Positions 1 to 64,000 of a DNA stretch of 64,000 bases are shown here, one piece after another. The notes below the pieces were generated by a model that saw only the letters and a program-made list of their open reading frames with translations, was not told the DNA's origin and searched no databases. Both the position numbers and the translations under genes were made by a program. Within the stretch, counting starts at the first letter, position 1. Every line of letters begins with the position of its first letter. This stretch comes from Sphaerobacter thermophilus DSM 20745 (lineage in GTDB: Bacteria > Chloroflexota > Chloroflexia > Thermomicrobiales > Thermomicrobiaceae): contig NC_013523.1 of NCBI RefSeq assembly GCF_000024985.1, forward strand, positions 1,674,001 through 1,738,000. Reading direction: 5' to 3'.

Positions 1-165
1 GAGGAGATCGCGGAGCGCTGCGTCACGATGACCGAGCCCGGCGGGATCATCCTGATGCACGTCGGCTCCCAGTCGCAGGACGCCGCCGCGCTGCCCGACA
101 TCATTGCCCGCCTCCGCGCCGACGGCTACCGCTTCGTCACCATCCGGGACATGGTCGGGCGATAG
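1..165 (+). CDS. Polysaccharide deacetylase family protein, C-terminal end (5' truncated by window)
   Basis: Reading frame 1 is open from the first base to a TAG at 163-165, giving 54 residues of a C-terminus. The sequence includes HVGSQSQDAAALPDII and ends RFVTIRDMVGR. The pattern of a late His in a hydrophobic strand, an Asp-x-Ala-x-x-x-Leu helix and a final G-Y-x-F/x-V-T-I/L strand is typical of the end of NodB-type carbohydrate esterase 4 domains, which remove N- or O-acetyl groups from cell-envelope polysaccharides. The catalytic Asp/His-His triad lies upstream of the window, so activity cannot be judged. The next gene is convergent, and a perfect hairpin lies between them. Confidence 0.7.
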   Translation, partial: EEIAERCVTMTEPGGIILMHVGSQSQDAAALPDIIARLRADGYRFVTIRDMVGR

Positions 166-269
166 GCACGCTCCGCCGCCGGGAGGGGACGCTGCCGCCA
201 TCTATCCCCGCTCGGCGGACATCGCCCGGCAGGGATGGGGCTCCACGCTTCGATGGAGTCAGCGGCGGT

Positions 270-305
270 GGCAGGTGCCCGGGGGTTCACCCCCGGGCAC
301 CTGCC
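270..305. terminator. Perfect 16-bp hairpin between convergent genes
   Basis: A perfect inverted repeat has 16-bp arms at 270-285 and 290-305 and a TTCA loop. It lies about 105 bases after the deacetylase stop and before the convergent coiled-coil gene. There is no T-run on either side, so it is not a textbook intrinsic terminator. A bidirectional termination or RNA-stabilising role is inferred from position only. The rest of 166-477 holds no convincing gene. Confidence 0.45.
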
Positions 306-426
306 GGGCGGCCGGGCCGCTACGCCCGGCGGCTCTCGTCCCAAGGCCGTTACAACGGCAAGGCGGCGGTCGGCGGAAGCGAAAGATCTCGGACGAGAAC
401 GGAGTGGTTGCTCCCGACAAGCAGCA

Positions 427-455
427 GTGGCGGCTCACACCGAGTGAACCGCCAC
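427..455 (-). terminator. Imperfect hairpin just downstream of the coiled-coil gene
   Basis: Arms at 427-438 and 444-455 pair over 12 positions with one mismatch. On the minus strand the stem begins about 22 bases after the TAG of the 478-1017 gene. The following minus-strand sequence is only mildly T-rich, so termination is possible but weakly supported. Confidence 0.3.
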
Positions 456-477
456 CGTGAGGTTCCGAGTCGGCACG

Positions 478-1017
478 CTAGCCGTGCTGCTCCGGATGCT
501 CCTCGGACGCGGCGCTCGGCTGCTGCGTGGTCCCGGTCGGCTCGGGGCCGCCCTCGGGCTGCTCGGCACCGGAGCGGCCGGTCTCCTGCTCCAGCCGCTG
601 GACCAGCGTGTCCAACTGCCGGTTCAGCGTGCGCAGCGCCTGCAACGCCGCCACACGCGCCTCGGCGAGCGACCGCTCCGACGCTTCCCGCGTTACCTGC
701 GCCGCCCGCGTCCGCTGCTCCTCTGTCTCCGACGCCACGCGCCGCAGCACGCGGTCCAGCCGATCGGCTGCATCGCGCAGGTCGTCGCGCAGGTTGCGGA
801 CCGCTGCCTCTTCTTCCGCGCCACGCTCGCTGCCCCACGCGGCGCGGAACGCCATCGCCAGCCGATTGGCCAATTCCCGGAGCTGCTCACCCACCTCGCG
901 CCAGGCTTCCGATAGGCTGCGACCCTCATCTCCGCGCGTCGCCGGCTCAGGTGTAGCGGGCGTCGCAGGTACCGGCATCTGCTCCTCACCCTGCTGCTCT
1001 CGTCGCTCTTCGTCCAT
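478..1017 (-). CDS. Hypothetical Glu/Arg-rich coiled-coil protein
   Basis: This 179-residue protein begins after a strong AGGAGGT ribosome-binding site seven bases upstream of the ATG. The first ~30 residues are Pro/Thr/Glu-rich and probably disordered. Residues ~35-150 are a long charged helix with heptad-like Leu/Ala spacing (for example LRDDLRDAADRLDRVLRRV), predicting a coiled coil. The last ~30 residues are again low-complexity and polar. There is no signal peptide or membrane segment, so it is probably a cytosolic self-associating or scaffolding protein. I do not recognise a named family. A role in envelope or stress biology would be guesswork. Confidence 0.6.
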   Translation of the reverse strand: MDEERREQQGEEQMPVPATPATPEPATRGDEGRSLSEAWREVGEQLRELANRLAMAFRAAWGSERGAEEEAAVRNLRDDLRDAADRLDRVLRRVASETEEQRTRAAQVTREASERSLAEARVAALQALRTLNRQLDTLVQRLEQETGRSGAEQPEGGPEPTGTTQQPSAASEEHPEQHG

Positions 1018-1102
1018 GTGTTACCTCCTGGATGTGAACCCGCGACGAAACTCGTTCCTACGCAGGGAATCGCACACTCCCGGCCAGCGTTTGTGGGGAC
1101 CA

Positions 1103-1280
1103 TGCGTCATACGTCATGCGTGATGCGTGATCCGTGTTCCGTGTTCCGTGTTCCGTGATCTGTTCTGCTCCCCTCTCCCCTGGTGGGCTCCGTTCGAGAG
1201 GGGCCAGGGGTGAGGGGGACGCATGACGCATGACGCATGACGACTCATGCACTACGCACTAGGCACCACGCAACACGCAT
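1103..1280. repeat. Symmetric degenerate heptamer-repeat element (9 + 9 units around an inverted core)
   Basis: Positions 1103-1165 split exactly into nine heptamers (TGCGTCA, TACGTCA, TGCGTGA twice, TCCGTGT three times, TCCGTGA, TCTGTTC). Positions 1218-1280 split into nine heptamers of the opposite orientation (GACGCAT three times, GACGACT, CATGCAC, TACGCAC, TAGGCAC, CACGCAA, CACGCAT). The 52-base core between them is itself an imperfect inverted repeat of C-rich and G-rich arms. The element fills the gap between the coiled-coil gene (start 1017) and the end of the oxidoreductase gene (1287). A one-armed relative lies at 10184-10225. No coding potential is apparent. Confidence 0.75.
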
Positions 1281-1286
1281 CTCGCC

Positions 1287-2315
1287 TCACACCATCTCCT
1301 TCACCCGCGGCGCGACCTCGGTCGCGAACAGGCGGATCGTGCGCTCGACCCGTTCTGGCTCGACGGAGGTAAGCCACGGGTTGGCCAGGAAGACGTCGAG
1401 CATGAGCGTCCGCGCGGTTTCGGCGATGACCCGCGCGCACGTCTCCGGCCCGCCGCCGATGACGACCTGCCGCTCCTTCAGCCGCGCGACCGCCTGCCGC
1501 GCCTCGCCGCGCGTCATTCTCGTCTTCTGTACCTGCGCGATCTGCCGAGGGCTGGCCGCGAACGCCTCTCCGGCCGCCATCACGTCGCGTGTCATCTCCT
1601 CATCGGCCGCGGCGTCGTTCTCGGCGATGTACAGGTGCCGCATCAACGCCAGCCGCTGGGACGGCTTCGGCTCCGGCTGCTTCTTCAACGTCGCGCGATA
1701 GACGGCGCAGGGACCGAGGAGCTGGTCGGCCGGCTGGAAGCCGACCGCGAGCGACAGCCCGTTGTTGGCGCACCATTGGGCTGCCATCGGGTCGTTTCCG
1801 GCGTACCAGAGGGGTGGATGTGGGCGCTGTACCGGTGGATCGACGTACAGTCCATGGAACCGGTACGCCGTGCCGGGATGGTCGAACGGCTCTCCACGCC
1901 AAGCCCGCTGCATCAGGACGATGCCCTCCATCATGAGGAGCTGGCGCCGGTTTGGGTCGATCCCGAGCGCGACCAGCTCCTCCGGCCGGTGGCCCAGCCC
2001 AACCCCGACCTCCATCCGCCCACGGCTTAGGTGGTCGAGCATGCTGACCTCCTCGGCCAGCCGCGCCGGGTTGTGCAGCGGGATGGTGTACGCGAGCGTC
2101 CCGAGCCGGATGCGCGTCGTGCGCGCGGCGAGGGCGCCGAGCCAGACGCTTGGGGTCGGGGTGCGGTAGTGCGGCATGTAGTGGCGCTCGGCGACGAAGT
2201 AGTAGTCCAGCCCGAGCTGGTCGGCCACCTCCACCGCACGAAGGTGCTCCGCGTAGGCCTGCCCCGAGGGCACGTCCGGCAGCACCTGCATGATGTCGAA
2301 GAGCCCAAACTGCAC
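1287..2315 (-). CDS. LLM class (luciferase-like) flavin-dependent oxidoreductase
   Basis: This 342-residue bacterial luciferase-like monooxygenase family protein has a TIM-barrel fold that uses FMN or coenzyme F420. The GTG at 2315 is preferred because GGGAGG lies about eight bases upstream and the protein then begins VQFGLFDIMQ, the usual first strand. An upstream ATG (2348) lacks such a site. Family features seen are the AERHYMPHY segment after strand 2, LARLAEEVSMLDHLSRGR and a GVGLGHRPEE loop. The substrate cannot be told from sequence. It is transcribed away from the giant Ig-like gene and ends at the heptamer element, and no partner flavin reductase is adjacent. Confidence 0.85.
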   Translation of the reverse strand: MQFGLFDIMQVLPDVPSGQAYAEHLRAVEVADQLGLDYYFVAERHYMPHYRTPTPSVWLGALAARTTRIRLGTLAYTIPLHNPARLAEEVSMLDHLSRGRMEVGVGLGHRPEELVALGIDPNRRQLLMMEGIVLMQRAWRGEPFDHPGTAYRFHGLYVDPPVQRPHPPLWYAGNDPMAAQWCANNGLSLAVGFQPADQLLGPCAVYRATLKKQPEPKPSQRLALMRHLYIAENDAAADEEMTRDVMAAGEAFAASPRQIAQVQKTRMTRGEARQAVARLKERQVVIGGGPETCARVIAETARTLMLDVFLANPWLTSVEPERVERTIRLFATEVAPRVKEMV

Positions 2316-2500
2316 CGCACGCCTCCCTGCGCTCCAGCCTCGTGTCACCCCGCCCAGGCACGTTGACTATAACCCGGATCATTCCGCCGGGCGACGCCGC
2401 TGTCGCACAAACGAAGCGGGCCGCCGGGGAATCCCCGGCAGCCCGCCGCCGTGTCTGCCTCAGCCGCGCTCGCCCACGGCTGAAGCCGCGAAGCGTGTGG

Positions 2501-5500
2501 CTACGGCCCCCAGGTGACCGTTACGGACTTTTCGACCTCGCCGATGGTCGGATTCAGTGCAGAGTCGCCATCCAGGTTGAGCCGAACCGTGAACGTGATC
2601 TCCCCAGCGTCAGTCTTTTCTGCCCATCCCGTTGCGGTCGCTACCTCCGGATCCCCGGCGCACTCCCATTTGACGAAAGCCACCGAGCTCCGGCGGGGAT
2701 TCTGCTCGAACAGCAGCTTCTCGCCGAGTACGGTGGGTTGCCCCGCGTCGAACAGTGCCGAGCACTGGAACCCGGTGATCGTGGCGCGCAGGTCCACGCG
2801 CGAGTTCGTCGAGGCGGTGATGGGCTCTGATGAAGTCCAGGTGCTCCCGTTGGTCGAGGCCTCGAACGTGACCTCCGGCTCCCACACGATCCGGATCGTT
2901 GCGGTCTTGCCGTCGACCGTCACGGCCCAGTCGTCGTACCCCGCCTGCTCGCCCGTGAAGGTCCCGCTGAAGCCGCCAGTGCCACCAGTCGTGCCGGTCA
3001 GCTGGCACTCGCCGCTGCTACAGCCTGCTTGGCCATGATGTGCTGTGCCACCGGTGGTCTGGATCGTTACGGTCTGGTTCGGAATCCCGTTCCCCTTCGC
3101 GTCGCGCACGATGACGCGGAACTCCACCGTGTCGTTCCACGGGCTTAGGAACTCCGTCTCGACCCACTGGTCACTCGTAGCGCCACTCTTCCGCGCATCG
3201 AGCGTCACCGTTGCCACCGCACCCGGCGACCAGGTAACGGCCAGATCGTTGCTGATCTCCGCCCCGCCGGCAGGGGTGAACTTCGCCGTCCAGGTCTCGG
3301 TCCCGGCCAGGTTGCCGTCGAGCAGCAGCGTCGCCTTCCCGTCGATCACCGTGACGACGTAGGAGTCGTCAGGTTCCGCGGTCCCCTGCGGGGTGGACTT
3401 CGGGGACGCCACGCTGAACACGACGGTCCCGCTGTCGATCCAGTCCGCCACCGTGGCCCCGGCGTAGAGCGTCGCCGTCAGCTCGACGTTCGTGTCGTCG
3501 GCGGACGGGTTCTCCTTCGACACGGACAGGGTGATGCTGTCCGGTGCCGGGCCCGTCCACGTGATCTGCAGCGGATTGGACACGATCACCGAGCCGCCAT
3601 CACCGCTGGCCAGGGCCCACAGCGTGTCGGTCTTCTCCGCGGAATCCGTGGCACCGGTATAGGTCAGGCTGGCCATCCCCGTGGCGCCGGTGGTCGCCGT
3701 CAGATCGACCGTGTTGCGGCTGCCCGGCACGCTCATCAGCCGCACTTCGGTGTCGGGAACCGCGTTGCCGCCCTGATCCTTCAGCGTCGCGGTCACCGTC
3801 ACATCCGCACCCGCGGTCGGCGGGTTCGGCGCGAACGTCAACTCGATCGTCGCGACCGGGCCCGGCTCCCACACGACCGTCCGCTGAACTTCGGTCTCGG
3901 GGAGCGAGTCGACCGTAACTGTGATGGTATCGGTCCCGCTCACGAGCACGTCTTTGTAGTCGAAGATCACCCGGCCGTTTCGGTTACTCGTGCCACTGTG
4001 CAGGGGGTCGGGCGGAGTCACGCCCTCGCGGGTGGTCCCCGTCAGCTTGAAGGTGACGGTCTGGTCCTTGACCGGGTTGCCGAACTCGTCCAGCACGGTC
4101 GCGACCAGGCGGGCGGTACCGCCGACCTGCCGCGTGATGGTGCCTTCGGGCGTCACCAGCAGCTGCGCCGCCGGGCCAGCCACCCAGGTGACGGTCACCT
4201 GGTCCGCGTCCACGTCGCCGACGACGCTGCCGTCGACCACGAGCTGCGCCTGCCACTGGTCCTGCCCGGCCTTGGTGCCGGTGTACTGGAATTGGGCCTC
4301 GCCATTCAAGAGGTCCACCTCGTCGCCAGCGTTGCTGTTGGCGGGCGTACCGGTCTGGGAGAAACGGATCTTCCCCACCTGGCCGGTGACGACGTTGTCC
4401 CACTGGTCCTTGACGGTCGCCGTGAGCGTCACCGCTGTGCCGGCCGTGGCGGTGTGGTCAGTCTGGTCCGTCGTCAGCAGGATGTGATGCGCTGCCGCGC
4501 TGCCCCAGGTCACGGTGACGGGAGCAGACGGCTGGCCTGACAGCCCGTCGAACGTCGCCTGCCAGTGATCGACGCCGGTCTTGGTGCCGCCGGTGAAGTA
4601 CCAGGTCGCCTGGCCGTTGGTCAGGTCCGCCGTGCCCGTCGCGCCCTTGTGGATGCTCGACTGATTCGTATCAACGTCGACGTCGACGGTCTCGAACGTC
4701 ACCGTGCCGGACGCGTTGGTGACCGGGTTTCCGTTGGCGTCGAGGACCTTGGCGGTGAGCTTGATCTGCCCGTTCACCGACGGGTTGGTGTCGTCGACCT
4801 CGAGGGCTACCTTGTCGGCCGGGCCCGCAAGACAGGTCACCGTCACCTCGTTGGAGTCGACGCCGCCGTAGGTCGCCTTCCAGGTCTGATCGCCGGCCTC
4901 CGTCTGATTGGGGCCGTAGGCGCGCACTGCGACGCCGTTCACGGCGACCGCCTTGCGGGAGCGACCGACGTTCGATCCTTGCGTGACGACGAACGTCACC
5001 TCGTCGTCTTTGTCGACCGTGTTGCCGTAGGTATCCTGCAGCGTTGCCGTGAACTGAACTCTGCTGCCTACGGTCTGGCTCGTCCGGTCGACCGTCAGCG
5101 CGATCTTGGTGAAGTCGCCCGGCTGCCAGACGATCGTGACCGGGTTGGAGGTGATCGCGTCGCGAACCGCCTCCCAGACGTCCTGGCCGACGCTCGTTTC
5201 GCTAACCGTGAATATCGCGACGCCGGCCGTCACGTCTTTATAGCCGCTCTGTGGATGAACCGCACCGGCCTGCGTGCGGAAGAAGATCTTCTCGCCGTTG
5301 TCCCCGAACCAGTCGACCACGTTGTCGTACACGTCGTAGACGGTCGCGACCAGGGTGACCTGCTCGCCCGCCTTCGGGCTGGTCTTGTCGTCCTGGACCG
5401 TCAGGCCGATGCGGTGCGGGTTCCCGGCGCGCCACACGACGTCGACGCCGGCGCTGGGTCCGTCCGCGATCGACGCCGTCCAGTGGTCGGTGCCGGTGCC

Positions 5501-7855
5501 CTGCGGCGTGTCGTCGGTGAACTGGTAGGTCGCGACGCCGCTGGCGTTGGTCGGCGCCTGGCCCCCCGCGTCGTCATGCACGTCGTCGGCGCCGGTGGTC
5601 GCGAAGCTGACCGTCAGGTTCGGGATCGGGTTCCCGTGCTTGTCCTTGACCGTCGCAGTGAAGGTCACTTTGTCGCCGACGGTCGGGGTCTTCTTGTCGA
5701 CCTCGAGCGTCAGGCTGTCGGGCGCACCCGGCTTCCACGTAACCGTCAGCTCGGAGGACGACGCCGTGCCAGCGGTCGCCTTCCAGCGGTCGATGCCCGC
5801 CTTGGTCTTGCCGGTGAACGCCAGCGTCGCCTTCCCGAGGGTATCGCCGGACGTGCCGGTGTTCGCCTTCTGGTTCTCGCTCGGGTGGACGCTGGTCGAG
5901 TCGGTGGTGAAGGCGACCTCCACGCCCGGCACGAGGTTCTCGTACTGGTCCTTGACCGTCGCGGTGAAGGTCACCGTCTCTTCGACCTGCGGCTCGTCCT
6001 TGTCGACCGTCAGGTCCACGGACTTCGGCGCGCCGGCGGTCCATTCGATCTCGATCTCGCCGGACACCGGGCCGGCCGTGGCGGTGGCCGTGACCTTGTC
6101 CTTGCCGACCTTCTGCTGCTTGTACTTGAAGGTGGCCTTGCCCTGGCCGTCGGTCGTCGCTGAACCGATCCCCTGGTTGGCGAGACCGGTGGTCTCGACG
6201 ACGAAGTTCACGTTGGTGTTGGCCACCGGGCGGCCCAGGTGGTCGGTCACCGTTGCGGTGATGGTGACCTCGTCGTCCACCGAGAGCTTGGTGGCGCTCG
6301 CCTCGACCTTGACCGCGGCGGGCGCCGAGGTCGGCTCGCCGCCCTTCCACGGCGCCATCACCTGCAGGCTGCCGTCCGAGGCGAGCAGCAGGTAGCCGCA
6401 GCCGGTCTCGGTGCAGACGAGGCGGAACTGGCCGAGCGGGTTGACCACGTTGAAGACCGCGCCGCCGTCCTCAACCACATCGTAGTTGACCACGTTCGAC
6501 ACGGCGGTCACAACGCCCGCCCCGGAGGAGGTCTGGACGACCGCCGAGGTCGTCTGGCCGTCTCCCAGGCCGGCGATCTCCGGCGCGTAGATAAGCGCGG
6601 TGCCGCGGGCCGGCAGGTTAAAGGGAACCGTCGCCTGCGGGGCTCCCACCGCGTTGTAGAAGGTCACGTTGCCGAACGCGTTCTGCCCGCTGGGGTTGAA
6701 CAGGTTCAGGCCCGAGGTATCACCGCTGGCGCCGTCGTACAGACCCTTCTGGAAGAGCGGGATGCCCAGCGCGCCGGTGCGCGCCGCGCCCGCCCGGGCG
6801 TTGGCCGGGATGGCCAGGAAGGCCATCGCCTCACCGGTCTCGTACTTGACCTCGTCCACCACCGCGTGGAACGGCTGGGAGGCGGAGAGGACGGCGGTGC
6901 CGAAGTCGTTCGCGGCGAGCGTGCTCACCTCGGGGATGTAGACGTACTCCATGCCGCGCGCGGCGATGTTGCGGGAGTACGTCCCGAGGGGGCTACCGTC
7001 ACGGCCATAGACCTCGACGGTGACGGTGTTGGACGAATCAGACAGGTTGGCGATGTTGATGCCGGTGTTCCAGCCGTTGTAGTTGTGGAACACCAGCGGA
7101 GCGAACAGCGTGTAGGTGCCGCCACCGACCGGCTCGTAGTCGGCCGCGCCGCCGTCCGCGAGGTCGTCACCATCCATGTCGACCTCCACGTACGGCAGCG
7201 GGGTGGCGGTGTTCGTCAGCGCCATCTGGGTCTCGGCCTTGACGCGGGTGGCGCTGGCGACCATGGCGTGCGAGGAGGAGATCATGACCGAGCCGACGAA
7301 CGCGCCGGTGTAGCCGTTGTTGGCCAGGGTGCTGCCGACGTCGATCGTCGTCGTGGTGCCGCGCGGCACGTTGACCGTGATCGGGCCGATGGTGGTGCCG
7401 CTGGCCGCGCTGCTGCCAAAGAAGGTGAGCTGGGCGGTCGACGATCCGGAGCCGGAGGCGTCGATGTTGGTGATGTGGATGACGGTCTCCCAGCCGAACC
7501 AGCCGGCCTGAACGATCGGGAGGAAGCTGCGACCGTCGAACTCAAGCTCGCGGGCGACGTCAGCCGGCAGGCCCTCAAGGAAGGCATCGAGGTCGTTGCA
7601 GTCGGTCGCGGAGCCGGAGCAGATCGTGCTGCTGGAGCCCCAGGCGACGTCGGCCTGCGGGATGCCGGCGTAGCCGTCTACCATGGCCATGGTGCCGTCG
7701 GTGACGCCGCGGAAGGCGCTGCTGGCCGGGGCGGCCTGCTTGACCACACCGGTGATCCGCGGCGGAGCGGCCTTACCGGAGGACGACTGCCAGGTGGCGT
7801 TCACCGCGATGCCACCACCCCCGGCGGGCACTCCCAACTCCGCGGCCGTGAAGGT
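2501..7855 (-). CDS. Giant Ig-like (Big_1/invasin-type) repeat surface protein, main part after an in-frame TAG
   Basis: This open frame of 1,784 codons follows directly, in the same phase, from the signal-peptide fragment at 7856-8137, with only one TAG between them. The first ~510 residues resemble β-rich Chloroflexota secreted domains. From about base 6320 onward there are 12 tandem ~95-residue repeats, each with a pattern like VTFTATVKDxxGN, a G-x-A-x-F/Y strand and a closing V-T-V-T-W. This is typical of bacterial Ig-like domain 1 (invasin/intimin) modules. The protein ends abruptly at VTVTWGP with no LPxTG, SLH or membrane anchor. The first usable start after the TAG is the TTG at 7837, but that product would lack a signal peptide. 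Likely an adhesin or surface fibre if the full frame is read. Otherwise it is a pseudogene. Confidence 0.75.
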   Translation of the reverse strand, partial: TFTAAELGVPAGGGGIAVNATWQSSSGKAAPPRITGVVKQAAPASSAFRGVTDGTMAMVDGYAGIPQADVAWGSSSTICSGSATDCNDLDAFLEGLPADVARELEFDGRSFLPIVQAGWFGWETVIHITNIDASGSGSSTAQLTFFGSSAASGTTIGPITVNVPRGTTTTIDVGSTLANNGYTGAFVGSVMISSSHAMVASATRVKAETQMALTNTATPLPYVEVDMDGDDLADGGAADYEPVGGGTYTLFAPLVFHNYNGWNTGINIANLSDSSNTVTVEVYGRDGSPLGTYSRNIAARGMEYVYIPEVSTLAANDFGTAVLSASQPFHAVVDEVKYETGEAMAFLAIPANARAGAARTGALGIPLFQKGLYDGASGDTSGLNLFNPSGQNAFGNVTFYNAVGAPQATVPFNLPARGTALIYAPEIAGLGDGQTTSAVVQTSSGAGVVTAVSNVVNYDVVEDGGAVFNVVNPLGQFRLVCTETGCGYLLLASDGSLQVMAPWKGGEPTSAPAAVKVEASATKLSVDDEVTITATVTDHLGRPVANTNVNFVVETTGLANQGIGSATTDGQGKATFKYKQQKVGKDKVTATATAGPVSGEIEIEWTAGAPKSVDLTVDKDEPQVEETVTFTATVKDQYENLVPGVEVAFTTDSTSVHPSENQKANTGTSGDTLGKATLAFTGKTKAGIDRWKATAGTASSSELTVTWKPGAPDSLTLEVDKKTPTVGDKVTFTATVKDKHGNPIPNLTVSFATTGADDVHDDAGGQAPTNASGVATYQFTDDTPQGTGTDHWTASIADGPSAGVDVVWRAGNPHRIGLTVQDDKTSPKAGEQVTLVATVYDVYDNVVDWFGDNGEKIFFRTQAGAVHPQSGYKDVTAGVAIFTVSETSVGQDVWEAVRDAITSNPVTIVWQPGDFTKIALTVDRTSQTVGSRVQFTATLQDTYGNTVDKDDEVTFVVTQGSNVGRSRKAVAVNGVAVRAYGPNQTEAGDQTWKATYGGVDSNEVTVTCLAGPADKVALEVDDTNPSVNGQIKLTAKVLDANGNPVTNASGTVTFETVDVDVDTNQSSIHKGATGTADLTNGQATWYFTGGTKTGVDHWQATFDGLSGQPSAPVTVTWGSAAAHHILLTTDQTDHTATAGTAVTLTATVKDQWDNVVTGQVGKIRFSQTGTPANSNAGDEVDLLNGEAQFQYTGTKAGQDQWQAQLVVDGSVVGDVDADQVTVTWVAGPAAQLLVTPEGTITRQVGGTARLVATVLDEFGNPVKDQTVTFKLTGTTREGVTPPDPLHSGTSNRNGRVIFDYKDVLVSGTDTITVTVDSLPETEVQRTVVWEPGPVATIELTFAPNPPTAGADVTVTATLKDQGGNAVPDTEVRLMSVPGSRNTVDLTATTGATGMASLTYTGATDSAEKTDTLWALASGDGGSVIVSNPLQITWTGPAPDSITLSVSKENPSADDTNVELTATLYAGATVADWIDSGTVVFSVASPKSTPQGTAEPDDSYVVTVIDGKATLLLDGNLAGTETWTAKFTPAGGAEISNDLAVTWSPGAVATVTLDARKSGATSDQWVETEFLSPWNDTVEFRVIVRDAKGNGIPNQTVTIQTTGGTAHHGQAGCSSGECQLTGTTGGTGGFSGTFTGEQAGYDDWAVTVDGKTATIRIVWEPEVTFEASTNGSTWTSSEPITASTNSRVDLRATITGFQCSALFDAGQPTVLGEKLLFEQNPRRSSVAFVKWECAGDPEVATATGWAEKTDAGEITFTVRLNLDGDSALNPTIGEVEKSVTVTWGP

Positions 7856-8137
7856 CTACGAGCCCAGGCCCTGCAGTGTCACGGAGAACCCGCCACTACC
7901 GGGTGCCGCGGTGGTGGCAAAGCGCAACGTAACGGGCTCTGCCTCGAGGTTCTGGACGGTGACGGATCCGTACCACGGACCCGTGTCGCCGATCGACGAG
8001 CCGTTCGGTACGAACGGGAAGAACAGCCACTGACTCGGCTGACCGGCCGCCCGTGCGCCGGGCAACCCGCTGACGCCGGAAAGCACAAAGCCAAACACCA
8101 GCGCCATGCCGAGTACGAGGGTCACCAACCGTCGCAA
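7856..8137 (-). CDS. Signal peptide and N-terminal domain of the giant Ig-like protein, ended by TAG
   Basis: A TTG start at 8137 has AGGAG eight bases upstream. The 93-residue product opens with MRRLVTLVLGMALVFGF, a Sec-type signal with a likely cleavage after ARA, and continues into a β-rich stretch (WLFFPFVPNG, YGSVTVQNLEAEPVTLRF). It ends at a TAG (7856-7858) within what should be one domain. The same frame continues TFTAAELGVPAGGGG without another stop for 5.3 kb. CAG or AAG at this codon would restore a protein of about 1,878 residues. This looks like a single-base nonsense change, a sequencing error or programmed readthrough. Confidence 0.7.
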   Translation of the reverse strand: MRRLVTLVLGMALVFGFVLSGVSGLPGARAAGQPSQWLFFPFVPNGSSIGDTGPWYGSVTVQNLEAEPVTLRFATTAAPGSGGFSVTLQGLGS

Positions 8138-8287
8138 CTTTGGATCTCCTCCCTGGCCCGAGGCGTCGTCCCCGCGCCTCCGGATCTCGCTTCACCAGCC
8201 CCAGTCGCGCCCGCCCACGCCCGCCGCGGCAAGGCCAGCCGCACGGCGGTGTGATAGGCCCATGGAGCCAAGCACAATGGCAGTCCG

Positions 8288-8317
8288 ATGGTAATGCAAT
8301 GTTCTACTCGTCGTCAA
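8288..8317 (-). promoter_or_regulatory. Candidate promoter for the Ig-like surface protein
   Basis: On the minus strand TTGACG (8317-8312) is followed after 18 bases by TACCAT (8293-8288), about 150 bases upstream of the TTG start. The surrounding 8290-8400 is clearly more A+T-rich than the rest of the window, as expected for a regulatory region. Confidence 0.35.
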
Positions 8318-8707
8318 GTACTACTGTGCAGAAATCATATGGTTATGTCGATGATCGAGGATGGCGATGTTCGGCATCATTGCACTGATAGGTTGTAGCG
8401 GATAGTTTCTGTCACCACACCGAATACCCGTGACACGCCTGTTGCTTATGAGCGAAGAGCTGTCGGGCCGAGCAGTAGGCGCCGGGCGCGTGGCACGCAG
8501 CATCGGGCGCGGGGTCGGGATGGCCCATTCCGGCGCGGATGGCCTCCGGACGCCCGACTGGACACCCGGATCGACGGGCCAGATCCCTCGTCCCACTTGA
8601 GCGCTGCCCCGCACCCGGCTACAGTGGACGCGGCACAGCGCGGGGCACGACTACAGGCCCCGGCGCGCGTTTCAACCGGCATCCGCATGAGACGGAGGTA
8701 CAGGACT
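8318..8707. other. Intergenic region without a convincing gene
   Basis: This is the divergent gap between the surface-protein gene and the aldo/keto reductase. It is A+T-rich up to ~8420, then G+C-rich. A 50-codon frame starting at 8447 exists but has no ribosome-binding site or recognisable sequence. I see no RNA motif. Confidence 0.4.
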
Positions 8708-9658
8708 ATGGAGTACCGGCGCCTGGGTTCGAGCGGCCTGTTCGTCTCGGCCATTGGGCTCGGCGGCAATACGTTTGGACGATTCTGCGACGCCGATCAG
8801 ACGGCCCGGATTGTCCACCAGGCGCTCGATCTGGGCGTCAACTTCATCGACACGGCCGATCTGTACTCGAACGGCGTCTCGGAGGAGTACATCGGCCGAG
8901 CCATCGCCGACCGGCGGGACAAGGTGATCCTGGCGACCAAGACCGGGTTCCCGCTCGGTGAGGGGCCGAACGACAAGGGGCTCTCCCGGCGCCGCATCGT
9001 AGCGAGCCTGGAGGCGAGCCTGCGCCGCCTGGGGACCGACTACGTGGATGTCTACTACCTCCACCTCCCCGACCCCTCAACGCCGATCGAGGAGAGCCTG
9101 CGGACCCTCGACGACCTCGCCCGCGCAGGCAAGATCCGCTACGCAGCCTGCTCGAACTACGCGGGCTGGCAGATCGCCGACATGGTCGGGATCTGCGAGC
9201 GGCGTGGCTATGTCAAGCCGGTCGTCAGTCAGTCGCTCTACAACATTCTCGACCGCGGCATCGAGGCGGAGGTCATTCCGGCCTGCACCCACTACGGGAT
9301 GAGCGTGGTGCCCTACGCGCCGCTGGCAGGTGGGTTCCTGACCGGCAAGTACCGGCGGGGCGAGCCGGTGCCGGCCGGGACGCGCGGCGCGGCGAGCGAG
9401 GCGTGGCAGCAGCAGCGGCTGACCGAGCGGAACTTCAACGCGCTGGAGGCGCTGGAGGGCTTTGCGAAGGAGCACGGGCACACGGTCGCCGAGCTGGCGA
9501 TGGCCTGGCTGCTGGCCCAACCGGTCGTCTGCTCGATCATCCCGGGCGCGACGAGCCCGGAGCAGGTCAAAGCCAACGTGGCCGCCGGGGAATGGAAGCT
9601 GAACGCCGACGACCTGGCCGAGATCGATCGGCGCCTCGAGGCCGCCGGCGCGCTGTAA
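8708..9658 (+). CDS. Aldo/keto reductase family oxidoreductase
   Basis: This 316-residue NADPH-dependent (β/α)8-barrel protein matches the YghZ/Kvβ-like branch. The ATG at 8708 follows GGAGGT at eight bases and gives the classic start MEYRRLGSSGLFVSAIGLG, so longer frames are rejected. Active-site features are visible: NFIDTADLYSNG carries the Asp/Tyr pair, ILATKTGF the Lys, and YLHLPDP the His. The NADPH-binding end is IIPGATSPEQVKANV. The gene lies 38 bases before an AhpD-like gene and probably forms a two-gene unit with it. The substrate is unknown. Confidence 0.9.
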   Translation: MEYRRLGSSGLFVSAIGLGGNTFGRFCDADQTARIVHQALDLGVNFIDTADLYSNGVSEEYIGRAIADRRDKVILATKTGFPLGEGPNDKGLSRRRIVASLEASLRRLGTDYVDVYYLHLPDPSTPIEESLRTLDDLARAGKIRYAACSNYAGWQIADMVGICERRGYVKPVVSQSLYNILDRGIEAEVIPACTHYGMSVVPYAPLAGGFLTGKYRRGEPVPAGTRGAASEAWQQQRLTERNFNALEALEGFAKEHGHTVAELAMAWLLAQPVVCSIIPGATSPEQVKANVAAGEWKLNADDLAEIDRRLEAAGAL

Positions 9659-9696
9659 GTCGCCGGCATGAGCTCGCTAGGGGACAGGAGCGCAGC

Positions 9697-10044
9697 ATGA
9701 CCACGCGGCTGGACGAGTTCCGGGCCTACCGGGAGCGGATGAACGCGCGCATCGCGGAGATTGACCACCTGGGGATCAAGCGGTTCTTCAGCCTCGATTC
9801 GGGAGCCTACCGCGACGGCGCACTCGACGGGCGTACCAAGGAGCTGCTCGGACTGGTGGCCTCGACCGTCCTGCGCTGCAACGACTGCATCGACTACCAC
9901 CTCGACCAGTGCGTCAAGGCCGGGTGGTCCGACGAGGAGATCTACGACGCGCTGAATGTGGCGCTGGTGGTCGGCGGCAGCATCGTCATCCCGCACCTGC
10001 GCCACGCCGTCGAGACGCTCGACCTTCTCCGTGCCGAACAGTAA
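9697..10044 (+). CDS. Carboxymuconolactone decarboxylase/AhpD-like protein
   Basis: This 115-residue protein starts at an ATG preceded by CAGGAG. It carries the hallmark C-x-x-C-x-x-x-H motif (CNDCIDYH) of the AhpD-like alkylhydroperoxidase core in the all-helical CMD fold. It also has the family's TKELLGLVAS and EEIYDALNVALVVGGS segments. Such proteins reduce peroxides through the Cys pair or act on aromatic lactones. The Cys pair favours a redox role. The length is typical for single-domain members. Confidence 0.85.
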   Translation: MTTRLDEFRAYRERMNARIAEIDHLGIKRFFSLDSGAYRDGALDGRTKELLGLVASTVLRCNDCIDYHLDQCVKAGWSDEEIYDALNVALVVGGSIVIPHLRHAVETLDLLRAEQ

Positions 10045-10183
10045 GCCCAGGAGCGCCGGTGTCTTCGCCGGTCCTTCGTGCCCGCGTCATGCGCGAGGAC
10101 GATGCGGCCGGCGAGGATACCCGCGCCCCCGGGACGAGGACGGGCGAGGCACCACCCGCCTGCCGCGCTCCCGTCCACAGTCT

Positions 10184-10225
10184 CACGGAACACGGAACAC
10201 GCAACACGCAATACGCACTACGCAC
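10184..10225. repeat. Six-unit degenerate heptamer array
   Basis: Positions 10184-10225 read as six heptamers: CACGGAA twice, CACGCAA twice, TACGCAC twice. They match one arm of the 1103-1280 element in orientation and consensus. The array runs into the end of livF, whose TAG (complement of 10218-10220) is part of the fifth and sixth units. There is no inverted partner arm. Confidence 0.7.
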
Positions 10226-10931
10226 CCGCCGCCCCGAGGTAGAGTTCCATGATCTGCCGGTCATCGCGCAGGTCGGCCGGCGTGCCCTGCCAGCGGTTGG
10301 CGCCGCCGACCAGGATGTAGCACACGTCGGCGATGCGCAGCGCCTCGCGGATGTTCTGCTCCACCATGAGGATGCCCACGCCCCGCTCGCGCAGGGCAGC
10401 CACGCGCTCCAGCGTCTCGGCCACGAGCCTGGGTGACAGCCCGGCCGAGGGCTCGTCGAGCAGAAGAAACCGCGGGCGGCTCACCAGGGCGCGGGCGATC
10501 GCGAGTTGCATCTGTTCCCCACCGCTTAGGTTCCCGGCGGCGACGTTTCGGCGGCGGGCGAGCGCGGGGTACTCGTCGAGGAGTTGGTTCACACGCTCCT
10601 CCACCTCGCGCGTCGAATCGAGCACGTACCCGCCCAGCCGCAGGTTCTCCAGCACCGTCAGTTGCGGGAAGACCCCGCCTCCCTGGGGCATCAGCGTCAC
10701 GCCCCGACGGACCACCTGATGCGCCGGGAGACCGGTCAGATCCTGTTCGTCGAGCCAGATCTTGCCTTCCCACAACGGTAGGAGACCGGCGACCGCCTTG
10801 ACCAACGTGCTCTTCCCACTGCCGTTCGGACCGAAGACGGCGGTGATCTGCCCGGGCGCCGCCTCGATCGAGACGTCATGCAGCACGGCGAGCCTGCCGT
10901 AGCCGGTGACCGCCCCCTCGACGCGCAGCAT
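10218..10931 (-). CDS. livF: Branched-chain amino acid-type ABC transporter ATP-binding protein LivF
   Basis: This 237-residue ATPase has Walker A GPNGSGKST, signature LSGGEQ and Walker B FLLLDEPSAGLSP, followed by the VEQN switch region characteristic of LivF. It pairs with LivG to power the LivHM permease at the inner face of the membrane. It is the last gene of livK-livH-livM-livG-livF and starts five bases after the livG stop. The stop codon lies inside a heptamer repeat. Confidence 0.92.
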   Translation of the reverse strand: MLRVEGAVTGYGRLAVLHDVSIEAAPGQITAVFGPNGSGKSTLVKAVAGLLPLWEGKIWLDEQDLTGLPAHQVVRRGVTLMPQGGGVFPQLTVLENLRLGGYVLDSTREVEERVNQLLDEYPALARRRNVAAGNLSGGEQMQLAIARALVSRPRFLLLDEPSAGLSPRLVAETLERVAALRERGVGILMVEQNIREALRIADVCYILVGGANRWQGTPADLRDDRQIMELYLGAAGA

Positions 10932-10936
10932 CGCCG

Positions 10937-11647
10937 TCAGACCCCCCTCCCCAGGTAGGCCTCCATCACGTGCGGGTCCGCGGCGATCTCGTCGAAGGTG
11001 CCCGTGGCGACGACCTGACCGAAGTCCATGACGACGATGCGGTCGCAGATCGTGCGGACCAGCTCCATGTCGTGCTCGATCACGAGGAAGGTGGTGCCCG
11101 CGTCGCGCAGCTCACGGACCGCGCTGAGGATGACCTCCCGCAGCCGCGGGTGGACGCCTGCCGTGACCTCGTCCAGCAGGATGAGCCGCGGGTCGCGCAT
11201 CAGCACCCGCCCCAACTCCAGCAGCTTCTGTTGACCGCCGGAGAGGTTGTCGGCACGCTCGTCCCGCACGTGGTCCAGGGTTAGCAGGTGGAGCACCTCG
11301 TCCGCGCGGCGCGGTGCCCCCCGCCAGTCCCCCTCCACCGCGGCGGCGAGCAGGTTCTCGTAGGCGGTGAGGTGCTGGAACAGGGTGGGGATCTGGAAGG
11401 TTCGCCCCACGCCCAGCCGGGCGATGCGGTACGGTCGCCACCCGGTGATGTCCTGCGACTGGAACAGGATCCGCCCGGTATCCGGCCGGTACACCCCGGT
11501 GATGAGGTTGAAGAGCGTGCTCTTGCCGCTCCCGTTCGGGCCGATGATGCCGACGATCTCACCCGGGGCGACCGTCAGGCTGACGCCGTCGACCGCCTGG
11601 ATCCCGCCGAAGGCGCGCGACACCTGGTCGAGCTCCAGCACGCTCAT
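10937..11647 (-). CDS. livG: Branched-chain amino acid-type ABC transporter ATP-binding protein LivG
   Basis: The 236-residue protein begins MSVLELDQVSRAFGG at an ATG with GGAGGAG about six bases upstream. This ATG overlaps the livM stop by four bases (ATGA), indicating translational coupling. Walker A GPNGSGKST, signature LSGGQQ and the LivG-type GRTFQIPTLF and VIEHDMELV motifs are all present. Longer in-frame upstream starts lie inside livM and are rejected. Confidence 0.92.
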   Translation of the reverse strand: MSVLELDQVSRAFGGIQAVDGVSLTVAPGEIVGIIGPNGSGKSTLFNLITGVYRPDTGRILFQSQDITGWRPYRIARLGVGRTFQIPTLFQHLTAYENLLAAAVEGDWRGAPRRADEVLHLLTLDHVRDERADNLSGGQQKLLELGRVLMRDPRLILLDEVTAGVHPRLREVILSAVRELRDAGTTFLVIEHDMELVRTICDRIVVMDFGQVVATGTFDEIAADPHVMEAYLGRGV

Positions 11648-12639
11648 GGTTTCTCCTCCGCCGTGCCGGTCCGAGGTGACAGACGTCCCATCTGGCGCGC
11701 CAGTGCCCGCACGAGCCGCAGGCGTCGGGTGCCCGGCCAGAGGCTCACCAGCCCGTCCGGGAGGAAGAGGACCACCGCCGCGATCACGGCGCCCAGGATG
11801 GCGATGTAGGCCGTGGTGTTGGCCCACTCCGTCCAGATGATCCGGTTGACCAGGTACATGCTGACCGCGCCGATGGCCGGTCCCCAGAAGTGCCCCAGCC
11901 CGCCGAGCAGCACCATCACCACCATCTGGTCAGCGATGTAGGCCCCGAGGACGCTGGTGGGGTTGATGAAGGTGATCCAGTAGGCATAGATGCTGCCGAA
12001 AGCCGCCGGGATCGCCGCGCTGAGGACGAACGCCTGGATCTTCACCAGCGTCGTGTTGATCCCCAGGCTCTCGGCCGCCACCTCGCTGTCGCGCACCGCT
12101 TTGAGCCGGTAGCCGAAGCGCGAGCGTTCCAGCAGGAAGTAGCTGGCCCCGTAGGTCACGACCGCTGCGACGAGCATCGCGTAGAAGAAGAACCGCTCGT
12201 CGAGGAGCGGCGGGAGCGTCAGACCCGCGGTCCCGCCGGTGATGTCGAGAATGTTCGCCAGTTGCAGCAGCATCTCGGCGAAGGCCCAGGTGGCGATCGC
12301 GAAGTAGGCGCCGCGCAGCCGCAGGGTCGGCCAGCCGATCAGCGCCGCCACGACCGACGCGGCCACCACCCCGACCAGGAGCGCCACGCCGAACGGCAGG
12401 CCGTAGCGGTTGCCCATCAGAATCCCGGCTGCGTAGGCTCCGATGCCGAAGAACGCCGAGTGGCCGAAGCTGATGTAGCCCGCATAGCCGCCGATGATGT
12501 TCCAGGCGCAGGCCAGCCCGGCCCACATCAGGATCCCGGTCGCGATGCGCAGCCAGTAGGGGTCCAGCACGAACGGCAGGCTGGCCAGCACGGCGAGGCC
12601 GAGCAGGACGGGCGCGATGCGTGGCACGGCCGCTCCCAT
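11644..12639 (-). CDS. livM: Branched-chain amino acid-type ABC transporter permease LivM
   Basis: This ~331-residue integral membrane protein has about ten hydrophobic segments. It contains the LivM signatures WNIIGGYAGYISFGHSAFFG near the N-terminus and RSRFGYRLKAVRDSEVAAESLG in the cytosolic loop that contacts the ATPases. The start is taken as the ATG at 12639 in a TGATG overlap with livH. A GTG one codon upstream (12642) is equally possible. Confidence 0.9.
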   Translation of the reverse strand: MGAAVPRIAPVLLGLAVLASLPFVLDPYWLRIATGILMWAGLACAWNIIGGYAGYISFGHSAFFGIGAYAAGILMGNRYGLPFGVALLVGVVAASVVAALIGWPTLRLRGAYFAIATWAFAEMLLQLANILDITGGTAGLTLPPLLDERFFFYAMLVAAVVTYGASYFLLERSRFGYRLKAVRDSEVAAESLGINTTLVKIQAFVLSAAIPAAFGSIYAYWITFINPTSVLGAYIADQMVVMVLLGGLGHFWGPAIGAVSMYLVNRIIWTEWANTTAYIAILGAVIAAVVLFLPDGLVSLWPGTRRLRLVRALARQMGRLSPRTGTAEEKP

Positions 12640-13550
12640 CACACCCGCGCTCCCCGGCGCAGCAGGCCGTGCGGCGAGACGACGAGGGCCAGGTAGAGGA
12701 CGCCGAACACGATCAGGTAGGTGTAGCTGCCCCCGACGTAGACCGCCGACAGCGCCTCCAGGATGCCCAGGAACAGGCCGGCGGCCAGCACGCCGCTGAT
12801 CGAGCCCAGACCGGCCAGCACCACCACGAAGAAGGCGAAGAGCGTGTAGCGGATGCCCACCTCAGCGTTGACCGAATAGATCGCCGCCATCAGCACGCCG
12901 ACCATTCCGGTCAACGCGGCGTAGAGGGCGTAGACGATGGCGCTGACACGTTTGACGTCGATCCCCATCAACCCCGCGGTCTGCCGGTTCTGTGCGACCG
13001 CGCGGATGGCGAGCCCCAGCCTGGTGCGGTAGAGGAAGATCAGAAAGGCGGCGATGACGAGGAGCGCGAAGGCGAAGGCGACGACCCGCAGCCCCGGGAG
13101 CGCGATCTGCCCGAGCATGAAGGTCTGCTGCCCCACCTGGGTGGTGACCGTGCGCGTGTTGAACCCGAGCAGCGTCAGGGTCGACCCGCGCATAATGAGC
13201 GAGATGCCGAAGGTGAAGGCCAGCGCCATCAGGGCCGGTCTGGCGTAGCTGCCGCTCCGCACCCGGTAGATCAGCGGCGCCAGCAGGTAACCCGCGACGC
13301 CGAACACCAGGAAGGCAACGGGCAAGAGGAAGAACGGGTCGACGCCCAGCCACTGCCAGAGGTAGAAGCCGAGGAAGCCCCCGAGCATCACCCACTCGCC
13401 CACCGCGAAGTCGACCACGTCGAGGACACCGAACGCCAGTGCGAAGCCGATCGCGATCCCGACGTAGAGCCCGCCGATCAGCACCCCATTGGCGATCGTC
13501 TGCAGCAGCAGCGTCATCTGAACGCTCATCCAGACGCGGAGCGCCGCCAC
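12639..13550 (-). CDS. livH: Branched-chain amino acid-type ABC transporter permease LivH
   Basis: The 303-residue permease has eight to nine hydrophobic helices. It carries the LivH signatures ANGVLIGGLYVGIAIGFALA and RTRLGLAIRAVAQN, plus a VVVLAGLGSISG segment. The GTG at 13550 has only a weak AGGA site. Internal ATGs at 13529 and 13517 are alternatives and would shorten the N-terminus without loss of helices. It follows livK by 30 bases. Confidence 0.88.
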   Translation of the reverse strand: MAALRVWMSVQMTLLLQTIANGVLIGGLYVGIAIGFALAFGVLDVVDFAVGEWVMLGGFLGFYLWQWLGVDPFFLLPVAFLVFGVAGYLLAPLIYRVRSGSYARPALMALAFTFGISLIMRGSTLTLLGFNTRTVTTQVGQQTFMLGQIALPGLRVVAFAFALLVIAAFLIFLYRTRLGLAIRAVAQNRQTAGLMGIDVKRVSAIVYALYAALTGMVGVLMAAIYSVNAEVGIRYTLFAFFVVVLAGLGSISGVLAAGLFLGILEALSAVYVGGSYTYLIVFGVLYLALVVSPHGLLRRGARV

Positions 13551-13580
13551 GATCCTGCGCCCCGCGCGATCACGGGCGAC

Positions 13581-14984
13581 TCACCGCTCGTTCCAGGCCG
13601 GTAGCGGATAGATCATCTCCGCCGTGGCGGCGTCGGACGGTCCCACCGCGACGACCGCACCATCCTGGATCTGAACCAGCACCGGAGTTGGCGCCGTGTT
13701 GTCGTGGAAGTGGTCGCCCTCGGTCTCGAAGCGGATCGGCCCGTAGAAGGTGGTGATGTCGGTCTCCTCCAGCAGGTCACGCAGCCGCACCCGATCCTCC
13801 TCGGAGTACGGCGGCGGCGTGCCGAGCCGCGCCAGGGCATCGGCGAGCACCAGCCCGCTGGCCGAGCAAGCCGCCTCGGTGTAGTCGGGCGCGGTGCCCC
13901 AGCGCTCTTGGGCAGCCTGGAAGTACTCCTCGGCGGTGCCGAACACCTCGTCCTCGTAGGACACGTCCGGCGTCCAGACCACAAGGCCAAAGACGCCTTC
14001 GGCGTCCTCGCTCAGGTTCGCGGCGAAGTCCGGTACCGTCACCCCGTAGTGCATGATGATCGCCTTCGGGGCGAAGTTGAGCGACTTTGCCGCCCGGACG
14101 AAGTTGATCAGGATCTCCTCGTGCCCGCCGACCGCGACGATGTCAGGGTCGGTCGCGGCCACGCCGCTGACGAGCGGCGTCAGGTCGGCGTTCGGCGGGA
14201 AGAACTCCTCCCGCGTGATGGTGAGCCCGGCCTCGCGTGCTCCGGCCAGGAAACCCTCGGCGGCCTCCTTGGAGAAGGGCTCATCGGCCCCGAGGATCGC
14301 CGCGCTTGTGGGCTTCGGGTCGGCCTGATCCAGGATCACCTGGAGCGCCTTACCCGCGGTGAGGTCGACGGAGGGAATGATGCCGAACGTGTACTGTGGC
14401 TGCGCCTTCCAGACGTTGGGCGACTCAGCCGAGCCGGCGATCATCGGTACCTTGTACTTGTCGCAAATGGGCGCGACAGCGAGCGTCACGCCGCTCGTGT
14501 AGGGGCCGAAGATGACGTCGACCTGATCCTGGGTGATGAGCCGCTCGGCACCGTCGGCCCCGGTGGCGGGCTGGCTCTGGTCGTCGGCGTAGAACATCTG
14601 GACCGGGTAGCGCTGGCCCCCGATCTCGACGCCACCCTGCGCGTTGACCGTTTCGGCCCAAAAGTCATAGCCTCGCCGCGTGAGGTTCCCGCCGAAGACA
14701 TCGTCGCCGGAGAGCGAGGTGACGACGCCGACCTTGATCGCGGGACCGCCCGCTGCCGGGGAGCCCGCCCCGGGGCTGGCCGCGGTCGTGCCGCCGGGCG
14801 CCGCGCCGCCGCCGGGTGCGCTGGTCGGCGCCGCTTCCCCGCCCCCGCAGGCGGCCAGAATCCACCCGATCGCGGGCATCGAGAGCCCCAACGCCAGACC
14901 CCGCCGGATGATCTGCCGGCGGCTGTAGCGCCGTGTCCGCGCCTCTTCGATCAGTGCTACGAGCCGAGCATCGCGATGTGCCAT
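13581..14984 (-). CDS. livK: Tat-type lipoprotein substrate-binding protein of the Liv transporter
   Basis: This 467-residue periplasmic-binding-protein type 1 (Leu/Ile/Val or amide-binding) protein starts at an ATG with AGGAGG ten bases upstream. Residues 21-46 read SRRQIIRRGLALG... to LAAC, giving a twin-arginine-type signal plus a lipobox with Cys46 as the lipidated residue. A Gly/Ala/Ser/Pro/Thr-rich tether follows to about residue 80. The binding domain opens IKVGVVTSLSGDD. It leads the liv operon. Substrate class (branched-chain amino acids, urea or short amides) cannot be settled by eye. Confidence 0.88.
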   Translation of the reverse strand: MAHRDARLVALIEEARTRRYSRRQIIRRGLALGLSMPAIGWILAACGGGEAAPTSAPGGGAAPGGTTAASPGAGSPAAGGPAIKVGVVTSLSGDDVFGGNLTRRGYDFWAETVNAQGGVEIGGQRYPVQMFYADDQSQPATGADGAERLITQDQVDVIFGPYTSGVTLAVAPICDKYKVPMIAGSAESPNVWKAQPQYTFGIIPSVDLTAGKALQVILDQADPKPTSAAILGADEPFSKEAAEGFLAGAREAGLTITREEFFPPNADLTPLVSGVAATDPDIVAVGGHEEILINFVRAAKSLNFAPKAIIMHYGVTVPDFAANLSEDAEGVFGLVVWTPDVSYEDEVFGTAEEYFQAAQERWGTAPDYTEAACSASGLVLADALARLGTPPPYSEEDRVRLRDLLEETDITTFYGPIRFETEGDHFHDNTAPTPVLVQIQDGAVVAVGPSDAATAEMIYPLPAWNER

Positions 14985-15027
14985 GGCCTCGCTCCTCCTC
15001 ACGCCCGCACGCTTGAGCCACGATCTG

Positions 15028-15107
15028 GCGCTGGAAACCAACAGTGCCCGGTATACTAACTATTTCTGCGCTGGAAACACGGTAGCGATCGGTGATCGGC
15101 TTGTCAA
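15028..15107 (-). promoter_or_regulatory. liv operon promoter with duplicated 11-bp operator-like repeat
   Basis: On the minus strand TTGACA (15107-15102) is followed after 17 bases by TACCGT (15084-15079). Immediately after the -10, an 11-bp sequence (GCGCTGGAAAC on the plus strand) occurs at 15068-15078. It occurs again, identical and in the same orientation, at 15028-15038, exactly 40 bp away. Direct repeats at four helical turns downstream of a promoter suggest a repressor site. No regulator gene is adjacent. Confidence 0.5.
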
Positions 15108-15165
15108 GGACCACTGCGGCAACGATTCGGCCCAGTCGCCGCGCGAATCGCACGCAGCCGCCCCC

Positions 15166-15606
15166 CTAAGCCCGCACCGCACGCATTTTCTTCCTGCGGA
15201 TGCGCGCAAGCTGTCTGCGGACACCTCGCCCTCGTCCACGCCGGTCGGTGCGCATCGCGGCGACCCAGGCGCCGATCAGGATCACCTCGCCGAGAGCATC
15301 CAGCAGGTAGATCGGGGAGATCCGGCGGCGAGCGACGTAGACGACATCGATGGCCGCCAGCCCGGCCGCGCTCCCGACGGCCAGCAGGCGAACCTCGGGG
15401 GACACGCGACGCCGCAGCCCGGCCAGCATCAACACCCCGCCGACCACCGTGATCAGCGCGCCTACCGTCTTGACCAGCCAGCCGTCCACCTTCGGGCCGG
15501 TGACGGCCATGAAGGTGCGCAGGCTGACGAGCGGCCAGATGCCGGTCGGCAGGTAGTACAGCGCCTGGAGGATCGAGATCATCGATTGCCGGTCGGCTGG
15601 CTGCAT
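15166..15606 (-). CDS. Small hypothetical membrane protein (about four helices)
   Basis: The 146-residue protein starts at an ATG with AGGGG upstream. Hydrophobic segments cover roughly residues 10-32, 43-63, 72-92 and 103-117, and the C-terminus is very basic (RRGRGRGVRRQLARIRRKK). The basic tail suggests a cytosolic C-terminus. I do not recognise the family. It lies between the liv operon and another membrane-protein gene, both also on the minus strand, but with gaps too large for obvious co-transcription. Confidence 0.6.
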   Translation of the reverse strand: MQPADRQSMISILQALYYLPTGIWPLVSLRTFMAVTGPKVDGWLVKTVGALITVVGGVLMLAGLRRRVSPEVRLLAVGSAAGLAAIDVVYVARRRISPIYLLDALGEVILIGAWVAAMRTDRRGRGRGVRRQLARIRRKKMRAVRA

Positions 15607-15805
15607 GGTTCACCCCTTCAGCGGCCTCTCCCGGCGCACGGGAGCGGGCGATACCGGCCACACGGCGCTTGCACGCGGTGTGCCAATGGCTCCTGGTCCA
15701 GGACGGCAGCACGGGGTGCTGTCGGGCGACGCTCCACCACTCGATGAGTCAGTGCAGTCGCAGCGCCGGGAAACGCCTGCACCGTTCCGGCAACCGGTGT
15801 GGCCA

Positions 15806-16558
15806 TCACCCGGACGATGAGTGGATCGTCCCGGGGCGACCCCGGCCTTCAGCCGCCAGGCGCCGGAGCTCCGATTCCGGCATCCGCCAGGAGACGAGGA
15901 CGAGCCAGATCATCCACACCAGGCTCAGCACCCAGGCCAGCACGATCTCGATCGACAGCGTTTGCGAGAAGCCCTCGGCGCCAACCACCCAGCCCTGGAC
16001 CAGATAGACGAGGCCGGACAGGCCCATCAGGAACGCGATGGGCCACGGGACCCACGCCGTCCGCACGACCGCGACTGAAAACAGGAGCAGGGCGAGGCCA
16101 AGCGCATAGTCGTGGTAGCTCCGCATCCCCCACTCGATCCAGCGGATGGCCTCGGCGCTCGCGAAGCGCGCCGCCTTCTCGGCGTCCGGGGCGCGTACCC
16201 ACGCAGCATCGGCCTGCTTGTTGGCGACCCCGTCGACCGCCTGGAGGGCGCCGTACAGCGCGAGCGCGACCCCGGCCAAGACGGCACCGAATCGTCCTGC
16301 CCATCTGGCCGTGCCCGCCCGCAGATCCACGCCGAAGTAGAGCGCGAGCAGCCCGGCAAGCAAGATCCCCATGGCCACGAACTGGCCGACGTGGACCACC
16401 GTCCAGTTCCCACTGCCGGCGTACACGGCGAAGATGGTGGGATGGTCATTGGCCTCTCCACCGGCGTGGAGCTGGGTGACCCCGATGTACAGGAGTTGTC
16501 CCACGAGCAGCAACGCGGCCGACAGGCGCAGCGATGCGCCGGAGGTGGTATTGTCCAT
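15806..16558 (-). CDS. Hypothetical multi-pass membrane protein
   Basis: This 250-residue protein has about six to seven hydrophobic helices. The ATG at 16558 follows GAGGGG and starts MDNTTSGASLRLSAALLLVG. A longer frame to 16630 has no site. Features include an N-terminal helix, HVGQFVAMGILLAGLLALYFG, a polar loop with an Ala/Glu-rich helix (DAEKAARFASAEAIRW), and a C-terminal pair VLAWVLSLVWMIWLVLVSW. The layout resembles DUF4386-type membrane proteins, but that assignment is only a suggestion. Confidence 0.55.
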   Translation of the reverse strand: MDNTTSGASLRLSAALLLVGQLLYIGVTQLHAGGEANDHPTIFAVYAGSGNWTVVHVGQFVAMGILLAGLLALYFGVDLRAGTARWAGRFGAVLAGVALALYGALQAVDGVANKQADAAWVRAPDAEKAARFASAEAIRWIEWGMRSYHDYALGLALLLFSVAVVRTAWVPWPIAFLMGLSGLVYLVQGWVVGAEGFSQTLSIEIVLAWVLSLVWMIWLVLVSWRMPESELRRLAAEGRGRPGTIHSSSG

Positions 16559-16785
16559 GCCCGGACCCCTCGTGTAGCGCTCCGGTCGACTCCCTCTAGC
16601 GCAAGACGCGCGCAAGCCACTTACCACCACGAGAGCAACTCCGACCAGCAGGAAGCGGTAATGGCCACTCTCACGGCCGTCCCTCTACGCGCACCACGAT
16701 CCGATGTCAACCTGGTGGGCGTGAATTCGGCTGTGACTCGACGAACCGGTGCGATGGGCGATTGCCAGATGTCAGGGAATGGGAC

Positions 16786-16815
16786 TTGACAGAGACCCTG
16801 GGAGTCCAGTACGAT
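16786..16815 (+). promoter_or_regulatory. Promoter of the metX-metY leader
   Basis: TTGACA at 16786-16791 and TACGAT at 16810-16815 are separated by 18 bases. The pair lies about 26 bases before the SAM riboswitch, so transcription would begin just ahead of the aptamer. Confidence 0.65.
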
Positions 16816-16840
16816 CAGCGCCACAAGTGAATATGGCCTA

Positions 16841-16942
16841 CGCTCATCCAGAGTGGTGGAGGGAACGGCCCTGCGAAGCCCGGCAACCAGCGCGTACTGC
16901 GCCAGGTGCCAATGCCGGCGGACAGTGTCCGCACGATGAGCG
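16841..16942 (+). promoter_or_regulatory. SAM-I (S-box) riboswitch aptamer
   Basis: The conserved S-box core is clear: GGTGGAGGGA, GGCCC, GAAGCCCGGCAACC and GGTGCCAAT occur in order with normal spacing. P1 is a perfect 8-bp helix between 16841-16848 and 16935-16942. It is followed at 16957-16984 by an intrinsic terminator, so this is a transcriptional OFF switch: S-adenosylmethionine binding stabilises P1 and allows termination before metX. It is the first of two tandem sensors. Confidence 0.95.
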
Positions 16943-16956
16943 AACGAATGAAGGCC

Positions 16957-16984
16957 CCCTCCACCTGGTGTGGAGGGTTTTTTG
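16957..16984 (+). terminator. Intrinsic terminator of the SAM riboswitch
   Basis: An 8-bp stem (16957-16964 with 16970-16977) with a 5-base loop is followed by six T residues at 16978-16983. It serves as the expression platform of the upstream S-box. Confidence 0.9.
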
Positions 16985-17007
16985 ATCCCTCCCACAGCCA
17001 AGCAGAC

Positions 17008-17248
17008 GGCCAGCAACGGCGATGACGAGGAGAGTAGCCCGGAAACCACGGCTCTAGCGAGCCGCGACGGTGGAAGGCGGCGCACGGGTGCCGGGTGAAG
17101 ATGACCTCCGAGCCGCGGGCTGAACCGGGCAGTTGCCCCCAGTAGGTACCGCCGGGTTGACCTCCGTTATCCAGGTCAGGGTGCATACGCACCCACTGAG
17201 GTCCGCGTCGCGAGGCGCGGGCGAAGCGGGGTGGTACCACGGGCTCTA
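17008..17248 (+). promoter_or_regulatory. T-box leader, probable methionine-tRNA sensor
   Basis: The near-invariant T-box sequence GGGTGGTACCACGGG lies at 17228-17243. Its TGGT bulge can pair with the ACCA end of an uncharged tRNA. A long stem I region from about 17008 includes AGCGAGCC and GGTGGAAGG. GAAG is followed by ATG at 17101-17103, the position expected for the specifier, which matches methionine. A terminator follows at 17250-17283. Uncharged tRNA-Met binding would favour the antiterminator and allow metX-metY transcription. The exact 5' boundary is approximate. Confidence 0.88.
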
Positions 17249-17249
17249 G

Positions 17250-17283
17250 CGCCCGTCCCCGAGGCCGGGGACGGGCGTTTTGT
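17250..17283 (+). terminator. Intrinsic terminator of the T-box
   Basis: A 12-bp stem pairs 17250-17261 with 17266-17277 around an AGGC loop and is followed by TTTT. Its 5' side is adjacent to the T-box sequence, as in the T-box terminator/antiterminator switch. Confidence 0.85.
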
Positions 17284-17348
17284 ATTCCCCGCCCCGGCCG
17301 ATGGCAGGCACCAGGGCTGAGCAACCTTGACCGCCGCGGGAGGGGAAC

Positions 17349-19899
<2,551 letters not shown>

Positions 19900-19953
19900 G
19901 CACGCGGGTACGCTGCGCCCGTCCGCCCACGCGCCGACCGGGCCCAGAACCAC

Positions 19954-20011
19954 ACGACGCCCCCGCAGCGGAGACGAGGTCCATCGCCCCGCCCCCTGTC
20001 GGGGGCGTCGT
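19954..20011. terminator. Alternative hairpins after metY
   Basis: A perfect 12-bp inverted repeat (19954-19965 and 20000-20011) spans a 34-base interval. A second, mutually exclusive 7-bp hairpin (19990-19996 with 20001-20007) uses the same 3' arm. There is no T-run. Position 55 bases after metY suggests an end-of-transcript structure. Confidence 0.4.
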
Positions 20012-20089
20012 CATATCCAGTCATCGCATCCGCCGATGTCCGGCGTCCCCTCCCCCACCGGCCGAGCCCAATGAGGTGCATCGAGGCAA

Positions 20090-20118
20090 TTGACATAAGG
20101 ACGCAACCGGGGTAGTCT
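20090..20118 (+). promoter_or_regulatory. Promoter for the secreted DUF3224-like protein
   Basis: TTGACA at 20090-20095 and TAGTCT at 20113-20118 are 17 bases apart. They imply a 5' UTR of about 128 bases before the ATG at 20253. Confidence 0.55.
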
Positions 20119-20252
20119 GGGCGCATCGCACATCGCCGCGGGGGCGGCTCCAGGCCGTGACCGTCGACCGCCGCGGTGCCGTACCGAGGACGCGTCACGT
20201 ACCGAACGACTGCGTGGTCATGTGACCGGCGGCACGATTAGGAGGACGCACC

Positions 20253-20768
20253 ATGGAGACGGCAATGCGACGGGCACTGGCTGCGAGACCCGCGCGGTGG
20301 TTGGTCGCCGTTACGCTGGCCCTCGCGATGATGCTGGCGCTTGCCAACGTGAATGTCGCCACCGCCCAACCAGTTCAGGTAGTCGGGACGTTTACGCAGA
20401 CTAGCTTTGTGACGGCCAACGAGCGGGCGGTCGGCGACCTCACCCTCTTCGACTTCTTGGAGGAGACCGCTCTGACCGGCACTGCCACCGGTACCTCGAT
20501 GACCGCCGGCACATGCGCACTTCACCCGTCGGGACACGCCGCGTGCCTGGCCCTTGAAACATTCAGCGGGGTCATCGATGGAGAAGTCGGCACGGTGCAG
20601 TTCCAGAACGTGGCCGTCCTCGACACGACGACCGACACCATACACGGCGCCTTCACCGTCGTCGAGGGCAGCGGCACCGGTGGGCTGGAAGGACTCAGCG
20701 GCCACGGCTCGTTCGCGGGCCAGGGCGGGAGCGGCACCTACATGGCGTCGCTCGAATTCGGGTCCTGA
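20253..20768 (+). CDS. Secreted DUF3224-like β-barrel protein
   Basis: The 171-residue product has AGGAGG seven bases upstream of its ATG. A signal peptide (basic start, then LVAVTLALAMMLALANV, cleavage near ATAQP) is followed by a β-rich domain. GTFTQTSF, GTATGTSMTAG, FSGVIDGEVGTVQFQ and VVEGSGTGGLEGLSGHG follow the order typical of DUF3224/allene-oxide-cyclase-like barrels. Two Cys residues (CALHPSGHAAC) could form a disulfide outside the cytoplasm. The function is unknown. It has its own promoter and stands alone. Confidence 0.65.
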   Translation: METAMRRALAARPARWLVAVTLALAMMLALANVNVATAQPVQVVGTFTQTSFVTANERAVGDLTLFDFLEETALTGTATGTSMTAGTCALHPSGHAACLALETFSGVIDGEVGTVQFQNVAVLDTTTDTIHGAFTVVEGSGTGGLEGLSGHGSFAGQGGSGTYMASLEFGS

Positions 20769-21532
20769 AGTCGTCCGCCGAGCAGTCCACCAGTGGACAG
20801 GTGTCATCTCGGGCGGGGCGAAGGGGCTCTCCGTTGCGTCGGCGCAGCGCCGAGCTGCTTGGCTCCGCCTCAGTCTGACCGATGCACGCTCGCAGCCTGC
20901 CCCGGCTCGGCCTCCAGTCCCCCTACCCTCACGCCGAGGGCTGGTCACGTACGTCCCGGATCACGCTCGCCCGGCGCCACCTCTCAATCGGCGTTCGGAC
21001 CGCCAGTCCATCATCCACGACCTGGTCCGAACCCTCCACCGAGCCTTCAGCCGCGCTGTCCACACGCCGGCCTACCGGAGGCATCTGCGCTGGTTGGCGC
21101 CCGGCTCGCCCTTCCCACCTGGCCCGTTTGGTCCTATGCCAGGCGCGTGCTCACCCTGGTCAGATGTAGCCTGATCGGAGTCTTGTTCACCGTCTCTAGC
21201 GCTGGCCGCCCGCTGGAGGAGACGCACGCCCATCTCGACGCCAGTCCGATCTGAGGATAGTCTAGGCCCTGCGACCATCAGGTCAGCGAGTTGATCATCC
21301 GGGTGTCGGGGGCGTGTTGGTGCTCATTCCCGTGTTTGGGATACTCGTGCACCCGCGCAGTGAAGAGGACCGCACGGCCTCGTCGCGCCCTTCCTGGGCG
21401 CCGAGGCATCAGTACGGCGCCGCGGACTTGATGGCATTCCTGCTGGCAACAGCACGGCGCCGCTTCGAGCGAACCCGCGTGAGGCAGGCACACACAGTGC
21501 GAGACGCCGCCACCCTGGAAGGAGGTGCCCTC
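20769..21532. other. 764-base region without a convincing gene
   Basis: No frame here combines a ribosome-binding site with recognisable protein sequence. A bulged 12-bp hairpin (21377-21382 and 21385-21390 pairing with 21396-21407) lies about 125 bases before the cupin gene and could sit in its 5' UTR. The stretch at 20800-21180 may be decayed coding sequence. Confidence 0.45.
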
Positions 21533-22102
21533 ATGGAGTCGACGAAGTCTTACTCAGTCGATCAGTTCGTCGAAGACGCGCGGACCATCATGAGCAGCGC
21601 GGCCGACGACCGGCAGGCGATCGTCGAGCAGCTCATCCCGCTGGTCGAAAAGGTGGTGTGGAACGACGCGCTCATGGACCCGGCCCGCCGCACCGAGTCG
21701 CCCGGCGATCGCCCGCGCTACATCCACTACCAGGACCCCGACGGTACGCTCCAGATCTACGTCGTCGAGTTCGCCCCCGGGATGCCGACCCCTGTCCACG
21801 ACCACGTCACCTGGGGAGTGATCGGGGTCTGCGGCGGTGCGCAGCGGACGACCCGTTACCGCCGCGTCGACGACGGGAGCGACCCGGAGCACGCAACGCT
21901 GGAGCTGATCGACGAAGAAGTTCTCGAGCGCGGCGCGGTCTACCCCCTGCTCCCGCCGGACGACATCCACCGCATCGAGACGGTCGGTCCCGAACCGAGC
22001 TACTCGCTCCACGTACTGGGCACCGATCTACGGCGCCAGCACCGCCACATCTTCGATGTCGAGACCGGGAAGGTAACGGCCGTCGAGGGGCGCGGGATGT
22101 AG
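21533..22102 (+). CDS. Cysteine dioxygenase-like cupin protein
   Basis: This 189-residue protein starts at an ATG with a very strong GGAAGGAGG site. The double-stranded β-helix cupin core carries the metal-ligand pattern PVHDHVTWGVIG (two His) and a later His in SLHVLG. DDIHRI adds another His. This matches the predicted metal-dependent cupins related to cysteine dioxygenase/3-mercaptopropionate dioxygenase (thiol oxidation with non-haem iron). An N-terminal helical segment precedes the cupin. The substrate is unproved. It stands convergent to the TetR gene. Confidence 0.75.
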   Translation: MESTKSYSVDQFVEDARTIMSSAADDRQAIVEQLIPLVEKVVWNDALMDPARRTESPGDRPRYIHYQDPDGTLQIYVVEFAPGMPTPVHDHVTWGVIGVCGGAQRTTRYRRVDDGSDPEHATLELIDEEVLERGAVYPLLPPDDIHRIETVGPEPSYSLHVLGTDLRRQHRHIFDVETGKVTAVEGRGM

Positions 22103-22145
22103 CCGGAAGCTGCGCACAAGAAGCGCTGGCGGCGAACTACCGCCA

Positions 22146-22757
22146 CTATCCATCGGACCGCGGAGGCGGACCGGCGAGGTATGCGAGCACGGCTCGGGCC
22201 GCCGCCTCCGGGTCCTCCCCGATCGCCGAGGGTAGGTTGCCGGTGACCCAGAGCGTGGCCAGCCCGTGCGCCAGCGACCAGGCCGCCACCCCGGCGTGCA
22301 GCGTCTCGTCGCCCGGCCCAGCCCCGGTCACCTCGGCCGCCGGGGAATACAGCATCTCCCGCGCAGCGGCTCGCGCCTCGGCCAACTCGGGGTCATCCAG
22401 CCGCAATAAGTCCGGCCGGAACATGACGTCGAAGTACGCCCGGTTGGTGACCGCGAAGCGCACGTAGGCGACACCGACCTCGAGGAAGCTCCCGGTCGCC
22501 TCGTACGCGTCCCGCAGCACCGCACTGAGGCGCCGGTATCCCTCCGCCGCCACGGCCGTGAGGAGTCCCGTCTTGTCTCCGAAGTGATGCGCCGGGGCGG
22601 CGTGCGACACCCCGACACGCCGCGCCAGCTCCCGCAGGCTGACGGCCGCCGGACCGCGTTCGGCGATGGCCACGACCGCCGCCTCGATCAGCGCGCGCCG
22701 TAGATCGCCGTGGTGGTACGAACGGGACTCGTTTGTCTCCCGACTAGTCGGCTCCAT
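22146..22757 (-). CDS. TetR/AcrR family transcriptional regulator
   Basis: The 203-residue protein has an N-terminal helix-turn-helix (residues ~15-62; ALIEAAVVAIAERGPAAVSLRELARRVGVS, then HHFGDKTGLLTAV). The ligand-binding C-terminal domain resembles the WHG type. The ATG at 22757 has no ribosome-binding site and coincides with the expected transcription start of a TTGTCA-N17-TATACT promoter, so the mRNA is probably leaderless. It is divergent from the 22905 membrane-protein gene across a shared palindromic operator, so it most likely represses both. Confidence 0.88.
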   Translation of the reverse strand: MEPTSRETNESRSYHHGDLRRALIEAAVVAIAERGPAAVSLRELARRVGVSHAAPAHHFGDKTGLLTAVAAEGYRRLSAVLRDAYEATGSFLEVGVAYVRFAVTNRAYFDVMFRPDLLRLDDPELAEARAAAREMLYSPAAEVTGAGPGDETLHAGVAAWSLAHGLATLWVTGNLPSAIGEDPEAAARAVLAYLAGPPPRSDG

Positions 22758-22763
22758 GGCCCG

Positions 22764-22825
22764 AGTATACCTTTCAATCTTTCCATTGACAAGATTCAGC
22801 CCACCTGTTATCTTGTCAGTGTCAA
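22764..22825. promoter_or_regulatory. Divergent overlapping promoters with a palindromic operator
   Basis: A perfect 9-bp inverted repeat (TGACAAGAT at 22787-22795, ATCTTGTCA at 22810-22818) spans the plus-strand promoter TTGACA (22786-22791)-N17-TATCTT (22809-22814). Its left arm is also the -35 TTGTCA (22792-22787) of the minus-strand TetR promoter, with TATACT at 22769-22764 after 17 bases. A third half-site-like GTCAAGATT lies at 22821-22829. TetR binding here would shut off both genes. Confidence 0.75.
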
Positions 22826-22904
22826 GATTGAGCGGCGGCGGAACCTATCCCCAGGACGCCGTCGCGCCCACGACTCGGGATCGAAGTCCCCTTGGAGGTA
22901 CATC

Positions 22905-23324
22905 GTGGATGCAACGCTCACCCTCTCACCGGACACACTGAGCACGGCCGGCATCATCCTGCTGACGATCGTCGCGATCGAATCTGGAGGACTCTTCATG
23001 CTGCGAGTGGTACGCGGCCAGCAGCCGGCAACGCCTTTCCAGCGGGCGTTCTTCCGCGCCGGGCACGCCCACGCGGGAATGCTGGTGACACTGGCGCTGG
23101 TGGGGCTGATCCTGGCGGACGCCGCAGCCGTCGACGGCCCGCTTGCCCCTTTCGCCCGCAACGGCATCTGGCTCGCGGCGATTCTGATGCCCGCCGGGTT
23201 CTTCCTGTCCGCGATCGGGAAAGGGACAACGACGCCGAACCGGCTGATCCTGCTCCTCTACGCCGGCGGGGTTTCGCTCGCTCTGGGCGTGGTCAGCCTC
23301 GGGATCAGCCTGCTCACGGCGTGA
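22905..23324 (+). CDS. Small four-helix membrane protein, TetR-linked
   Basis: The 139-residue protein begins at a GTG with GGAGG six bases upstream. Hydrophobic segments lie near residues 12-34, 55-75, 84-104 and 113-138. The loop FQRAFFRAGHAHAGM contains two closely spaced His residues that could bind metal or haem. I do not recognise a named family. Its promoter overlaps the TetR operator, suggesting inducible expression, perhaps for export or stress. It ends just before a long palindrome. Confidence 0.65.
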   Translation: MDATLTLSPDTLSTAGIILLTIVAIESGGLFMLRVVRGQQPATPFQRAFFRAGHAHAGMLVTLALVGLILADAAAVDGPLAPFARNGIWLAAILMPAGFFLSAIGKGTTTPNRLILLLYAGGVSLALGVVSLGISLLTA

Positions 23325-23331
23325 GACAGAG

Positions 23332-23361
23332 CGCCGGGAGCGCCGGCCGGCGCTCCCGGCG
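23332..23361. terminator. 30-base perfect palindrome between convergent genes
   Basis: Bases 23332-23361 form a perfect palindrome (13-bp stem, four-base loop when folded). It lies eight bases after the small membrane-protein gene and eight bases before the end of convergent hom. It lacks T-runs. A bidirectional terminator is the likely role. Confidence 0.6.
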
Positions 23362-23369
23362 GTGTGGTT

Positions 23370-24368
23370 CTACGCGCCCAGCACGACGTTCGCAGCGGCG
23401 CCAACCCGCGCCGCCTCGACCACGTCGGAGAGGATCGCACTGGCCGTCGGCAGCGGTCCCGCTCCCTGCCCGCTGAGGACCACCGGGCCGACACGGTCCC
23501 CCGTCAGCTCGATGGCGTTGAAGTTGGCCGAGACGTGGGCCAAGAGATTGTCCCCCGGCACGAACGTCGGCGCGACCTGGAGGCGGACGGCGTCGCCGTC
23601 CCGTTCCGCGCTCGCGATCAATTTGATCGCTCCTCCGCGCTCCCGCGCCGCCGCGACCTCCTCGGCCGTGACGCCGGTGATGCCGGTGCGGTCCACCTCG
23701 TCCGGGCGAACGTGCCGCCCAAGCATGAGCGAAGCCAGGATCGCGAGCTTGTACGCGGCGTCGTAGCCCTCAACGTCTGCGGTCGGGTCAGGCTCGGCAT
23801 AGCCCAGCCGCTGAGCCTCGGCCAGGGCCGTGTCGTAGGCTGTTCCCTGCTCCGCCATCTGGCTCAGGATGAAGTTGGTCGTGCCGTTCACGATGCCGCG
23901 CACGCGCGTGATCCGGTTCGCAGCCAGAATCTGCCGGTACGACACCAGCAGCGGGATGCCGCCACCGACGCTGGCCTCGAAGAGGAGCGCCCGCTCCGCT
24001 TCCTGAGCCGCCGCGGTGAGTTCGCCAAAGTGTTTCGCCAGGGCCTCCTTGTTCGCCGTCACCACGTGCTTGCCCGCGCGCAGGCAGCGCAGCATGAAGT
24101 CGGCCGCCGGCTGTTCCCCTCCCAGGACCTCGACCACCACGTCCACGCCGTCGTCGCTCAGGATGGTCGCCAGGTCGGTGGCGATCGTCTCCGGTGGCAG
24201 GTCCGCCCGCGCCGCACGGTCGCGCGAGCGCTCCAGTACCGCCTGCACCACCAGGCGCAGCCCGTAACGCTCCGCGATCAGATCGCCCTGCTCCCGGATC
24301 GCCCGGGCCACCGCCGAGCCGATCGTCCCCAGCCCCAGGATCGCCACGCCGACCTGTCTGTCGTTCAT
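23370..24368 (-). CDS. hom: Homoserine dehydrogenase (short form without ACT domain)
   Basis: This 332-residue NAD(P)-dependent enzyme reduces aspartate semialdehyde to homoserine. The ATG at 24368 follows GGAGGCGAGG. The Rossmann motif GLGTIGSAVAR, TANKEALAKH, the catalytic-domain VNGTTNFILSQM and AAYKLAILASL are clear. It ends at the catalytic domain and lacks the ~90-residue ACT domain that gives threonine feedback in most bacterial Hom proteins. It is divergent from asd, which supplies its substrate and carries a candidate attenuator. Confidence 0.92.
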   Translation of the reverse strand: MNDRQVGVAILGLGTIGSAVARAIREQGDLIAERYGLRLVVQAVLERSRDRAARADLPPETIATDLATILSDDGVDVVVEVLGGEQPAADFMLRCLRAGKHVVTANKEALAKHFGELTAAAQEAERALLFEASVGGGIPLLVSYRQILAANRITRVRGIVNGTTNFILSQMAEQGTAYDTALAEAQRLGYAEPDPTADVEGYDAAYKLAILASLMLGRHVRPDEVDRTGITGVTAEEVAAARERGGAIKLIASAERDGDAVRLQVAPTFVPGDNLLAHVSANFNAIELTGDRVGPVVLSGQGAGPLPTASAILSDVVEAARVGAAANVVLGA

Positions 24369-24410
24369 CCTCGCCTCCATCGTTTCCCCGCTCGCTGCCC
24401 TGCCCGCGCC

Positions 24411-24439
24411 TTGACGGCGCAGCCAATCCCTGCTATCGT
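24411..24439 (+). promoter_or_regulatory. asd promoter
   Basis: TTGACG at 24411-24416 and TATCGT at 24434-24439 are 17 bases apart. Transcription would start near 24446, giving a ~280-base leader that contains the peptide frame and the attenuator. Confidence 0.65.
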
Positions 24440-24512
24440 CTGCGCAGCGTCCCCCTGAGGGTACGCGTCGGACTTGAGGACGGCAAGGCCGTTCCAGGAG
24501 AGCACGGAACCG

Positions 24513-24596
24513 ATGGTTTCGCTGCGCGCGATCATCACCATTATTGACGGCATGACTATTACGCCCGCCGGTGCACAGGCGGGTGCGGTGACCTGA
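24513..24596 (+). CDS. Candidate Ile/Thr-rich leader peptide of asd
   Basis: This 27-codon frame starts at an ATG (AGGAG lies about 12 bases upstream) and stops at TGA (24594-24596). Codons 7-17 (24531-24563) read Ile-Ile-Thr-Ile-Ile-Asp-Gly-Met-Thr-Ile-Thr, so 8 of 11 are Ile or Thr, both end products downstream of aspartate semialdehyde. This is the pattern of the enterobacterial thr operon leader peptide. The frame sits between a good promoter and an intrinsic terminator. It is too short to be a functional protein and is read here as a ribosome-stalling sensor. Confidence 0.75.
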   Translation: MVSLRAIITIIDGMTITPAGAQAGAVT

Positions 24597-24657
24597 TCGC
24601 GCCAACACAACGCCTGTGAGGGACCGGCAGAGGTAAGCACCTCTGCCGTTTTTGTTT
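24567..24657 (+). terminator. Attenuator of asd: antiterminator arms and intrinsic terminator
   Basis: The terminator is a 10-bp stem (24625-24634 with 24639-24648) with an AAGC loop, followed by TTTTTGTTT. A competing antiterminator can form from 24567-24572 with 24623-24628 (6 bp) and 24574-24581 with 24611-24618 (8 bp). It consumes the 5' end of the terminator stem. The upstream arm begins directly after the Ile/Thr codons. A stalled ribosome would leave it free, whereas a ribosome reaching the stop codon would cover it. Pairings were found by eye and no energies were computed. Confidence 0.75.
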
Positions 24658-24723
24658 GCGCCGTACCGCCGCCGCGGGCGGCGCCAAGCCGGCGGGTCAC
24701 GCCGCGGAAAGGGTCGTGAGGGT

Positions 24724-25779
24724 ATGGGTGAGCGGATCGATGTCGCCGTACTGGGGGCGACGGGGAGCGTCGGCCAGCGCTTCGTGCAACTGCTCGATGG
24801 GCATCCGTGGTTCAGGGTGGCCGAGTTAGTCGGCAGCGAGCGCTCAGCAGGCAAGCGCTACGGGGAGGTCTGCGACTGGCGCCTGAGCGATGCGCCGCCA
24901 CGGGAGGCGGCCGAGATGCGGGTGCAGCACTATGAGGAGCCGGTGCGCAGCCCGGTCGTTTTCTCGGCTCTGCCGGGAGGCATCGCTGGCGAGGTCGAGG
25001 CGAGCCTCGCCGCCGAGGGCAAGCGCGTCTTCACCAACGCGCGCGACCATCGCATGGATCCGGATGTCCCGCTGATGATCCCTGAGGTCAACGCGGACCA
25101 CGTCGCGGCGATCCAGGCGCAGCGCGAGCGGCGCGGCTGGAAGGACGGCTTCATCGTCACCAACCCGAACTGCTCGACGATCCACCTCGTCCTGGCGCTC
25201 AAGCCGCTCTGGGACGCCTTCGGCATTGAGCAGGCCATGGTCACCACCCTGCAGGCTGCGTCGGGCGCGGGCTACCCCGGCGTCCCGTCGATGGATCTGA
25301 TCGACAACGTGGTCCCCTTCATCGGCGGCGAGGAGGAGAAGATCGAGACGGAGACCAAGAAGCTCCTCGGCAGCTACGGGCCGGACGGCTTCCGCTACGC
25401 GGACCTCGCGATCAGCGCCACCTGCACCCGCGTCCCGGTGCGCGACGGCCACACCGAAGCGGTCTCGCTGAAGCTCGGTCGGAAGGCGTCGGTGGAGGAG
25501 GTAGTCGAGATCCTGGCCAGCTATCGCGGCCGGCCGCAGGAGCTTGGCCTCCCCTCGGCGCCCGAGCGGCCGATCGTTGTCCGCACTGAGAACGACCGAC
25601 CACAGCCGATCCTGGACCGCAACGTCGAGCGTGGGATGGCCTCCGTCGTGGGCCGTGTCCGCCCGTGCAACGTGTTCGACGTCCGCTTCGTCGTCCTCGG
25701 GCACAACACCATCCGCGGCGCCGCCGGGGCGTCGATCCTCAACGCAGAACTGCTACGCGTCGAGGGCTACCTCGACTGA
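24724..25779 (+). CDS. asd: Aspartate-semialdehyde dehydrogenase
   Basis: The 351-residue enzyme reduces aspartyl phosphate to aspartate semialdehyde, the branch point to Lys, Met, Thr and Ile. The ATG at 24724 gives the Rossmann start VAVLGATGSVGQRFVQLL. The catalytic Cys150 lies in NPNCSTIH, a form typical of the archaeal/fungal-type branch, and the domain HTEAVSLKL fits. Upstream starts lie inside the attenuator and are rejected. The divergent neighbour hom uses its product. Confidence 0.93.
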   Translation: MGERIDVAVLGATGSVGQRFVQLLDGHPWFRVAELVGSERSAGKRYGEVCDWRLSDAPPREAAEMRVQHYEEPVRSPVVFSALPGGIAGEVEASLAAEGKRVFTNARDHRMDPDVPLMIPEVNADHVAAIQAQRERRGWKDGFIVTNPNCSTIHLVLALKPLWDAFGIEQAMVTTLQAASGAGYPGVPSMDLIDNVVPFIGGEEEKIETETKKLLGSYGPDGFRYADLAISATCTRVPVRDGHTEAVSLKLGRKASVEEVVEILASYRGRPQELGLPSAPERPIVVRTENDRPQPILDRNVERGMASVVGRVRPCNVFDVRFVVLGHNTIRGAAGASILNAELLRVEGYLD

Positions 25780-25931
25780 CCGCAGCAGCGCGGTCGGAGC
25801 GGGTGCATCCTCGTCCGGGCTTCCATCTGGGCAGGCACGCACCCCGCTCCGACCGGCCGCCCGACATCGCTCAGCGATGGGGACTACCGGGCCTGCCGCG
25901 CACCGAGTGAACGTGTCTCCTGGTTTCGATG

Positions 25932-26037
25932 TCAGCCTGAGCGGAGCTGTACGCTGCGGGGCGGCGTGCGGAGGAGTCGACGAATCTCTCCGGTGGGTGG
26001 TGAACCCGCCCAGAGATCCTTCGCTTCGCTCAGGATG
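25932..26037. repeat. Decayed inverted repeat of the GATCCTTCGC(T/C)(T/C)CGCTCAGGATG family
   Basis: The right arm (26013-26037) is nearly identical to that of the copy at 29545-29569. The left arm (from 25932) is degenerate. It lies in a 446-base gap (25780-26225) that otherwise shows no gene. Confidence 0.6.
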
Positions 26038-26225
26038 CCGTGGGGGGCATGCTCCCGAATCTGGTATCAGTAGGCAGGGGTGCCTGACCCTCCTCGCCGC
26101 GGGTGGACCGGCTGCAGTACCATCAGCCCGGCCCTCCGCGTCCGACTTGGCCGGCAACCTGCGGAGGGGCAGCGGCCGCGGAGCCGCACCACCGGCGGCC
26201 GGGAGCGAAGGAGAGAGAACGGCAG

Positions 26226-27281
26226 ATGGCGCGCACGCCGCACGAGGCGAGTCCCCAAACTGACGAGGAACGATCCCCGCTCGATCGGTTGAAGCGCCGC
26301 TTCGTCTACGGCCTCGTCTTCGGCGTCCTCGTCGTGATCGGCGTGACGCTCCTGGGTGACGGCCCGGCACTGATCCGGACGCTGCGAACGTTCGACTGGT
26401 GGGTCGTGCCGCCGATCATCCTGCTCACGCTCGTCAACTACGCCCTGCGCTTCGCCAAGTGGCACCTCTACCTCCAGTGGCTTGACATCGGCCGCCTGCG
26501 ACCGCGCACGAGCCTGGGCATCTTCCTCGCCGGGCTCTCGATGTCGATCACACCGGGGAAACTCGGGGAGTTCCTGAAGTCGTACCTGCTTCGGCGCGCC
26601 ACGTCCACGCCGCTCTCGGTGTCCGCCCCTGCCGTGTTTGCTGAGCGGGTCACCGACGGTATCTCCATGCTGGTGCTGGCCGCGTTGGGACTCGTCTCGG
26701 TCCGGTACGGGTGGCAGGTCCTGGCAATCCTGGCGGTGCTAGCGCTGGCGGGGATCCTCATGCTGCAGAGCCGGTCGCTCATGTTCCGGATCTTTACCCG
26801 CCTCGAGCACCTCCCGATCATCAACCGCCGCATGCACGCGCTCCACGTGCTCTATGAGAACACCTACCTCCTGTTTCGCCCCGGGAAGCTGGGCATCGCA
26901 GTCGGGATCGGGATGGTCTCCTGGTTCGGCGAGTGCGCGGCGTTCTTTCTGATCCTGATCGGCCTCGGGTTCGAGCCGACCCTGAAACTGCTGGTGATCA
27001 GCACCTTCATCATGGCCACCGCCTCGCTCCTGGGCGCGATATCCATGCTGCCCGGCGGGCTCGGCGCGGCCGAAGCGGGGGTGGCGGGCCTGCTCCTGCT
27101 CATCGTCCGAGACCCGCGCATGACCTCGGACCTCGCCGCCGCCGCGACGCTGCTCGTCCGCTTCGCGACTCTCTGGCTCGGCGTGCTGGTCGGCACCGGG
27201 GCGCTACTCGTCATCGAGCGTCACCTGACGCGACTTGAGGAATCCCGCCCGGCAGCGGATGCTGCCCAGACCGCAAGCTGA
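26226..27281 (+). CDS. Lysylphosphatidylglycerol synthase TM-region/UPF0104 family membrane protein
   Basis: The 351-residue protein has about eight hydrophobic helices after a short basic N-terminus. It contains the family signature around SITPGKLGEFLKSYLLRR and AVFAERVTDGISML, and a later SMLPGGLGAAEAGVAGLLLL. These are hallmarks of the MprF-like flippase/AglD membrane domain. It lacks the C-terminal aminoacyl-transferase domain of true MprF, so a lipid-linked substrate transporter or glycosyl-lipid role is more likely. The ATG at 26226 is chosen because upstream sequence is unrelated; AGGAG is somewhat distant. Confidence 0.8.
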   Translation: MARTPHEASPQTDEERSPLDRLKRRFVYGLVFGVLVVIGVTLLGDGPALIRTLRTFDWWVVPPIILLTLVNYALRFAKWHLYLQWLDIGRLRPRTSLGIFLAGLSMSITPGKLGEFLKSYLLRRATSTPLSVSAPAVFAERVTDGISMLVLAALGLVSVRYGWQVLAILAVLALAGILMLQSRSLMFRIFTRLEHLPIINRRMHALHVLYENTYLLFRPGKLGIAVGIGMVSWFGECAAFFLILIGLGFEPTLKLLVISTFIMATASLLGAISMLPGGLGAAEAGVAGLLLLIVRDPRMTSDLAAAATLLVRFATLWLGVLVGTGALLVIERHLTRLEESRPAADAAQTAS

Positions 27282-27442
27282 GCGACCGCGAGGCTGCCCT
27301 GTATCCACCAATCGGTGGATATCCCCCCGTCCACCCGGTCGATGCGTTCTCGGTTACGTCAGGTATCCTATGGAGAGCGCCGGGAAACCGGTGAACGCTG
27401 CGTGCCACGAATCCACGGTCCATACCGGAGGGAGGCGGCTTC

Positions 27443-28756
27443 ATGCCTGTCGGACTCACCCAAGCCCGAGACGCCCTGGTCCGGTGGCACCGGCGACGAC
27501 CGCAACATCCATCGCAAGATGTCCTGGAGCGATGGGAGCGGATCTGGCACGGCGTCTTCTATTTCTCGCTCGCCCTCGGATTGATCCTGTCCCTGCTCAA
27601 CGGACCGAGCCTCGACCGTGCCGCTCTGCTCGCCGCCCTCACCGCCGCACTCGCGGCCTGGTACACCGTCATGATCGTGCGGTGGTCATGCGACGACATG
27701 ACTCCGGGTCACATTCTCGTCTTCTTTCTCGGCGAGGCCGTGATGCTCGGCACGCTGGCGTGGCTCGACGCGTCGTTCCTGGTCATGTCGTTCGCCATCT
27801 TCGTCCAGCTCTTCGCCTTCATCCCTCCAACCTGGGCCACTGCCGGCGTGATCGCCCTCACGTTGATCCTGTTTACCCGCGACGCCGCGCTCGATGGCCA
27901 GTACCTCTGGGAGAACGAGGGCGCGCTGCTGGGCGCCGTCTTCTCCGTCATCTTCACCATCATCTCGATCTTTTTCTTCGCCGCTATCACGCGCCAGAGC
28001 CAGGAGCGTAAGCGCCTGATCGACGAGTTGATGGCGACGCGTGCCGCACTCGCCGAGCGTGAGCGGCAAGCGGGGGTCATTGAGGAGCGACAGCGCCTTG
28101 CTCGCGAGATCCACGACACCCTGGCGCAGGGGTTCACCAGCATCGTGATGCACCTGGAGGCCGCCGAGCCGCATATCCCTGCCGAGGCCACCGCGCTCCG
28201 TCGCCACGTCGAGCAGGCACGGGCGACAGCGCGGGATAGCCTGAACGACGCCCGGCGACTCGTCTGGGCACTGCGACCGGAACAACTGGAGCAGGGAGGC
28301 TCGCTTGCCGACGCGCTCGCTCGCGTCGCTGAGCGCTGGTCCGAAGATACCGGCATTACGGCTCACGTCACCGTGGACGGGACGCCCGTCCCGCTCCCAC
28401 CCGATGTCGAGGTAACGCTGTTCCGCATCACGCAGGAGGCACTCGCCAACGTGCGCAAGCACGCGCAGGCCGGCCGGGTGGACATTACCCTCTCCTATCT
28501 CGACGACGAGGTCTTGCTCGACGTGCAAGACGACGGCGTGGGCTTCGACCGCGCGACGGTATCCGCCACCCCGGGGTCCGTCAACGGCGGTTTCGGCCTG
28601 ACCGGGATGCGCGAGCGCCTGCGTCTGTTGGGCGGCTCACTGATGATCGAGAGCGCGCCTGGCGAGGGCACGAGCATCACGGTTGCGCTCCCCCTGGCCG
28701 ATCGCGTGGAGCCCAGCACTGAGCGGGTAGAAGCACTGGTGCCGAGCGGTGCGTGA
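27443..28756 (+). CDS. Two-component sensor histidine kinase (NarL/LiaS-type)
   Basis: This 437-residue kinase starts at an ATG with GGAGG. About six membrane helices occupy residues ~35-180. The HisKA_3 dimerisation/phosphoacceptor region has His224 in LAREIHDTLAQGF. The HATPase domain has QEALANVRKHA (N box) and DDGVGF plus GGFGLTGMRERL (G boxes). The membrane-embedded sensor has no large external domain, so it may sense envelope stress or lipophilic signals. It overlaps closely with the response regulator that follows. Confidence 0.92.
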   Translation: MPVGLTQARDALVRWHRRRPQHPSQDVLERWERIWHGVFYFSLALGLILSLLNGPSLDRAALLAALTAALAAWYTVMIVRWSCDDMTPGHILVFFLGEAVMLGTLAWLDASFLVMSFAIFVQLFAFIPPTWATAGVIALTLILFTRDAALDGQYLWENEGALLGAVFSVIFTIISIFFFAAITRQSQERKRLIDELMATRAALAERERQAGVIEERQRLAREIHDTLAQGFTSIVMHLEAAEPHIPAEATALRRHVEQARATARDSLNDARRLVWALRPEQLEQGGSLADALARVAERWSEDTGITAHVTVDGTPVPLPPDVEVTLFRITQEALANVRKHAQAGRVDITLSYLDDEVLLDVQDDGVGFDRATVSATPGSVNGGFGLTGMRERLRLLGGSLMIESAPGEGTSITVALPLADRVEPSTERVEALVPSGA

Positions 28757-28772
28757 GCTGGAGAGCGAAGCC

Positions 28773-29408
28773 GTGAAGCCGATCCGTCTGATCATCGCGG
28801 ACGACCACCCGGTCGTCCGCACCGGCATAATCGGGATGCTGGCGGAGCACGAGGAATTCACCGTCCTCGCCGAAGCGGCAACCGGCGCTGAGGCTGTCGC
28901 CCTCGCGCGCCGGCTGCGGCCCGACGTCGTGCTGATGGATCTGCGCATGCCGGAGATGGACGGCGCGGCTGCGGTGGCACAGATCCGCGCGGAGATGCCG
29001 GACGTTCATGTCCTGGTCTTGACGACGTACGACAGCGACGAAGACATCCTCCACGCGGTCGAAGCCGGAGCCACCGGCTACCTGCTGAAGGACACCACGC
29101 GCGAGGACCTCTTCCGCGCCATCCGCGCCGCGGCGGCGGGCCAGCCGCTCCTCGCCCCGTCTGTCGCCGCCCGCCTCATGGCACGACTGAACCAGCCACG
29201 GCAGGAGCCGCTCACTCCGCGTGAGATCGATGTCCTGCGCCTGGTCGCGCAGGGTGCATCGAACAAGGAGATCGCGGCGCGCCTCTCCATTAGCCAGGCC
29301 ACGGTGAAGTCGCACCTAATCCACATCTTCGACAAGCTCGACGTCGACGACCGCACTGCCGCCGTCACCGTCGCTCTCGAGCGCGGCATCATCCGCCTGG
29401 AGCGGTAG
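28773..29408 (+). CDS. NarL/FixJ-type response regulator
   Basis: The 211-residue regulator has a receiver domain (DDHPVVRTG; phosphoacceptor Asp56 in LMDLRMPEMDG; Thr in LTTYDSDED; Lys in LLKDTTREDL) and a LuxR-type HTH (LTPREIDVLRLVAQG, SNKEIAARLSISQATVKSHL). The GTG at 28773 with GGAG nine bases upstream is preferred. An earlier GTG (28749) overlaps the kinase stop. It is the cognate partner of the kinase. Targets are unknown. Confidence 0.93.
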   Translation: MKPIRLIIADDHPVVRTGIIGMLAEHEEFTVLAEAATGAEAVALARRLRPDVVLMDLRMPEMDGAAAVAQIRAEMPDVHVLVLTTYDSDEDILHAVEAGATGYLLKDTTREDLFRAIRAAAAGQPLLAPSVAARLMARLNQPRQEPLTPREIDVLRLVAQGASNKEIAARLSISQATVKSHLIHIFDKLDVDDRTAAVTVALERGIIRLER

Positions 29409-29495
29409 CGACGCGTTCCCCGGCGCCGCGTGCTTCCGCCCCTTCCCCGCCGTCGGCGAGTGACACGAAGGGCCGGGCCATCGCCGAATTGGTGT

Positions 29496-29569
29496 CATCC
29501 TGAGCGCAGCGAAGGATCTCGTGCTCAGGCGGTTGCGTTTACCGGAGATCCTTCGCTCCGCTCAGGATG
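29496..29569. repeat. Long imperfect inverted repeat (25-bp arms)
   Basis: Arms at 29496-29520 and 29545-29569 are reverse complements with one mismatch, around a 24-base loop. The arm core is CCTGAGC...GCGAAGGATCTC. It lies between the response-regulator gene and the end of pnp. Related, more decayed copies occur at 25932-26037 and 63272-63335. Such BIME-like palindromes are common dispersed repeats. It may also act as a terminator between convergent genes. Confidence 0.75.
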
Positions 29570-29708
29570 CCAGGGGCATTCAGGATGGCCTGGGCCACGC
29601 AGCAGGACATGCCGGTGCGCCTATCGCCCATGTATGAGGAGCAAACGCAACGAGCGGGCGGTAACGCCCGCTCGTGCCTGGTCAACTTATGCAGCGTCGC
29701 CGCCGGTG

Positions 29709-32063
29709 CTACCGGTTCGGGCCGCGCCCGGGCAGGGTCCGGCTGTCACGCGGACGGCGCATCAACGCCTGCCCGCCGTCGTCCGGACGGGGCTTCGGGC
29801 GCTGGTCGCGTGCCTCCGGCTGGCGGCCGCGCTGGTCGCGGTCACCGCCGCCGCGGCGGTCCCGGTCGCCGCCACGCTGGCCGCGCCCGCCCCGGTCGTC
29901 CTGACGCCGGCCGCCACGCCCGGCACCTGCCGAAGCCGGCTCGCGCTGATCCGCATCACTGGTCAGCAGCGCCTTGCGCGACAGGTTGATCTTGCCGTCC
30001 GGACGAATCCCGGTGACGACGACGTTCAGCTCCTGGCCGACCTGGACCACGTCCTCGACCGAGTTGACCCGATACGGCTCCAGCTCGGAGATGTGGAGGA
30101 AGCCATCCTTGCCCGGCAGGATCTCGACGAAGCAGCCGGACGGGATGATCGTCTTCACCCGGCCGAAGAAGATGTCGCCAACCTCGGGCACCTTCGTCAT
30201 GCGCTCGATCGTGTCGACCGCCTTGCGGGCGCTCTCCTCGTTGACAGCGCTGATGAAGACGGTGCCGTCGTCCTCGATGTCGATCTTGGCGCCGGTCGCC
30301 TCCTGGATCCCGCGGATCACCTTGCCGCCCGGGCCGATGACCTCACCGATCTGATCCGGTCGGATCTGGATACGGTAGATCCGCGGCGCGTACGGGGACA
30401 TCTCCGGCCGCGGCTGCGCCAGCACCGCGTTCATCTTGTCGAGGATGTAGAGCCGGCCGCGGCGCGCCTGCTCGAGCGCCTCGCGCATGATCTCCGGTGT
30501 GATGCCCATCACCTTGATATCCATCTGGATACCGGTGATGCCCTCCGCCGTGCCGGCGACCTTGAAGTCCATGTCGCCCAGCGCGTCCTCGATGCCCTGG
30601 ATGTCGGTCAGGATCTGGTACCGGCCCGTCTCCGGGTCGGTGATCAGCCCCATAGCCACCCCGGCGACTGGCGCCCGGATCGGAACACCTGCATCCATCA
30701 GCGCCAGCGAGCTTCCGCAGACACTGGCCATCGATGTCGAGCCGTTGGAGCTGACGATCTCCGACACGACGCGCATCGTGTAGGGGAAGACGTCCTCATC
30801 GGGCAGCACCGCCAGGAGTGACCGCTCGGCAAGCGCACCGTGCCCGATATCCCGACGGCTCGGCCCGCGCAGCCGCCGCACCTCGCCGACGCTGAACGGC
30901 GGGAAGTTGTAGTGGTGCAGGTAGCGCTTCGACTCCTCGATCCCGAGGCCGTCGAGGAGCTGCTCCTCCGAGGTCGTGCCCAGCGTGACGACCGTCAGCG
31001 CCTGCGTCTGGCCACGGGTGAAGATCGCCGAACCGTGCGCGCGCGGCAGTACACCGGTCTCGATCCAGATCTCCCGGATCTCGTCGGGCCGGCGCCCGTC
31101 GGGGCGTTCACTGCGCTCAAGGATCGTCCGCCGGACCAGACCCTTGACAAGCCCGTCGAAGATCTCCGACACCTCGCGGACGGTCGCCACCGGCTCCTCA
31201 CCCTCGGGGGCCTCGGTGAAGTGGGCGATCACGTCCTGCTTGAGCTCGTCCGTGGCCGCGAGGCGCTGCTCCTTGTCGGGGTTGAACACCGCCGAGACCA
31301 GCCTGTCGCCGATGTACTCCTCGATCTGCTGCTTGAGTTCGGTGTTCTCCTCCGGCGGGGTGAACTCCCACTTCTCCTTGCCGGCCAGCTCGCGCAGCTC
31401 GTGCTGCATCGCCACGATGCGCTTGATCTCATCGTGAGCCAGCAGCACCGCCTCGAGGAACCGGTCCTCGGAGATCTCGTCGGCCTCGCCCTCGACCATC
31501 ATCACGGCGTCGGCCGTACCGGCCACGACCATGTCGAGCTTGCTGTCGATCAACTGGTGCTCGGTCGGGTTGACGACCAGCTCGCCGTCGATGTCGCCGA
31601 TGCGGACGGCACCCACCGGACCGGCCCACGGGATCGGCGAGAGCATCAGCGCGGCCGACGCGCCGATGATCGACAGCACATCCGGTGCATTCTCCTGGTC
31701 GGCCGAGAGGACGGTGGTGATCACCTGCACCTCGGCCTTGTAGCCCTTGGGGAAAAGCGGCCGGATCGGCCGGTCGGTCAGGCGGGCCGCAAGGATCGCT
31801 GCCTCGGTTGGTCGCCCCTCGCGCTTGATGAAGCCGCCGGGGATCTTCCCCGCAGCGTACATCTTTTCTTCGTAGTCGACAGTGAGCGGGAAGAAGTCGA
31901 GGCCCTCCCGGGGCTCCCGCTCACCGACGACAGTGGTCAGAACCAATGTGTCACCGTAGCGGACCGTTACGGCGCCGTGCGCCAGGCCCGCCATGCGGCC
32001 GGTCTCGATCGTCAGGCGCCTGCCTGCGACCTCTATCGTGCGCTCATGTATGAGTGGTGGCAT
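29709..32063 (-). CDS. pnp: Polyribonucleotide nucleotidyltransferase (PNPase)
   Basis: This 784-residue 3'-5' phosphorolytic exoribonuclease contains two RNase PH domains separated by an α-helical domain. They are followed by KH (IGPGGKVIRGIQ) and S1 (VGDIFFGRVKTI...KINLSRKALL) RNA-binding domains. The C-terminal ~80 residues are an RGG/Arg/Asp-rich disordered tail (GRGGRRQDDRGGRGQRGG), an extension beyond the usual ~700 residues. The ATG at 32063 gives MPPLIHERTIEV, with GGGAG upstream. It follows rpsO as in many bacteria. Confidence 0.95.
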   Translation of the reverse strand: MPPLIHERTIEVAGRRLTIETGRMAGLAHGAVTVRYGDTLVLTTVVGEREPREGLDFFPLTVDYEEKMYAAGKIPGGFIKREGRPTEAAILAARLTDRPIRPLFPKGYKAEVQVITTVLSADQENAPDVLSIIGASAALMLSPIPWAGPVGAVRIGDIDGELVVNPTEHQLIDSKLDMVVAGTADAVMMVEGEADEISEDRFLEAVLLAHDEIKRIVAMQHELRELAGKEKWEFTPPEENTELKQQIEEYIGDRLVSAVFNPDKEQRLAATDELKQDVIAHFTEAPEGEEPVATVREVSEIFDGLVKGLVRRTILERSERPDGRRPDEIREIWIETGVLPRAHGSAIFTRGQTQALTVVTLGTTSEEQLLDGLGIEESKRYLHHYNFPPFSVGEVRRLRGPSRRDIGHGALAERSLLAVLPDEDVFPYTMRVVSEIVSSNGSTSMASVCGSSLALMDAGVPIRAPVAGVAMGLITDPETGRYQILTDIQGIEDALGDMDFKVAGTAEGITGIQMDIKVMGITPEIMREALEQARRGRLYILDKMNAVLAQPRPEMSPYAPRIYRIQIRPDQIGEVIGPGGKVIRGIQEATGAKIDIEDDGTVFISAVNEESARKAVDTIERMTKVPEVGDIFFGRVKTIIPSGCFVEILPGKDGFLHISELEPYRVNSVEDVVQVGQELNVVVTGIRPDGKINLSRKALLTSDADQREPASAGAGRGGRRQDDRGGRGQRGGDRDRRGGGDRDQRGRQPEARDQRPKPRPDDGGQALMRRPRDSRTLPGRGPNR

Positions 32064-32309
32064 TGTGTGTAACTCCCACATCCTCGCGACCTCTCTGGTC
32101 GCGGCTGAAACGGAACCACCGGTGTCTCGTCGCGGACGTGGGAGGTGTTAGGGACTGGCGTTCGGCGACGAACCGGACCCGATTCCTCGCCGGGCTCCAA
32201 TACCTAACCCCTCTCACGCGCCCACTGGCGAGACACCGCGAGATCAGTGCCTACACCTCCCCTCGCCCCGTCGCCTGCACCCCGAGCCGGGGCGCGCGGG
32301 AAATAGCGG

Positions 32310-32334
32310 AGCCCAGGGACATGACCCCTGGGCT
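32310..32334 (-). terminator. Hairpin in the rpsO-pnp gap
   Basis: A perfect 9-bp stem (32310-32318 with 32326-32334) lies 86 bases after rpsO in transcription direction and is followed on the minus strand by GCTATTTCCC. It could be a partial terminator or an RNase processing site. A second inverted repeat (CGGTGTCTCG near 32125 and its complement near 32230) frames the rest of the gap before pnp. Confidence 0.5.
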
Positions 32335-32419
32335 CGTCCACAAGCTAACGGGGAACCGGCGGAGGTCCGCCGATCGTGTCTGTTCGCCGGTAGTCAGGCA
32401 GGAAGGAGCAACCACGTAC

Positions 32420-32689
32420 CTAACGGCGCAATCCAAGCCGCTCGATCGTCGCGCGATATCGCTCAACGTCCTTCTCGCTCAGGTATGCCAGCAGCCGGCG
32501 CCGCCGACCGACCAGCTTCAGCAGGCCCCGCCGCGAATGGTTGTCGTGCGGATGCGCCCGCAGGTGCTCGACCAGACCATTGATCCGCTCGGTCAGAAGC
32601 GCGATCTGCACCTCCGGCGAACCGGTGTCGGTCTCATGCACCTGGAAGTTCTTGACGATCTCGTCCTTCTGCGCCTTGTACAACGCCAT
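32420..32689 (-). CDS. rpsO: Small ribosomal subunit protein uS15
   Basis: The 89-residue protein is the standard length and contains the S15 core: [38 protein letters not shown] and [13 protein letters not shown]. The ATG at 32689 has GGGAGG ten bases upstream. It binds 16S rRNA in the platform of the 30S subunit. It lies upstream of pnp with its own strong promoter. Confidence 0.96.
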
Positions 32690-32745
32690 TCGAGCGGCGC
32701 CTCCCTCTGTTCTCCGCGCGAACGCCACGCATGATCCAACGGCCA

Positions 32746-32774
32746 GTATACCACGAGCCCGATGGGCAAGCCAA
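32746..32774 (-). promoter_or_regulatory. rpsO promoter with extended -10
   Basis: On the minus strand TTGGCT (32774-32769), 17 bases, then TATACT (32751-32746) preceded by TGG, an extended -10. It lies about 57 bases upstream of the rpsO start. Confidence 0.65.
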
Positions 32775-32878
32775 CAGCCAATGCGGCAGCGCTTACGCAT
32801 TGCGCACACCACACAGCACCTCGCGGGCTCCGGAGCCTCCCGAGAGCCCGCACCGCCGCGCTGTGCCGCCCGTCGCTG

Positions 32879-33898
32879 CTAGGAGCTGCTCTGAGTCGGG
32901 ATCTCTCGCCGCTTGAGCCACGGCATCATGGCCCGCAACTGGTCGCCAACCTGCTCGATCTGGTGGCTCAGCGCGGCCTCCCGCATCTTCATGAACTCCT
33001 GCCGGCCTGTGTCGTTCTCGCGCATCCAGCGCTCGGCGAAGCGCCCGCTCTGGATGTCCTGCAGGATCTGATGCATCGACTCGCGCACGCGGTCGTCGAT
33101 GATCTTGGGGCCGCTGACGTAGTCGCCGTACTCGGCGGTGTCGCTGACCGAGTAGCGCATGTACTTGATGCCGCCCTGGTACATCAGGTCGACGATCAGC
33201 TTCAGCTCGTGGAGCACCTCGAAGTACGCCAGCTCCGGCTGGTAGCCGGCCTCTACCAGCGTCTCGAACCCCGCCTGGACCAGCGCCGAGATGCCGCCGC
33301 AGAGGACCGCCTGCTCACCGAAGAGGTCCGTCTCGGTCTCTTCCTTGAAGGTGGTCTCCAGCACGCCGGCGCGGGTGCAGCCCAGCCCCTTGGCGTAGGC
33401 CAGAGCAACCTGCTTCGCCTGCCCGCTCGCGTCCTGGTGCACCGCGAGGAGCGCGGGGATGCCGATGCCCTCCTGGTAGGTGTCGCGCAGGATATGACCC
33501 GGCCCCTTCGGCGCGATCATCGACACGTCAACGTCCGAGGGCGGCGTGATCCGGCCGAAGTGGATGTTGAACCCGTGGGCGAACATCAAGGTCTTGCCCG
33601 GGCGCAGCTCGGGCGCCACGCTCTCGTCGTAGACGGCCTTCTGGGTGTGGTCCGGCATCAACATCATGATGATGTCGGCCTGCCGCGCCGCGTCGCGGAC
33701 GGTGGCGACCTCCAGGCCGTCGGCCTTGACGCGGTCCCAGCTCTTGCTGCCCTCGTAGAGCCCGACGATTACGTCGCACCCGCTGTCGCGCAGGTTCTGG
33801 GCGTGGGCGTGCCCCTGACTGCCGTAGCCCATCACCGCGATCTTCTTCCCCTTCAGCAGGGAAAGATCCGCGTCCTGCTCGTAGTAGACTACCGCCAC
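32879..33898 (-). CDS. ilvC: Ketol-acid reductoisomerase (class I)
   Basis: The 339-residue NADPH- and Mg-dependent enzyme converts acetolactate or acetohydroxybutyrate to dihydroxy acids in Val/Ile/Leu synthesis. [17 protein letters not shown] is the cofactor fingerprint, and the C-terminal knotted domain has [16 protein letters not shown]. The GTG at 33898 gives the canonical [15 protein letters not shown] start with AGGAG about ten bases upstream. The GTG at 33907 is an alternative. Third gene of ilvB-ilvN-ilvC, 116 bases after ilvN. Confidence 0.95.
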
Positions 33899-33961
33899 TT
33901 CCTCCACTCTCCTCTCGGCCGGTCACGCGCATGCGTCAAGGGTGTTGCATGCCGCGTCTTT

Positions 33962-34004
33962 CACCTCCGCCCCTCGCCCCTTGTGGGAGACGGGGACGGA
34001 GGTG
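33962..34004. repeat. C-rich/G-rich inverted repeat between ilvN and ilvC
   Basis: CACCTCCG (33962-33969) pairs with CGGAGGTG (33997-34004), and an inner CCCC/GGGG pair extends the hairpin. The sequence resembles the central core of the 1103-1280 element (C-rich arm, short loop, G-rich arm). It may modulate ilvC expression within the operon. Confidence 0.5.
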
Positions 34005-34014
34005 AGGGGTTCCC

Positions 34015-34533
34015 TTACGCCACAGCATCCTCTGCCCGTACCGCGACCGCACCGCTGCCACGCTCCAGCGCCACGCAGCCGGTCCGGGCGATCTCCTTAA
34101 TCCCGTAGGGTCGTACCAGCGTAATGAGCGAGTCGATCTTCTCGCTCGGCCCGGTGACCTCGATCACCAGCGTGTCCGGCGCCGCGTCGACGATCCGCGC
34201 GCGGTAGACCTCGGACACCAGGCGCATGATATCACCGCGCGTCCGCTCGGTCGCCGCTACCTTGACCAGCGCCAGCTCGCGCTGGATCAGGTTCTCCCCA
34301 GTCACGTCGGTGACCTTGATGACCTCCAGCAGCTTGTAGAGCTGCTTGGTCACCTGCTCGATGGTGCGGTCGTCTCCCTGCACCACCAACGTCATTCGCG
34401 ACAGGCCGGGCTGCTCGCTGTGCCCGACCGCGATGCTGTCTACGTTGAACCCGCGCTGGCGGAACAGGCTCATCACCCGGTTCATCACGCCGGGCCGGTC
34501 CTCGACCAGGACGACGAGTGTGTGACGTCGCAC
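34015..34533 (-). CDS. ilvN: Acetolactate synthase small (regulatory) subunit
   Basis: The 172-residue protein has an N-terminal ACT domain (HTLVVLVEDRPGVMNRVMSL, RGFNVDSIAVG) that binds valine for feedback inhibition. A C-terminal ALS-SS domain carries ELALVKVAA and GIKEIARTG. The GTG at 34533 has AGGGG eight bases upstream and follows the ilvB stop by 11 bases. The GTG at 34542 is possible. It partners IlvB. Confidence 0.94.
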   Translation of the reverse strand: MRRHTLVVLVEDRPGVMNRVMSLFRQRGFNVDSIAVGHSEQPGLSRMTLVVQGDDRTIEQVTKQLYKLLEVIKVTDVTGENLIQRELALVKVAATERTRGDIMRLVSEVYRARIVDAAPDTLVIEVTGPSEKIDSLITLVRPYGIKEIARTGCVALERGSGAVAVRAEDAVA

Positions 34534-34544
34534 GGCTACCACCC

Positions 34545-36272
34545 CTACGCTTCCTCGATCATCTCGCGGATCGACCCGCCCGACGGGATCATCGGGTAGA
34601 CGTTCTCCTCCTGATTGACCTGGAACTCCAGCAGCGTCGGCCCGTCGACCGAGCGCGCCCAGCGGATCGCGTCGTCGACCTCCTCCGGCCGCGTAACCCG
34701 GCGACCCGGGATACCGTACGCCTGGGCGATGAGCATGTAATCCGGGCTGCTGATTGGCGTCTCCGAGTAGTTCCGGTTGTGGAACAACTCCTGCCACTGG
34801 CGCACCATGCCCAGGTAGCCGTTATTCACGATGGCGATGTTGACTTTCGCCCCCTCCTGGACGATGGTGCCGAACTCGAACATCGTCATCTGGACCCCGC
34901 CGTCACCGACCACGGCCCACACCTCGGCATCGGGCCGTCCCAGCGCCACCCCCAGCGCCGACGGCACGCCATAGCCCATCGTCCCAAGGCCGCCCGATGT
35001 GATCCACTGGTTGGGGACATCGCAGGTGTAGTACTGAGCGGTCCACATCTGATGCTGGCCCACGTCGGTGGTGACGATCGCCTTCCCCTCCGTGAGCGCG
35101 TGCAGCCGCTCGACCACGTACTGCGGTGCCAGGGCGCCCGGCACGCCCCGCGAACGGCCCGACGACCGCTTGCGCCAGCTCGCGATCGTCTCCAGCCATT
35201 CGTCGTGCCGCTGCGGCTCCATCTCCTCGAGCAAGGCCAGCAGCGCCTCGCGAGCGTCTCCCACCACCGGGACCGCCGTCTCCACGTTCTTGCCGATCTC
35301 AGCCGGGTCGATGTCGATATGGATGATCTGCGCGTTCGGCGCGAACTCGCTGACCCGGCCGGTGACCCGGTCGTCGAAGCGCATGCCGATCCCGACGATC
35401 ACGTCGGACTCATGGATCGCCCGGTTGGCGTGCGCGAAGCCGTGCATACCGACCATGCCCAGGCAGAGCGGGTGGGAGCCGGGGAAGCCGCCGATCCCGA
35501 GCAGGGTAAGCCCGACCGGGATCTGCGTCCGCTCGGCGAAGCGGACCAGTTCCTCGGTCGCGCCCGAGATCAGGATGCCGTGCCCGGCGAGGATCAGCGG
35601 CCGCTCCGCCGCGCGCAGCACCTCGGCTGCCCGGCGGATCTGACGACGGTGTGGCACGATCGTCGGCCGGTAACCCAGAAGTTGCACCGGCTCGGCAGGC
35701 GCCAGTTCCCCTTCGGCCAGCAGCACGTCCTTCGGGACATCGACCAGCACCGGCCCCGGACGCCCCGTCGTGGCGAGATAGAACGCCTTCTGAATCGTCG
35801 GCCCGATGTCCTCCACCCGACGAATGATGAAGTTGTGCTTGGTGATCGGCAGGGTGATGCCGGTAATGTCGATCTCCTGGAAGGCGTCGCTCCCGATGAC
35901 CCCTTGCGGCACCTGACCGGTGATGGCCACCACCGGCACCGAGTCGAGCATCGCGGTGGCAATTCCGGTCACCAGGTTCGTCGCCCCCGGCCCGGAGGTC
36001 GCCAGGCAGACACCCGGCCGGCCGGTGGCACGCGCGTACCCGTCGGCCGCGTGCGCCGCCCCCTGCTCGTGGCGGACAAGCACGTGGTGGATGTTGAACT
36101 CCGGCAGCACGTCGTAGAGCGGAATGACCGCGCCGCCCGGGTAGCCGAAGATCAGATCGACGCCCTCACGCTCGAGCGCCTGACAGAGCAGCCGCGCTCC
36201 GATCGACCGTCGACTCGCCGGCTCGGCCTGCGTCGGACGCTCTGTCTCCACTCGCTTCGTCTCGACGACCAT
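34545..36272 (-). CDS. ilvB: Acetolactate synthase large (catalytic) subunit
   Basis: The 575-residue TPP- and FAD-dependent enzyme condenses pyruvate with pyruvate or 2-oxobutyrate. The FGYPGGAVIPLYD start, VRHEQGAAHAADGYARATG (catalytic Glu), central FAD domain and TPP/Mg motif GDGGVQM with NNGYLGMVRQWQ are all visible. The ATG at 36272 follows GGGAGGCAC. It is the first enzyme gene of the operon, and upstream lie a hairpin and a Leu/Ile/Val-rich small frame that suggest attenuation. Confidence 0.95.
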   Translation of the reverse strand: MVVETKRVETERPTQAEPASRRSIGARLLCQALEREGVDLIFGYPGGAVIPLYDVLPEFNIHHVLVRHEQGAAHAADGYARATGRPGVCLATSGPGATNLVTGIATAMLDSVPVVAITGQVPQGVIGSDAFQEIDITGITLPITKHNFIIRRVEDIGPTIQKAFYLATTGRPGPVLVDVPKDVLLAEGELAPAEPVQLLGYRPTIVPHRRQIRRAAEVLRAAERPLILAGHGILISGATEELVRFAERTQIPVGLTLLGIGGFPGSHPLCLGMVGMHGFAHANRAIHESDVIVGIGMRFDDRVTGRVSEFAPNAQIIHIDIDPAEIGKNVETAVPVVGDAREALLALLEEMEPQRHDEWLETIASWRKRSSGRSRGVPGALAPQYVVERLHALTEGKAIVTTDVGQHQMWTAQYYTCDVPNQWITSGGLGTMGYGVPSALGVALGRPDAEVWAVVGDGGVQMTMFEFGTIVQEGAKVNIAIVNNGYLGMVRQWQELFHNRNYSETPISSPDYMLIAQAYGIPGRRVTRPEEVDDAIRWARSVDGPTLLEFQVNQEENVYPMIPSGGSIREMIEEA

Positions 36273-36334
36273 GTGCCTCCCTCTTCCGCTCGCCTGGCAC
36301 GGGGGAATCGTGCTCACCCCGCCCCATAAATTGA

Positions 36335-36361
36335 GCGAGCCTCCCGACTTGGGAGGCTCGC
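36335..36361 (-). terminator. Candidate attenuator terminator before ilvB
   Basis: An 11-bp perfect stem (36335-36345 with 36351-36361) with a 5-base loop is followed on the minus strand by TCAATTTAT. It lies 28 bases after the small Ile/Leu/Val-rich frame and 62 bases before ilvB. A competing pairing joins 36405-36411 (GGGGGGC on the minus strand) with 36351-36357 (GCCTCCC), which would disrupt the terminator. Confidence 0.65.
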
Positions 36362-36389
36362 GAGTTACTCGATGTTCAGTGTTCCGTGT

Positions 36390-36575
36390 TTACGCTCTCG
36401 CTGCGCCCCCCATATGGAAATGGCCGATAATAATAAGAATAAGGCCTACGATAATAAGGAAGGCGCCAACGAGGGTATCGCGAAGGGTGAAGACACGCGC
36501 AGCCGCAGGCATCGGCATCGCCGCCGCAACCTGCTCGTACATTGTCTGCGCTTCGGCCGTCACTGCCTGGTCCAC
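36390..36575 (-). CDS. Candidate branched-chain leader peptide (61 codons) upstream of ilvB, or small membrane protein
   Basis: This frame starts at GTG 36575 with AGGGTGAG upstream and ends TAA 36390. Its distal part has a dense Leu-Ile-Ile-Val-Gly-Leu-Ile-Leu-Ile-Ile-Ile run at 36426-36458, preceded by Leu-Val at 36468-36473. Codons are mostly CTT, ATT and GTA, unlike the CTC/CTG and ATC used in neighbouring genes. The location between a consensus promoter and a terminator before ilvB fits an Ile/Leu/Val-sensing leader peptide. Sixty-one codons is long for one, and internal ATGs could give a shorter peptide. A single-pass membrane protein is the main alternative. Confidence 0.6.
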   Translation of the reverse strand: MDQAVTAEAQTMYEQVAAAMPMPAAARVFTLRDTLVGAFLIIVGLILIIIGHFHMGGAARA

Positions 36576-36612
36576 CCGTCACTCACCCTGCACGGGTCTA
36601 CTGACTCTTCGC

Positions 36613-36641
36613 ATCATACCGGCTTGTGAAAGTTGTGTCAA
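36613..36641 (-). promoter_or_regulatory. Promoter of the ilvBNC leader
   Basis: On the minus strand TTGACA (36641-36636), 17 bases, then TATGAT (36618-36613). Transcription would start about 30 bases before the GTG of the leader frame. Confidence 0.75.
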
Positions 36642-36709
36642 GAGCCGCGGCTTCCCTCGCTCGGATCGTCCCCGGCTGCAGCGCCGACGTGCCACCGGCC
36701 GGGGCGTCC

Positions 36710-36738
36710 TTGCGGCACCGGTCGGAATGTGCTATACT
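36710..36738 (+). promoter_or_regulatory. Promoter of tRNA-Leu/rnpB/tRNA-His
   Basis: TTGCGG (36710-36715), 17 bases, then TATACT (36733-36738), about 50 bases ahead of tRNA-Leu. It is divergent from the ilvBNC leader promoter. Confidence 0.65.
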
Positions 36739-36789
36739 GCTTGCCGCGTCGGGATACGGCGCTCCGACTTGACAACGAGTCGGGAACAT

Positions 36790-36876
<87 letters not shown>

Positions 36877-36914
36877 CCGGCCGGGAGCCTGCCGCAAGCG
36901 GGCTTCCGTTAACA

Positions 36915-37289
36915 ATTGAATGGCGTGGGCAGGACGGTCGCTGGCCGTTCCGGCCAGAGGAAAGTCCGAGCTGCATAGAGCGAGGGTGCCCGGCGAAAGC
37001 CGGGGCAGCGTTCGCCGGTGGCGCTGACAGTCCAGATCGGCACCGTGGCGGGTACCCCGCCGCGGTGAGAGCAACAGAGACCAATGCCGGGCCCTCTGCG
37101 GTCCGGAGTGAAAAGGGCAATCCTCCCCGCAGCAATCTCCGAATGGGCCGCTATCAGGTTGCTCGCCGAGGCCCGAAGTCGAGAGCAGCCACGGAGGCGA
37201 CGACGTGGCCGGTCGGTGGCCACGAGCCATCGGCCGAGACAGATGACCGTCAAGAACAGAACTCGGCTTACTCGCCCACGCCATTCAAT
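36915..37289 (+). ncRNA. rnpB: RNase P RNA (type A)
   Basis: The gene starts and ends with a perfect 16-bp P1 helix (36915-36930 with 37274-37289). The conserved GAGGAAAGTCCGAGCT near the 5' end and CAAGAACAGAACTCGGCTTA near the 3' end form P4 and flanking elements. Internal AGTGAAAAGGG and GCCCGAAGTC elements also fit. About 375 bases is normal. The RNA is the catalytic part of RNase P, which matures tRNA 5' ends. It lies between two tRNA genes on the same strand. Confidence 0.93.
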
Positions 37290-37294
37290 GACAT

Positions 37295-37371
37295 GGTGCC
37301 TCTAGCTCAATTGGCAGAGCACTGGTCTGTGGAACCAGGGGTTACGGGTTCAAGCCCCGTGAGGCACCCCA
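37295..37371 (+). tRNA. tRNA-His (GTG anticodon) with encoded G-1
   Basis: The acceptor stem GTGCCTC/GAGGCAC is extended by G at 37295 opposite C at 37368, the histidine identity pair. The anticodon loop CTGTGGA gives GTG. The T loop is GGTTCAAGC. CCA is encoded (37369-37371). It begins six bases after rnpB. Confidence 0.95.
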
Positions 37372-37384
37372 AAGAAACACCGCG

Positions 37385-37416
37385 GAGGGGCAGGGAAAAT
37401 CCCTGCCCCTCTTGCT
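37385..37416 (+). terminator. Terminator after tRNA-His
   Basis: A 12-bp perfect stem (37385-37396 with 37400-37411) with an AAA loop is followed by TTGCTTTC. It lies 14 bases after the tRNA and probably ends the tRNA-Leu/rnpB/tRNA-His transcript. Confidence 0.75.
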
Positions 37417-37736
37417 TTCGCTCGTCGCGTCACCTAGCGGACCTTCAGCCGACGGCCCCTCTACCCATGCGATTGCCGTCGCAGCTCACCGCTGTGATGC
37501 GGACGATGGGCTCTCGAGGGACTGCTTCTGGCAGTTCGGTACGGTGCTGAGTCTCCTGGCACACTTGCCGGCTGTCGTCCGGGTCATCGCATCGGCCCCC
37601 GCCAACCCGGACATGGTGAGCCGTCGGTCGCGCACGAAATGAGGCTTCTCCCGTGATCGAGGCCACGCCGCCGGGAATGCATCCCCGCCCGTGTTCATCG
37701 ATCGCCGCACACTGCGGATCGGGCGTCCGAACCCGT
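37417..37736. other. 320-base region without a convincing gene
   Basis: I see no frame with a ribosome-binding site and recognisable sequence, and no RNA motif, between the tRNA terminator and the alaS promoter. Confidence 0.4.
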
Positions 37737-37765
37737 TGACACCCAGGCACCGCCCTGCCATACTG
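37737..37765 (+). promoter_or_regulatory. alaS promoter
   Basis: TTGACA (37737-37742), 17 bases, then CATACT (37760-37765), about 95 bases before the alaS ATG. Confidence 0.55.
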
Positions 37766-37860
37766 TACGTACACGTCGCGGTTGGAGGTGGTCCGGCGGC
37801 TCCAACGTCGGTACAATCCATGGCTGCTGTCTGGCCGCGACTCGTGAGGGCGTTACCCAG

Positions 37861-40500
37861 ATGAAGAGTAATGAGATCCGCCGGATCTTCGTCGAATTCT
37901 TTGCCGAGCGTGGGCACCTCCATGTGCCGAGTTCATCCCTGGTGCCGCACAACGACCCCACCGTCCTGCTAACCACCGCCGGCATGCAGCAGATGACTCC
38001 CTACTTCCTCGGGTTGGAGCGCCCACCCAGCGTCCGCATGACCTCGATCCAGAAGTGCTTCCGGACCGTCGACATCGACGAGGTCGGCGACGAAGAGCAC
38101 CTCACCTTCTTCGAGATGCTCGGCAACTTCTCGGTCGGCGACTACTTCAAGGCCGAGGCGATCTCCTGGGCCTGGGAGCTTCTGACCGAGCGGTTCGGCA
38201 TTCCGCGCGAGCGGCTGCGCCCCTCGGTGCACCGCAACGACGAGTTCGCCTTCGCCTTCTGGCGCGACGAGATCGGCATCCCCGAGCACCTCATCGCGCG
38301 GCTGGGCGACGAGCACAACTGGTGGGGACCCGTCGGCACCACCGGTCCGAACGGCCCCGACTCCGAGATCTTTTACGACCGCGGCGAGGAGCTGGGCTGC
38401 GGCCGGCCCGACTGCGGGCCCGGCTGCGATCATTGCAACCGCTTCCTCGAGATCTGGAACCTCGTCTTCATGGAGTTCTACAAGGAAGAGGACGGCTCCC
38501 AGCGCCCGCTGCCGCGCAAGAACATCGACACCGGGATGGGCCTAGAGCGCATCTCCATGGTCCTCCAGGGCGTCGGCTCCGTCTTCGAGACCGACCTCTA
38601 CATGCCGGTGCTCCTGAAGGCGGCCGAACTGGCCGGGGTCCAGTACCGCCAGGACCCGAAGGTCGACCGCTCGCTGCGCGTCATCGCCGACCACGGCCGC
38701 GCCGTCACCTTCCTAATTGGCGACGGTGTCTTCCCCGGCAACGAGGGTCGCAGCTACGTCCTGCGCCGCGTCCTGCGCCGCGCCGTGCGCCACGGCCGGT
38801 TGATCGGCATCGACCGGCCCTTCCTCACTGAGGTCGCGGACGTCGTCATCGATATGTTCGCCGAGCACTACCCGAACCTGCGCGAGCAGCAGGAGCGCAT
38901 CCGCCAGGTGATTCGGCACGAGGAGGAGCACTTCGGCCGCACGCTCGCGACCGGCATCGGCCGCTTCGAGACGCTGGCGGCGGACCTCCGCGCGCGCGGT
39001 GAGACGGTCGTCCCCGGCGCCGAAGCGTTCCGTCTCTACGACACCTACGGCTTCCCGTACGAGTTGACCGAGGAACTTGCGAGCGACGCCGGGCTGACCG
39101 TCGACCGCGAGGGCTTCGACCGGGCGATGGCCGCCCAGCGGGAGCAGAGCCGTGCCAGCGCCGCTATCTTCAGCGACGAGGCACGCACGCGCGCCGCACT
39201 CTACGCCAACCTGACCGACAAGCCGACCGTCTTCCTGGGCTATGAGACGACCGAGGCGACGGGCACCGTAGTCGGTATCCTCGGGGCCGAGGCCGCACAG
39301 GAGAGCGCCGAGGCAGGGGAACAGGTGGAGATTGTCCTCGACCAGACCCCCTTCTACCCCGAGGGCGGCGGCCAGGTCGGTGACACCGGAAACATTCAGA
39401 CCGACACGGGCGTCTTCGAAGTCGAAGATACGCAGCGCCCGGCTCCCGGCGTCATCGTGCACCGCGGGATCGTCCGCGAGGGATACATCCAGGTGGGCCA
39501 GACGGCCGAGGCGCGGGTCGACGCCCAGCGACGGGCCGACATCCGACGCAACCACACCGCCACCCACCTGCTCCATACCGCACTGCGCCGGGTTCTCGGG
39601 GAGCACGTCCAGCAGGCCGGCTCCCTCGTCGCGCCCGACCGGCTCCGCTTCGACTTCACCAGCCTGGAGCCAGTCGGCGCCGCCGCGCTGCGCGAAGTGC
39701 AGGAGATCGTGAACCAGCAGATCCTCGCCGACAGCCCGGTGCAGGCAGAGATCAAGCCCTACCAGGAAGCGATCGCCGAGGGTGCGATCGCCCTGTTCGG
39801 CGAAAAGTACGGGGACAACGTGCGCGTCGTGACCATTCCGTCCTTCAGCAAGGAGCTCTGCGGCGGCACGCACGTCAACCACACCGGCGAAATCGGCCTC
39901 TTCGTCATCACCGAGGAGTCGAGCGTCGCCAGCGGCGTGCGCCGGGTCGAGGCCCTGACCGGGCGCGCCGCCGCCGAGTACGCGCTGCGTCTCCAGGAGA
40001 TGTCTCAGCGCCTGGTGCGCGACCTCCACGTCCCGCTCGACGAGCTCCCCGCGCAGGTCGCGGCGCTCCAGGAGCGCCTGCGGGAGCGGGAGCGCGAGAT
40101 CGAGCGCCTGCGAGTTGAACTCGCCAGCGTCCAGATCGGCGACCTGATCGAGAAGGCGGTCACTGTCGACGGCACGCGCGTGCTCGCCGCCCGCGTCGAG
40201 GCGCCCAATCGTGACACACTGCTCCAGATGGGCGACCGCCTGCGCGACAAGCTCGCCAGCGGCGTGGTCGTGCTAGGCGCGGTCATCGACGACCGGCCGG
40301 CGCTCCTCGCCATGGTCACCCGTGACCTGGTGCAGCGGGGCGTCGATGCCGGCAAGTTGATCCGCGAGATCACCCCGGTTGTCGGCGGCCGCGGCGGTGG
40401 CCGCCCCGAACTCGCCCAGGGCGGCGGCACCGACCCGTCGCGACTCGATGCCGCACTGGAGACCGCCCGCTCCGTCGTCGAGCGCCAGCTCATGGGCTAA
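37861..40500 (+). CDS. alaS: Alanyl-tRNA synthetase
   Basis: The 879-residue class II synthetase charges tRNA-Ala. The catalytic domain starts FVEFFAERGHLHVPSSSLVP and has QKCFRTVDIDEVGDEEHLTFFEMLGNF split across motif 2. The editing domain carries HTATHLLHTAL (HxxxH zinc site) and the CGGTHVNHTGEIG Cys/His pair. A coiled coil precedes the C-terminal DHHA1/C-Ala domain with GGRGGGRPELAQGGG. Full length for the family. A fourth Cys-rich segment (GCGRPDCGPGCDHC, residues ~180-193) is a typical extra zinc-binding loop. Confidence 0.97.
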   Translation: MKSNEIRRIFVEFFAERGHLHVPSSSLVPHNDPTVLLTTAGMQQMTPYFLGLERPPSVRMTSIQKCFRTVDIDEVGDEEHLTFFEMLGNFSVGDYFKAEAISWAWELLTERFGIPRERLRPSVHRNDEFAFAFWRDEIGIPEHLIARLGDEHNWWGPVGTTGPNGPDSEIFYDRGEELGCGRPDCGPGCDHCNRFLEIWNLVFMEFYKEEDGSQRPLPRKNIDTGMGLERISMVLQGVGSVFETDLYMPVLLKAAELAGVQYRQDPKVDRSLRVIADHGRAVTFLIGDGVFPGNEGRSYVLRRVLRRAVRHGRLIGIDRPFLTEVADVVIDMFAEHYPNLREQQERIRQVIRHEEEHFGRTLATGIGRFETLAADLRARGETVVPGAEAFRLYDTYGFPYELTEELASDAGLTVDREGFDRAMAAQREQSRASAAIFSDEARTRAALYANLTDKPTVFLGYETTEATGTVVGILGAEAAQESAEAGEQVEIVLDQTPFYPEGGGQVGDTGNIQTDTGVFEVEDTQRPAPGVIVHRGIVREGYIQVGQTAEARVDAQRRADIRRNHTATHLLHTALRRVLGEHVQQAGSLVAPDRLRFDFTSLEPVGAAALREVQEIVNQQILADSPVQAEIKPYQEAIAEGAIALFGEKYGDNVRVVTIPSFSKELCGGTHVNHTGEIGLFVITEESSVASGVRRVEALTGRAAAEYALRLQEMSQRLVRDLHVPLDELPAQVAALQERLREREREIERLRVELASVQIGDLIEKAVTVDGTRVLAARVEAPNRDTLLQMGDRLRDKLASGVVVLGAVIDDRPALLAMVTRDLVQRGVDAGKLIREITPVVGGRGGGRPELAQGGGTDPSRLDAALETARSVVERQLMG

Positions 40501-40548
40501 CCCGGGGCTGGCGCCGCTCGACCGAGCCCACTGCAAGGGAAGGGTTCC

Positions 40549-42228
40549 ATGGGGGCACCGGAGCCGATGATCGTCCACATCAACAGCGGGACGGACCTCG
40601 ACGATCTGCTGGCACGCCTGCCCGAGTACGCTGATCGCCGCGTCACACTGGTCGTGGCGGACGAGTCCGACGTGCTGACGACGGCTGCCGAGCTGTCGCG
40701 CGTCCTGGCCGCCGCCCGGCGAGAACGCGTGACGCTCGCGCTGAGCACCCGCGATCCCCTGCGCCAGGAACTGGCGCGTATGATCGGGTGGACCGTGCTC
40801 GACCCGGCGCCCGAGCACGACGAGGACACGACCGCCGACCTTGCCACCTACATCCCCAGACCGTCAACGCCCTTGAGTCAGGCCTCGGCAGCCGCGACCC
40901 GAGCCATCCCCCGGACGCCGACCGGCACCATCGTCCTTGACCCAGATCAGGAGCGGCCGCCCGCCTGGCTCACCGCGCAGATCGCTGCGGGCGCCAACGG
41001 CTATGCCCGGCCAGCCGCCCATGCTTTGGACGACGATGAAGAGGCAGAAGACGAGCCACGGCGGCGCAGAATCCCCTTCGCCCTCATCTTCGCCATCGTC
41101 GCGCCCCTGGTCGTGCTGCTACTGGTCGGCGGCATTCTCTACTACGTCCTTCCGACAGCCACCATCACCCTGGTGCCGGAGGAACACACCATCGAGGCCG
41201 ACCTCACCTATGGCGTCGCCATGCCCGGCGCGAGCTACGACATCACCGTCGAGCCAACCGAACTCGAGAACACGACCGTCTTCGAGCATCAGATCCCCAC
41301 TACCGGCGAGCGCTTCGAGCCGGACGGCACCGCGACCGGCTCGGTCCAGTTCATGAACCCGACGACGCGGCCGATCGCCGTCCCGTCCCAGACGCGGCTC
41401 ACCGGTACCAACGGCATGGTCTACCTCACCCGCGAGGCTGTGACCGTCCCGGCCGCCGACCCCTTCGGATCCCTCGCGCTTGGCACGGCGGGAGTGACGG
41501 TCATGGCTGCTGAGCCGGGCCCGGACGGCAACGCCGATGCCGGGACCATCGTGGGACAGCTCGAGAACGGCCTCTACTTCACCAACCGCGAGCCGATCCA
41601 GGGTGGCACCATGAAGCGGATCGCCACCGTCAGCGAGGCGGACATCGCCGCGCTCCGTGAAGCCGCCCAAGCCGATCTGGCCGCACGGGCCGAGGCGGAG
41701 TTCCGCGAGAAGATCGACCCCGAGCTCAAGCTTGTCCCCGGCTCGTTGCAGGTGGAGGAGCCGGTGATCGAGATCAGCCACGAGGCCGGGCAGGACGCCG
41801 AGACGGTCTCCGTCCGCGCCCGCCAGACGGTCCGCGGCAAGCTCTACAACCCGGAGCAGCTCGACGCCCAGGCGCGCGACGAAGTCGGCCGCCGCCTGGC
41901 AGCCCAGGCGGGCAACGGGGTGATCCTGCTCGGCCCCACGGTGACCGTGAGCGACCCCACCCCACTCAACGAGGAGCAGACGGCCTTCCGCGTCCACGCC
42001 GAAGCGGTGGTACGCACCGTGATCACCGCTGAGCAGCAGCAGGAGTTGATCGACCAGGTCACCGGCAAGAGCATCGAGGAAGCCGAGGAGGCGCTGGACG
42101 CCATGCCCGGCGTGGCCCAGTACCACATCGAGCAGGGCCCCGACTGGCTGCCGCGACGCATGCCACAGATTCCGTCGCGTATACGAGTGGAAGTCACCAG
42201 TGGCGAGCAGCTCGCAACCGGGTCGTAG
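40549..42228 (+). CDS. Membrane-anchored Baseplate-J-like domain protein
   Basis: This 559-residue protein lies between alaS and ruvX. Residues 1-~100 form a Rossmann-like unit (VTLVVADESDVLTTAAEL, then RVTLALSTRDPLRQELARM). A Pro/Glu-rich linker leads to one membrane helix near residue 185-205 (FALIFAIVAPLVVLLLVGG). The rest, probably outside, is β-rich and repeats the ATGSVQFMNPTTRPIAVP pattern found in Baseplate_J/gp47-like domains, here a cellular and not phage-linked version. The end RVEVTSGEQLATGS overlaps the ruvX start by 29 bases. The function is unknown; possibly envelope assembly. Confidence 0.65.
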   Translation: MGAPEPMIVHINSGTDLDDLLARLPEYADRRVTLVVADESDVLTTAAELSRVLAAARRERVTLALSTRDPLRQELARMIGWTVLDPAPEHDEDTTADLATYIPRPSTPLSQASAAATRAIPRTPTGTIVLDPDQERPPAWLTAQIAAGANGYARPAAHALDDDEEAEDEPRRRRIPFALIFAIVAPLVVLLLVGGILYYVLPTATITLVPEEHTIEADLTYGVAMPGASYDITVEPTELENTTVFEHQIPTTGERFEPDGTATGSVQFMNPTTRPIAVPSQTRLTGTNGMVYLTREAVTVPAADPFGSLALGTAGVTVMAAEPGPDGNADAGTIVGQLENGLYFTNREPIQGGTMKRIATVSEADIAALREAAQADLAARAEAEFREKIDPELKLVPGSLQVEEPVIEISHEAGQDAETVSVRARQTVRGKLYNPEQLDAQARDEVGRRLAAQAGNGVILLGPTVTVSDPTPLNEEQTAFRVHAEAVVRTVITAEQQQELIDQVTGKSIEEAEEALDAMPGVAQYHIEQGPDWLPRRMPQIPSRIRVEVTSGEQLATGS

Positions 42229-42631
42229 ACTGATCGCGCTCGACGTCGGGGCGAGACGCGTCGGCGTCGCCGTCAGCGACGAGCTGGGGCTGATCGCCAG
42301 CCCGGTCGAGTCGGTCGACATGAAGCGCGACGGCATGGACCGCCTCGTCGCGTTGATCGAGCGCTACGACCCGGAGCGCATCATCATCGGCCTCCCGCTC
42401 GGCATGTCCGGCCGGGAGGGCCCGCAGGCCGCCGCAACCCGCGCCTTCGCCCAGCAACTCAGGGGGCGTGTGGACCGCCCCATCATCTTCTGGGACGAAC
42501 GCCTGACCACCTTCATGGCCGATCAGAGCCTCATCGAAGCCGGCCACCGCCGCGCCCGCCGCAAGCAGCACGTCGACGCCGTCGCCGCCGCCCTCATCCT
42601 CCAGAGCTACCTGGATTCGCAGCGAGCGTGA
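42200..42631 (+). CDS. ruvX: Holliday-junction resolvase-like/pre-16S rRNA processing nuclease RuvX (YqgF)
   Basis: The 143-residue RNase H-fold protein starts LIALDVGARRVGVAVSD (catalytic Asp in the first strand) and has the second acidic site in FWDERLTTFMAD and the last in KQHVDAVAAALILQ. These match YqgF/RuvX, which matures the 5' end of 16S rRNA. The GTG at 42200 lies inside the preceding gene, indicating translational coupling. The alaS-X-ruvX order parallels the alaS-yrzL-yrrK order in Firmicutes. Confidence 0.92.
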   Translation: MASSSQPGRRLIALDVGARRVGVAVSDELGLIASPVESVDMKRDGMDRLVALIERYDPERIIIGLPLGMSGREGPQAAATRAFAQQLRGRVDRPIIFWDERLTTFMADQSLIEAGHRRARRKQHVDAVAAALILQSYLDSQRA

Positions 42632-42691
42632 CGCTGGGAGTGGAATCCACCTCGTCCGTGTGGTCGCTGGGACAGGCGGCAGCGCGACGAT

Positions 42692-44485
42692 TCACAGACT
42701 CTCGAAATACCTCCGAATCTTGCGAGCCATCAGCTTGCGGCGCTCCGCCAGGAATGCGGGGTAATCCTCAACCGTCATTTCTTCCATTCCCTCGGGGATG
42801 CAATGCGCCCGAAGGTTCTCGCGGAGCATGTCAAGATCAGTGATGTTCCCGTAGCGTCTCGGTCCACCCTGACACTGCTCTCGCAGCTCGCGGAAGTAGA
42901 CACCCGGCTCCTTGCTACCGATGGCGATATTGATCTCGCTTTGGGTGACCGCGTAGTTGGCGATTTGGTTGTACTGCCCACGGGACATTCCGTGACTCTT
43001 GAGGAAATGGCGCGGGAAGATATGGTGCAGATCCGACTTGACCTCGATCAGGTCGCGGACGCTAATGTCTTGAGAGAGGAATCCCCGATCGTTCATCTTG
43101 ACTTGCGCCGCCTGGAACACACGGAAGTAGGGGCTCGACGCGACCGAGGTCGTCATCAACTGCGGCAGAAGCGACTCCCAAAAGGTGTCGGACAGCTCCG
43201 CGTGGATGACGTTCTCCGCGTAGGTGGCAATACCCTGCTCTTGGATCTGGCGAATATCGTAGTCGATGGCGGTCTCAGGTGCTGCAGAGTATCGGCCGGT
43301 CAGGATAGACATGATGAACCAACGGCGCACGTACCTCTCAATATCCGCATCTGGGATCCTCGCATCGCGGAGCGTGAGGTAGAGGATATAGGCAAAATTG
43401 AGCGTATTCTGCGAACTAACCATCGAGGAGTCGACGAACCCCGCCGAGCGGATGATCATGAGGAAACGCTTAAAGTGCGTTTCGTTCATGAAGCGCAAGA
43501 TCCCGTTCTTCAGTTTGGCGAACGACTCCTCGACGATGGCCTCCTCGTACTGGCGCGTCTCAAAGTTTCGCCCGGAGAGCAGCGCCACGAGCTCTTCCAG
43601 GCGGCCGCGTCGGAACTCGGAGGTAAATGCGACCCGAAGCATGTCCGTATAGGACGGATCGTACAGATCATCATTCTCCTGTCGCAGCCAACTCAGGTGC
43701 GGGAAGAACTCGCTCCGGGCGAACTCGCGGTCGGCCTGAACCGTGTCGAAGAACTCGGGCGCAACAGCCAGGTGGCAGAAGTAGTCGATCGCCTTGCGCA
43801 GCATGTTCCCGCCGTATGTTTCATTGACAGCGATCTTCGACATCGCGAAGTCGGCCTGGCTAAGCGGGACGCCTTCTGAGTTCACGCGGATAAAGATCTC
43901 GGTGACGGTTTCGATGTCGAGGTCGTGATCGAGTTCAATCAGGCCGATCTGGTTGGCCGTAATCCCACGCAGTGCCTCGATGCTGCGGAACACCTCGTCA
44001 CGGCTGGTGCCCGGATTCCGGTCACAGTAAGTGTTGACGAGGTCGAACAAGCTCGTCTGTGGGTCGAACACGACGGCGATGTCAGGGATCCAGGCAGCGT
44101 CTTTCTGAATGGCAGAGTTGGAAACCTCAAACTGCTGGCGCCCGGGGTGGAACGCAATGCGAAGTCGCACGCGCTGGTAGTTCTTGTTTATCACCTCGCG
44201 CCCAAGCAGCGCCGCCATGAGCGCCGTCACTCGCTGCTGACCGTCAATGAGGATGCGCCTGCCAGCGGAAACGGTTCCGTCCTTGAGCTTGACATCCGGA
44301 TTGCGCCAGGTGATGAGGTAACCGACGGGAAAGCCCTGGAACAGCGAGTCCAGCAGGTTTCGCACCTTCACTGCGTCCCAGACAAAGGGCCGCTGGATCT
44401 CAGGGATAGCGATGTCTCCCGACTCGATCCAGGTGAACAGGGTGCCTACTGCCGCCTGGGTGACGGAGTAGCGCATGTTCGCCAT
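42692..44485 (-). CDS. DUF262 family protein with C-terminal HNH-like motif (GmrSD-like)
   Basis: The 597-residue protein begins at ATG 44485 after GGAGGGAGAGG. The N-terminal DUF262 (ParB/sulfiredoxin-like) domain carries QRPFVW (residues 31-36) and the signature [11 protein letters not shown] (80-90). The long helical middle lacks recognised motifs. Near residue 486 [13 protein letters not shown], followed by IANYAV and NIAIGSKEP, resembles the HNH-type nuclease part of GmrSD/DUF1524 proteins. Such proteins act in modification-dependent DNA restriction and phage defence. G+C is visibly lower (32 of 60 bases at 43021-43080) and codons are less biased than in flanking genes, suggesting transfer. 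No methylase is nearby. Confidence 0.75.
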
Positions 44486-44736
44486 TCGTCCTCTCCCTCC
44501 ACGAAATCGGATTCGGGCTCCGGTGCACACTCCGTCGGGAGCCTCTGCGTGCGCATCCGGGGCAGGTAGATACCGGCATGGCGGCCCCAGATATCCCTCC
44601 GACGGACACGGTCAGTTTGCTCGTCGCCGGTGCTGCCGCGCTCCCGCGGCCGCACCGCGTGTTGAACTGCGGCTCAGCATCGAGTCGGTTAGAAGGCTGC
44701 ACCCAGGTCCTGCTGGGTTCTGGTGCGCTACCTGCT

Positions 44737-44769
44737 CATTGTTGCATAGCTACTGTCACTGCAACAATG
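44737..44769. promoter_or_regulatory. Perfect 10-bp palindrome of operator type
   Basis: CATTGTTGCA (44737-44746) and TGCAACAATG (44760-44769) are exact reverse complements with a 13-base spacer. It lies in a 457-base gap (44486-44942) between the divergent DUF262 and darA genes, about 104 bases upstream of the darA -35. A hairpin followed by GATCAG is unlikely to terminate. Dimeric regulator binding is the likelier role. Confidence 0.45.
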
Positions 44770-44872
44770 GATCAGCCGCCGGAGGCACGGGGACGTGCAG
44801 ATCGGACGTGCCGCTCATGCGGACAGGAACCCGCTGGCAACCGCCGCAAGGGCTGCACCAGGACCGCCTCCA

Positions 44873-44902
44873 TTGACGCTCCTTCTCGTGTGAGCCTATA
44901 AT
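44873..44902 (+). promoter_or_regulatory. darA promoter
   Basis: TTGACG (44873-44878), 18 bases, then a perfect TATAAT (44897-44902), 40 bases before the ATG. Confidence 0.75.
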
Positions 44903-44942
44903 CGCGGAGCGCGACGGGCCGTCGGAGCGGGGAGAGGAACGC

Positions 44943-45227
44943 ATGAAGCTGATCATTGCCGTCGTTCAAAACGAGGACGCCGATGCGGTCATCGACGCCC
45001 TCCTGGAAACCGACTTCCGTGCGACCCGCCTCGCCAGTACCGGCGGCTTCCTGCGGCGTGGCAACACCACCATCATGATCGGCGTGCAGGATCATCAGGT
45101 GGATCAAGTGCTCGACGTGATCCGGCACGAGGCCAGGGCTCGCGCCCAGCAGGGTGAGGGCACCGAGGTGCAGACCTCTGCTGCCACCGTGTTCGTGCTC
45201 AACCTCGAGGACTACCACCGGCTCTGA
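44943..45227 (+). CDS. darA: Cyclic di-AMP receptor, PII-like (DarA/PstA family)
   Basis: The 94-residue protein begins MKLIIAVVQNEDADAVIDAL after GGGGAGAGGAA. It has the family core LASTGGFLRRGNTTIMIGV, whose Thr/Gly/Phe residues contact c-di-AMP in characterised PstA/DarA trimers. The length is slightly below the ~109 of Firmicutes members. The signal transduced downstream is unknown in any species. It is followed after 75 bases by a site-2 protease gene. Confidence 0.88.
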   Translation: MKLIIAVVQNEDADAVIDALLETDFRATRLASTGGFLRRGNTTIMIGVQDHQVDQVLDVIRHEARARAQQGEGTEVQTSAATVFVLNLEDYHRL

Positions 45228-45302
45228 TCGGCACACCAGCCAGTCGAGCCGGGGTGACCGGCGACCCGCGCGCCGTCGATCGCTGGCCAGGAGGGAGCGG
45301 GA

Positions 45303-46445
45303 ATGCATCCCCGACCCGCCCTCGCCGTCCGCTTCCTTGGCTCCTCACTCTCCATCCCGCTAGGATGGTTGTTCATCACGCTGGCCGCGGCCGGTTTCAC
45401 CCTGAGTACCCTCAGACCGTCCGCAGACTCATCCATCGGCGTACCGCACTGGTACTTGGCTGGAACTCTGCTAATTGCGGGAGCCTTCGGCTCGCTCCTG
45501 CTCCACGAGGTCGGGCACGCTGCGGTCGCGCGCCGGCTGGGTTATGATCCCGGCCGCCTGGCGCTTTACCCCTTCGGCGGAGCGCGGGCCGGATTCAACG
45601 ACCCGGGGACACCCCGCCAGAATACCCTCGTAGCTCTGGCCGGACCGCTCACCTCACTGGCGCTGGGCCTGGTCCTTGGGCTGATCTGGTGGTTGCTTCC
45701 GACGGAGCCGGTGCTGCTGCGGCGCGATGTCGGCTATCTGGCCGCGGTCAACATCGCGCTGGCCGGCATCAACCTCCTCCCCGGGTACCCGCTCGATGGG
45801 GGCCGCATCTTCCGCGCGTTGGTGTGGTACCTGCACGACGACTACACCATCGGCACCCGCGCCGCCGTCGTGTACGGGCAGTTCATCGCCTTTATCGCCT
45901 TCGCCGGAGGACTGGCGCTCCTCGGCAGCGGGCGTGCGCTCGCCGTCTGGGGCCTGTGGATGGTCCTGGTCGGCTGGGCAATGAGCCGGGCTGCCCGTGA
46001 GGAGATGGCGCGCACGTTCTTCGTCGTCGCGGGCGCCGAGATCTCGGCCGGGGAAATCGTCGCCGGGATCAACCCGCGCATCGACGCCGCGCAGTCGATC
46101 GATGCCGCACTCGACGTGCTCCTGGCGCAGGAGCACGGCGGGCCGGCGCTCGTGGAAGAGGACGGTCGGGTGGTGGGGATCCTCCCGCTCGACCGGCTGC
46201 GGCGCTTCCGGCGCGCGGAGTGGCCGCACCGTACGGTCGCCGAGGCGATGGTTCCCCTTGCCGGCTTGCCCCGGCTGGAGGACGACGCGAGCGTGCGTGA
46301 TGTCCTCGTCTGGTTGTCCGAGGTTGAGGCCGGAGTGTTGCTCGTCACGCACGGCGGCGAGGTCATCGGCGCGATCGACCGGCGGCTCGCCGTGACCCGG
46401 CTCCTCGACCGTGCCCGAGCGCGTAAACGGCTCGTCCACCGTTGA
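45303..46445 (+). CDS. Site-2 protease (M50) family protein with CBS domains
   Basis: This 380-residue intramembrane metalloprotease has the zinc motif HEVGH at residues 68-72 in a hydrophobic helix. The third ligand motif NLLPGYPLDGGRIFRAL follows in a later helix. About six membrane helices precede a C-terminal pair of CBS domains (residues ~250-370; GGPALVEEDGRVVGILPLDRL, VAEAMVPLAGLP, GEVIGAIDRRLAVTRLL) that probably bind adenine nucleotides. The ATG follows AGGAGGG. Proximity to darA suggests, without proof, coupling to nucleotide signalling. Confidence 0.9.
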   Translation: MHPRPALAVRFLGSSLSIPLGWLFITLAAAGFTLSTLRPSADSSIGVPHWYLAGTLLIAGAFGSLLLHEVGHAAVARRLGYDPGRLALYPFGGARAGFNDPGTPRQNTLVALAGPLTSLALGLVLGLIWWLLPTEPVLLRRDVGYLAAVNIALAGINLLPGYPLDGGRIFRALVWYLHDDYTIGTRAAVVYGQFIAFIAFAGGLALLGSGRALAVWGLWMVLVGWAMSRAAREEMARTFFVVAGAEISAGEIVAGINPRIDAAQSIDAALDVLLAQEHGGPALVEEDGRVVGILPLDRLRRFRRAEWPHRTVAEAMVPLAGLPRLEDDASVRDVLVWLSEVEAGVLLVTHGGEVIGAIDRRLAVTRLLDRARARKRLVHR

Positions 46446-46471
46446 AACGATACGGCCGGCCGGACCGCCGG

Positions 46472-46480
46472 TGGTATACT
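46472..46480 (+). promoter_or_regulatory. Extended -10 promoter of hflX
   Basis: TGGTATACT is an extended -10 element (TGN plus TATACT at 46475-46480). No clear -35 is present, which is usual for this class. The implied start near 46487 leaves about 70 bases before the apparent AUC initiation codon. Confidence 0.55.
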
Positions 46481-46556
46481 TTGGTCGCACTGAGCAACTT
46501 GATGCCGCACCGTTTGAAGTGGACGCGACCCGACGATTCGGAAGGAAGGCGAGACT

Positions 46557-47858
46557 ATCGGACGCAGACTCCAAACCAACCCCACCGCCGAGCGCGCGCT
46601 GCTGGTCGCCGTCGATTGGCGCAACGATGGGTGGGATCTGGAATCCTCGCTGACTGAGCTGGCCCATCTGGCCGAGACCGACGGCCTCGTCGTTGTGGGA
46701 TCCGTGACCCAGCGCCTCCCCAAGCCCAACATGACCCACTACGTGGGCTCCGGGAAGCTGGAGGAGATCCGCGCGCTCAAGGACACCCTGCACTACGATG
46801 TCGTGCTCGTCAACGATGAACTGTCCCCCGGCCAGCTCCGGCACCTGGAAGATGCGCTCGACGCCAAGGTGATCGACCGCACGGCGCTCATTCTCGACAT
46901 CTTCGCCCGCCGGGCACAGACACATGAGGGGCGCTTGCAGGTTGAGCTGGCGCAGCTCGAGTATCGCCTCCCCCGGCTGACCCGCATGTGGACGCACCTC
47001 TCGCGGCAGGCGGTCGGTGGCGTCGGCCTGCGAGGCCCCGGTGAGACGCAGTTGGAGGTGGACCGCCGGCAGGCGCGGCGTCGCATCGCCCTGATCAAGA
47101 GTCAGTTGCAGGAGGTCCATCGCCACCGCGAGCTGTACCGGAACCGGCGCCGGCGCCAGAACATCCCCGTCATCGCGCTCGTCGGGTACACAAACGCCGG
47201 GAAGTCCACGCTGCTCAACCGGCTGACAGACGCGGGTGTGTTGGCCGAGGACAAGCTCTTCGCCACGCTCGACCCAACCACCCGCCGGGTAACGCTCCCC
47301 AGCGGGCGGACGGTGCTGATGACCGACACGGTGGGCTTCATCCACAACCTGCCCACCTTCCTGGTCGCGGCTTTCCGGGCGACGCTGGAGGAGATCCTCG
47401 AGGCGAGCGTGATCGTCCACGTGATGGACGTGACGCACCCCAAGGCTGCCGAGCAGGCGGAGACGGTCCGGACCGTGCTGGAGGACCTGGGCGCCGACAG
47501 CCGGCCGAAGGTGACCGCGCTCAACAAGATCGACCGGCTCGGCGATGGCCTCACGCCCGACCAGATTGCGGCCGACCTCAACCTCCCGCCGACCTACGTA
47601 CCCATCTCGGCGGCGACGGGGGCCGGGGTGGATCTGCTGCTCCAGCGGGTCGAAGAGATCCTCACCGAGCAGCAGCGGCTGGTGCCGGTCCGCGTGGTCG
47701 TGCCCTACAGCGAGGCCGGGCTGGTGGACCTCTTCCACCGGGCCGGCAAGGTCGACAGCGAGCGCTTCGGCGAGCACGGCACGCTGCTCGCGGGGCACCT
47801 GCCCGTCGATCTGCTCCCACGCTTCGAGCCGTACCGGGAGACGGCCGGGACGCGCTGA
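46557..47858 (+). CDS. hflX: GTPase HflX, apparently starting at ATC
   Basis: This ribosome-splitting/rescue GTPase is about 433 residues long. The N-terminal domain (ERALLVAV, SLTELAHLAETDGLVVVG, YVGSGKLEEI) is conserved in HflX but lies upstream of the first canonical start (GTG 46695). The frame is open back to a TGA at 46515 and holds no ATG, GTG or TTG. AAGGAAGG lies seven bases before ATC at 46557, so ATC initiation is proposed, with ATT at 46536 as a weaker option. The G domain has GYTNAGKST (~210-218), DTVGF and NKID. GRARRAQTHEG-like and GGVGLRGPGETQLE segments fit the family. Confidence 0.9.
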   Translation: MGRRLQTNPTAERALLVAVDWRNDGWDLESSLTELAHLAETDGLVVVGSVTQRLPKPNMTHYVGSGKLEEIRALKDTLHYDVVLVNDELSPGQLRHLEDALDAKVIDRTALILDIFARRAQTHEGRLQVELAQLEYRLPRLTRMWTHLSRQAVGGVGLRGPGETQLEVDRRQARRRIALIKSQLQEVHRHRELYRNRRRRQNIPVIALVGYTNAGKSTLLNRLTDAGVLAEDKLFATLDPTTRRVTLPSGRTVLMTDTVGFIHNLPTFLVAAFRATLEEILEASVIVHVMDVTHPKAAEQAETVRTVLEDLGADSRPKVTALNKIDRLGDGLTPDQIAADLNLPPTYVPISAATGAGVDLLLQRVEEILTEQQRLVPVRVVVPYSEAGLVDLFHRAGKVDSERFGEHGTLLAGHLPVDLLPRFEPYRETAGTR

Positions 47859-47899
47859 CTCCCGTTGTGCCATACTCACGCCGGCCCGCTGGCCGAGAA

Positions 47900-47942
47900 G
47901 GTGTCAGGGCGGCGCGGGAATGACCCGCGCCGCCCTGACACC
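47900..47942 (+). terminator. Perfect 19-bp hairpin after hflX
   Basis: Arms 47900-47918 and 47924-47942 pair perfectly around AATGA. No T-run follows. It starts 41 bases after the hflX stop and is the strongest simple hairpin in the window. Confidence 0.6.
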
Positions 47943-48067
47943 GGTGGGAGTCGGTAGTACTTAGGTTCGATTCATTCCTTCAGGACAAGTCGGTACCTAG
48001 TGGAAGCCCTACCCCGTCGCTATAATCGAGGCGCGAGTTACGAGGTCGTCAGCGACAAGGAGCCAAG

Positions 48068-48433
48068 ATGACGGGGTCGCTTGGGCAGGCACTGCAAGCT
48101 CTACGAGATGCCAGCGGGCTGCTGATGGTGTCGGTGGTTGGCGCGGACGGCCTCGTGGTTGAGGCCGCCGCCGATTCCGGGGTCGATGCGGAGTCGCTCT
48201 CAGCGATGGCCGTGAGCGGCCTGCTGATGATGGACGCCCTGGGGCAGGAATTGGGTGAAGGGTCGGCGCGGCAGGCGATCCTGGAGTACGGCGAGAGCGT
48301 TGTGATCCTTACGCCGCTGGATGACGACCTGCTCCTGGTGACCGTGGCCCGCGGCGACTTCAACCTCGGTCGGATGCGCCTCATCATCCGGCGCTTCGTC
48401 GATCAGATTTCCAGCGCCGTCGCCGCCATCTGA
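48068..48433 (+). CDS. Roadblock/LC7 domain protein
   Basis: The 121-residue protein is a single Roadblock/LC7 (longin-like) domain: SGLLMVSVVGADGLVVEAAA at the start, then an Ala/Met-rich helix and SVVILTPLDDDLLLVTVA. Such proteins dimerise and regulate Ras-like GTPases of the MglA type. AAGGAG lies upstream of the ATG and a TATAAT lies at 48021-48026. It is followed by purM, a second roadblock gene and an MglA-like GTPase, so it probably works with them. Confidence 0.85.
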   Translation: MTGSLGQALQALRDASGLLMVSVVGADGLVVEAAADSGVDAESLSAMAVSGLLMMDALGQELGEGSARQAILEYGESVVILTPLDDDLLLVTVARGDFNLGRMRLIIRRFVDQISSAVAAI

Positions 48434-48462
48434 GCGGGGGCGCGCGCACCACGGGAGCCTCG

Positions 48463-49554
48463 GTGAGCACGGAAAAGCCAGTTTACGGTGGCAAGGCCAG
48501 CTATCGGGACGCAGGTGTCGATATCGACGCCGCCGACGCCGCGAAGGGGCAGATCGCCAGACTGGTCTCCGCCACTCACGGACCGCAGGTAGTGCGAGGC
48601 GTCGGCCACTTCGGTGCCTTCTTCCAGGCGCCTGGGCCGGACAACCCCTTCGTCCTGGTGTCGAGCGCCGACAGTGTCGGCACCAAGATCCTCGTCGCCG
48701 AGATCGCCGGCCAGCACGAGTCGATCGGTGTCGATCTGGTGAACCACTGCGTCAACGACATCCTGGCCTGCGGCGCCCGGCCGCTCTTCTTCCTCGACTA
48801 CATCGCAGCCGAGCGTTTCCCCGAGGGCCTGATCGAGGCGCTGGTGCGCGGAATGACCGACGCCTGTCGGAAAGCCGGCTGCGCGCTGATCGGCGGTGAG
48901 ACGGCGCAGCTCCCAGGCATCTACCAGCCCGGGACTTACGACCTGGCCGGCTTCATCGTCGGCAGCGTCCACCGGGACCGCATCGTCGACGGGGCTACGA
49001 TCCGCGCTGGCGACCTGCTCGTCGGTCTGCCGAGTTCCGGCCTGCACACCAACGGTTACAGCCTGGCACGAGCGGCGTTTGGGCTCGATCCCAAGGACGC
49101 CGCCGCCCGTGAGCGACTGGCAGCCACGCCCGCGTGGGCCGACCGCCCGCTCGGGGAACTCCTGTTGGAGCCGCACCGCTCCTACCTGCCGGTCGTTGAG
49201 CCGCTGCTCGACACGGGGGTCCTCCGCGGCATGGCCCACATCACCGGCGGAGGGATCGCGGGGAACGTCGGGCGCGTCATCCCGGAGGGGCTGGAGGCCG
49301 TGATCGACGTCCGCTCGTGGGAACCGCCGGCGCTGTTCCGCGGCCTGCAGCAGGCGGGCAACATCGACTCCGCCGAGATGTACCGCGTGTTCAACATGGG
49401 CGTGGGCTTTGTCCTGATCGCCGCACCCGGTGATGCGCAGCAGCTCGCCGCCCAGCTTGAGGGCGCACGCATCATTGGTGAAGTCCAGGCGGCCCCGGAG
49501 GGGCAACAAACCAGAGCGCGCTACGTGGGACTGGCCGATGCCGGTGGTGACTAA
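48463..49554 (+). CDS. purM: Phosphoribosylformylglycinamidine cyclo-ligase
   Basis: The 363-residue AIR synthetase closes the imidazole ring in purine synthesis. SYRDAGVDIDAADAAKGQI, VSSADSVGTKILVAEI, VNHCVNDILACGARPLFF, GGETAQLPGIY, LPSSGLHTNGYSLAR and THITGGGI-like AHITGGGIAGN motifs are in order. GTG start. It is inserted between two roadblock genes with gaps of 29 and 32 bases, so it is very likely co-transcribed with them. Confidence 0.95.
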   Translation: MSTEKPVYGGKASYRDAGVDIDAADAAKGQIARLVSATHGPQVVRGVGHFGAFFQAPGPDNPFVLVSSADSVGTKILVAEIAGQHESIGVDLVNHCVNDILACGARPLFFLDYIAAERFPEGLIEALVRGMTDACRKAGCALIGGETAQLPGIYQPGTYDLAGFIVGSVHRDRIVDGATIRAGDLLVGLPSSGLHTNGYSLARAAFGLDPKDAAARERLAATPAWADRPLGELLLEPHRSYLPVVEPLLDTGVLRGMAHITGGGIAGNVGRVIPEGLEAVIDVRSWEPPALFRGLQQAGNIDSAEMYRVFNMGVGFVLIAAPGDAQQLAAQLEGARIIGEVQAAPEGQQTRARYVGLADAGGD

Positions 49555-49586
49555 GGCGCCCCGGCACCCGACGCGAGCGGGAGGCC

Positions 49587-50129
49587 ATGATGATTCCGTT
49601 TGACCGGGCACTCAGCAACCTGGTCGTCACCGAAGAGGACACGGCGCAAATCACGGCGTGCCTGCAGCGGCTCATCGCGGACTCCGGAGCCAGTTACAGC
49701 ATGGTGCTGGACCGCGCCGGGCAGATCCTCGCCTGGGAGAGCGACAGTATCCGGCCAGAGATGCAGCACCTGGGTGCGCTGCTGGCAGCGACCTACGCCT
49801 CCACCCGGGAGATGGCCCGGCTGCTCAATGAAGACGGCTTCCGGACCCTCCTCCAGGAGGGGCTCCGGGAGAAGATCTTCACCGAGACGGTCCAGGACGA
49901 TTGGCTGCTCGTCGTCATCTTCGATCACCAGGCCCACCTCGGGCTGGTCAAGGTGCTCGCCAAGCGAGCCACGACCGTGCTCTCCGGCATCCTGGACCTC
50001 GTGCGCGAGCGCAGCATGCAGGCAAACCAGACGCCGCGTCTCGCGCAGGTGCGCAAGGCGACCACCGATACGATCGACCTGCTTTTCAAGGATGACTCGA
50101 GCGGGACGAAGGACCCTTCGAGCAAGTAA
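49587..50129 (+). CDS. Roadblock/LC7 domain protein, longer form
   Basis: The 180-residue protein has a Roadblock/LC7 fold (ITACLQRLIADSGASYSMVLDRAGQILAW, then EKIFTETVQDDWLLVVIFD, HLGLVKVLAKRA) with a C-terminal helical, polar extension. Start ATG at 49587; ATG at 49590 is equally plausible. It precedes the GTPase gene by 22 bases. It may act as the GTPase-activating partner. Confidence 0.85.
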   Translation: MMIPFDRALSNLVVTEEDTAQITACLQRLIADSGASYSMVLDRAGQILAWESDSIRPEMQHLGALLAATYASTREMARLLNEDGFRTLLQEGLREKIFTETVQDDWLLVVIFDHQAHLGLVKVLAKRATTVLSGILDLVRERSMQANQTPRLAQVRKATTDTIDLLFKDDSSGTKDPSSK

Positions 50130-50151
50130 CGGCGAGGAAGCGGACACCGAG

Positions 50152-50727
50152 ATGGCGCTGATCAACGTCGCGGCCCGCGAGATCCACGGCAAGATCGTCT
50201 ACTACGGCCCGGGCCTTTCGGGCAAGACGACCAACCTGCAGTACATCCACTCGCGGATCCCCGCCCACACCAAGGGGGAACTCCTCTCCATTGAGACGGA
50301 GACGGAGCGCACCCTCTTCTTCGACTTCCTCCCGCTCGACCTGGGCAAGGTGCACGGCTTCACCATCCGCTTCCACCTCTACACCGTGCCGGGGCAGGTG
50401 CTCTACGAGCGCACCCGCGTGGCGGTGCTCAACGGCACCGACGGCGTCGTCTTCGTCGCCGACGCGCAGCGCGACCGCCTGGCCGACAACCTGCAGAGTC
50501 TCCGCGAGCTGGCACAGAACATCACCGCGCAGGGCAAGCGTTTCCTCGATTTCCCACTAGTGATGCAATACAACAAGACCGACCTGCCGGATGCCCTGCC
50601 CACGCCCGTGCTCGACCGCTACCTGAACACAATCAAGGCCCCGCGCTTTGAGGCGGTCGCGGTGACCGGCAAGGGCGTCTTCGAGACCCTGCGGGCGATC
50701 TCCAAACTCGTCGTCAACAAGCTGTAG
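50152..50727 (+). CDS. MglA-like small Ras-family GTPase
   Basis: The 191-residue protein has the P-loop YYGPGLSGKTTNLQ, a DFLPLDLG strand, the switch II area LYTVPGQVLYERTR, and QYNKTDLPD as the N/T-KxD specificity motif. In MglA-type GTPases the intrinsic arginine/Thr-rich arrangement and TVPGQ replace the usual DxxGQ, as here. MglA with roadblock (MglB-type) partners sets cell polarity and motility in Myxococcus. In non-motile Chloroflexota the role is unknown. Confidence 0.92.
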   Translation: MALINVAAREIHGKIVYYGPGLSGKTTNLQYIHSRIPAHTKGELLSIETETERTLFFDFLPLDLGKVHGFTIRFHLYTVPGQVLYERTRVAVLNGTDGVVFVADAQRDRLADNLQSLRELAQNITAQGKRFLDFPLVMQYNKTDLPDALPTPVLDRYLNTIKAPRFEAVAVTGKGVFETLRAISKLVVNKL

Positions 50728-50872
50728 CGACGACGCATCGAGCCACCCCTGACCCTGGCTTGCCGGCTGGTGCAGCACCAGCGCGGCCCGGTTATACTGT
50801 CCTGAACCCACACCATTCACCGAGGGGCGTGCGACGCCATCGTCGAGGAGGGAGAACGGAGGAGCGGCGCGC

Positions 50873-51130
50873 ATGGAGGTATTCGTCCGGCTGGGGCCTG
50901 GTTTCTCCCAACTCGCCGGGGTCCCACGACTCACCATATCGCTGGAACCGGGCGCCACCGTGCATGACCTGCTCGGCCACCTCCGCCAGCGCTACCCAAC
51001 GCTGGGGGCCGCGCTCGGCTCGGCCTTGCCGGTCGTCCGCGGAACCTCCGTGAGCGCCGACCATCCGCTGGCGCCCGGCGACGAGGTCGCGTTCCTCAAA
51101 CCGGTGTCGGGCGGCTCGGCAGGGCGCTGA
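50873..51130 (+). CDS. MoaD/ThiS-like ubiquitin-fold sulfur carrier protein
   Basis: The 85-residue β-grasp protein has the usual start MEVFVRLG, a TVHDLLGHLRQRYP helix and GDEVAFLKPVSGG. The normally C-terminal Gly-Gly is followed by Ser-Ala-Gly-Arg, so thiocarboxylation would need removal of four residues. It is 32 bases before an acetamidase-family gene and behind a TATACT (50793-50798). No MoeB/ThiF-like activator is in the window. Confidence 0.8.
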   Translation: MEVFVRLGPGFSQLAGVPRLTISLEPGATVHDLLGHLRQRYPTLGAALGSALPVVRGTSVSADHPLAPGDEVAFLKPVSGGSAGR

Positions 51131-51162
51131 GCCGAGACGCAATCCACAAGGGAGGGCGCGTC

Positions 51163-52476
51163 ATGGCCATCAAAGTCCAGGCGGGACACGAGACCGTCTT
51201 CGTCGACACCTTTACCAACGGCATCCTCAGCCCGACCGGACCGATGCTCGGTCCGGTTCGAGACGGCGGCCACATCGTCGCCAACACCGCACCCGGCTGC
51301 TGGGGGCCGATGATCACCCCGGCCATCCGTGGCGGCCACGAGGTGACTCAGCCCGTCGCCGTCGAGGGCGCCGAGGTCGGCGATGCGATCGCGATCCGGA
51401 TCAAGGACATCGTGGTCACGTCGATCGCGACCGCCTCCGGCAACGATCAGGTCATGGCCGGGCGCTTCCTCGGCGACCCCTACGTCGCCGGGCGTTGCCC
51501 CGAGTGCGGCACGCTCTATCCCGAGACCCGTATCGAGGGGATTGGCCCCACGGCCGTCCGGTGCGTCAACTGCGGCGCCGATGCCACCCCCTTCATCTTC
51601 ACGAACGGCTACACCATCGCCTTCGACGAGAACCGCCAGGTCGGGGTCACCCTACACCAGCAGGCGGCCGAGTCGATCGCGCGCGAGGCCGAGCGCTACG
51701 CCGCCCTGCCGGAGAATTCGATCCAGAACCCGATCCTCACCTTCGCGCCGCACGACCTCGTCGGAGTCGTCGCTCGCATGCGCCCCTTCCTGGGTCAGCT
51801 CGGCACCACCCCGGCGATCGACATGCCCGACTCCCACAACGCGGGCGACTTCGGTTCGTTCCTCGTCGGCGCACCCCACGAGTACGGCATCACCGTGGAT
51901 CAGCTCGCGCACCGCACTGACGGCCACCTCGACGTGGACGCCGTGCGGGCCGGGGCGATCCTGATCTGTCCTGTCAAGGCACCGGGCGGTGGCGTCTACA
52001 TGGGTGACATGCACGCACTGCAGGGCGACGGTGAGATTGCCGGGCACACCTGCGACGTGTCGGGCGTCGTGACGCTGCAGGTGCATGTCATCAAGGGCTT
52101 GAACATCGACGGGCCGATCCTGCTGCCAGTCGCTGAAGATCTGCCCTTCCTGGCCAAGCCACTCACCGCCGAGGAGCGCGCCCGCGCCGAGGCGTTAGCA
52201 CAGGCCTGGGGCGTTCCGGCGCTGGAGGAGTCGGCACCCATCTCCGTCATCGGCACCGGGCCTGACCTGAACAGCGCAACCGACAATGGCCTGCAGCGCG
52301 CGGCGGATCTTCTCGAAATGACGGTCCCCGAGGTCAAGAACCGCGCGACTATCACCGGTGCGATCGAGATCGGCCGACACCCGGGCGTGGTGCAGGTCAC
52401 CTTCCGTGCGCCACTCGACCGGCTGGAGAAGCGCGGCCTGCTCCCCTACGTTCGCGATCAGTACGGGATCGACTAG
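51163..52476 (+). CDS. Acetamidase/formamidase family protein with zinc-ribbon insertion
   Basis: The 437-residue protein has the FmdA/AmdA core, GGGVYMGDMHALQGDGEIAG and TCDVSGVVTLQV being the characteristic metal-site region, and PAIDMPDSHNAGDFG. Residues 112-137 hold two C-x-x-C knuckles (C112/C115, C134/C137) not typical of simple formamidases, forming a likely zinc ribbon. It hydrolyses formamide or acetamide to ammonia, or a related amide. The exact substrate is unknown. It follows the MoaD-like gene. Confidence 0.85.
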   Translation: MAIKVQAGHETVFVDTFTNGILSPTGPMLGPVRDGGHIVANTAPGCWGPMITPAIRGGHEVTQPVAVEGAEVGDAIAIRIKDIVVTSIATASGNDQVMAGRFLGDPYVAGRCPECGTLYPETRIEGIGPTAVRCVNCGADATPFIFTNGYTIAFDENRQVGVTLHQQAAESIAREAERYAALPENSIQNPILTFAPHDLVGVVARMRPFLGQLGTTPAIDMPDSHNAGDFGSFLVGAPHEYGITVDQLAHRTDGHLDVDAVRAGAILICPVKAPGGGVYMGDMHALQGDGEIAGHTCDVSGVVTLQVHVIKGLNIDGPILLPVAEDLPFLAKPLTAEERARAEALAQAWGVPALEESAPISVIGTGPDLNSATDNGLQRAADLLEMTVPEVKNRATITGAIEIGRHPGVVQVTFRAPLDRLEKRGLLPYVRDQYGID

Positions 52477-52500
52477 GCGCAGGTCTTGGCGACGACCACC

Positions 52501-52531
52501 CCGCCCCTCCCCGATGACCTGGGAGGGGCGG
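52501..52531 (+). terminator. Hairpin after the acetamidase-family gene
   Basis: An 11-bp perfect stem (52501-52511 with 52521-52531) is followed by ACTCCTGTCT. It lies 24 bases after the stop. The weak T content makes it a moderate terminator candidate. Confidence 0.55.
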
Positions 52532-52620
52532 ACTCCTGTCTGGTCTGCCCTGGTCGCGCGGGCCGATTCCTGGCATGATCGTGCCAGCGGGTGCCGACCC
52601 GTGTCGGACGAGGGGAGACA

Positions 52621-53280
52621 GTGCCGCGCATGAGCGCGTACGAAGAACACCAAGAGCCACCGGAACAGGATCCCGCGTTGCGGCGGGCCGAAGCGGCCGC
52701 CACGCTTGAGACGCCCGACCCGGAGCACAGCCGGCACGTCGCCGTGCTGGCGCTGAGCCTGTTCGACCAGCTCCGCGAGCCGCTCGACCTCCCCGCCGAG
52801 GGGCGAGAGCTCCTTGCCGCTGCCGCGCTGTGGCACGATGTCGGGCAGCGGATCCGGCTCGCGGACCACCACCGGCTCAGCTACGAGGTGATCCGCGACA
52901 GCGTGGCCCGCGAGTTCACCCCCGAGGAGCGACTGGCGATCGCCAACATTGCGCGCTACCACCGGGGTGCCGCCCCGTCGCTGGAGCACACCGGTTACCG
53001 GAGCCTGCCGCGCCGGCTGCGGCCCCTTGTGGACCAGATGGCCGCGCTACTGCGCATTGCCGAGGCGCTCGACGCCTCGCACCTCCAGGTGGTCCGGGAG
53101 ATCCGGTGCACGGTCGGTCCGGACGCTGTCACTGTCCGCGTCCGCGCCCGCGAGTACCCGATGATGGAAGTTGAGCGGGCGCACGCCCGCAGCGGCCTGT
53201 TCCGCGACGTGTTCCAACGCGACATCGTGTTCATACCCGAGATCCGGACCGGCGAGCCGGATGCGCCACCGACGGCCTGA
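52621..53280 (+). CDS. HD-domain phosphohydrolase
   Basis: The 219-residue HD protein has HSRHVAVLALSLF with the first His, LLAAAALWHDVGQRIR with the HD pair, and HRLSYEVI and YHRGAAPS with further His ligands. The overall layout resembles the C-terminal HD domain of exopolyphosphatase/GppA (Ppx), here as a stand-alone protein. The GTG at 52621 has GAGGGG at a good distance; the ATG at 52630 is the alternative. It is followed 27 bases later by purH. Confidence 0.82.
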   Translation: MPRMSAYEEHQEPPEQDPALRRAEAAATLETPDPEHSRHVAVLALSLFDQLREPLDLPAEGRELLAAAALWHDVGQRIRLADHHRLSYEVIRDSVAREFTPEERLAIANIARYHRGAAPSLEHTGYRSLPRRLRPLVDQMAALLRIAEALDASHLQVVREIRCTVGPDAVTVRVRAREYPMMEVERAHARSGLFRDVFQRDIVFIPEIRTGEPDAPPTA

Positions 53281-53307
53281 CCGGCGACGGAAGGAGTTTG
53301 CCCACCG

Positions 53308-54837
53308 ATGCGCGCCCTGTTGAGCGTGTGGGACAAGACGGGGATCGTCGAGATCGCACGCCGCCTGCACGAGATCGGCTTCGAGCTGATTTCGACCGGC
53401 GGCACACTGCGAGCCATCGCCGACGCGGGCGTACCCGTCCGCGCCGTGAGCGACGTGACGGGCAGCCCGGAGATGCTCGGCGGCCGGGTCAAGACCCTGC
53501 ACCCGGCCATCCACGGCGGGCTATTGGCGCGACGCGACAGCCCCGACCAGATGGCTGAGCTGGCCAGCCACGGCATCGGCACGATCGACCTGGTGGTCGC
53601 CAATCTCTATCCGTTCGGCGAGGTAGTGTCCCATCCGGAGGTCACGCTCGACGACGCGCTGGAGCACATCGACATCGGCGGACCGACGATGATCCGCGCC
53701 GCGGCCAAGAACTTCCCGGCGGTGCTGGTGCTGGTCGACCCGAGCGACTACGAGCCGGTGCTTGACGCACTCGCCGAGGGCGGACTCGACGGGGTGCCGA
53801 TCAAGATGCGCCGGAACCTGGCTGCCAAGGCATTCGCGCACGTGGCGGCCTACGACAGCGTGATCGCTGCATACCTCCGCCCGGCCGGCGAATTCCCTCA
53901 CCACCTGCCGCTGGCCGGGGAGCGCATGACCATGCTGCGCTACGGCGAGAACCCACACCAGGAAGCGGCGATCTACCGCCTGTTGAACCCGCGCGGCACA
54001 CGAGGCGTCGCCGCCTGGCGAGTCCTGAGCGGCAAGGAGATGTCGTACAACAACTACCTCGACGCCGTAGCCGCCTGGGCCGCCGCCGCGGACTTCCCCG
54101 GACCGGCGGTCAGCATCATCAAGCACAACCTCCCCTGCGGGCTCGCCACCCACGACGATCTCTCCCAGGCATTCCTGGCTGCTCATACCAGCGACCCGGT
54201 CTCCGCCTTCGGCGGCGTCGTGGCCCTGAACCGTCCGGTCGATGCGCACACCGCCAGCCTCATCACCGACCACTTCTTCGAGGTCGTCCTGGCGCCCGCC
54301 TTCTCCCCGGAGGCGCTCGACGAGCTTCGTCGCAAGAAGAACCTGCGCGTCGTCGAAGTGCCCGACACCGGGATGGAGGACCCGCTGGAAGTTCGGGTGC
54401 TCGACGGCGCCATGCTGGTGCAGACGCCTGACCGGGTCGAACCCGACCCGGCGTCCTGGAAGACCGTCACCCGGCGCGCCCCGACGGAGAGCGAGCTTGA
54501 GAGCCTCGTCTTCGCCTGGCGCGCGGTGCGGCACGTCAAGTCAAACGCCATCGTGCTCGCGACGGGCACCGCGACCGTGGGGATCGGTGGCGGGCAGCCA
54601 AACCGCGTGGATGCGGTGCGCATCGCCGTGGAGCGCGCGGGGGCGAGGGCACGCGGCAGCGTCCTCGCCAGCGACGCATTCTTCCCCTTCCCGGACGGCG
54701 TGGAGGCCGCGGCCGAGGCCGGGGTGACCGCGATCGCCCAGCCGGGGGGCTCGGTACGCGACGAGGAGGTCATCGCGGCCGCCGACCGGGCGGGCATCGC
54801 CATGGTATTCACCGGCATCCGGCACTTCCGCCACTGA
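53308..54837 (+). CDS. purH: Bifunctional AICAR formyltransferase/IMP cyclohydrolase
   Basis: The 509-residue enzyme performs the last two steps of IMP synthesis. The N-terminal MGS-like cyclohydrolase domain has LLSVWDKTGIVEIAR, STGGTLRAI and VKTLHPAIHGGLLARR. The C-terminal transformylase has LRYGENPHQEAAIY, SYNNYLDAVAAW, IIKHNLPCGLA (substrate Lys-His), DPVSAFGGVVALNR and the terminal SVRDEEVIAAADRAGIAMVFTG split by short gaps. Full length. A strong terminator follows. Confidence 0.96.
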   Translation: MRALLSVWDKTGIVEIARRLHEIGFELISTGGTLRAIADAGVPVRAVSDVTGSPEMLGGRVKTLHPAIHGGLLARRDSPDQMAELASHGIGTIDLVVANLYPFGEVVSHPEVTLDDALEHIDIGGPTMIRAAAKNFPAVLVLVDPSDYEPVLDALAEGGLDGVPIKMRRNLAAKAFAHVAAYDSVIAAYLRPAGEFPHHLPLAGERMTMLRYGENPHQEAAIYRLLNPRGTRGVAAWRVLSGKEMSYNNYLDAVAAWAAAADFPGPAVSIIKHNLPCGLATHDDLSQAFLAAHTSDPVSAFGGVVALNRPVDAHTASLITDHFFEVVLAPAFSPEALDELRRKKNLRVVEVPDTGMEDPLEVRVLDGAMLVQTPDRVEPDPASWKTVTRRAPTESELESLVFAWRAVRHVKSNAIVLATGTATVGIGGGQPNRVDAVRIAVERAGARARGSVLASDAFFPFPDGVEAAAEAGVTAIAQPGGSVRDEEVIAAADRAGIAMVFTGIRHFRH

Positions 54838-54877
54838 TGCGCCGAGCCACCACGGCCGGCAGCAGCCATGCGCGTTA

Positions 54878-54909
54878 CTCCCTGCCTCCTGTCGGAGGCG
54901 GGGAGTTTT
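54878..54909 (+). terminator. purH terminator
   Basis: A 12-bp stem with one G-T pair (54878-54889 with 54894-54905) and a TGTC loop is followed by TTTT (54906-54909). Confidence 0.85.
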
Positions 54910-54973
54910 CATCGTCGGCCGTGCCACCGCGCCGTAGTCTGTGCCCGGGCCTAAGGGCCGCCGGTCTTGGTCC

Positions 54974-55594
54974 CTACCCGTCCGGATCGATCGCCTCCAG
55001 CAAGGGGAGCACGCGGTCGTAGTCGTTCTTCAGGAGCCGCGCGATCTCGCGTGCCGCCATCTCGAGCCACGGCCGGTCGTCACCGCGCGCCTCGTACACC
55101 TGCCGCAGGTGCGCCGCCACAAGGTGGTCGGTCGGGACGGCTGCGTCAGCCGCCACCAGCAGCGACAGGTAACGCGGATCGTCGGTCAGATCTCGCAGGT
55201 CGTCGCCCTCGACCGCTTCAACCGAGTAGTGAAGTGGCGGCGGGAGCGGAGGAAGCATCCGCCGGATGACACCGCCTCGACGATACGCCACGGGCAGAGC
55301 CTCAAAGGTGGTACGCAGGATCTGCGTCAACTCGGGGTGGCGACGGTAAACCTCGTCGTCGCGGACCTGGTCCGAGCCGCGACGGATTGCCCGCCGGGTC
55401 TCGTCGATGCCGGCCGTCTGCCCAAACGACACCACCGCGTAGATCGTGTCGCCCGCGCCGTTGGCCACCCGCACGACCGACCCAAGTGGCGGCAAGATGT
55501 GCAGCCGGTCGCTCTCGACCCACAGCCGCACCGTGCTGGTCTCGATGACCTCCCCGAGCCGCTGCGGTGCCGATCCGTTAGACGAACCGACCAC
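54974..55594 (-). CDS. HAS-barrel domain protein next to NurA
   Basis: The 206-residue protein begins with a β-rich segment (RLGEVIETSTVRLWVESD, PPLGSVVRVANGAGDTIYAVVSFGQ, IDETRRAIRRG) resembling the HAS-barrel at the N-terminus of HerA helicases. The C-terminal half is α-helical with no Walker A, so there is no ATPase. Its start overlaps the end of the NurA gene by 17 bases, indicating coupled translation. It may form an adapter or loading platform with NurA. Recognition of the barrel is by eye. Confidence 0.65.
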   Translation of the reverse strand: MVGSSNGSAPQRLGEVIETSTVRLWVESDRLHILPPLGSVVRVANGAGDTIYAVVSFGQTAGIDETRRAIRRGSDQVRDDEVYRRHPELTQILRTTFEALPVAYRRGGVIRRMLPPLPPPLHYSVEAVEGDDLRDLTDDPRYLSLLVAADAAVPTDHLVAAHLRQVYEARGDDRPWLEMAAREIARLLKNDYDRVLPLLEAIDPDG

Positions 55595-56759
55595 GCTTAC
55601 TCCCGTCCTTCCCGGTGCTCAGAGCGACGATCCCATGCTCAGCCAGCGCCTGCTCGATCAACACCTCCACCGCCCGGCGCTCCTCGGCGCGGATTGCCGC
55701 CAGCTCGTGCGCCTCCTGCAGCGCCGGAGGGTAGCCCCGGCCACGCTGGCACTGATCGACCAGGATCGCGTGCGTCCGGTCGAGCAGGTCGACATCCTCC
55801 GCCACCCAGCGGGGGATCTCGACCCGCGCGATCTCGGTCCCGGTGTGCAGGTAGAAGAAGTGGATGTGGAAGTCTGGCCCGTACTGCTCCAGGATCTTCG
55901 ACGTGCTGGCGAAGACCTGCGTCCGCTCGCCCGGCGCCAGCCCCGCCGCCTGCTCGAACAGGAAGCGATCGGTCACGTCAGGCAAGCGGTCGCAGGCCGG
56001 CACCCGGCCGTGCGGGATCTGCGACCGGCAGTGGTCGCAGTTGACCGGCAGCCCCCGCTCCGGGTAGTCACAGATCGACACCCGCAGGGTATTCACCACG
56101 TCCGTCGAGCCAGGGGCGCTGATGTAGGCAGCGACCGGCACTCCGGCGTCGCGCAGACGCGCCAGCGTCTCCAGGAAGGGGTCCAGCACCCACTCCACCA
56201 CGAAGTCGGGCTGGCTCTCCAGCGCCCAGAGTATGAGCGTCCCGTCCTGGAGCGCAAGGGCGGGACACGGCAGGTCCGTCGCCTGCTCGGCCACCGCCCG
56301 CAGCTCCTCTGTCGCCCGCTTCAGCCCCAGCACCGTCCCGTTCACGGGGATGCGCCGCACGGTGTGGGGCACGTACAGTTCATCCTCCTGGTAGTAGAGG
56401 TGCGGCTCGGTGGCAAACTCGGCGCGCGGCTCGTCCCCGTACCGGAGGAGCACCTTACCGATATTGATCAGGTAGAACCGGGCCGGGCTGTGCCGGTCGG
56501 GGAGGATGAACGATCCGTCGCTCGCCACGACGGCGAAGTCACCGTCCACTGCGGGCGCCGGGATATGCGCGCGAAAGTCCCCGTCGGTCCGGGCCAGCAG
56601 CCAGGACGTCTTCGCCTCGGCGAGCCGCCCGCGCAAGTCGGCGGTGTCAACCGTGGCGTAGGTTTCGCGCAGCTCCGCCAGGCCCGCCAAACCATCGCCG
56701 CGCTGGGTGGCGACCATCCGGTTGAGTTGATCCGCGATGCGGCTGAGGTCCAGTGTCAT
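55578..56759 (-). CDS. NurA domain nuclease-like protein
   Basis: The 393-residue protein contains the NurA-type RNase H-like start VVASDGSFILPDR (Asp81) preceded by a helical N-terminus. Acidic motifs follow, such as ALQDGTLILW and YISAPGSTDVVN, plus a CDHC pair around residue 241. NurA is a 5'-3' nuclease that works with HerA in DNA-end resection. Here HerA is absent from the window. It overlaps the HAS-barrel gene downstream and follows a small HTH gene. Confidence 0.8.
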   Translation of the reverse strand: MTLDLSRIADQLNRMVATQRGDGLAGLAELRETYATVDTADLRGRLAEAKTSWLLARTDGDFRAHIPAPAVDGDFAVVASDGSFILPDRHSPARFYLINIGKVLLRYGDEPRAEFATEPHLYYQEDELYVPHTVRRIPVNGTVLGLKRATEELRAVAEQATDLPCPALALQDGTLILWALESQPDFVVEWVLDPFLETLARLRDAGVPVAAYISAPGSTDVVNTLRVSICDYPERGLPVNCDHCRSQIPHGRVPACDRLPDVTDRFLFEQAAGLAPGERTQVFASTSKILEQYGPDFHIHFFYLHTGTEIARVEIPRWVAEDVDLLDRTHAILVDQCQRGRGYPPALQEAHELAAIRAEERRAVEVLIEQALAEHGIVALSTGKDGSKRGRFV

Positions 56760-56813
56760 CGCTGTCCCCCGATTGGACCCACGCCGGGCTACAAGCAGGT
56801 GCGTCCGCAGCCC

Positions 56814-57023
56814 CTACCCCTCGCGGGCGCGCAACCAAGCGAGGACGTCCTCGCGGCGAATGCTCACAATGTCGGTGCCGACCATCTGAGCCTTGAGCTC
56901 GCCGCCGTAGATCGCGCTCTCCAGCACGTAGGGCCGCATCTCCAGCAGCGCGGCGAGCTCCTCCAGGGTGTACTCGTCCTGCCGCAGCAGGCGCTCGGCC
57001 GAGCTGATGTCCGGCTTTTCCAT
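56814..57023 (-). CDS. Small helix-turn-helix (excisionase-like) protein
   Basis: The 69-residue protein has a winged-helix MerR/excisionase-type pattern: YTLEELAALLEMRPYVLESAIYGGELKAQMVG, then IVSIRREDVLAWLRARE, written here in two parts with the first under twenty residues in EYTLEELAALLEMRPYVLE. Such HTH_17 proteins bind DNA. It lies between NurA and the metalloprotease on the same strand with gaps of 54 and 27 bases, so it may regulate or assist NurA. Confidence 0.7.
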   Translation of the reverse strand: MEKPDISSAERLLRQDEYTLEELAALLEMRPYVLESAIYGGELKAQMVGTDIVSIRREDVLAWLRAREG

Positions 57024-57050
57024 AGCTGCCCTCAGTCCATGCCCGGGAGC

Positions 57051-58316
57051 CTAGAGCGGCGCCGGGTGCTGCGCCGTGGAGACCCGCTCGATCCACCGGT
57101 CCGGGTTGCGGATCTCGTCCATCGTCGGCAGCATCCACGGCCCCTCCCAGAGCCGCCGCGCAAAGTCGTGCCCGCGCTCCCGCACCACGTGGTTCACGAA
57201 CGCTTCACCCTGCCGGTACTGCTCCATCTTTATGTCCAGACCGGTCAGGCGGGCGAACAGGTGCTCGGCGGGCGTCCGCTGGCGCTGGCGCCGCTCGAAG
57301 CGCCGCGCGATGACCTCGTAGCTCGGGATCAGGTCCTTGCCCACGGCGTTCATGACGTGGTTGCTGTATCCCTCGACGACCGACATGGTCGCCTGCATCT
57401 GGTTGAAGAGCGCGCGCTGCTCCGGCGTCATGACCAGTTCGATCCAACTCCCGTTGGTGCCTTCGCGGCTGCGCGCCCGGTCCCAGAAGGCGCGCAAGCC
57501 GTCCATGCCCCGCTTGAGATGCTCGATGTCCTGGCTCAGGAACTCGAAGTAGCGCTCGATCATGCCGTTCAGGTGCTGCCGCAGCCAGGGGTGCGACTCG
57601 AACTCGAAGGCATGCGTGACCTCGTGCAATGTCAGCCAGAGCCGGAAGTCCTCACCGGGCAGGCGCAGAGCGCGCTCGACGGAGGTGATATTGGGCTGCA
57701 CGAAGTACAACTTGCCGCCGGTCAACGGCTCGCGTCCGAGGAGCGCCAGGTCGTACTGCCCCAGAACGCGCCGCGCGAGGTAGCCGAGGAGGAACCCGAT
57801 CTCCGCGCTGAGCACCGTCTGGTTCAGGCCGCCCCACAGGAGGCTGATCGTGCGCGGGCCGCGCTGCTCGCCCAGCGGGTTGAGCGCCTCCAGTGGCTTG
57901 AACATGTCCTTGAAACCGTCGATGTTGGCGTCGATCCAGTCGACCCGGTCGAAGGCATACACCCGGTCCAGGGTACCGGGCAGTTCATCGCCGGTATAGG
58001 CCGCCACCAGGGGCACCGCGCGCTCGACGAGCTCACGGTAGTAGGCGTGGAGCCCGTCGCGGTCCGCCCCCTCCAGGCTCGATTCGCGGTTCAAGCTGAC
58101 GGCGATGCTACGCACCTGGCTCCAGTTGATGAGCGGCGGTGGCTCGCCTGGGGAGGCGACCTCGCGCGTCGCCTGCCGGGCTTGCTGCTCACGCATGCGG
58201 TTGCCCGCCCACACGCCGACCGCTGCTCCGATCAGGAGGCCGATTGAGATAAGTCGCTTATCTGGGGATGCTGATCTTGCCAATGGGGTGCGCCTTCCCA
58301 GTGCAGCCTGCGGCAC
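57051..58316 (-). CDS. Membrane-anchored zinc metalloprotease, DUF2342/zincin family
   Basis: The ~420-residue protein has one N-terminal membrane helix (ISIGLLIGAAVGVWAG). A long α-helical domain carries the zincin motif LTLHEVTHAFEFE (HEVTH), with a downstream EGYSNHVMNAVG and REGTNGSW, as in the DUF2342 family (TIGR03624/TIGR03883-like). The GTG at 58316 lacks a ribosome-binding site. A TTG at 58283 with GGGAAGG about ten bases upstream is a credible alternative start. The substrate is unknown. Confidence 0.8.
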   Translation of the reverse strand: MPQAALGRRTPLARSASPDKRLISIGLLIGAAVGVWAGNRMREQQARQATREVASPGEPPPLINWSQVRSIAVSLNRESSLEGADRDGLHAYYRELVERAVPLVAAYTGDELPGTLDRVYAFDRVDWIDANIDGFKDMFKPLEALNPLGEQRGPRTISLLWGGLNQTVLSAEIGFLLGYLARRVLGQYDLALLGREPLTGGKLYFVQPNITSVERALRLPGEDFRLWLTLHEVTHAFEFESHPWLRQHLNGMIERYFEFLSQDIEHLKRGMDGLRAFWDRARSREGTNGSWIELVMTPEQRALFNQMQATMSVVEGYSNHVMNAVGKDLIPSYEVIARRFERRQRQRTPAEHLFARLTGLDIKMEQYRQGEAFVNHVVRERGHDFARRLWEGPWMLPTMDEIRNPDRWIERVSTAQHPAPL

Positions 58317-58432
58317 GTCAGTCGTGCGGGCCCGGACGCGAAGGAGACATGCATGAATCGTACCCCTCGCGCCAAGGCCGGGTCAACGCGGCGCGCGAGC
58401 GGGTCCGTGGTGCTACTGCAGCTAGGCGCGGT

Positions 58433-60673
58433 CTAGCCCGTCCCGACCAGGGTCACGTTGGCCGACGGGAGGTACTGGCTCCGCAGCGTCAGGTCGTCGA
58501 TCACCTCGCCGTCGCGCAGCACCTGCCGGTGGATGCTGACGTCGAAGCCGTCCTGCGCCCGCTCCACCTGGAGGCTGGTTCCGGTCGGGAGCTGGTCCGA
58601 CTCCCGGTACTGCATCGTCTCGTCGGCCTTGACGACGTTGGTGACGACCGGTTCGTCGACCTGGACCGTCCAGCCGGGATCGGTGCCCCAGATCTCGACG
58701 CGGACCCATTCGCCGTCGGCGGTGGCCACGATCGCGATCCAGTCGTCGGTCGTGTTCTTGAACTTGAGATCGAGCCCCCAGTCGGTGTCGACGGTCGCGT
58801 CGAGACCAGTCAGGCCGCTGGGCGGCTGGCCGTAGAAGGGCAGCCAGTAGAGGTGCCAGTTGCGCTCGACGATCGGCAGTCCCGCCCAGAAGGCAGCCTG
58901 GAACACCGTGGTCGACACCTGGCACACCCCGCCGCCGACCGACGGCACCGTTGAGACGCTGCCGTTGCTCGTTCCGATGATCCCGTAACCGACCTTGTAC
59001 CCCGAGTTGAGATCGATCGCCCCCACCGTCTCGATGAACGAATAGACGCCGCCCGGTGGGATCAGCGCGCCGTTGGCCCGCTCGACTCCGAGTTCGACGT
59101 TGTGGCGGCGGTTGTCCAGCGCCCCGGCGTAGTAGGTTGCGGCACTGGCGAGGACCTCCCGGATCTGAACGGAGCCAGCCATCGCGGCCGTGACCTGCGG
59201 CTCGACCGGGATCGTCACCAGCTCAGCCTGCGACTGACCCGTTTCCAGCGCCCGGGCAACGTTGGCCACGGACGCATCGAGGTCGAGTGCCCGCCCGGCC
59301 TGCTCGGGGGATCTGACCACCACCTGCCCGTCGATGTACCGCAAGTCCGCGTTGCGCATCGGGATCTCGATCGCCGGCGCGTGGCGCTCCAGCACCTGCC
59401 GGAGCGCGTCCATGTCGACCTCGGGCTCAAGGCGGGGCTCATCGTCGAGCACCGCGGTGAAGCGAATTGCCTCGGCCAGTTCGCCGGGCGCGAGGTGCTG
59501 ACTGCCGTCCGGCCAGGTCACGGTCAGTCCGCTGGCGACCAGCGCGGTCGCGCGCTCGGCCGCGACCTCCGCCTCGGCATTGCCGATGCGCGCCGCAACC
59601 TGACGGGTCCGGAGCTCGAACCGACGCTCCCCGTCTTCCAACCCGGCCAGAATCGCGTCCACCGTGGCGTCGACGTCGAGCGCCTCGCCCATCCCGGCCG
59701 ACTCGACCACGAAACGCTGTCCGTCCCAGACCGGCGTTGCATCCCGGCCAGGCAGCCCCACGCCTTCGGCCAGACTGGCCACGCTCGCGCGCAGGCGCTC
59801 CCGGTCGATCGTCAGCTCCGCGTTCTTCCGCGAGCCGTCGTTCGCCACGGTCAGCATCGCCCGCAGCGTCTCCGGGTCGAGCACCCAGCTCCGGCCGCCG
59901 TACGTCAGCAACACGGGCTCGGCGATCAACTTCTCGGCTCGATCTAGTTCGCGCTCCAGCGCCTCGGTGTCTACCTTCGGCGAGATCGAGATGGTGACGA
60001 CTGGAACCGGCTCGGTTGAGAGTTGCTGCACCCGGCGCCGGATCTGATTGGCGGTCGCCACGACGTCGATCGCGACCCCGTCCTCCTCCGGCACGACCAC
60101 AAGCCGCCCGTCACTTCCCTCATCGTAGCGAGCGTCGCGTGCTGGGCGGGTCACCTCCGGGGCGATCGCTTCCAGCGTCCGGTACACGGCCTGCTCGTCG
60201 AGCGACACCGCCAGGGGCACCTCGTAGCCACCCAGCAGGCCCAGCAACCAGGCGCGGCTGTCGGCCCAGAGGTCGCCGCTGCGCCCCCAGCGCCAGGCCG
60301 CCTCGGCCGTCGCCGCAGGGTCCACCTCGATGCCGAGATCCATCAGGGGCACCTGCCAGCGGGCATCGCCGGCCTCAAGTTCCACCGCGGCCGGCAACGA
60401 TCCCTGCACCGCCGCCTCGATCCGCGCCCGTGCTTCGGCCTGGTCGAGACCGCTCAGGGGAACACCCACGGCGCTGACACCGCGGTAGATGGTCGGGCCG
60501 TGCATGCGTCCGTACGCCAGGACTGCGATCCCGGCCAGCGCGATTACGGCAGCGAGGACCGCGACTCCGGTCAGGACGGGCGCTGCGAAGCGGATGACCG
60601 GGACATGTCCCCGCGCCACCATGGCATGCTGCTGTGTACCGTCGGTGATCACCTGGCTGGTGGCCCTTCCCAT
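58433..60673 (-). CDS. VanW-family protein with peptidoglycan-binding-4-type repeats
   Basis: This ~746-residue protein has one N-terminal membrane anchor (VLTGVAVLAAVIALAGIAVLAYG), then two or three repeated α/β extracellular segments of the PG_binding_4/YoaR type (for example ARARIEAAVQGSLPAAVELE, VDATVDAILAGLEDGERRFE). The VanW core follows: RRHNVELGVERANGALIPPGG, YSFIETVGAI, GGGVCQVSTTVFQAAFWAGL and ERNWHLYWLPFYG. The C-terminal part resembles a G5-type domain. It probably acts on cell-wall or envelope polymers. The ATG at 60673 is uncertain; ATG 60622 would also retain the helix. Confidence 0.82.
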   Translation of the reverse strand: MGRATSQVITDGTQQHAMVARGHVPVIRFAAPVLTGVAVLAAVIALAGIAVLAYGRMHGPTIYRGVSAVGVPLSGLDQAEARARIEAAVQGSLPAAVELEAGDARWQVPLMDLGIEVDPAATAEAAWRWGRSGDLWADSRAWLLGLLGGYEVPLAVSLDEQAVYRTLEAIAPEVTRPARDARYDEGSDGRLVVVPEEDGVAIDVVATANQIRRRVQQLSTEPVPVVTISISPKVDTEALERELDRAEKLIAEPVLLTYGGRSWVLDPETLRAMLTVANDGSRKNAELTIDRERLRASVASLAEGVGLPGRDATPVWDGQRFVVESAGMGEALDVDATVDAILAGLEDGERRFELRTRQVAARIGNAEAEVAAERATALVASGLTVTWPDGSQHLAPGELAEAIRFTAVLDDEPRLEPEVDMDALRQVLERHAPAIEIPMRNADLRYIDGQVVVRSPEQAGRALDLDASVANVARALETGQSQAELVTIPVEPQVTAAMAGSVQIREVLASAATYYAGALDNRRHNVELGVERANGALIPPGGVYSFIETVGAIDLNSGYKVGYGIIGTSNGSVSTVPSVGGGVCQVSTTVFQAAFWAGLPIVERNWHLYWLPFYGQPPSGLTGLDATVDTDWGLDLKFKNTTDDWIAIVATADGEWVRVEIWGTDPGWTVQVDEPVVTNVVKADETMQYRESDQLPTGTSLQVERAQDGFDVSIHRQVLRDGEVIDDLTLRSQYLPSANVTLVGTG

Positions 60674-60773
60674 CCCCTTACGGTTGAACCCGTCCCGGCC
60701 CTTCGGTCCCCGGCCGGGGACGCTCGCGCGACGCTCACAGGTCGCGGTTGCCACGCAATTCTACATGGCCCGG

Positions 60774-61814
60774 TCAGGCCGGTGGCGCCGCCTGTTGGCC
60801 GGACCACGACCCTGCACCGTTCACCGCCAGCTCCGCGGTCAGCCGCCGTACGCGCAGCAACTCCGTGGGCGGCAGCGGCGACTGGAGCCAGCGACCCACC
60901 TTCTCAGCCGACACCGTCGCGGCGCCCTGGATCACGCGGCGCTCCTGCAATCTGGCCGGCAGGCCCATCAGCCCGCGGAGGCGCCCGTCCAAGGCGGCCC
61001 AGTCACGCCGCGTCAGCGCGTAGCCCCCCGCCATCGCCTCATAGCGGAGCACGGCCCAGCCTCCCCGCCGCAGGAGCGGGGTCGGCATGCAGCGCGCGAT
61101 GACCCAGAGGCGATTCCGGGCCAGCAGCCGCCGCTTCCAGGCCGAGCCTTCGACCGACGAGGCCGAGTAGAAGTGCCGCACCACCGCGCCCGGCGCGTGG
61201 ACCGCCTCCCAGCCGCGCAGGCGCAAGCGCCAGGCAAGGTCCACGTCCTCCAGATACATAAAGAAAGGCTCGGGGAGGAACCCCACATCGTCCAGAGCCG
61301 CCCGCCGATAGGCAGCCGCCCCTGCCGACGCCCCGAAGACGGGCGCCGGCGCGGTCAGCGTAGCCCGGGGCAAGCCGACGCCGCGGTCGAGCGCGAGGCC
61401 GTCGCGGTACACCTCGATCCCTGCCGAGGCCACGATGTCGGGCGCGCCGGCGAAGACCATGGTCGCGGCAACCGCGCCGACGGCAGGGTCGCGTTCCAAC
61501 GGCTCGGTGATGCGTGCGATGAAGCCCGGCTCGGCGACGGTGTCGTTGTTGAGCAGCACCACGACCTCGCCCCGGGCATGGGCGATTCCCAGGTTGTTCC
61601 CGGCAGCGAAGCCCAGGTTGCGACCGGCGTCAACCAGCCGCACCTCGGGAAACTCCACGGGCAGGAACCGGGTCGTCTCGTCGCGGGAGCCGTTGTCAAC
61701 GACGATGATTTCGTCGGCCGGGCGCTCCTGCTCCCGCAGGGATGCGAGACAGCCGCGCAACAGCGGCCATCCGTTGTAGTTGACAATGACGACGGAGGTC
61801 GATAGCGCCACCAT
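60774..61814 (-). CDS. Glycosyltransferase family 2 (rhamnosyltransferase-like)
   Basis: The 346-residue GT-A enzyme has SVVIVNYNGWPLLRGCL, EIIVVDNGSRDETTR, GRNLGFAAGNNLGIAHARGE and LLNNDTVAEPGF (DxD-like NDT), then an acceptor region with FFMYLEDVDLAWRLRLRGW. This is typical of WbbL/rhamnosyltransferase GT2 proteins in cell-surface glycan synthesis. The C-terminal ~100 residues are helical and basic, perhaps peripheral to the membrane. Confidence 0.88.
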   Translation of the reverse strand: MVALSTSVVIVNYNGWPLLRGCLASLREQERPADEIIVVDNGSRDETTRFLPVEFPEVRLVDAGRNLGFAAGNNLGIAHARGEVVVLLNNDTVAEPGFIARITEPLERDPAVGAVAATMVFAGAPDIVASAGIEVYRDGLALDRGVGLPRATLTAPAPVFGASAGAAAYRRAALDDVGFLPEPFFMYLEDVDLAWRLRLRGWEAVHAPGAVVRHFYSASSVEGSAWKRRLLARNRLWVIARCMPTPLLRRGGWAVLRYEAMAGGYALTRRDWAALDGRLRGLMGLPARLQERRVIQGAATVSAEKVGRWLQSPLPPTELLRVRRLTAELAVNGAGSWSGQQAAPPA

Positions 61815-62003
61815 CCGCTCCCGCTTCCCGGATTGCCCGCGCTAAGGTCAGTATAGCCAACTGCGTGCCGTGGCGCCGGGTGTTCGCCAGCGTGTTACGA
61901 TGGGCGCCGGACTGCCGGTTGAGGCCCTTACCGGCAGCGGACGGTTCGTGGCGCCCGGGTTCCCTGGGCGTTGCCCGCCAACGAGCGGGGAGATGGGAGG
62001 ACC

Positions 62004-62387
62004 ATGAGCAAGCAGATCATCCAGACGGATAAGGCACCGGCAGCGATCGGGCCGTACTCGCAGGCGGTTCGTCTCGGCAATCTCGTCTTCACCGCCGGGC
62101 AAATTCCGCTCGACCCGGCGACGGGCAAGCTAGTCGAGGGCGGTATCGAGGAGCAGACCCGGCGCGTGCTGGAGAACCTGAAGGCCATCCTGGCCGAGGC
62201 GGGCTCGTCGCTCGACCGCGTCGTCAAGACGACCTGCTTCCTGGCCAACCTGGACGACTTCGCCGCCTTCAACAGCGTCTACGCGACCTACTTCAGCGAG
62301 AACCCGCCCGCGCGCAGCACCTTCCAGGTAGCCAAGCTGCCCGCGGGTGCGCTGGTCGAGATCGAGTGCATCGCCGAGTGCGAGTAG
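62004..62387 (+). CDS. ridA: RidA/YjgF/YER057c/UK114 family reactive intermediate deaminase
   Basis: The 127-residue protein has standard length and motifs: DKAPAAIGPYSQAVRLGNLVFTAGQ broken by the usual Tyr, PLDPATGKLVEGGIEEQTRRVL, VVKTTCFLANLDDFAAFNSVY and ARSTFQVAKLPAGALVEIEC with the substrate-binding Arg and final Glu. It hydrolyses 2-aminoacrylate and similar enamines. The ATG follows GGGAGG at 62004. A role in protecting PLP enzymes such as those for branched-chain amino acids fits the amino-acid content of the window. Confidence 0.92.
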   Translation: MSKQIIQTDKAPAAIGPYSQAVRLGNLVFTAGQIPLDPATGKLVEGGIEEQTRRVLENLKAILAEAGSSLDRVVKTTCFLANLDDFAAFNSVYATYFSENPPARSTFQVAKLPAGALVEIECIAECE

Positions 62388-62467
62388 GCACCCGCCGTGC
62401 CGGCCGGAGAGGGCTCCGTGCCCTCCCGCGCCGGCCCCAGACCGCGCTCGTGGGCGGCCAGCATCCT

Positions 62468-62497
62468 TGACACGTCAGCCGACTGGCGACTATAATT
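62468..62497 (+). promoter_or_regulatory. Promoter of the tRNA-Leu/Val/Phe cluster
   Basis: Consensus TTGACA (62468-62473), 18 bases, then consensus TATAAT (62492-62497), 31 bases upstream of tRNA-Leu. Confidence 0.85.
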
Positions 62498-62527
62498 CCA
62501 TGCGCTTGCCGAGAGGCAGGGGCCCAT

Positions 62528-62615
62528 GCCGAGGTGGCGGAATAGGCAGACGCGCTAGCTTGAGGGGCTAGTGCCCGTTTAGGGCGTGGGGGTTCAAATC
62601 CCTTCCTCGGCACCA
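62528..62615 (+). tRNA. tRNA-Leu (GAG anticodon)
   Basis: An 88-base class II tRNA with acceptor GCCGAGG/CCTCGGC, anticodon stem CTAGC/GCTAG with loop TTGAGGG (GAG), a long variable arm, GGTTCAAATC and encoded ACCA. Confidence 0.95.
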
Positions 62616-62629
62616 ACACCGCGAGGTGC

Positions 62630-62702
62630 GGGCGATTAGCTCAGTTGGTAGAGCGCCACGTTTACACCGTGGATGTCAGAGGTTCGAGCCCTCTATCGCC
62701 CA
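62630..62702 (+). tRNA. tRNA-Val (TAC anticodon)
   Basis: The acceptor is GGGCGAT/ATCGCCC. The anticodon stem CCACG/CGTGG holds loop TTTACAC (TAC). The T loop is GGTTCGAGCC. The sequence after the discriminator A is CAA, so CCA is not encoded. Confidence 0.94.
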
Positions 62703-62732
62703 CAACTGCGCGGGATGACCCGGCGACAGCCC

Positions 62733-62805
62733 GCCGAGGTAGCTCAGTCGGTAGAGCACGGCACTGAAAATGCCGGTGTCGCCGGTTCGATCCCGGCCCT
62801 CGGCA
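62733..62805 (+). tRNA. tRNA-Phe (GAA anticodon)
   Basis: The acceptor is GCCGAGG/CCTCGGC. The anticodon loop CTGAAAA gives GAA. The T loop is GGTTCGATCC. CCG follows the discriminator, so CCA is not encoded. Confidence 0.94.
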
Positions 62806-62817
62806 CCGCATGCAGCG

Positions 62818-62846
62818 ACGCCCCGGTGAGATCCACCGGGGCGTTC
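62818..62846 (+). terminator. Terminator after tRNA-Phe
   Basis: An 11-bp perfect stem (62818-62828 with 62834-62844) and a 5-base loop are followed by TTCT. It ends the three-tRNA unit. Confidence 0.7.
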
Positions 62847-62950
62847 TGCTATCTACCAATTGTTGTCAGTACGGCGGCCCCGCCCCGTAGCCATGCCGCA
62901 CCGCCCGGCCTGCCGTGACCGGTGGGAGCCACCGCCGCCGTATGCCCGAT

Positions 62951-63199
62951 TCACACGCGCCGCCGCGTAATTGCCCGTGCCAGCAGCCCGGTCACCCCGA
63001 GAGCGAGTAGCCACACCGCAATCATGACTCCGACGACGAAGACATGAGCAAACGGCGCGACTTCCCAGAACGAGGACATCACCCAGCCAAGGGCCACCGC
63101 CACGATCATGACCGCTGCTGCCACCAGACCAACCAGCAGCAACAACAGCATGAACAGGCTCGCCCGGTCGGCTCCCGGCTCGTGTCCGTCGTAGCTCAT
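62951..63199 (-). CDS. Small two-helix membrane protein
   Basis: The 82-residue protein starts at ATG 63199 after GGAGGTGG. Two long hydrophobic helices (ASLFMLLLLLVGLVAAAVMI and VFVVGVMIAVWLLALGVTG) flank a short polar loop, and the C-terminus is basic (ARAITRRRV). No family is recognised. It is followed on the same strand by nothing in the window and lies downstream of acs. Confidence 0.6.
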   Translation of the reverse strand: MSYDGHEPGADRASLFMLLLLLVGLVAAAVMIVAVALGWVMSSFWEVAPFAHVFVVGVMIAVWLLALGVTGLLARAITRRRV

Positions 63200-63271
63200 G
63201 GCGACCACCTCCGCATCGGTGACCGCACTCCCCACGCCACGGGCCCGCCGCGCGCACCGAGGCGCCTGATG

Positions 63272-63335
63272 TTCGTGTCATCCTTCGACCCGCCGGGGGT
63301 CCCGGGCTCCGCCCAGGATGGCTTCAGGCAGGATG
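63272..63335. repeat. Degenerate palindromic repeat downstream of acs
   Basis: GTGTCATCCTTCG at 63275-63287 and later CCAGGATGG and CAGGATGA pieces resemble the 29496-29569 inverted repeat in decayed form. It sits between acs and the small membrane-protein gene. Confidence 0.4.
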
Positions 63336-63369
63336 AAAAAGCGGGGCCGGGCGTGTATGCCCGGCCCCG
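63336..63369 (-). terminator. acs terminator
   Basis: An 11-bp perfect stem (63342-63352 with 63359-63369) is followed on the minus strand by C TTTTT (63340-63336). It lies 34 bases after the acs stop. Confidence 0.88.
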
Positions 63370-63403
63370 TTCGTACGCCGTGCCGTGGAAGCGGCTCGGA
63401 CCG

Positions 63404-64000
63404 TTACTCGCCCGCTGCCTCGCTCGCCGCGTAGCGCTGCTTGATCTCCTCCAGAACGGAGGGATCGGTCAGCGTGGTGGTGTCGCCGAGCACGCGGCCC
63501 TCGGCGATGTCGCGCAGCAGCCGCCGCATGATCTTCGCGCTCCGCGTCTTCGGCAATTCGGCCGTGAAGTAGATCCGGTCCGGTCGTGCGATCGGCCCGA
63601 TCGTCTCGGCCACGTGCTGCCGCAGCTCCCGCGCCAGCTCGTCGGTCGGCTCCACACCTGCGCGCGGGGTGACGAATGCCGCGATCGCCTGCCCCTTGAT
63701 CTCGTGGCTGACGCCGATGACGGCCGCCTCGGCCACCGCCGGGTGGCTCACCAGCGCACTCTCGAGCTCCATCGTCCCCAACCGGTGGCCGGAGACGTTG
63801 AGCACGTCGTCGAGCCGCCCCATAATCCAGAAGTCGCCGTCTTCGTCCTGCTTGGCGCCGTCCCCCGAGACGTAGACCGTCGGCCCGAACTTCGAGAAGT
63901 AGGAATTGACGTAGCGGTCCGGGTCGCCCCAGAGGGTCCGGAACATGGCCGGCCATGGTCGCTTGATGACCAGGTAGCCACCCTGCCCGCGCGGCACCGA
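63404..64000 (-). CDS. acs: Acetyl-CoA synthetase, C-terminal part (truncated by window end)
   Basis: The frame is open to the window edge and gives ~198 residues of the C-terminus of an AMP-forming acyl-CoA synthetase. [29 protein letters not shown] spans motif A8 hinge (here written in part as [17 protein letters not shown]), and the C-terminal domain has [15 protein letters not shown] and [17 protein letters not shown], whose Lys is the acetylation-regulated adenylation lysine. This matches Acs: acetate + ATP + CoA to acetyl-CoA. Acetyl-CoA would feed MetX among others. A strong terminator follows. Confidence 0.93.

Follow-up and report, generated by a model that had tools for sequence, protein, structure and literature searches.

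A SAM-I riboswitch and a methionine T-box stand in series in the metX-metY leader of Sphaerobacter thermophilus

We analyzed a 64,000-nt stretch of the S. thermophilus genome (hereafter the window) and found that a SAM-I (S-box) riboswitch and a methionine T-box lie, in this order, behind a single predicted promoter in the leader of metX-metY, an arrangement that is conserved in relatives. In the best explanation, which we hold with high confidence, metX-metY is controlled by two riboswitches that follow one another on a single transcript, each complete and each able to terminate on its own. The features of the locus are as follows, in window coordinates.

16786-16815, + strand: sigma-70-type promoter TTGACA-18-TACGAT, the sole promoter-like site within 16500-17500
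16841-16942, + strand: SAM-I (S-box) aptamer (RF00162, 86.9 bits)
16855-16863, + strand: GGUGGAGGG, 5' strand of aptamer P2 and proposed antiterminator partner of terminator 1 (perfect complement of 16957-16965)
16957-16983, + strand: predicted intrinsic terminator 1, an 8-bp stem (hairpin 16957-16977) with the T6 tail TTTTTT
17013-17263, + strand: T-box leader, from stem I to the antiterminator (RF00230, 71.9 bits, E 1.4e-15)
17101-17103, + strand: specifier codon ATG (Met), in the context GAAG-ATG-ACC
17228-17260, + strand: T-box antiterminator, with the UGGU bulge (17232-17235) facing the tRNA ACCA end
17248-17286, + strand: predicted intrinsic terminator 2, a 14-bp stem (hairpin 17248-17279) followed by TTGTATT
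17349-18473, + strand: metX, homoserine O-acetyltransferase (NF001209, 482 bits, cut-off 331)
18580-19899, + strand: metY, O-acetylhomoserine sulfhydrylase (TIGR01326, 653.6 bits, cut-off 495.1)

The identities of MetX and MetY were confirmed with these NCBIfam models. The initial annotation had described a complete S-box aptamer with its terminator and a complete T-box with an ATG specifier, and covariance models of Rfam matched both elements. The aptamer scored above the curated cut-off (RF00162 gathering score, 44.4). The T-box aligned over the full RF00230 model (positions 1-219), with a score below the gathering score of 93; it was thus missed by a default Rfam scan, which uses that cut-off, and was recovered in E-value mode. 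This gathering score is a screening cut-off. Nine of the 11 T-boxes of the S. thermophilus genome score below it, and RF00230 gave matches in five of 14 control genomes, in only two of them above the cut-off.

Next, eight tandem leaders were compared, namely the window metX leader, a second tandem of the same genome (L013), two from the sister species G041, and one each from G033, G029, G134, and G071. All eight share TTGACA, SAM-I, terminator 1, the GAA-N-ATG specifier, UGGU, and the antiterminator; TTGACA does not vary, and each leader has a −10-like hexamer at the same place. The P1 helix of SAM-I showed standard pairs in 56 of 56 cells, and a terminator with an exclusive alternative pairing follows the aptamer in these leaders. 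Every leader showed the hairpin and U-tract of terminator 1; in L052, a U-A pair has become A-U, a compensatory change. As MAFFT misaligns terminator 1 in some leaders, its arms were compared through the fold of each sequence. The 5' arm in the window, CCCUCCACC, is the perfect complement of GGUGGAGGG, and a complementarity of 7-9 nt between this arm and the aptamer strand was found in 8/8 leaders. In G071, the 5' arm is CCACCAC, the 3' arm is changed to match, and the arm has its complement in the adjacent GUGGUGG. Our assignment of the antiterminator 1 strand is made from the sequence only; the complementarity in the eight leaders supports the GGUGGAGGG strand, short of proof. RNA polymerase would start just 5' of the aptamer; by analogy with the known families, the aptamer would fold and terminator 1 would form when SAM is bound. 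Without SAM, the 5' arm of terminator 1 could be taken up by the GGUGGAGGG strand, and polymerase would pass.

The T-box sequence with its UGGN bulge was found inside the antiterminator (GGGGUGGUACCACG), where 79 of 80 cells are paired and the bulge is invariant. Most antiterminator columns never vary, and the helix therefore gives little covariation evidence. The segment GCCCGUCCCC is common to the antiterminator and terminator 2, giving competing structures; both platforms, SAM-I and T-box, thus contain mutually exclusive structures, with compensatory changes. The specifier, which the initial annotation had assigned to methionine, is ATG in all eight leaders and matches the pathway. Again by analogy with the family, the ATG specifier of the downstream T-box would then read the CAU anticodon, and only uncharged tRNA-Met would hold the antiterminator through pairing of its ACCA end with the UGGU bulge; otherwise, terminator 2 would form. 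All four CAU-anticodon tRNA genes of S. thermophilus carry A73, matching UGGU. This also accords with a variant that is compatible with the best explanation, in which the tRNA sensed by the T-box is initiator tRNA-fMet instead of elongator tRNA-Met and the second input is the initiation pool, as might be expected from the met T-box of Staphylococcus aureus, which prefers initiator tRNA (PMC3771891). Nevertheless, none of the sequence features examined separates initiator from elongator, and elongator tRNA-Met is the default ligand, so we regard the variant as rather unlikely. Elsewhere in the window, a class A RNase P RNA (36922-37368) immediately precedes a tRNA-His gene of the same orientation, with a gap of ~10 bases.

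The earlier proposal that each switch has its own terminator holds more firmly for terminator 1 than for terminator 2. The terminator 2 hairpin is strong and present in 8/8 leaders, and three of its pairs have changed on both sides. The quality of its U-tract differs, though: the window copy has a fair one, G029, G134, and the two MetE-like copies have poor ones, and G071 has none; hence, termination may be partial in the leaders where this tract is weak or absent. Such tails, together with related genera that keep only SAM-I before metX, could be taken to mean that SAM-I regulates nearly alone, followed by a T-box that is leaky or in decay and whose terminator lacks a good U-tract. We consider this improbable, since the eight leaders retain the specifier, the T-box sequence, and the antiterminator although identity across the rest of the T-box part ranges over 53-95%, the 14-bp stem in the window is followed by TTGTATT, and imperfect tails are likewise carried by other T-boxes of the S. 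thermophilus genome.

Terminator-like sites within 16500-17500 numbered only two (16957-16977 and 17248-17279), and a scan of the same interval placed nothing resembling a promoter in the ~30 nt that separate terminator 1 from the T-box. Because one predicted promoter is followed by two stops in series, both inputs would be required, and full transcription would need low SAM together with uncharged tRNA-Met (NOT A AND B). The initial annotation had proposed this dual requirement, and it follows from the conserved anatomy as the predicted mode of regulation. An unrecognised promoter in the gap would instead let the T-box act alone, comparable to adenine/T box(Tyr) tandems, of which the one in Clostridium botulinum has such an intervening promoter according to PMC9481103. 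Here the gap is short and poorly conserved as well as devoid of a promoter-like site in the scan, which makes this reading extremely improbable.

We also observed that the segment 3' of terminator 2 (17286-17349) folds into a hairpin at −32.9 kcal/mol, in which the metX ribosome-binding site GGGAGGGG is paired. A translational layer is thus possible, and the T-box could even act also or mainly in this way, the read-through RNA hiding the ribosome-binding site (~17286-17349) until relieved by tRNA. This was judged quite improbable: the pairing strand of the hairpin lies outside the T-box switch, the sequence of the hairpin is absent from the MetE-like copy, and the fold was examined in one sequence.

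The conservation of the tandem order, which the initial annotation had proposed to check in related genomes, was confirmed in G041, G033, G029, G134, and G071. The sister species G041 retains both tandems, before metX (L017) and before the MetE-like gene (L018). The metX tandem was also found in G033, G029, and G134, metagenome-assembled genomes of one related genus, and in G071, a metagenome-assembled genome from another family of the same order. At the metX loci of G026, G031, G075, G105, G035, the g2 genomes, and G053, SAM-I lies ~200-250 bases 5' of metX, compared with ~445-585 in the tandem leaders, which leaves no room for a T-box; a genome-wide T-box search found none at the metX loci of G026, G031, G035, G075, and G105. 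With metX preceded by SAM-I alone in other close genera, the T-box is lineage-variable, having been either added to a SAM-I leader or lost from it. A pattern scan for SAM-I plus T-box across the collection, which allowed only a 30-nt spacing range and is thus no measure of how widespread the tandem is, gave seven stretches. Five belong to the relatives named above; the other two, L058 (Bacteroidales) and L062 (Rhodothermales), showed neither element in Rfam and were rejected as chance matches. A plasmid search with the leader returned S-box-sized pieces only.

We then considered the tandem against the whole S. thermophilus genome (3,993,764 bp, two contigs), where four SAM-I and 11 T-box matches were found. 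By simple arithmetic, ~0.0006 same-strand SAM-I/T-box neighbours within 100 nt would be expected by chance, versus two found. The relevant features outside the window are listed below.

C1:2034119-2033708, − strand: second SAM-I/T-box tandem (L013), upstream of the MetE-like gene
L013:7533-8576 (genome C1:2033575-2032532), − strand: MetE-like protein, 348 aa, downstream of the second tandem
L014:3296-3406: SAM-I without T-box, before mtnA-ahcY-metK (covariance match)
L015:5373-5478: SAM-I without T-box, before metNIQ (covariance match)
L098:802-1893 (genome C2), − strand: sole PF01717 protein of the genome by Pfam, a short core-MetE-type ORF

The second tandem likewise comprises a promoter of its own, a terminator with a T6 tail, an ATG specifier, and a second hairpin. 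Compared with the window copy, it is 95% identical over the aptamer, 83% over the T-box, and 51% over the segment that separates them. The two copies look like paralogues, as they are closer to each other than to any other genus. Thus, two of the four SAM-I elements are joined to a T-box (metX-metY and the MetE-like gene) and two stand alone (mtnA-ahcY-metK and metNIQ), and the genes behind both kinds of leader fit the proposed model.

The 348-aa MetE-like protein matched no Pfam or NCBIfam model. HxCxGD and CGxGRR are kept across its family, which aligns weakly with the sole PF01717 protein of the genome (hhalign 85%), and the MetH domains PF02965 and PF02574 were not found in the S. thermophilus genome. 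MetE proteins share a conserved zinc motif, HxCxnC (PMC7005905). On account of these motifs, the weak PF01717 alignment, and the absence of PF02965 and PF02574, the MetE-like protein is a candidate methionine synthase; the PF01717 protein is an equally good candidate. Relatives of the MetE-like protein (58-64% identity) in G053, G055, and G111 showed no SAM-I or T-box motif in the flanks fetched, and plasmid-borne relatives in Arthrobacter and Rhodococcus carry the annotation "hypothetical". We tentatively suggest, as the less probable side of the question, that the second tandem governs an undescribed, Pfam-negative MetE-like methionine synthase (or homocysteine methyltransferase), the genome having no recognisable MetH, and, as part of the same suggestion, that the two-input gate would then govern the whole homoserine-to-methionine route as a regulon.

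The tandem offers a clear natural two-input RNA gate that would read the cofactor (SAM) and the amino acid (via tRNA) separately. Within one genome, it marks biosynthetic genes, and the genes for SAM recycling and methionine uptake are marked by a lone SAM-I; the tandem also points to an unannotated candidate methionine synthase. Furthermore, close relatives mix tandem and SAM-only metX leaders, which provides matched pairs for asking why a second sensor was added.

The initial annotation had called the series arrangement unusual; this stands, although the arrangement has already been published. A 2022 study (PMC9481103) describes, in its accessible text, SAM-I/T box(Met) tandems that precede metX and metY, predicts the logic NOT A AND B for them, and counts seven in its Table 2 and two in one sentence of the text. 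The window agrees with these in the two classes, their order, Met specificity, metX/metY targets, and predicted logic, and we see no difference in kind from what that text gives; the metX-metY tandem is therefore already known in kind. Our literature search found no earlier report of the tandem in Sphaerobacter. The window locus may nonetheless be among the examples of that study, because it searched RefSeq 80 and the publication of the S. thermophilus genome dates from 2010 (PMC3035262). Beyond its accessible text, our analysis adds the relatives among metagenome-assembled genomes, the paralogous copy before the MetE-like gene, the presence and absence across genera, and the conservation of each element.

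Other known leaders resemble the window in part. One known tandem carries the same two elements on one leader in the opposite order, whereas SAM-I comes first in the window. A T-box SAM combination was reported for ssuABC in Bacillota (PMC12452182), with metX not mentioned. The S. aureus metICFE leader (PMC3771891) likewise places a Met T-box before methionine biosynthesis genes, but there the T-box stands instead of an S-box and prefers initiator tRNA. In the SAM-I/AdoCbl tandem (cited in PMC9481103 as its reference 25), SAM-I also comes first and is followed by an independent riboswitch; in contrast to the window, this second riboswitch responds to coenzyme B12, and the two combine in NOR logic. 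Finally, the tRNA-sensing SAM-I of Xanthomonas (PMC7270179) reads SAM and uncharged tRNA in one met leader, as is proposed for the window; its abstract describes no T-box, and a single SAM-I element does both, primarily at the level of translation, whereas the window leader would divide the two inputs between two elements in series.

Follow-up and report, generated by a model that had tools for sequence, protein, structure and literature searches.

A probable threonine/isoleucine leader-peptide attenuator upstream of asd in Sphaerobacter thermophilus and its relatives

The leader of asd, the gene for aspartate-semialdehyde dehydrogenase, in Sphaerobacter thermophilus is very probably a classical ribosome-mediated transcription attenuator, in which a short open reading frame (ORF) rich in Thr and Ile codons would govern termination ahead of the gene. 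Its parts, their conservation, a codon bias specific to the leader frame and the covariation of the pairing arms were observed directly. The asd product is the precursor common to Thr and Ile. The locus lies in the window, that is, the whole 64,000-nucleotide stretch of DNA that was analysed (G000:C1:1674001-1738000), within a genome of 3,993,764 bases on two contigs. GTDB places the order of Sphaerobacter inside Chloroflexota. The genus is now assigned to the phylum Thermomicrobiota in the NCBI taxonomy, and "phylum" in all counts below means the grouping of genome taxonomy (GTDB-type), not that of NCBI.

A promoter, a 27-codon ORF with eight Ile/Thr codons in 11 and an intrinsic terminator, all of which a preliminary description of this DNA had reported, are present in the sequence and in scans (Table 1); the scans of the locus returned one sigma-70-like promoter (shuffle mean 0.0) and one intrinsic terminator (shuffle mean 0.3). 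Codons 7–17 of the ORF read IITIIDGMTIT. The 14-bp antiterminator, described earlier as built from two pairings and overlapping the terminator stem, is likewise there (GCCGGT at 24567-24572 with ACCGGC at 24623-24628, and CACAGGCG at 24574-24581 with CGCCTGTG at 24611-24618), the overlap being confined to the first bases of the terminator 5' strand, 24625-24628. Its 5' arm, said to lie right after the control codons, starts one codon past the last of them. In the predicted fold, an early hairpin competes with the antiterminator for this arm. For the window leader alone, the arm-pairing energy was reached by 5/500 arm shuffles. The match between the divergent homoserine dehydrogenase and the PRK06349 model covers model positions 3-322 out of 430, and the protein thus seems to be without the C-terminal part.

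Table 1. Features of the asd leader and its surroundings (window positions), with an aromatic leader elsewhere in the same genome.
Feature	Position	Strand	Evidence
SAM riboswitch	16841-16942	+	RNA-family search of window
Homoserine dehydrogenase, divergent from asd	23370-24368	-	PRK06349 model
Sigma-70-type promoter TTGACG-17-TATCGT	24411-24439	+	promoter scan
Shine-Dalgarno-like AGGAGAG of leader ORF	24496-24502	+	sequence; 10 nt 5' of ATG
Leader peptide ORF MVSLRAIITIIDGMTITPAGAQAGAVT*, 27 codons	24513-24596	+	sequence; frame bias over 23 leaders
Control codons ATC ATC ACC ATT ATT GAC GGC ATG ACT ATT ACG	24531-24563	+	8/11 Ile/Thr
Early (1:2-like) hairpin CGCCCGCC/GGCGGGTG, inside ORF	24562-24585	+	predicted fold
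Antiterminator 5' arm GCCGGT-g-CACAGGCG	24567-24581	+	sequence, arm pairing
Antiterminator 3' arm CGCCTGTG-aggg-ACCGGC	24611-24628	+	sequence, arm pairing
Intrinsic terminator stem-loop CGGCAGAGGT-AAGC-ACCTCTGCCG, 10 bp	24625-24648	+	terminator scan
U tract TTTTTGTTTG	24649-24658	+	terminator scan
asd, aspartate-semialdehyde dehydrogenase	24724-25779	+	TIGR00978, 459 bits
Class A RNase P RNA	36922-37286	+	RNA-family search of window
Four tRNA genes	37296-37368 and 62528-62805	+	RNA-family search of window
Aromatic leader MDTRTDCDQHRYEYQDWYYFYFTPPALLVGQSVLIR and terminator before DAHP synthase, window's genome	G000:C1:278033-278164	-	

We searched for asd in 61 genomes of the order and found it in 51; the reading of upstream regions leaves out G033 and G022, where asd is cut by a contig end and the leader sits on a different contig. 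Families f1 and f3 account for 24 of these asd genes; 23 were readable upstream (18 in f1 and five in f3), and all 23 are preceded by a Thr/Ile-rich ORF of 24–28 codons, whose stop lies 25–33 nt 5' of a terminator core of the GGCAGAGG, GGCAGGGG or GGCAGGAG type. An intrinsic terminator before the structural gene was found in the window and in 23/23 homologous leaders, a stable early hairpin is predicted at the same place in 23/23 (−13.7 to −25.5 kcal/mol), and a promoter match of at least 9/12 lies upstream of 20/23. A scanner common to all leaders found at least five Ile/Thr in 11 codons in 20 of the 23, with just four in those of G017, G020 and G011, and an aromatic run in none (0/23). Apart from the Thr/Ile run, followed by a nearly constant A-G pair, the leader peptides vary nearly throughout; examples are MNAVRSATRTTTGTTATRCAGVRSGSP in genus g5, MRQLVIITTTGMTTTTTAGTRSEVVD in g3 and MATQGLAITTTITTTPAGSARWRSA in g12.

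The codon bias belongs to one frame. In the region upstream of the arm, 149 of 387 in-frame codons in the 23 homologous leaders (38%) encode Ile or Thr, against only 21/364 and 14/364 (4–6%) in the other two forward frames, and shuffles of these leaders gave a mean of 41.8 (sd 5.6), 0/5,000 of them reaching 149. With one leader per genus the count was 62/166, compared with 18.5 (sd 3.8) in shuffles, again reached by 0/5,000. These frame-bias counts mark the leader as a short ORF rich in codons for end products of the pathway. All four Thr codons are used in the bias. Leaders of g5 use almost exclusively Thr codons, and Ile joins in g1, g2, g3 and family f3, a distribution best explained by Thr as the presumed constant signal and Ile as an extra one in some genera. 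The bias on its own is no proof that Thr and Ile tRNAs are sensed.

Antiterminator arms able to pair are present in 23/23 asd leaders, and the two arms have changed together. Among 10 genus representatives, pairing each arm with its own partner rather than with partners from other genera gave a summed energy of −384.6; permutations averaged −280.7 (sd 15.8), and 0/20,000 of them reached the own-partner sum. In the aligned asd leaders, 98.3% of the cells of an 11-pair structure are paired in register, whereas the same structure slid by 1–3 columns is paired in 28–57%. An antiterminator alternative to the terminator has therefore been kept by compensatory change.

In families f2, f4 and f5, no Thr/Ile leader stands directly before asd (0/26 genomes read). 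Where the region was traced further up, asd follows the aspartate kinase gene (lysC), and the leader precedes that operon: all 20 scored lysC-asd upstreams carry one (for example MNDRGRTTTGTMAMTVISTTEITTIPPAGSGVRG in G054), with at least six Ile/Thr in 11 codons in 19/20 and four in the remaining one. This scoring covers 20 of the 26 genomes, the stretches from G059, G058 and G037 being without the kinase motif and the contigs of G049, G031 and G051 too short; NCBIfam identified the kinase in three cases, one of them weak, and elsewhere the assignment comes from tblastn or the KFGGTSV motif. Own-arm pairing in 19 lysC leaders, some of them from one genus, averaged −29.5 vs. −25.4 (sd 0.78) and was matched in 0/20,000 permutations; G041, whose ORF call ran on, was left out. 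A strict terminator scanner passes 16 of the 20 lysC leaders, and the other four have a hairpin with a poorer T run. In G051 and G053 a hairpin terminator lies directly before asd, with no Thr/Ile ORF alongside.

In f1, where lysC stands alone, 0/16 scored upstreams carry a Thr/Ile leader (L271 is outside this count), which rules out an equivalent leader before lysC of that family. Since the leader precedes lysC-asd in f2, f4 and f5 and does not precede the stand-alone lysC of f1, the signal follows asd through operon rearrangement. The preliminary description had regarded asd alone as the target, which is correct for f1 and f3 but fails in f2, f4 and f5, where the leader lies before lysC of the lysC-asd operon. 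It had also proposed homologous leaders as a test, and these retain the short ORF, the bias towards Ile/Thr and arms that covary (23/23 asd leaders, 20/20 lysC-asd leaders, 0/20,000 permutations).

Outside the order, the Thr/Ile leader was absent from all 29 asd upstreams of the phylum and from those of all 74 named genomes; among 77 asd upstreams of named genomes, an ORF with a terminator occurred in three, all members of this order. It is therefore no generic feature of asd upstreams, and a general asd attenuator across bacteria is ruled out by these counts (0/29 and 0/74). As a separate observation, 12 Acidobacteriota asd upstreams (L063, L074, L078, L085, L087, L088, L092, L093, L096, L097, L102 and L127) share a different attenuator-like leader, with an RKRxGRKRAxRVG-like stretch in the ORF and a GCCGAC..GTCGGC terminator, and given its recurring Lys codons this leader could possibly sense lysine.

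From these features we infer translation, stalling, kinetic competition, readthrough and a response to Thr/Ile. RNA polymerase would start near 24446, as judged from the promoter, and transcribe the leader ORF with a ribosome following. When Thr (and Ile) is plentiful, the ribosome would reach the stop codon (24594-24596) and cover the antiterminator 5' arm, so that the terminator forms and transcription stops before asd. A shortage of charged Thr- or Ile-tRNA would stall the ribosome on codons 7–17, and the free 5' arm would pair with the 3' arm before the 3' half of the terminator exists; the antiterminator would then take up the base of the terminator, and polymerase would read through into asd. 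An untranslated leader would have its 5' arm tied up in the early hairpin.

For the folding test, base-pair probabilities were calculated for a ribosome whose edge lies at +15 from the P site. In most leaders the modelled antiterminator probability approaches 1 when the stall is early in the run and the transcript ends in the terminator loop. It declines when the ribosome halts on any of the last one to three control codons, where it would cover the arm at least in part, and on the last codon it is near 0 in most leaders. A ribosome at the stop codon leaves the terminator dominant. At equilibrium, the complete terminator is favoured in most leaders, even at stalls. The preliminary description had compared the leader with the enterobacterial thr operon, and E. 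coli thrL behaves alike in the same test, with an antiterminator probability of 0.77 at the control codons (truncated transcript) and 0.03 at the stop, and a terminator probability of 0.92 in the full transcript whatever the ribosome position. In the modelled folds of both systems, stalling favours the antiterminator in truncated transcripts and not at equilibrium with the full terminator, where a plain thermodynamic switch model fails. Because the terminator wins the equilibrium once complete, the attenuator model needs co-transcriptional kinetics, and we retain this kinetic form since thrL of E. coli, a proven attenuator, does no better in the equilibrium test. The choice between antiterminator and terminator would be kinetic in both.

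It is very improbable that a structured RNA senses a metabolite or a tRNA directly, as a riboswitch or T-box, and works the terminator while the ORF is incidental. T-boxes are indeed common in these genomes (60/61 with a match at E <= 1e-3, 25/61 over the cut-off; the window's genome has 11 matches), and the window contains a SAM riboswitch at another place; however, the strongest signal across genera is the codon bias of a reading frame, for which a riboswitch has no need, and the leader sequence is variable apart from that bias. An Rfam search of 24350-24760 at E <= 10 gave no fitting family (four matches, far below their gathering scores), and the T-box covariance model (RF00230) had no match at the locus; on this search we reject a riboswitch or T-box there.

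A chance ORF beside a constitutive or partial terminator, which tunes asd or ends another transcript, seems to us slightly less probable still: short ORFs are common and equilibrium folds mostly favour termination, but conservation in 23/23 and 20/20 leaders, the frame bias, the arm covariation and the lack of such a leader in the outgroup asd upstreams (74 and 29) all stand against it. We give equally little credence to arrest of the ribosome by the nascent leader peptide on a small molecule, with a signal other than tRNA charging. The nearly invariant A-G pair after the control run would suit such a mechanism; yet the two residues fall in the codons of the antiterminator 5' arm, and the peptide is otherwise not conserved. 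As these codons form the arm, RNA pairing explains the invariance, and attenuation through ribosome stalling on the Thr/Ile codons is the reading we prefer.

The asd attenuator is not the sole one of its kind in the phylum, where leaders of similar design precede genes for DAHP synthase, tyrS and pheS. A covariance model built from the 23 asd leaders only was run on 158 genomes of the class and 400 of the phylum, and the 81 non-training matches that we examined lie before DAHP synthase (39), lysC (10), tyrS-like genes (8), pheS (3) or none of the reference genes (21); the identities of DAHP synthase, pheS, tyrS and chorismate mutase were checked on representatives. Some of the 21 resemble ordinary gene-end terminators (L193, L194). 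In addition to the aromatic leader in the window's genome (L161; Table 1), DAHP synthase leaders with aromatic runs include SYWWFYFYFTPP, WFAYYFSPP and FWFYYFSGG, and such runs were seen at L163, L167–L169, L189, L196–L199 and L374–L376. In a sample independent of the model (69 DAHP synthase upstreams, one place each, from 100 genomes with a match, passing over matches that started far into the protein), 36/69 have a terminator, 30/69 have at least three aromatic residues in eight, and 17/69 at least four. The tyrS leaders of families f10 and f30 have Tyr runs, e.g., ..YYYRSALWRGRA...

Further places were noted individually. At L183, L225, L230 and L234, a Tyr-run leader (YYYR, YYYYR) and a GGCAGAGG terminator precede tyrS. 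The pheS leader of genus g4 (L164, L165, L195) has the same terminator, a single Phe codon and several His codons, the peptide at L164 being MGARRGQYQCTVCISHHVHFSPPALPVGHAVLAR. By eye, a similar leader and terminator precede an apparent large subunit of glutamate synthase at L170, L190 and L378, and at L393 (G166:C14:9095-9121) the same terminator and an aromatic leader, ..INFYYRSTFTRSS.., precede an apparent methyltransferase gene.

The terminator stem itself recurs. Fifteen of 21 relatives carry the stem GCAGAGG-N(2-8)-CCTCTGC, at 25 places in all, of which eight are before asd, 11 before DAHP synthase, two before pheS, one before lysC and one before a glutamate synthase-like gene, with two in G019 for which the next gene was not read. 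In the window's genome it occurs at two places only, the asd and DAHP synthase attenuators. Since the backwards control pattern gives 0–3 places per genome, the number of stems is unremarkable and their places are remarkable. The stem with a T tail occurs at 32 places in 28 of 111 phylum genomes, the control at none, and 26 of the 32 have a same-strand DAHP synthase gene 34–1,108 nt downstream. Pairing leaves the near-invariance of the stem unexplained because the antiterminator touches just the stem base. One reading is that the likeness may come from copying of one module; another is that it may reflect selection for a particular terminator. Tentatively, and with rather less than even confidence, we suggest that Chloroflexota and their Thermomicrobiota relatives carry one reusable attenuator scaffold, copied between operons and retargeted by exchange of the codon run alone, and that something beyond antiterminator pairing preserves its nearly invariant terminator stem. 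The scaffold would consist of the early hairpin, a GCCGG-type antiterminator and the GCAGAGG/CCTCTGC terminator, and its targets would be asd or lysC-asd for Thr/Ile, DAHP synthase for Tyr/Phe/Trp, tyrS for Tyr and possibly pheS for Phe.

Taken together, the asd leader would widen the known range of classical leader-peptide attenuation by a lineage on which the literature searched gave no report. It would put a branch-point enzyme, encoded by asd or lysC-asd, under the control of Thr/Ile and illustrate how a signal can remain attached to its gene through changes of operon structure. The DAHP synthase, tyrS and pheS leaders suggest that duplication and a codon swap can give an attenuator a new target. 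The mechanism class itself is known; what is surprising is a phylum-wide set of attenuators with differing codon runs and a common terminator stem.

T-box RNA binds tRNA directly and has no translated ORF. T-box leaders, abundant in these genomes, resemble the asd leader in answering uncharged tRNA by transcription antitermination and differ from it in this direct binding, and 24350-24760 has no T-box match. As T-boxes are also widespread here, both kinds of sensor of tRNA charging could be compared within one organism.

According to the accessible part of PMC2965389, leader peptide systems had, to its authors' knowledge, been shown only in Proteobacteria and Actinobacteria, to which it adds Firmicutes. 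In PMC3766115, five Chloroflexi genomes appear in a survey with Rfam leaders, and gamma-proteobacteria are put forward as a possible origin of amino-acid attenuators. In the literature searched, including the accessible parts of PMC4833913 and PMC9413887, we found neither leader-peptide attenuation in Chloroflexi nor a leader-peptide attenuator of asd; Lopatovskaya et al. (2010) could contain related predictions. The branched-chain leaders of Actinobacteria (ilvB), as presented in the accessible text of PMC1262725, are alike in having short ORFs with regulatory codon runs and a terminator outside Proteobacteria, but carry Ile/Val/Leu runs on ilvB operons; for actinobacterial threonine and lysine operons, the same text reports no conserved RNA structure.

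The enterobacterial thr attenuator (thrL-thrABC; RF00506) controls thrABC, whereas the leader here precedes asd or lysC-asd, and the E. coli thr antiterminator pairs with most of the terminator 5' strand, whereas the present one takes just the base of the stem. Membership in the Rfam family Thr_leader (RF00506) is ruled out, with no match at the window locus and 0/61 genomes of the order over the gathering score. The two systems nevertheless have in common a short leader ORF with a run of Thr/Ile codons, an antiterminator made of the ORF 3' end and a stretch reaching the terminator 5' strand, a terminator before a gene of the aspartate pathway, and the same behaviour in the folding test.

Follow-up and report, generated by a model that had tools for sequence, protein, structure and literature searches.

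The region upstream of the ilvBNC operon of Sphaerobacter thermophilus very probably acts as a ribosome-mediated transcription attenuator, judging from comparison of its sequence with those of its relatives. All parts of such a device, their conservation, the covariation of the arms and a match between leader codons and pathway at ilvB, leuA and cimA can be read at this locus and its counterparts. The mechanism itself is already known and it is the lineage that is a new place for it; a search under the names Sphaerobacter, Thermomicrobium, Chloroflexi and Chloroflexota, with most subscription papers outside its scope, found no publication on ilv attenuation. The locus would extend textbook attenuation, complete with its four pairing regions, to a deep thermophilic lineage. 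The host genome comprises 3.99 Mb in two contigs, and the coordinates below refer to the window, i.e. the whole stretch of 64,000 nucleotides that was analysed. On the minus strand the order is promoter, 61-codon frame, hairpin, ilvB, ilvN and ilvC, with the following features:

36613..36641, minus strand: sigma-70-type promoter, TTGACA-17-TATGAT (consensus match 11/12)
36390..36575, minus strand: leader frame, GTG start, 61 codons plus TAA (direct reading; a similar frame in 18/18 family loci)
36458..36473, minus strand: region 1 (protector), predicted partner of region 2 without a covering ribosome (folding, 18/18 loci)
36426..36458, minus strand: regulatory run, codons 40-50, 10/11 Ile/Leu/Val (direct reading, codon statistics)
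36397..36411, minus strand: region 2, 5' arm of the antiterminator (GGGGGGC..GCGAG), within the last codons of the frame (folding, arm alignment)
36351..36364, minus strand: region 3 (CTCGC..GCCTCCC), common to antiterminator and terminator (folding, arm alignment)
36335..36361, minus strand: terminator hairpin (3:4), 11 pairs, U-poor tail (direct reading, family comparison)
34545..36272, minus strand: ilvB, acetolactate synthase large subunit (TIGR00118 above cut-off)
34018..34578, minus strand: ilvN, acetolactate synthase small subunit, start provisional (NF008864 and TIGR00119 above cut-off)
32879..33907, minus strand: ilvC, ketol-acid reductoisomerase (NF004017 and TIGR00465 above cut-off)

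The promoter score of 11/12 compares with 0.2 such sites expected in the region. Direct reading bore out the initial annotation in placing a frame rich in Ile, Leu and Val codons between this promoter and a hairpin ahead of ilvBNC; the run (36458-36426) reads CTT ATT ATC GTA GGC CTT ATT CTT ATT ATT ATC. The 7-bp antiterminator that had been proposed (36411-36405 with 36357-36351) was found as claimed and is longer by five pairs (36401-36397 with 36364-36360). The claim of a terminator stood in part. The 11-pair hairpin is present (36361-36335, read from the sequence as GCGAGCCTCCC-AAGTC-GGGAGGCTCGC) and is strong in itself, and a genome-wide search with its pattern matched once, at the leader site alone; a terminator scan of the region returned 0 sites, owing to the low U content of the tail, TCAATTTATG.

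A T-box or other riboswitch in this position is an explanation to which we give practically no credence. T-boxes do precede leuA in the host family, and for some Firmicutes the available text of PMC10272879 describes ilvB as controlled by ppGpp riboswitches, but an Rfam scan of 35000-38000 placed RNase P and two tRNAs alone above cut-off. The only further row at E up to 1 was a subthreshold sR47, the T-box model (RF00230) had no match in this interval at E up to 1, and no Rfam covariance model matched at the leader locus. The tRNA-Leu(CAG), RNase P RNA and tRNA-His genes lie at 36790-37371 on the plus strand, just upstream of the ilv promoter and divergent from it.

The leader peptide is recognisable only within the genus and relatives were therefore searched by ilvB. 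The family search gave 20 matches in 19/21 genomes, from which 18 loci in five genera were used, leaving out L050 (cut by a contig end) and L051 (a second homologue, 37% identical). All 18 have an Ile/Leu/Val run in frame and a GG-rich arm where the frame closes, followed by a spacer of some 24-40 nt, a GAGCCTCC hairpin and ilvB, so that the arms, the spacing and the position before ilvB, which the initial annotation had marked for comparison, are all retained. TTGACA with a 17-nt spacer likewise occurs in 18/18 leaders, 212-269 nt upstream of the frame end. The 61-codon length of the frame had been noted as a reservation on the match to ilv attenuation; a long frame is a family trait, with 49-75 codons in 18/18 loci when the first in-frame start that follows the promoter is taken as the beginning.

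The arrangement was also sought with a detector that required 6 of 8 Ile/Leu/Val codons followed by a terminator-like hairpin. It was positive at 16/18 family loci and at 18/28 loci from another family in the same order (f3), with 0/46 opposite strands and 0/460 shuffles positive; the combination of run and hairpin is not due to chance. The f3 search had given 30 ilvB matches in 29/32 genomes, 28 of which were used (L160 and L161 lack the gene start). A variant leader is present in 27 of these 28 loci, with a core that is mostly CTC GTA CTT ATY, a hairpin of GGCCTCC type in most and a TTTTTT tail in many; no leader was seen in the 214 nt, the whole upstream sequence at hand, of the remaining locus (L157). 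In family f2, where 4/5 genomes matched and two loci without gene start were left out, both usable loci fit the leader pattern. At the level of the phylum, ilvB was matched in 120/151 genomes and 62 upstream regions were picked to spread over families; 12/62 passed the strict detector, against 0/62 opposite strands. The attenuator is therefore not universal, 12/62 being a low estimate because the detector misses 2/18 family and 10/28 f3 loci. Thermosporothrix hazakensis (L054) has a 107-codon frame before ilvB with very long Ile/Leu/Val stretches and a GGGCCTCCCT hairpin. Three loci of family f6 of the same class (L241, L242 and L243) carry SLILLVLVLLLSLIGGW leaders that use GTA codons and come with a strong terminator; something else may intervene there because the ilvB match is 340-370 nt away.

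The frame could instead encode a functional small membrane protein with one hydrophobic helix that lies next to ilvB by accident. The run would indeed form a transmembrane helix and the N-terminal part of the peptide is fairly similar within the genus, but we hold this reading to be very unlikely. Conservation of the 61-residue protein away from ilvB, which the initial annotation had named as counting against attenuation, was not seen: in a peptide search of 61 genomes, three including the host matched at E < 1e-10 (the host and two congeneric genomes, the peptide lying before ilvB in every case), all others lay at E > 0.004, and no copy was found away from ilvB. The best weak match outside the genus (G050, E 0.0046) was rejected, falling inside unrelated frames. 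The peptide belongs to no Pfam or NCBIfam family, and in other genera the leader peptides are unrelated, with the run and a terminal Gly-Gly alone persisting. Between the host and its more distant congener, 17 codons of the leader frame differ by replacement and 6 synonymously; the protein is therefore not the conserved thing. The codons of the run also differ from those used in other Ile/Leu/Val-rich stretches, as detailed below.

Folding was carried out with the ribosome edge set at the A-site plus 12 nt. With a ribosome on the last codon of the run, the nascent RNA formed 11.8-14.9 antiterminator pairs (-22 to -34 kcal/mol) in 17/18 loci; the 18th (L048) gave 5.0 pairs, the script having settled on a Leu-Val pair that lies behind the run. 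With the ribosome at the stop codon, 0-1.9 antiterminator pairs and 9-11 terminator pairs were formed in 18/18 family loci. The spacing is such that, in these foldings, a ribosome stalled on the run frees the antiterminator arm and one positioned at the stop covers it. Without a ribosome, region 2 pairs upstream through 9.9-14.9 of its 15 bases (18/18 loci), its partner in most being a segment that lies at the run or immediately ahead of it. Together the predicted pairings give the classical scheme of 1:2, 2:3 and 3:4 helices. Once the RNA is complete, the terminator exceeds the antiterminator in stability at most family loci and the switch must therefore be kinetic, decided during transcription, as in other attenuators; at L038 and L043 the antiterminator wins in folding even without a ribosome.

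We infer that the leader is translated, that transcription terminates at the hairpin and that the locus responds to starvation. RNA polymerase would start behind TTGACA/TATGAT and a ribosome would translate the 61-codon leader. When too little Ile-, Leu- or Val-tRNA is charged, the ribosome would stall at codons 40-50 and leave region 2 free to pair with the emerging region 3, so that no terminator forms and ilvBNC is transcribed. When the tRNAs are charged, it would reach the stop codon and cover region 2, allowing 3:4 pairing and the end of transcription. With no ribosome present, region 1 would hold region 2 and the terminator would form.

The mutually exclusive antiterminator and terminator, which have one arm in common, are both conserved. 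In the alignment, 95.6% of antiterminator cells and 97.3% of terminator cells are paired, compared with 28-55% and 32-51% respectively for slid versions. Native arm pairs are more stable than swapped ones in the host family (-27.8 vs -25.7 kcal/mol; 1/5000 permutations as good) and in f3 (-23.3 vs -21.3 kcal/mol; 0/5000), these permutation figures, like the Fisher figures, being too strong because related genomes were treated as independent. Changes on both sides are confined to 1/12 antiterminator pairs and 2/11 terminator pairs. Genus g4 shows a three-arm change, G-C-G to C-G-C, which affects the opening base of arm 2, the final base of arm 3 and the opening base of arm 4 and preserves both alternative helices.

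The U-poor tail would suit a leader that controls translation or RNA stability instead of transcription, with the hairpin acting on the ilvB ribosome site. By sequence, the GCCTCCC arm could pair with the GGGAGG of that site, and a Streptomyces leader before ilvB is reported, in the available text of PMC1262725, as not behaving like classical attenuation. We consider such control improbable, since the hairpin ends about 60 nt ahead of the ilvB start codon with the ribosome site outside it, and the corresponding f3 hairpins mostly carry TTTTTT tails.

Leaders of leuA and cimA, outside the window, served as the best control for the specificity of the attenuator. The set comprised 27 loci, i.e. 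16 leuA and 11 taken as cimA, two of the latter with their identity confirmed by NCBIfam (TIGR00977); L296, with 68 nt upstream, was kept outside it. In the host family, leuA leaders combine a Leu run with a CGGCCTCCC hairpin, the leader of the host genome having RNLDLLGLFLLSLL before RPLGG. By inspection, a Leu-run leader is present at 13/16 leuA loci and absent from the other three, which are those of g4. The citramalate synthase (cimA) route leads to isoleucine only, and the cimA leaders have Ile runs in 11/11 family loci (e.g. AAIIIGIIRPRVAG and AIAIIAIIRPRVAG). The hairpins of the cimA leaders (L297, L298 and L301-L309) are of CGGCCTCCCC type with U-poor tails in 10, and L306 has a TTGCCTCCC hairpin with a T-run; a homologue search for leuA and cimA found no cimA in the host genome itself. 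The residues of the run follow the pathway (Ile/Leu/Val at ilvB, Leu at leuA, Ile at cimA), which is unlike a membrane protein since such a protein would not do so. The ilv, leu and isoleucine-by-citramalate pathways, with runs of matching residues, would form a natural series.

A T-box (RF00230 above cut-off) was given for 10/16 leuA loci. Outside g4, the T-box is followed by the Leu-run leader with its own hairpin, i.e. two tRNA-sensing switches in tandem; in the host (L283, 993-1220) the T-box and then the leader precede leuA at G000:C1:844797. The Rfam alignment puts CTC at the presumed specifier position of the host T-box. The context GAACTCG occurs in 7/10 T-boxes, and in the other three the pattern matched another place or triplet.

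The leaders of E. coli ilvBN and ilvGMEDA are shorter than the leader described here. Both systems represent, as here, ribosome-mediated attenuation of branched-chain genes (available text of PMC1183508). Close in layout is the ilvBNC attenuator of C. glutamicum (ilvL; ilvB-II motif), for which the accessible parts of PMC11857589 and PMC10272879 describe Ile/Leu/Val leader codons before the same operon and a terminator, antiterminator and anti-antiterminator; its control codons, CUU for Leu and GUA for Val, are chosen as here (PMC11857589, in part). Leaders of that type usually have 15-17 codons (same sources) against the 49-75 found here, the two being likened by description. For Corynebacterium, Mycobacterium and Streptomyces, the available text of PMC1262725, in which the word Chloroflexi has 0 occurrences, likewise describes candidate leader peptides and terminators ahead of ilvB; in Streptomyces, unlike the proposal made here, mutation of the putative control codons is reported there to have been without effect. 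The leucine-rich attenuator of S. aureus ilvD resembles the present one in its Ile/Leu codon leader, terminator and antiterminator and differs in having 26 codons, in preceding ilvD and in acting beside CodY (PMC5794164, available text).

The most interesting part of the finding is the isoacceptor-like codon choice. The initial annotation had described ATT, CTT and GTA as codons avoided elsewhere, and they are indeed rare in 38 genes of the window (8% of Ile, 5% of Leu and 5% of Val codons, respectively). The Ile/Leu/Val-rich stretches of those genes are unlike the run, with GTA 0/64, CTT 1/90 and ATT 2/30. In the host family, Val is GTA in 40/45 cases in the runs vs 7/58 upstream in the same frames, and Leu is CTC or CTT in 68/69 vs 30/50; in f3 the figures are 40/47 vs 4/43 and 73/81 vs 9/29, the upstream part there being counted as far as an in-frame stop or for 28 codons, which may lead past the true start. 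GTA makes up 15/881 Val codons (about 2%) in the ilvB genes of the 18 family loci and about nine tenths in the runs. The bias thus persists in relatives, as GTA plus CTY and not in the A/T-ending form first proposed. For Leu that rule was rejected, CTC being about as frequent as CTT (CTT/(CTC+CTT) 28/68 in runs vs 10/30 upstream; f3, 34/73 vs 3/9), and for Ile the tendency is weak (ATT 32/53 vs 4/13, p 0.068, in the host family; f3, 41/60 vs 7/20, p 0.016). The oddity, as read from these counts, is one of isoacceptor choice. Pairing of region 1 may force part of the CTC/CTT use, and explains the use of GTA less easily.

By the wobble rules, Val-tRNA(UAC) reads GTA and Leu-tRNA(GAG) reads CTY. 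A tentative reading, to which we give a little less than even weight, is that the branched-chain leaders sense these isoacceptors, through GTA and CTC/CTT, rather than the amino acids. One and the same Leu isoacceptor is indicated by the runs before ilvB, by those in the leuA leaders and by the T-box of leuA with its apparent CTC specifier. If the reading is true, one isoacceptor per family would serve as a starvation gauge for the whole branched-chain pathway. The available text of PMC1183508 sets out a theory by which attenuator codons are chosen for isoacceptor sensitivity, and leaders of the Sphaerobacter lineage could provide an evolutionary data set for it. Val-UAC and Leu-GAG are each encoded by a single gene in the genome (as are Val-GAC, Val-CAC and the other Leu isoacceptors found), which makes the idea testable. 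A second prediction of the theory is that pathway enzymes avoid the sensitive codon; such avoidance of GTA fails here, with 9/111 Val codons in ilvBNC vs 64/1379 in 36 other window genes. The genes for tRNA-Leu(GAG), tRNA-Val(UAC) and tRNA-Phe(GAA) adjoin at 62528-62807 on the plus strand of the window, the first two being those to which the ilvB run would respond.
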